Of a stretch of DNA of 12,072 bases, positions 1 to 12,072 are shown in pieces. Numbering within the stretch: the stretch's first letter is position 1; every line of letters starts with the position of its first letter. A model generated the notes under the pieces. It saw only the letters and a program-made list of their open reading frames with translations, ran no database searches and had not been told where the DNA came from. The stretch covers positions 1 through 12,072 of the forward strand of contig JAAURZ010000020.1 of assembly GCA_012031955.1 (NCBI GenBank), read 5' to 3'. Source of the stretch: Bacteroidia bacterium. GTDB lineage: Bacteria; Bacteroidota; Bacteroidia; Cytophagales; Cyclobacteriaceae. Position numbers and translations under genes: made by a program.

Positions 1-444
1 GCGGCCGCTATGAAGCTCATCCAAAATCCAAGAAGCTTCGACGTGGTGCTCACCGGCAACCTGTTCGGCGATATTCTTACGGACGAAGCTTCTCAAATCG
101 CCGGGTCAATGGGTATGCTTGCCAGCGCATCTGTGGGCGACTCGGTGGGATTGTATGAACCCATTCACGGCAGCGCGCACGACATCACCGGGCTTGGCAT
201 CGCCAACCCCCTTGCCTCGATACTATCGGCGGCACTGCTGTTGGATATTTCACTCGAATTAAAAGAAGAAGCCGACACCGTAGTTAAAGCGGTGGAACGA
301 ACCCTTAAAGAAGGATACCGCACCAAGGACATCGCCGACGCCAATACACCGCACGAAAAGGTATTGGGCACTGAGGTGATGGGCAATGTGGTGTGCAACT
401 TTATACGCATGCACCATCACGTGGAAGTGACTGTGAAAGACTAA
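1..444 (+). CDS. leuB: 3-isopropylmalate dehydrogenase, C-terminal part (5' end outside window)
   Basis: LeuB oxidatively decarboxylates 3-isopropylmalate to 2-ketoisocaproate with NAD in cytosolic leucine synthesis. The reading frame is open from base 1, so the N-terminal part lies outside the window; the first ATG at 10 is an internal Met in the family's AAAMKL stretch. What remains carries the family's C-terminal landmarks: [10 protein letters not shown], holding the metal-binding aspartates, then [10 protein letters not shown], then the dinucleotide-binding stretch [18 protein letters not shown]. It ends at a TAA 23 bases before leuA, so the two are almost certainly co-transcribed. No lesion is visible in this part. 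The family assignment is secure. Confidence 0.95.
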
Positions 445-467
445 ACCTAAACAAAAATAGAACTGCT

Positions 468-1633
468 ATGAGTCAGAAAATTCAAATCTTCGACACCACC
501 CTCAGGGACGGGGAGCAGGTGCCGGGCTGCCAGTTATCAACCGAAGAAAAGGTGATCATTGCCCGGGAGCTTGAACTGCTCGGCGTGGACGTGATCGAGG
601 CGGGATTCCCGATATCTAGTCCCGGCGACTTTCTGTCGGTGATCGAGATATCGAAGGCAGTGAAAGACCCTGTAGTGTGTGGACTTACACGGGCGAAAAA
701 AGAAGACATCGACGTGGCTTCAGAAGCGTTGCGCTACGCAAAGCGCGGACGTATCCACACCGGCATCGGCTCATCCGACATCCATATCAAACACAAGTTC
801 AACAGCACACGCGAAAAAGTGCTGGAGCAAGGTGTGTGGGCCGTGTCGTACGCCAAAAGCAAAGGACATGAAGTAGAATTTTTCGCCGAAGACGCCGGCC
901 GCGCCGACCTGCCCTTCCTCGCGCAAATGATAGAGCGGTGATCGCTGCCGGTGCTGACGTAGTAAACATTCCAGACACCACCGGTTACTGCCTGCCGCAC
1001 TTGTATGGCAAGCGCATTCAGTACCTGGTGGAAAATGTGAAGAACATCGACAAGGCGATTATCTCGGTGCATTGTCACAACGACCTTGGTCTTGCTACTG
1101 CCAACACGATGGCCGGCCTCATCAACGGCGCGCGACAGGCGGAAGTGACGATCAACGGCATCGGTGAGCGCGCGGGCAATACGTCGCTTGAAGAAGTGGC
1201 GATGATTATTCAAACGCACAAGGACCTTGATCTGTACACGAATATCAAGTCGAAGCGGATCTTTGAACTGAGTCAGCGCGTGTCTGAGATGATGCGCATG
1301 CCGGTACAACCGAACAAAGCCATCGTGGGCGCCAACGCGTTTGCACATTCGTCGGGCATCCACCAGGACGGCTTCCTGAAAAATGCCGAGAACTACGAAA
1401 TCATCAACCCTGCCGACGTGGGTGTTTCGTGCTCTTCGATATTGCTCACTGCCCGCAGCGGGCGCGCAGCTTTGAAGCACAGACTCGAGCTGCTTGGCTT
1501 TACGCCCAGCAAGCCGGAACTCGATCTTATCTACGAACAATTCGTAGTGCTCGCAGACGAAAAGAAAAATGTTACAGACGAAGACCTCACAGTGTTGATG
1601 GCGAACGCGCCTGTACTCGTTACGCAAAAATAA
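468..1633 (+). CDS. leuA: 2-isopropylmalate synthase, short form, interrupted by one frameshift
   Basis: LeuA condenses acetyl-CoA with 2-ketoisovalerate, the first committed step of leucine synthesis. The start is the ATG at 468 ([17 protein letters not shown]). Visible motifs are [15 protein letters not shown] (metal and substrate binding), [13 protein letters not shown] (HxH metal ligands), [13 protein letters not shown], and [11 protein letters not shown] near the end of the catalytic part. At 937-941 the frame breaks: the first frame hits TGA at 939-941, and the expected continuation ([20 protein letters not shown]) lies in another frame. Restoring one G in the GG at 937-938 joins them into about 388 residues. 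It ends without the roughly 130-residue C-terminal domain that binds leucine in longer LeuA proteins, so feedback control may differ (inference). The break is more likely a sequencing error than a dead gene. Confidence 0.9.
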
Positions 1634-1653
1634 CCCAACCTCCAATCCAACCT

Positions 1654-1685
1654 GAAACGCCACCTTGTGTGGCGTTTCGCTTTTT
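1654..1685 (+). terminator. intrinsic terminator after leuA
   Basis: A perfect 10-bp stem (GAAACGCCAC at 1654-1663 pairs with GTGGCGTTTC at 1669-1678) with a 5-base loop is followed by GC and five T residues (1681-1685). It lies 20 bases after the leuA stop. It should end leuB-leuA transcription and separate it from the convergent flavoprotein gene. Confidence 0.85.
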
Positions 1686-1713
1686 AATGCGTCATGCTCC
1701 GGAGGTGGCGGAA

Positions 1714-2292
1714 TTAAAACGGCTCCCCATTCGCACGCGCCTTTGTGAGCGCATCCACATACCACTCAAACTCTCTCAGAAAGCGATCGGCTCTCGCCGG
1801 AAGTTTTTCATCCAGTGGTTTTCCCTCCGCATCAATGGCTTTGGTGATTTGCGCGATGGTAAGAATCGACGAAATCGAAACCATACCAAGTTCACCACAC
1901 ACCACACGCAGGTGTATGGCCGCATGGCTGCCGCCAAATCTTCCGGCTGAGTAGGAGCAGATTCCGGCTGGCTTGAAGTAATATTCGCGCTGAAAATGAT
2001 CCATCGTGTTCTTCAGCGCCGGTGGAATGGAATGGTTGTATTCTGCGGTCACAAGCATGATGCCGTCTGCCGCCGTAAGCATGCCGGCAATATTCTGCAT
2101 TACCGCCGGCGCCTCGCCAGGTTTAAACTCCTTATACATCTTGTCGAGCAACGGCAGCGGGTACACAACAGGATCGATAAAATGCACCCGGTGTCCACGC
2201 TCTTCCAATGTATGGCGCATAAACTCAGCAGCGCGAATGCCCGCCCGTTCCCGTCGCACAGATCCCAACAAAAGTGCAATTGTGTGGCCCAT
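1714..2292 (-). CDS. NADPH-dependent FMN reductase-like flavoprotein
   Basis: A 192-residue flavodoxin-fold protein of the NADPH-dependent FMN reductase (SsuE/ArsH/azoreductase-like) family, expected to be a cytosolic quinone, azo or flavin reductase. The phosphate-binding loop is GSVRRERAG at residues 10-18, and the typical TAEYNHSIPPALKNTMD segment, which lines the FMN site, lies near the middle. No signal peptide is seen. The start is the ATG at 2290-2292 (MGHTIALLLGSVR), close before the first beta strand as usual. It converges on leuA and diverges from the exported isomerase-like gene, with about 59 bases between the two starts. The frame is intact. The physiological substrate cannot be told from sequence. 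Confidence 0.88.
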   Translation of the reverse strand: MGHTIALLLGSVRRERAGIRAAEFMRHTLEERGHRVHFIDPVVYPLPLLDKMYKEFKPGEAPAVMQNIAGMLTAADGIMLVTAEYNHSIPPALKNTMDHFQREYYFKPAGICSYSAGRFGGSHAAIHLRVVCGELGMVSISSILTIAQITKAIDAEGKPLDEKLPARADRFLREFEWYVDALTKARANGEPF

Positions 2293-2304
2293 ATAACTTG
2301 TATG

Positions 2305-2333
2305 TTTAATAGTGGATAAAATACGTACCTTTC
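2305..2333 (+). promoter_or_regulatory. putative Bacteroidota-type promoter for the isomerase-like gene
   Basis: TTTA at 2305-2308 and TACCTTTC at 2326-2333 are separated by 17 bases. They resemble the Bacteroidota -33 TTTG and -7 TAnnTTTG elements, with one mismatch each. The gene start at 2352 is 18 bases downstream of the -7 box, which is a normal distance for this phylum. Confidence 0.45.
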
Positions 2334-2351
2334 ATTACCAATCAAAAAATC

Positions 2352-3211
2352 ATGCCGATGAAAGTCATGCGTTATGTCAATGCGACTCGGGCGCTGTTCA
2401 CACTTGCGCTGGTCGCCTCGTGTAATTTCTTCACACACGCCCAGGAAATCGGACTGCAACTCTACAGTCTCCGGGAACAATTCAAAACAGATGTGCCGGG
2501 CACCTTCGCGCTGATTGAAAGCTGGGGTGTCAGGGAAATTGAAGGAGGCGGTACATTCGGGATGGAACTAGAAGCGTTCAAAAATTACTGGCGTCGCACC
2601 AACTTACCGTGATCAGCGTCGGTGCCGACTTCAATGACCTGGACAAAGATCCGATGACAGTCGTGAAGGAAGCGAAGGACTTAGGTGCCAAGTACGTTGT
2701 TTGTTATTGGATACCCCATGATGGCGACGCGTTCACTTTTGAGAATATGAAAAAAGCAGTAGAGGTGTTCAACAAAGCCGGCAAAGTGCTACTCCGAAAT
2801 GGACTGTCTTTATGCTATCACCCGCACGGTTACGAGTTCAGGCCTTACAACAACGAAACACTTTTTGACTATCTCGTGAAGAGCACCGACGCCAAATGGT
2901 TCAACTTTGAGATGGATGTGTTCTGGATTAAGCATCCGGGTCAAGATCCGGTAGCTTTGCTGAAGAAATACCCGGCACGCTGGAAATTGATGCACCTGAA
3001 AGACCGCAAGCCTGGCACGCCCGGCAACCAGAATGGGCATGCAGACATAGAGAGCAACGTGGTACTTGGTACCGGCGATGTGGGTATTGCGGATATTATG
3101 AAGACGGCCAAAAAGCTCGGCAATGTGGAGCACTTCTTTATTGAAGACGAATCGACGCGGTCGGTGGAGCAGATTCCGCAAAGCTTAACGTTTCTTAAAA
3201 GTAGCCGCTAA
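2352..3211 (+). CDS. exported sugar phosphate isomerase/epimerase-like TIM-barrel protein, one frameshift
   Basis: This belongs to the xylose-isomerase-like / AP-endonuclease-2 TIM-barrel superfamily (sugar isomerases and epimerases). After correction it has about 286 residues. The N-terminus is a signal sequence: basic start, hydrophobic core ALFTLALVAS, and a THA-Q site near residue 30. A VASC lipobox at residues 21-24 is an alternative, so it is periplasmic or lipid-anchored. Candidate metal or acid residues fall in REIEGG, CYHPHGYEF, FEMDVFWI, MHLKD and FFIEDES. The frame breaks in the A5 run at 2580-2584: one more A gives FKKLLASHQLTVISVGADF, joining the two halves. Because it is exported it probably acts on free sugars rather than phosphosugars (inference). 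It precedes the KDO-like cluster by 82 bases, and no functional link is proven. Confidence 0.8.
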
Positions 3212-3267
3212 AATTCAAGTTTTCTTAACAGTGGATTGACGCCTACGATACGGCAGGTGACGACTTT

Positions 3268-3275
3268 TATCTTCG
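3268..3275 (+). promoter_or_regulatory. possible -7 promoter box for the kdsA-like cluster
   Basis: TATCTTCG matches the Bacteroidota -7 consensus TAnnTTTG at all but one position and lies 18 bases before the ATG at 3294. No good TTTG -33 element is visible at the right distance, so this is weak. Confidence 0.3.
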
Positions 3276-3293
3276 GCTAAAACCCCGAAGAAA

Positions 3294-4145
3294 ATGGAAA
3301 AGCAAGTCGTAAGAGTAGGGAATATCAACTGCGGCAGCGAGCAGCTATTCCTGATTTCAGGGCCGTGTGTGATTGAGGATGAGAGCACCATGATGGAGAC
3401 TGCCGAATACCTGAAACGGTTGAGCGAACGTATTCCAACAAACATCATTTTCAAGAGTTCGTTTCAAAAGGACAACCGCAGCAAACTTTCTTATTACCAG
3501 GGCCCGGGCCTCGATGCGGGCATAAAAATTCTGGCGCGTATTAAGGCGGACTATGGATTTCCAATCCTGACCGACATTCACTATCCCGATCAGGCGGACG
3601 CCGTGGCCGATGTAGTCGACGTGATCCAGATACCAGCTTACTTGTGTATGCAAACTTCGCTGCTGGTGGCCGCCGCCCAAACAGGTTGTGCTGTCAATAT
3701 CAAGCACGGGCAATTTCTTTCGCCAGAAAACATGAGTCACCCGGTAAACAAGTGTCTTGACGCCGGCAACAGTAACATCATACTTACGGAACGAGGATAT
3801 ACATTTGGCTACAACGACCTGGTAGTCGATCCGCGAAGCTTTTATCATCTCAACAAACTTGGTTTTCCTGTTGTCTTTGACGTAACACATTCCATCAGAA
3901 AATATGGTATCCCGAGTGCCGATGCTAAAGGCGGCGCACGCGAGTACCTGCAAGTGCTGGCGCGCGCTGGTGTAGCCGCAGGTGTCGATGGTTTGTTTAT
4001 TGAAGCACATCCGCAGCCCGACCGGGCGTTGTGCGATGCCGCGAGCCAGCTTTGCATGTACGAACTGGAAGATTTTATGAAGCCGCTATTGGAACTGCAT
4101 CGCGTGGAGGCGCAGTACCGGCAAAAGGAATTTGCACTGAGTTAA
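3294..4145 (+). CDS. kdsA: 3-deoxy-8-phosphooctulonate synthase (KdsA-like)
   Basis: KdsA condenses phosphoenolpyruvate with D-arabinose 5-phosphate to make KDO-8-phosphate, a precursor of the inner-core sugar of lipopolysaccharide. This is 283 residues, the usual length, and intact. Metal ligands of the metal-dependent class are all present: Cys25 (SGPCVIED), His199 (FDVTHS), Glu237 (LFIEAHP) and Asp248 (LCDAAS). The NRS of KDNRSK, the VNIKHGQF strand and TERGYTFGYNDLVVD are also recognisable. Several normally constant positions differ: the family's RQTDL is MQTSL here (Met119 replaces Arg), FDKANRSS is FQKDNRSK, and CDGP is CDAA. It begins a three-gene cluster, 14 bases before the transaldolase-CBS gene. 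A KdsA paralogue making a related acid sugar is an alternative. Confidence 0.88.
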   Translation: MEKQVVRVGNINCGSEQLFLISGPCVIEDESTMMETAEYLKRLSERIPTNIIFKSSFQKDNRSKLSYYQGPGLDAGIKILARIKADYGFPILTDIHYPDQADAVADVVDVIQIPAYLCMQTSLLVAAAQTGCAVNIKHGQFLSPENMSHPVNKCLDAGNSNIILTERGYTFGYNDLVVDPRSFYHLNKLGFPVVFDVTHSIRKYGIPSADAKGGAREYLQVLARAGVAAGVDGLFIEAHPQPDRALCDAASQLCMYELEDFMKPLLELHRVEAQYRQKEFALS

Positions 4146-4159
4146 ACTTAGCAATAGAA

Positions 4160-5173
4160 ATGGAATTGTATCTGGATTCGGCTGACCTCAAGGAAATAGA
4201 GGAAGCATGCTCGCTCGGTTTTCTCTCCGGGCTTACCACCACCCCAACATTCATGCATCGTGGCGGCGTTACCAACGTCGACGATATGGTGATCAGGCTG
4301 TCGCACATGGTACCGGTTTTGCAAATCGAAGCACTGGGTGAAACCGCCGACGCCATTGTGAAGGAGGCGCATCGCCAACTTGCCTTGGGTCTCGACCCGC
4401 AAAAGACCGTCTTCAAAATTCCGGTTTCGCTCGAAGGCGTAAAAGCGTGCTACCGGCTTCGGCAGGAGGGGCTGCTGGTAAACGTACACCTTGTTTATAC
4501 TTTGCAACAAGCGTACATGGCGATGGCCGCCGGCGCCACCTACGTTTGTCCGCTTGTGGGCAGGCTACAAGATCAGGGTCACGATGCGTTACAACTGGTG
4601 CGGCAGTGTGTGCATGTAGCCGAGCGCTACCACTACGCTACCAAAATCATGTTTTCGTCGGTACGAAATGTGGAGCACGTGCGCAACGCCATGAACATTG
4701 GCGTCCACACGATTACGGTACCCTGGAAGCTCATGAAAGTACTGACCGAGAACAGCTTCACCACTATTGGCACCCAACAGTTTTTTGAACACACACGACT
4801 TCTCACCACCCGGGTGAAGGACGTGATCAAGGCGTACAATCCGGTAGTGGACGCCGGGTCATCGTTGAATGAAGCGCTGGTCAAAATGACGGAGTCCGGA
4901 TTCGGCAGTGTAGTAGTGACCAACGGCAACGGCCATGTACTGGGTGTTTTCACCGACGGCGACCTGCGACGGAAGTTGCAGGAAGAAGGGCGCAACGTGC
5001 TTAACCACAAGATGGGCGACTTCGAATATCGCGAACCGTATAGTATCGATGGCGACTCACTGCTCAACGACGCGCTGCAGCTTTTCAAGACATCCAACGT
5101 CGACAACCTCCTGGTGATGGATGGTGGCCACCCCATCGGCATGCTCGACATTCAAGACGTGCAGCCGTTGTGA
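4160..5173 (+). CDS. transaldolase / fructose-6-phosphate aldolase-like domain fused to KdsD-type CBS pair
   Basis: A 337-residue two-part protein. Residues 1 to about 215 match the small transaldolase / fructose-6-phosphate aldolase family: YLDSA with Asp6, the Schiff-base lysine Lys86 in VFKIPVS, then VNVHLVYTLQQAYMAMAAGA, and PLVGR with Arg135. Substitutions are seen at Thr28 (TTTPT instead of TTNPS) and Leu132 (Tyr or Phe in relatives). Residues from about 228 to the end form two CBS motifs, the first containing GVFTDGDLRR (262-271), a signature of the tail of arabinose-5-phosphate isomerase KdsD/KpsF. The start is the ATG at 4160, giving the normal N-terminal strand. It overlaps the HAD gene by one base. 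I infer that it supplies the sugar phosphate used by the adjacent KdsA-like enzyme, with the CBS pair regulating it. Confidence 0.87.
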   Translation: MELYLDSADLKEIEEACSLGFLSGLTTTPTFMHRGGVTNVDDMVIRLSHMVPVLQIEALGETADAIVKEAHRQLALGLDPQKTVFKIPVSLEGVKACYRLRQEGLLVNVHLVYTLQQAYMAMAAGATYVCPLVGRLQDQGHDALQLVRQCVHVAERYHYATKIMFSSVRNVEHVRNAMNIGVHTITVPWKLMKVLTENSFTTIGTQQFFEHTRLLTTRVKDVIKAYNPVVDAGSSLNEALVKMTESGFGSVVVTNGNGHVLGVFTDGDLRRKLQEEGRNVLNHKMGDFEYREPYSIDGDSLLNDALQLFKTSNVDNLLVMDGGHPIGMLDIQDVQPL

Positions 5174-5880
5174 TGCGTGAATTGCAACTTCATCATTTTA
5201 CTCAACTGGGCGGAAGTTTCGGTGATCTCCAGGAGTCGTTCGTGCAACGCTTGTCTTTAATAAAGGCGTATTTGTTTGATTGGGACGGCGTGTTCAACGA
5301 TGGCCGGAAAGGCCCGCGCTTCGATAGCACGTTTTCTGAACCCGACTCGATGGGTGTGAACCTATTGCGGTTTGGACACTGGCTTCGGAATGGCACTTTG
5401 CCGGCAACTGGTATCTTGACGGGCGAAGACAACCCGGCGGCCGAGTACTTCAGCGAACGCGAACACTTAGACAACCTGTACTATCGGTGCTCGAGTAAAA
5501 AGCTGGCACTTGATCACTTTCTCCAATCGCACGAGCTTGAGTCGGGCGAAGTGGCCTTCGTATACGACGATGTGATTGATCTCGATGTGGCTGAAAAGTG
5601 CGGGCTGCGTTTCCTCGTAAGAAGGAAAGCCAGTCCGGCCTTCCTGGATTTTGTGAAACTGAATTCACTGGCGGACTACATTACCTACAGCGAAGGAGGC
5701 CAGCATGCCGTCAGGGAGATATGCGAGCTCATGCTCACCGCAATGAGCATATACCCGGATGTGATGCATGCGCGGCGGCGTTACAGTGGCGCCTATGAAA
5801 CGTACCTTGCTGCGCGAAACTCCATTGACGTCACCAAGCTGTCGCACGCCAATGCGTCAGCGTCGGCGCTAAAGTTATAG
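5173..5880 (+). CDS. KdsC-like HAD phosphatase
   Basis: A HAD-superfamily phosphatase resembling KdsC, which dephosphorylates KDO-8-phosphate. All four HAD motifs are present: nucleophile Asp36 and Asp38 in FDWDGVFNDG, Thr83 in ILTGED, Lys109/110 in SSKKLALDH, and Asp132, Asp133 and Asp136 in YDDVIDLDV. The KdsC-like end, GGQHAVREICELML, is also present. At about 235 residues it is longer than the usual 170-190, with roughly 28 extra residues before motif I and about 45 after the KdsC-like end. The ATG at 5173 sits in a TGATG overlap with the preceding stop, so translation is probably coupled; a GTG at 5170 is an alternative. The context supports action on the product of the KdsA-like enzyme; the exact substrate is inferred. 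Confidence 0.85.
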   Translation: MRELQLHHFTQLGGSFGDLQESFVQRLSLIKAYLFDWDGVFNDGRKGPRFDSTFSEPDSMGVNLLRFGHWLRNGTLPATGILTGEDNPAAEYFSEREHLDNLYYRCSSKKLALDHFLQSHELESGEVAFVYDDVIDLDVAEKCGLRFLVRRKASPAFLDFVKLNSLADYITYSEGGQHAVREICELMLTAMSIYPDVMHARRRYSGAYETYLAARNSIDVTKLSHANASASALKL

Positions 5881-6303
5881 GAGGCCCTGAAGGCGTTCAA
5901 GCAGTATTTTCGGAACAACTGCCACCTTGCGCGTGCTGTAGTCGAAACAAACCATGCCGTTTTTACGACTGCAATTTCCATGTCAGTGTTCTTGTGCGAC
6001 AGCCGGTAGTACATGTCGAACCCATAGTTGCTGAAGTCGGAACACCGATCGCGATCACGTTTCCCAGAAAGGCTTTAGACTTTTACTGCACAGCGGCATC
6101 GACATTAATTTGCCCGACATTACCCTCAAAACTAATTTCATCTTTAAAGCCAGTGTGTTGTAAAAAAGAATGCGCGCCTGCTGCGCCAGCGTAAGCACCG
6201 TGTCGTTGCCCACATGCCCGACATAGTTAACGTCGGAACCGCGCACAGTCAACTCGGTGCACTAGATAGTCTTCTGTGGAAATTCTACCTTGATTCTCGC
6301 CAT
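5875..6303 (-). pseudogene. acyl-CoA thioesterase (hotdog, 4HBT type), decayed
   Basis: Reading the minus strand from the ATG at 6301-6303 across several frames reconstructs a hotdog-fold thioesterase of about 142 residues: MARIKVEFPQKTI, TELTVRGSDVNYVGHVGNDT, VGQINVDAAVQ, AFLGNVIAIG, FSNYGFDMYYRLSHKNTDME, CFDYSTRKVAVVP. Five lesions are visible. There is an in-frame TAG (plus-strand 6262-6264) and an in-frame TAA (6083-6085), both where relatives have Tyr. There are also single-base deletions near 6150 (CC), 6041 (AA) and 5960-5964 (T5). Other genes here carry one lesion each, so this one may be truly inactive, although a local stretch of poor sequence is possible. It lies 8 bases after the DUF3570 stop and its 3' end overlaps the convergent HAD gene by about 6 bases. 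Confidence 0.75.
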
Positions 6304-6311
6304 CGGTTCTT

Positions 6312-7512
6312 TTAGCGTGTGTTTCGCTTTTCACGGCTGAAATCAAAATAAGTGGTAATCATGTGCGAATCCAAGCCGTCGGACCGCTTGTAATACACAT
6401 AACGGATCTCTATGGCCTTGAAATTTTTTGCTGTGGCGAAAGGGGCGAATCGAAGTGCGACACCTGGTTTGAAGCTTGCGAAAGTTGACAGGTCGTAATC
6501 CGACGTCTGAAATTCACTGTTGGGGTCATGTTCCCCGTAAGGGTTGAAGTAGCGCGTGCCACGCTGCCAGTGTATGCGAGCCAACGGCGTGAGTGTTACA
6601 TCGTGCGACACTTTCACGGCCGCCTCGACATTAAACGTATGCGCTGTGATACCGAAGTCGTCGGCATAGAAGCGATAGCCTGTTCGCAGAACCACAATTG
6701 AACCCACGAACCTGTTAAGCTGAAAGCCTATAGGAACTTTAAACCGATGACCAGGGAGGTTCTCTACGCGCTTCGTATCATCGGTAAAATACACGCGGTG
6801 AAACGGCGTGGACAGCAGCCCGGATTGATAGCTTACAGAAGGTGAAACGCTGATTGATGTGCGCCGGTCAATGACCCACGCATAGCTGAAGTAGAGGTTG
6901 TAGGAGTTGCGACGATAATGATCAAACCACTCTTTGTAACGCAGTTCCGACGGGTAAATGAGTTTCTCCGGTTTACCCGTGTCGAAACGACCCCAGCGCA
7001 AGTCATCGTAAAAGAACTGAAGGCCCAGCAGCCATTCTCGTGTACGTGCACGGTTGGCATGTGCAAAGCTGAGTTCGTTGCCGATGGAAAGATAGTCCGA
7101 TTCAATCGAAAAGCCTGTCTTTCCTCCCACCGAGAAACCCTTGTCCGGAACGAGCCTGTCGTATCCAATACGCATGTGCGTGCGTGCGTCCACGCGCGAT
7201 GCCGACGACATCACAAAGTCGATGTTGTCCGTGGAGGCAGACGTGATTACGTCCACGCCACCGTCGAAAGAAAAAATGATCCACGGAATCTTTCGTCACA
7301 TCATAGTTCAACTGCGTTACATATACCTGAAGGTCCTCGGTGCCTTTGCCTCCTGTCACTGCCGAATGGTTGTTGTCCTGCGTGTAGTACGAAAACAGCA
7401 ATTGGATTTCACTTTGCGAAAGCGTTCTTTTCTTGTAGCTGGTTTCTTTCGGCTGGCTTCGCGCGGCAAGCGAGGCAGCAAGTATCCCGATGATGACGTA
7501 TCGCTTCTTCAC
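6312..7512 (-). CDS. DUF3570 outer-membrane beta-barrel protein, one frameshift
   Basis: After correction this is about 399 residues. It has a signal sequence (MKKRYVIIGILAASLAARSQ) followed by DUF3570 features: LLFSYYTQDNNHSAVTGGKGTE, then GGVDVITSASTDNIDFVMSSAS, then many alternating strands rich in aromatic and polar residues as in an outer-membrane barrel. The last strand, around HMITTYFDFS, carries a short basic tail. The start is a GTG at 7510-7512, five bases after the DUF4266 stop, implying one transcript. The frame breaks at the A6 run 7271-7276 on the plus strand: removing one base gives DHFSFDGGVDV and joins the halves. The family has no firm biochemical function, and its constant partner is the small lipoprotein next door. 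Confidence 0.83.
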
Positions 7513-7517
7513 CGCTG

Positions 7518-7751
7518 TCAGTTACACCCGCAGCCGCCGCTCACGCTGTGACTGCCACCGCCGGAAGCCCCCTCCCGGTAAATTTGAAATGAGTCTTCAG
7601 CGCCGTTGGCCCCTGACGCACCAAAACGCATTTCGTGATCGTTGAGATATGCCCGTTGGTAGGGTTGCACCGAATGACAGGCACCTGTTGCAAAACCGAT
7701 GGCGACAGCCAGCCAAAGCGGGATGTAACGTGTATTGGAAAAAAGTTTCAT
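7518..7751 (-). CDS. DUF4266 small lipoprotein with Cys-rich C-terminus
   Basis: A 77-residue protein. The N-terminal hydrophobic segment (about residues 10-22) ends in TGAC, giving a lipobox-like Cys25, so it is probably lipid-anchored at the envelope. DUF4266 features follow: VQPYQRAYLNDHEM, SFQIYREGASGGG, and a terminal GGCGCN. Its function is not established. Families DUF4266 and DUF3570 are usually adjacent. From memory, they often sit near ApbE flavin transferases and thioredoxin-like genes, which would fit an envelope redox role, but neither is within this window. The ATG is at 7749-7751, with a promoter-like box about 30 bases upstream. Confidence 0.82.
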   Translation of the reverse strand: MKLFSNTRYIPLWLAVAIGFATGACHSVQPYQRAYLNDHEMRFGASGANGAEDSFQIYREGASGGGSHSVSGGCGCN

Positions 7752-7782
7752 AGGCGTCGCGTCGACGGACTGAAGTTAGGGT

Positions 7783-7790
7783 AAAAGATA
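7783..7790 (-). promoter_or_regulatory. possible -7 promoter box for the DUF4266-DUF3570 pair
   Basis: On the minus strand TATCTTTT matches TAnnTTTG except at the last base and lies 31 bases before the DUF4266 ATG. The -33 region is only a weak match (GTTC, 18 bases upstream), so confidence is low. Confidence 0.3.
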
Positions 7791-7836
7791 CAGAAAGATG
7801 GGCAGAGTGAACCCCATATTCATGGAGAATTATCAT

Positions 7837-8703
7837 CTATAGGCTCTTCCATAAATAGAGTGTGGCGTATGCCTCCCATCCCCTGTAACGTTTGAAAATT
7901 TTCTGCACCTCCGCCAATGTTGGCTTGGAGGCAAGTTTCAACTGCTGCCGTATGGCGTTGTGAAGTCCGGCATCCTCGAGCGGAAAGGCATCGGGGTGCC
8001 GAAATGTTTTCATCAACGCGTAGTTGGCAGTCCAGTTTCCGACGCCTTTTATTTTCATCAACGTCTCCTTCGCCGCTTGCAACGGCAGCGTGGCAACCAT
8101 TTCCCGGCTCAATTGGCCTGAGGCAAACGCCTCCGCGATGGCGACCACGTATTTGCTCTTCTGGCGTGAGAACTGCAGGGGCAAGAGATCGTTGTCGGTG
8201 AGCAAGGCCGCATCGCCGGGAAGTGGAAATCGATAGTAAGTGTGGCCGTCCAACATGTGCCTGCCACCAAATTGCTCGACAAACCTTCCCTTCAGCGTGT
8301 AGGCAAACGCCAGGTTAATCTGCTGACCGATCACAGCCCACACCAGTGACTCAAACAAATCCGGCTGCCCCACAATTCGATAGCCATAGTATTGCTTCGC
8401 CAGCGGACCAAGCAATTTATCTTTCGCCGCCATGCGATAAAAGGGCGAAAGATCCGTGGCCAGGTCGAACCACTCCACAATGTATTGCCTCACGACCTCT
8501 CTATCGGCCGCAGTCGTATCCGTAAGAAATTTCACTTTCAAGTGATCCTTTCCGGGGCTTATATGTACCACGCTATCGCCAATCAGTTTGACTACGTCAT
8601 TTCCGGCGCAACGATGCAGCAGCTCGCGCGGTGAGCGCTCCAGGAACTGGTAGCACAATTCGTAACTAAATGCGGGCGGAGTGGTTATGCGCATGGTGGT
8701 CAT
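7837..8703 (-). CDS. DNA-3-methyladenine glycosylase, AlkA-like (HhH-GPD)
   Basis: A base-excision-repair glycosylase of the AlkA group, which removes alkylated purines from DNA. It has about 288 residues from the ATG at 8703 (MTTMRITTPPAFSYEL); an in-frame ATG at 8727 would add eight residues, but relatives begin close to the TPPAFSY segment. The helix-hairpin-helix is MKIKGVGNWTA (about residues 216-226), followed by AFPLEDAGL with catalytic Asp244. The VIGQQINLAFA helix typical of AlkA is in the middle. The frame is intact. It is transcribed away from the other repair genes, which begin about 1.3 kb away beyond DUF4407, so it is part of the same neighbourhood but not the same operon. Confidence 0.9.
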   Translation of the reverse strand: MTTMRITTPPAFSYELCYQFLERSPRELLHRCAGNDVVKLIGDSVVHISPGKDHLKVKFLTDTTAADREVVRQYIVEWFDLATDLSPFYRMAAKDKLLGPLAKQYYGYRIVGQPDLFESLVWAVIGQQINLAFAYTLKGRFVEQFGGRHMLDGHTYYRFPLPGDAALLTDNDLLPLQFSRQKSKYVVAIAEAFASGQLSREMVATLPLQAAKETLMKIKGVGNWTANYALMKTFRHPDAFPLEDAGLHNAIRQQLKLASKPTLAEVQKIFKRYRGWEAYATLYLWKSL

Positions 8704-8727
8704 GGCCGCTAATATACAGTCAAGCAA

Positions 8728-8947
8728 CGAAGGCGTGAGACGGAAAACGGACTATTGACAGCAAGGTCCGGGTTGTAAAGAAATGTCTACCTATACACGC
8801 AAAAGTGAACAGTCGTGTTCGGAACTGTACAAAAAGAACCGTAACAACGCCCGCATCACTGACGCGTGCCGGCTAATGAGGATGGCACAAGCATTGAAGC
8901 AACGATGGACTATATACTTTTACTAAGCCTCAACCGTTAATGTCTTC
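8728..8947. other. intergenic region between divergent AlkA-like and DUF4407 genes
   Basis: About 220 bases with no convincing gene. A 47-codon frame runs from an ATG at 8783 to a TAA at 8924-8926, but it resembles nothing I know and overlaps the likely DUF4407 promoter. A short imperfect inverted repeat (ACAGT...ACTGT around 8819-8838) is also present. Confidence 0.4.
8893..8922 (+). promoter_or_regulatory. putative promoter for DUF4407
   Basis: ATTG at 8893-8896 and TACTTTTA at 8915-8922 are separated by 18 bases. They resemble the Bacteroidota TTTG and TAnnTTTG elements with one mismatch each, and lie 25 bases before the ATG at 8948. Confidence 0.45.
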
Positions 8948-10002
8948 ATGAATAAACTTACGCGGTTCTTCTGGTTATGCTCTGGAGCCAACATCGAGCT
9001 CCTTAAGAAATGTCCAACCGACTCCAGTAAAATATGTTGGCATAGGCGCCACCATTTTTTTTTTACCGGGGTCTTCGCATTCCTGGCGGGTGCTTACGCC
9101 TTCTACACAGTGTTCGACAACGCCTGGATTTCTCTCGCACTGGGGCTCGTATGGGGTCTCATGATCTTCAACCTCGACAGGTATATTGTGTCCAGCATGC
9201 GCAAGGAAGGGACTGGCCAACAGGAGTTCGTAACCGCACTGCCAAGGTTGATACTCGCCGTCCTGATTTCGCTTGTCATCGCCAAACCACTGGAAATGAA
9301 AATTTTCGACAAAGAGATTCAAAGTGAACTTATTATTATGGAGCAGCAGACTTACACAGCCCAGGAGGCTGAGATACGGATGCGCTACGAACCCGAACAG
9401 ACGCAACTGAGACAGGATATTACGGTGCTCAACCAGGAGATCGCCGACAAGACTGCAAAGCGCGACGACCTTCGGCGTCTTGCACAAGAAGAAGCCGACG
9501 GCACCGGCGGTACCAAACGCCGCAACGCGGGTCCGATCTATCAAATAAAAAAAACCGACGCGGAAAGGTTGACGCGGAGCTGACTGAACTGTCGACGCGC
9601 AATGGCCTTCTTATCGCGGAGAAAACAAATCGCATCACGGAGCTTGACTCGACCATCACAGCACAGATAGGCACACTTGCCCGCCAACGCCTCGACGGCC
9701 CCGCCGCAAGAATGGAGGCGCTGGACAGGCTTACGCAGAAAAGCTCGGCAATCAACCTCGCCAACTGGTTCATCCTGCTTCTGTTCATCGCAGTTGAAAC
9801 AGCGCCTGTCTTTGTGAAGCTAATCTCCACAAAGGGTCCGTACGACCACCTGCTCAAGATTGAGGAGCACGGCTTCGAGGGGCAGCGCGTGGAAGCGTTG
9901 GCGCATGTGAATGCTGAAATCAAAAAACGCACCGAACACCTGCCTGAAACAGAATCCAATTTTGTGAAAGAAAGACTCGACCTGGGCTTGCATCAGTCCT
10001 GA
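8948..10002 (+). CDS. DUF4407 membrane protein with coiled coil, one frameshift
   Basis: The protein begins MNKLTRFFWLCSGANIELLKK, the hallmark N-terminus of DUF4407. Hydrophobic helices are seen at about residues 37-56, 60-76 and 98-114. A long charged, heptad-like helical stretch follows (about 130-255, including QTQLRQDITVLNQEIADK), and a last membrane helix (NWFILLLFIAVETAPVFVKL, about 273-292) precedes a cytosolic-looking tail. The frame breaks at the A3 of 9564-9566; one more A gives DAEKVDAELTELSTRNG and a protein of about 351 residues. The function is unknown, and the topology suggests an inner-membrane protein with a coiled-coil domain between helices. It sits between the AlkA-like gene and the Ada-type cluster, but nothing in it suggests a DNA-repair role. 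Confidence 0.82.
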
Positions 10003-10019
10003 TCGCAAGATCCGGGTTG

Positions 10020-10065
10020 ATAGAACCGATCATGATCAAGACCTTTGAATCATGATCGGTTCTAT
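10020..10065. repeat. 17-bp perfect inverted repeat upstream of the repair cluster
   Basis: ATAGAACCGATCATGAT at 10020-10036 and its exact reverse complement at 10049-10065 flank a 12-base spacer. Each arm holds the self-complementary ATCATGAT, and the two centres lie 20 bases apart. No T tract follows, so it is not a classical terminator. The spacer contains GACCTTTG (10040-10047), close to the TAnnTTTG box. Confidence 0.8.
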
Positions 10066-10751
10066 TCAAAATTACCATGGCACACCATACACCGGCAGCT
10101 TGACGCGCATGGTTATGCACATATCAAAGGCGTGCTTACTGCCGGAGAGTGCGAAGCATTAACCTCTCTGTACGATATGCCTGCTCATTTCCGCAGTGTG
10201 ATCTCCATGGAACGCTACCGGTTCGGGAAAGGAGAATATAAATACTTCAGCTACGCGCTGCCGCCGCTTGTAAACGAACTGCGCACGTCTTTTTATCCGC
10301 CACTGGCGCCGCTCGCCAACGAATGGATGGAACAGCTAAAACAAAATGTCTCCTACCCCGCTTCGCTCGACACTTTACTGGAGCAATGTCACCGGGCAGG
10401 ACAGCACCGGCCGACGCCGCTCATACTCCGGTACGAACAAGGAGGCTACAACACGCTTCACCAGGATCTTTATGGCGACGTGTACTTCCCGTTCAAGTAG
10501 TGTTGGCATTGTCGCAACCAGAACGTGACTACACCGGCGGCGAACTCGTGTTTGTCGAACAATTGCCACGCGCACAGTCGAAGGCAACAGTGGTATTGCC
10601 CGGTCAGGGTGATGCCATCATCTTCACCACCAACTTCCGGCCGGTAAAAGGCACGCGCGGATACTATCAGTCAAAAATGAAACACGGTGTGAGCATACTT
10701 ACTTCCGGGCGACGCCATGCACTTGGTCTCATCTTCCACGACGCAAGCTAA
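10045..10751 (+). CDS. 2OG-Fe(II) oxygenase family protein, at least one frameshift
   Basis: A 2-oxoglutarate/Fe(II)-dependent dioxygenase of about 235 residues. The iron triad is His139 and Asp141 (LHQDLYGD) and His214 (MKHGVS), with a 2OG-binding Arg in GRRHALGLIFHD. The middle contains MERYRFGKGEYKYFSYALPPL, typical of an uncharacterised bacterial subfamily. The frame breaks at 10492-10493: one more T gives YFPFQVVLALSQPE. The start is uncertain. In the frame as written only a TTG at 10045 follows the stop at 10033-10035. If one A is missing from the A4 run at 10068-10071, an ATG at 10052 gives MIGSIQKLPWHT instead. Four bases separate its stop from the Ada-domain gene, so it is probably part of an alkylation response; the substrate (nucleic acid or protein) is unknown. 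Confidence 0.8.
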
Positions 10752-10755
10752 ACCC

Positions 10756-11007
10756 ATGTGGCTCCACGAGGACTTGCCGGACCGCGAGTTGCAGCGATTG
10801 ATATGCACTGGGCAGATCACCTTTGGGGGAAATCGTAACCTTGGCGTTTATGGCCTGCTGACGTGCATCTCGGGACGCAGGATGAAAAAAGCAAATCGCA
10901 TATTTTTTAGTTCGGCAAGCGAAGCAACTGCTCACGGCTACAGGCCCTGCGCCCATTGCCTGCGTGCACCTTATAGAGCATGGCAAACACAGCAAAAATC
11001 GGGTTGA
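10756..11007 (+). CDS. stand-alone Ada metal-binding domain protein
   Basis: An 83-residue protein starting at the ATG at 10756 (MWLHEDLPDRELQRLI); an earlier in-frame ATG at 10717 lies inside the oxygenase gene. It matches the Ada zinc-binding domain: VYGLLTCISGRRM, ANRIFFSSASEA, then GYRPCAHC. Aligning on NRIFF and RPCxxC, the Cys of LLTC corresponds to E. coli Ada Cys42, and the CxxC pair to Cys69 and Cys72. The position of Cys38, the methyl acceptor, is Gly here, so direct phosphotriester repair is doubtful. A role in DNA binding or sensing beside the AraC-MGMT gene is an inference. It follows the oxygenase by 4 bases and precedes AraC-MGMT by 51. Confidence 0.85.
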   Translation: MWLHEDLPDRELQRLICTGQITFGGNRNLGVYGLLTCISGRRMKKANRIFFSSASEATAHGYRPCAHCLRAPYRAWQTQQKSG

Positions 11008-11058
11008 AAAGACCCGGCTGCGGCGTGAGATTTGGTCAAACAAAAAAATATTAGCTTT

Positions 11059-11921
11059 ATGAACTTGACAGACGAAACAAATAATATTGACTACGCCCGT
11101 ATTGAACAGGCTATTCAATACCTGGAAGAAAACTTTCGGCACCAGCCCGACCTCGACGAAGTGGCAGCGCGCGTGCACCTGAGTCCGTTTCACTTTCAGC
11201 GACTGTTTACGCATTGGGCAGGCATCAGCCCAAAAAATTCCTGCAATTCCTCACTGTAGATTTTCTGAAGCAAAAACTGGCTGAAACCAGAAACCTGATC
11301 GAAGCGGCCGAGTACGCCGGCCTCTCCAGCCAGTCACGCGTTTATGATCTCTTCACCACACTCGAAGCGGTTACACCACAGGAGTACAAGCTCAACGGTG
11401 GCGGTATACGCATCAGTTACGGATTTCATCAAACACCCTTTGGTCAATGTCTAATCGGTGTAACCGAGCGTGGCGTATGTTGGCTCTCGTTCCTGCAGTC
11501 GGACGAAAACCCGCGCACAGCGGTTGAACAAATGAAATCACATTGGCACAATTCCATTTTCTATGAAGACAGTGCGTTAACTAAAAACTTTATTGACGCC
11601 GTGTTCAGCGCTGGCAGCGGAGCACGTCAGAAAAAATTGCACATACTCGTGAAGGGTACCAACTTCCAGGTGAAGGTATGGAACGCCTTGCTGCAGATTC
11701 CGCTCGGTACAGTGGCTACTTATCAGGATGTAGCCCGGCACATTCAGGCACCGCGGGCCTTGCAGGCGGTAGGCTCTGCTGTAGGGGCCAATCACATCGC
11801 GTACCTCATACCCTGCCACCGCGTGATCAGAAAAGACGGCGTGTTGGGCGAGTACCGATGGAGCGCCTCGCGTAAAAAAAGTATAATCGGATGGGAAATG
11901 TCGCACACCAATGGCGAGTGA
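11059..11921 (+). CDS. AraC-type HTH / methylated-DNA-protein-cysteine methyltransferase fusion (Ada without N-domain), one frameshift
   Basis: After correction this is about 287 residues. The N-terminal part (about residues 10-110) is an AraC-type helix-turn-helix domain (LDEVAARVHLSPFHFQRLFTHW, then AAEYAGLSSQSRVYDLF). The C-terminal part is O6-alkylguanine-DNA alkyltransferase: FQVKVWNALLQIPLGTVATY, AVGSAVGANHIAYLIPCHRV with acceptor Cys253, and a conserved GVLGEYRW. Together with the preceding small gene it supplies the parts of E. coli Ada, split over two proteins. The frame breaks at the A6 run 11232-11237; one more A gives ISPKKFLQFLTVDFLKQKL. The start chosen is the ATG at 11059; a TTG at 11032 is possible. 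It probably both repairs DNA and regulates this cluster. Confidence 0.88.
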
Positions 11922-12072
11922 AGCAAACTCTACGCAACTGTCGGAAAAATCGCGAACAGGTTCTGCTCATTACACTGGATGAACACGCAGGATTCGTTAA
12001 CTTAGCAAAGCTCACAAAGCGTGCTGTTAATGAACCTGTACACACCCTTACACTCGTGGAATCTGTACAGTT
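11891..12072 (+). CDS. 5' part of an unrecognised gene running off the window
   Basis: A frame stays open from an ATG at 11891 to the window end (about 60 codons). It includes EQVLLITLDEHAGFVNLAKL and NEPVHTLTLVESVQ, which reads like normal protein. A GTG at 11918 overlapping the preceding TGA (GTGA) is an equally good start and would suggest translational coupling to AraC-MGMT. I do not recognise the family. The position suggests another member of the alkylation-response cluster. Undetected indels could alter the frame. Confidence 0.4.
   Translation, partial: MGNVAHQWRVKQTLRNCRKNREQVLLITLDEHAGFVNLAKLTKRAVNEPVHTLTLVESVQ

Follow-up and report, generated by a model that had tools for sequence, protein, structure and literature searches.

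A transaldolase-CBS fusion protein as the probable arabinose 5-phosphate source of a Kdo pathway variant

In most Gram-negative bacteria the outer membrane contains Kdo as an essential sugar, and to our knowledge every known source of arabinose 5-phosphate (A5P) for Kdo is an SIS isomerase (KdsD, GutQ or KpsF). The locus described here raises the question of whether A5P can also be supplied by an enzyme of another fold. The window (the whole stretch of 12,072 nucleotides of contig JAAURZ010000020.1 from a Bacteroidia bacterium) carries a gene for a protein with a transaldolase-fold half and a CBS pair, here called TalCBS; the features of the locus are listed in Table 1.

Table 1. Coordinates of the TalCBS locus in the window.
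Feature	Position	Strand	Remarks
KdsA (3-deoxy-8-phosphooctulonate synthase), TalCBS-associated clade	3294..4145	+	TIGR01362 325.6 bits (cut-off 314); PF00793
Clade residues of the window KdsA	D60 3471-3473; M119 3648-3650; R202 3897-3899	+	
TalCBS	4160..5173	+	337 aa, ATG at 4160; frame open throughout
TalCBS, transaldolase-fold half	4160..4798	+	residues 1-213; aligned with solved TAL/FSA and 20 ordinary TALs
TalCBS, KdsD-type CBS pair	4799..5161	+	residues 214-334; profile and fold matches to KdsD CBS pairs
TalCBS, residue codons	D6 4175-4177; T28 4241-4243; E57 4328-4330; K86 4415-4417; H110 4487-4489	+	
TalCBS, residue codons	C130 4547-4549; L132 4553-4555; R135 4562-4564; S167 4658-4660; R169 4664-4666	+	
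Divergent KdsC-like HAD phosphatase	5170..5880	+	DWDG 5278-5289; GTG start

Domain architecture and spread of the TalCBS family

The automatic list of open reading frames places the start of TalCBS further 5', at a GTG at 4031. In Pfam, TAL_FSA (PF00923) matched residues 3-201 (120.2 bits against a cut-off of 27), and CBS (PF00571) matched in two stretches (60.6 bits against a cut-off of 24). The best NCBIfam match of the CBS half was KpsF/GutQ TIGR00393 (64.4 bits, residues 214-329); the match covers profile positions 152-267 of 268 only, with no SIS isomerase domain in TalCBS, and it lies under the cut-off of 203.7 because the SIS half is absent. With TIGR00875 (F6P aldolase) TalCBS scored 148.7 bits and stayed below the equivalog cut-off of 245.95. 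When PDB profiles were ranked for the CBS pair, the KdsD CBS pairs 4o9k, 3k2v and 3fna came first, second and fourth (9e6q was third), and the same three KdsD pairs were on top of the fold ranking. The motif GVFTDGDLRR (residues 262-271) is mostly near-invariant across the family alignment. The CBS pair of TalCBS is of the KdsD type. The AlphaFold2 model of TalCBS had a mean pLDDT of 87.9, and its top Foldseek match was the transaldolase 1vpx (TM by target about 0.9). Lys86 aligned with the lysine of solved transaldolases, and a lysine was found at this position in 80 of 81 family rows; an in-frame stop interrupts the remaining row, L064, at codon 3, and this row contributes no residues to the TalCBS counts. 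The Pfam matches, the best match to TIGR00393 and the alignment of Lys86 bear out the original prediction of a Schiff-base transaldolase domain joined to a KdsD/KpsF-type CBS pair.

TalCBS is a genuine protein family. A protein search with TalCBS gave 4,048 matches at E <= 1e-3, plain transaldolases possibly among them, and both TAL_FSA and CBS were present in all of the best 120 of these 4,048. An assembly chimera was ruled out on the strength of these 120 best-listed relatives. Scanning species genomes yielded 106 confirmed matches, from which 80 TalCBS loci were kept. By record title, most of them are from Bacteroidota (Cytophagales, Bacteroidales, Flavobacteriales and others) and mostly from MAGs; seven are from Deltaproteobacteria or Desulfobacterales/-aceae, and SAR324, Chlorobiota and Ignavibacteriales contribute one each. 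Cultured species with TalCBS include Raineya orbicola, Thermonema rossianum, Thermoflexibacter ruber, Runella aurantiaca, Flexithrix dorotheae and Saccharicrinis aurantiacus.

Several other genes of the window are apparently split between frames (465-1633, 2352-3211, 6312-7512, 8948-10002, 10045-10751 and 10717-11921). The HMGL/LeuA-like protein, the DUF4407 protein and the Oxygenase-NA protein each show one Pfam family in two pieces, and the TIM-barrel protein, the DUF3570 protein and the Ada-like protein also look split, a pattern suggestive of indel errors in this contig. No such split affects kdsA, TalCBS or the kdsC-like gene, whose frames are uninterrupted.

Kdo genes near TalCBS, the partner KdsA and near exclusion with KdsD

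The gene had been predicted to lie between a KdsA-like and a KdsC-like gene, and this held: the upstream product passed the TIGR01362 cut-off and the downstream product is KdsC-like with scores under the family cut-offs. The GTG start of the kdsC-like gene overlaps the TalCBS stop by 4 bases. Its product reached 51.9 of 106.95 bits with TIGR01670 and 62.3 of 208 bits with PRK09484, remained under the cut-off of all four NCBIfam models matched, and gave no Pfam match at E <= 0.1; the KdsC-type structures 3mn1 and 7t35 matched it with E about 2e-12. D37, D39, K110, D133, D134 and D137, which we take to be the HAD catalytic residues, were invariant in 58/58 aligned KdsC-like rows. The first motif of the phosphatase is DWDG.

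Neighbourhoods were collected with flanks of up to 10 kb per locus, some contigs being short, and kdsA linkage was counted by tblastn. A same-strand kdsA was found in 50 of the 80 TalCBS loci, a same-strand kdsC-like gene in 59, and both in 43. In 48 loci kdsA lay <= 1 kb upstream of TalCBS (72 loci had >1 kb of upstream room), and in 57 loci the kdsC-like gene lay <= 1 kb downstream (75 with room); kdsA was away from TalCBS in 30/80 loci, some of them short contigs. Within 6 kb of TalCBS the 80 loci contained the kdsB cluster 15 times, the Kdo transferase WaaA 6 times, a KdnA-like gene 10 times and a KdnB-like gene 9 times, each of these clusters being identified through one member. The KdnA-like member matched the 8-amino-Kdo transaminase 5k8b (E 6e-131), and the KdnB-like member matched the Kdo 8-oxidase 5k8c (E 3e-112) and also 3rf7, named alcohol dehydrogenase (E 2e-114). 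In loci L069, L075 and L079, TalCBS, kdsB and the KdnA/KdnB-like genes formed a single run. These kdsB, WaaA and KdnA/KdnB-like neighbours point to Kdo as the product. KdnA- and/or KdnB-like genes were also seen near TalCBS in L004, L043, L044, L054, L076 and L078; such neighbours lie on the opposite strand in some loci, and their hosts are Bacteroidota and, going by record titles, members of other phyla.

Co-occurrence was counted in 45 genomes, which stand behind 45 of the 80 loci. KdsA was present at E <= 1e-40 in 45/45 (over the cut-off in 43/45, single copy in 42/45), and KdsB was over the cut-off in 45/45, the copy of genome G022 having an inner stop. An SIS-type KdsD over the cut-off was found in two of them (G005 and G022) and was missing from 43/45; none was found in G001, the genome of the nearest fetched relative (L001, 73% identity). 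An SIS-only isomerase in TalCBS genomes was considered and rejected, as the listed matches to the SIS part were weak (best 1.3e-6) except in G005 and G022; for comparison, the SIS-only form in G522 scored 3.3e-53. Among 14 control genomes searched at E <= 1e-25, KdsD was recovered from E. coli, Caulobacter, Synechococcus and Bacteroides ihuae, three of them over the cut-off. Another TAL/FSA was found in 33/45 TalCBS genomes. TalCBS was the sole PF00923 protein at E <= 1e-10 in 12/45, for example in those of L043, L049, L051, L057 and L075, and these 12 species may lack an ordinary transaldolase.

The exclusion was also seen in three larger samples. The phylum sample of 296 genomes contained TalCBS in 5, KdsD in 211 (208 over the cut-off) and both in 0. 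The order of Thermonema (212 genomes) had TalCBS in 62, KdsD in 125 (124 over the cut-off), both in 2 (G005 and G390) and neither in 27, and the order of L034 (Desulfobacteraceae, 146 genomes) had TalCBS in 8, KdsD in 121, both in 0 and neither in 17, so that the pattern is repeated in two phyla. The phylum and Thermonema-order samples were requested at 90% completeness, although the returned records bore no completeness figures; the match in G225 (178 bits, limited to the first 219 positions) was left out of the TalCBS count, and the partial matches in G375, G437 and G635 were included. One-sided Fisher tests gave p values of 1.8e-3 (phylum), 7e-29 (Thermonema order) and 2.6e-7 (L034 order) for the exclusion, and 3e-8 within the KdsA genomes of the phylum sample; kinship is uncorrected in all of these values and inflates them, and a few genomes occur in more than one sample.

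The 218 KdsA genomes of the phylum sample divide into 209 with KdsD, 5 with TalCBS and 4 with neither. One of the four, G312, has a KdsD-type CBS end running off the contig end. In G068, G244 and G328 KdsA is present and both KdsD and TalCBS were not found, which may reflect assembly gaps or a third A5P source; absence of KdsD can therefore have other causes too. TalCBS and KdsD were found together in three genomes overall (G005, G390 and G022). In G005 and G390 (the latter containing L006 by coordinates) KdsD shares its stretch with a canonical KdsA and a KdsA of the TalCBS clade lies elsewhere, indicating that two modules coexist there. The occurrence of TalCBS with KdsA and KdsC-like genes and against KdsD was as originally predicted.

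The KdsA proteins that accompany TalCBS form a clade of their own. The KdsA of the window matched A. aeolicus KdsA 1fwn with E 1.9e-73. For the comparison, 48 KdsA from TalCBS loci (48 of the 50 KdsA-bearing loci, matches <200 aa being left out) and 15 from genomes with kdsA elsewhere were taken, 63 in all. D60, M119, R202 and Y204 were found in these 63, in the KdsA of the window and in that of L109, and A60, R119, Q202 and P204 in 23 canonical rows (21 distinct genes, with L090/L129 and L082/L105 as duplicates), which came from KdsD genomes plus an extra copy of G045, a genome without KdsD over the cut-off. The changes A60D, R119M, Q202R and P204Y are exceptionless in the KdsA of TalCBS genomes, and K138H and S247C have few exceptions. 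In the KdsA tree the TalCBS group (65 leaves) was cleanly apart from the canonical group (23 leaves) with a support of 1.0. The clade has K-D-N-R-S and Met119 in place of the canonical K-A-N-R-S/T motif and Arg119, and it retains the K-x-N-R-S core. C25, H199, E237 and D248, presumably the KdsA metal ligands, are also kept (X at 248 in one row), and we assume that Cys25 of the window KdsA marks the metal type.

By our own count on the alignment, positions 60, 119, 202 and 204 correspond to A47, R106, Q188 and P190 of A. aeolicus KdsA and fall in the KANRS motif, the R106 segment and the L7 loop; R106 is assumed here to contact A5P. The available excerpt of PMC6650799 describes loop L7 as important for A5P binding and lists Lys55 and Arg58, which we map to the same motif, among the residues that bind bisphosphate inhibitors. 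Distances among TalCBS and among KdsA proteins were moderately correlated (r 0.57 with 64 genes of each kind, and 0.68 among the 15 unlinked ones). The pairing is kept in the 15 genomes examined in which the two genes are unlinked, so it goes beyond hitch-hiking in a local operon; shared descent alone could nevertheless produce the pairing of the clades.

The co-occurrence with kdsA and kdsB, the exclusion with KdsD and the operons with Kdo genes led us to conclude that TalCBS very probably supplies the A5P for a variant Kdo pathway; judging from sequence, a Schiff-base transaldolase-fold half would there take the place of the SIS half of KdsD, the CBS pair being kept. The co-occurrence and the near exclusion also support the alternative entry into KDO-like sugars proposed in the original prediction.

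Active site and candidate reactions

The active site was compared with that of 20 ordinary transaldolases, from 20 of the 33 TalCBS genomes that own one. K86 is common to 80/80 readable TalCBS rows and 20/20 ordinary TALs, and D6, E57, R135, S167 and R169 are likewise shared. T28, H110 and L132 were found in 80/80 TalCBS rows vs N, T and F in 20/20 ordinary TALs; position 130 is C in 74 and T in 6 of the 80 rows vs S in 20/20, and Y113 (F), Q137 (D) and S166 (A) also separate all 80 from all 20. TalCBS has thus none of the donor-pocket Asn28, the water-binding Thr and the Phe/Tyr132 of transaldolases and FSA. In transaldolase B, the equivalents of Asn28 and Ser130 presumably bind the C1 hydroxyl of dihydroxyacetone and those of Arg135, Ser167 and Arg169 the phosphate; by the conserved and replaced residues, therefore, TalCBS has an altered C1-OH subsite and retains the phosphate site, the pocket geometry being taken from the alignment (the AlphaFold model carries no ligand geometry). 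In FSA, according to the accessible part of PMC13259622, Asp6 and Asn28 touch the donor and determine which donor is chosen, Ala129 belongs to the donor pocket, and the catalytic water is held by Gln59-Thr109-Tyr131. By derivation, A5P is F6P minus C1 and has an identical configuration at its other centres, which makes A5P the natural ligand for the altered pocket. The remodelling fits an aldehyde substrate.

In the proposed mechanism, Lys86 would bind an aldehyde as a Schiff base, with the aldose C1 standing where F6P has its C2, and Arg135, Ser167 and Arg169 would hold the 5-phosphate. The subsite for the donor C1 hydroxymethyl (Asn28 and Ser130 in transaldolases) would be lost because A5P is F6P without C1, and Glu57 and His110 may act as acid/base, replacing the water bound by Glu/Gln-Thr. 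The CBS pair is a proposed feedback sensor, probably throttling TalCBS via a late metabolite. CMP-Kdo is the candidate; we take it to be the ligand in the KdsD CBS structure 4o9k. We found no paper on CMP-Kdo and the CBS pair of the isomerase in the open PMC literature.

The most likely net reaction would be glycolaldehyde + glyceraldehyde 3-phosphate (G3P) to A5P, as FSA can do. We adopted this route as the default, with a little under half of the total probability, because of two precedents: FsaA was used as an A5P aldolase with these two substrates in an engineered E. coli pathway (PMC9947464, accessible part), and wild-type FSA yields an arabino product in a nucleoside cascade (PMC11821518, accessible part). 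Formation of A5P from ribulose 5-phosphate by TalCBS was rejected by our own reasoning, as a ketone Schiff base gives no aldose. Free glycolaldehyde is scarce in known metabolism, and its unexplained supply is therefore the weak point of the glycolaldehyde + G3P route.

Glycolaldehyde would not be needed in free form if TalCBS made A5P by C2 epimerisation of ribose 5-phosphate (R5P), our second choice, in which the aldehyde forms the same Lys86 Schiff base and Glu57 and His110 shuttle the C2 proton; in a variant, glycolaldehyde would be cleaved off and re-added without release. A common metabolite would suffice, KdsD would be replaced one for one, and epimerisation would account both for the invariant His110, which is new in TalCBS, and for the loss of the C1-OH subsite. 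However, FSA-type enzymes are strict about the enamine face, and we know of no precedent for C2 epimerisation in the transaldolase fold; we regard this reaction as doubtful. A related and tentative idea, which we also consider somewhat unlikely, is that TalCBS and the divergent KdsA are an obligate pair with new chemistry, either R5P epimerisation or direct handover of A5P (or an enzyme-held equivalent) to KdsA; this would explain why the D60/M119/R202 clade of KdsA travels with TalCBS even when unlinked. Cleavage of an octulose 8-phosphate is an improbable route to A5P: the stereochemistry fits, since cutting ido-octulose 8-phosphate between C3 and C4 would, by derivation, give D-arabinose 5-phosphate, and Glu57 is transaldolase-like, but Asn28 and Ser130, the binders of the dihydroxyacetone C1-OH in transaldolase, are replaced in 80/80 readable rows. 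According to the available text of PMC5854111, transketolase makes that octulose phosphate out of F6P plus G6P, and a proposed L-type pentose pathway has both ido-octulose phosphates and A5P among its intermediates.

Two further readings would take TalCBS out of Kdo synthesis altogether. It might be an ordinary pentose-phosphate transaldolase, fused to CBS and placed in a Kdo operon by chance or co-regulation, as the fold and the lysine match, and in the 12 genomes with no other PF00923 protein the gene count leaves room for such a role. Yet 33/45 genomes own another TAL/FSA, the active site is changed in 80/80 readable rows, and the absence of KdsD from genomes with KdsA and KdsB would be left unaccounted for, which makes an ordinary role extremely unlikely. 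The divergent KdsA, separate also when unlinked and with changed residues, and the KdsC below the family cut-offs could mean a different phosphosugar, so that the trio would make a non-Kdo sugar acid from another aldose phosphate. This is very unlikely as well: the Kdo8P synthase cut-off is passed by the KdsA of the window and by the best KdsA of 43/45 genomes, the C25, H199, E237 and D248 residues and the K-x-N-R-S core are kept, 42/45 genomes have one KdsA and 45/45 have KdsB over the cut-off, and homologues of KdnA/KdnB, which act on Kdo, adjoin TalCBS in some loci.

If TalCBS is the A5P source, an essential pathway of the cell envelope would have two natural entries, and the FSA-type A5P synthesis of engineered pathways would have a counterpart in nature. 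A non-homologous exchange across whole lineages would account for the missing KdsD gene, a regulatory CBS module would have been kept while its catalytic partner was swapped, and there would be two Kdo enzyme sets, differently hit by KdsD or KdsA inhibitors.

Comparison with known systems

We found no description of a transaldolase-CBS fusion or of a KdsD-less Kdo pathway in the open PMC literature. The SIS-CBS proteins KdsD/KpsF/GutQ hold, by exclusion, the same place in the pathway as TalCBS and have the same CBS type (4o9k, 3k2v, 3fna); they differ in the catalytic half, SIS isomerase vs transaldolase-fold Schiff-base domain, and probably in substrate. The fold, the lysine, Asp6 and the phosphate-side Arg are common to TalCBS and E. 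coli FsaA, which can form A5P from glycolaldehyde and G3P (PMC9947464, accessible part). Unlike FsaA, TalCBS is fused to CBS and adjoins Kdo genes, and by our alignment it differs at Glu57/Gln59, Thr28/Asn28, His110/Thr109, Cys130/Ala129 and Leu132/Tyr131 (FSA residues from the accessible part of PMC13259622). The small TalC-type transaldolases (1vpx of T. maritima, 3s0c of T. acidophilum) are nearest to TalCBS in the PDB by fold and sequence, at about 31% identity, and share Glu57; in TalCBS, in contrast, the donor-hydroxymethyl subsite and the catalytic Thr/Phe are replaced and CBS is fused. LmbR of lincomycin biosynthesis is likewise a recruited transaldolase and makes an octulose phosphate (PMC5854111, available text); unlike TalCBS, it uses F6P or S7P + R5P and stands outside Kdo synthesis. 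The 8-amino-Kdo enzymes KdnA and KdnB (5k8b, 5k8c), whose homologues adjoin TalCBS in 10 (KdnA) and 9 (KdnB) loci out of 80, act downstream, on Kdo.
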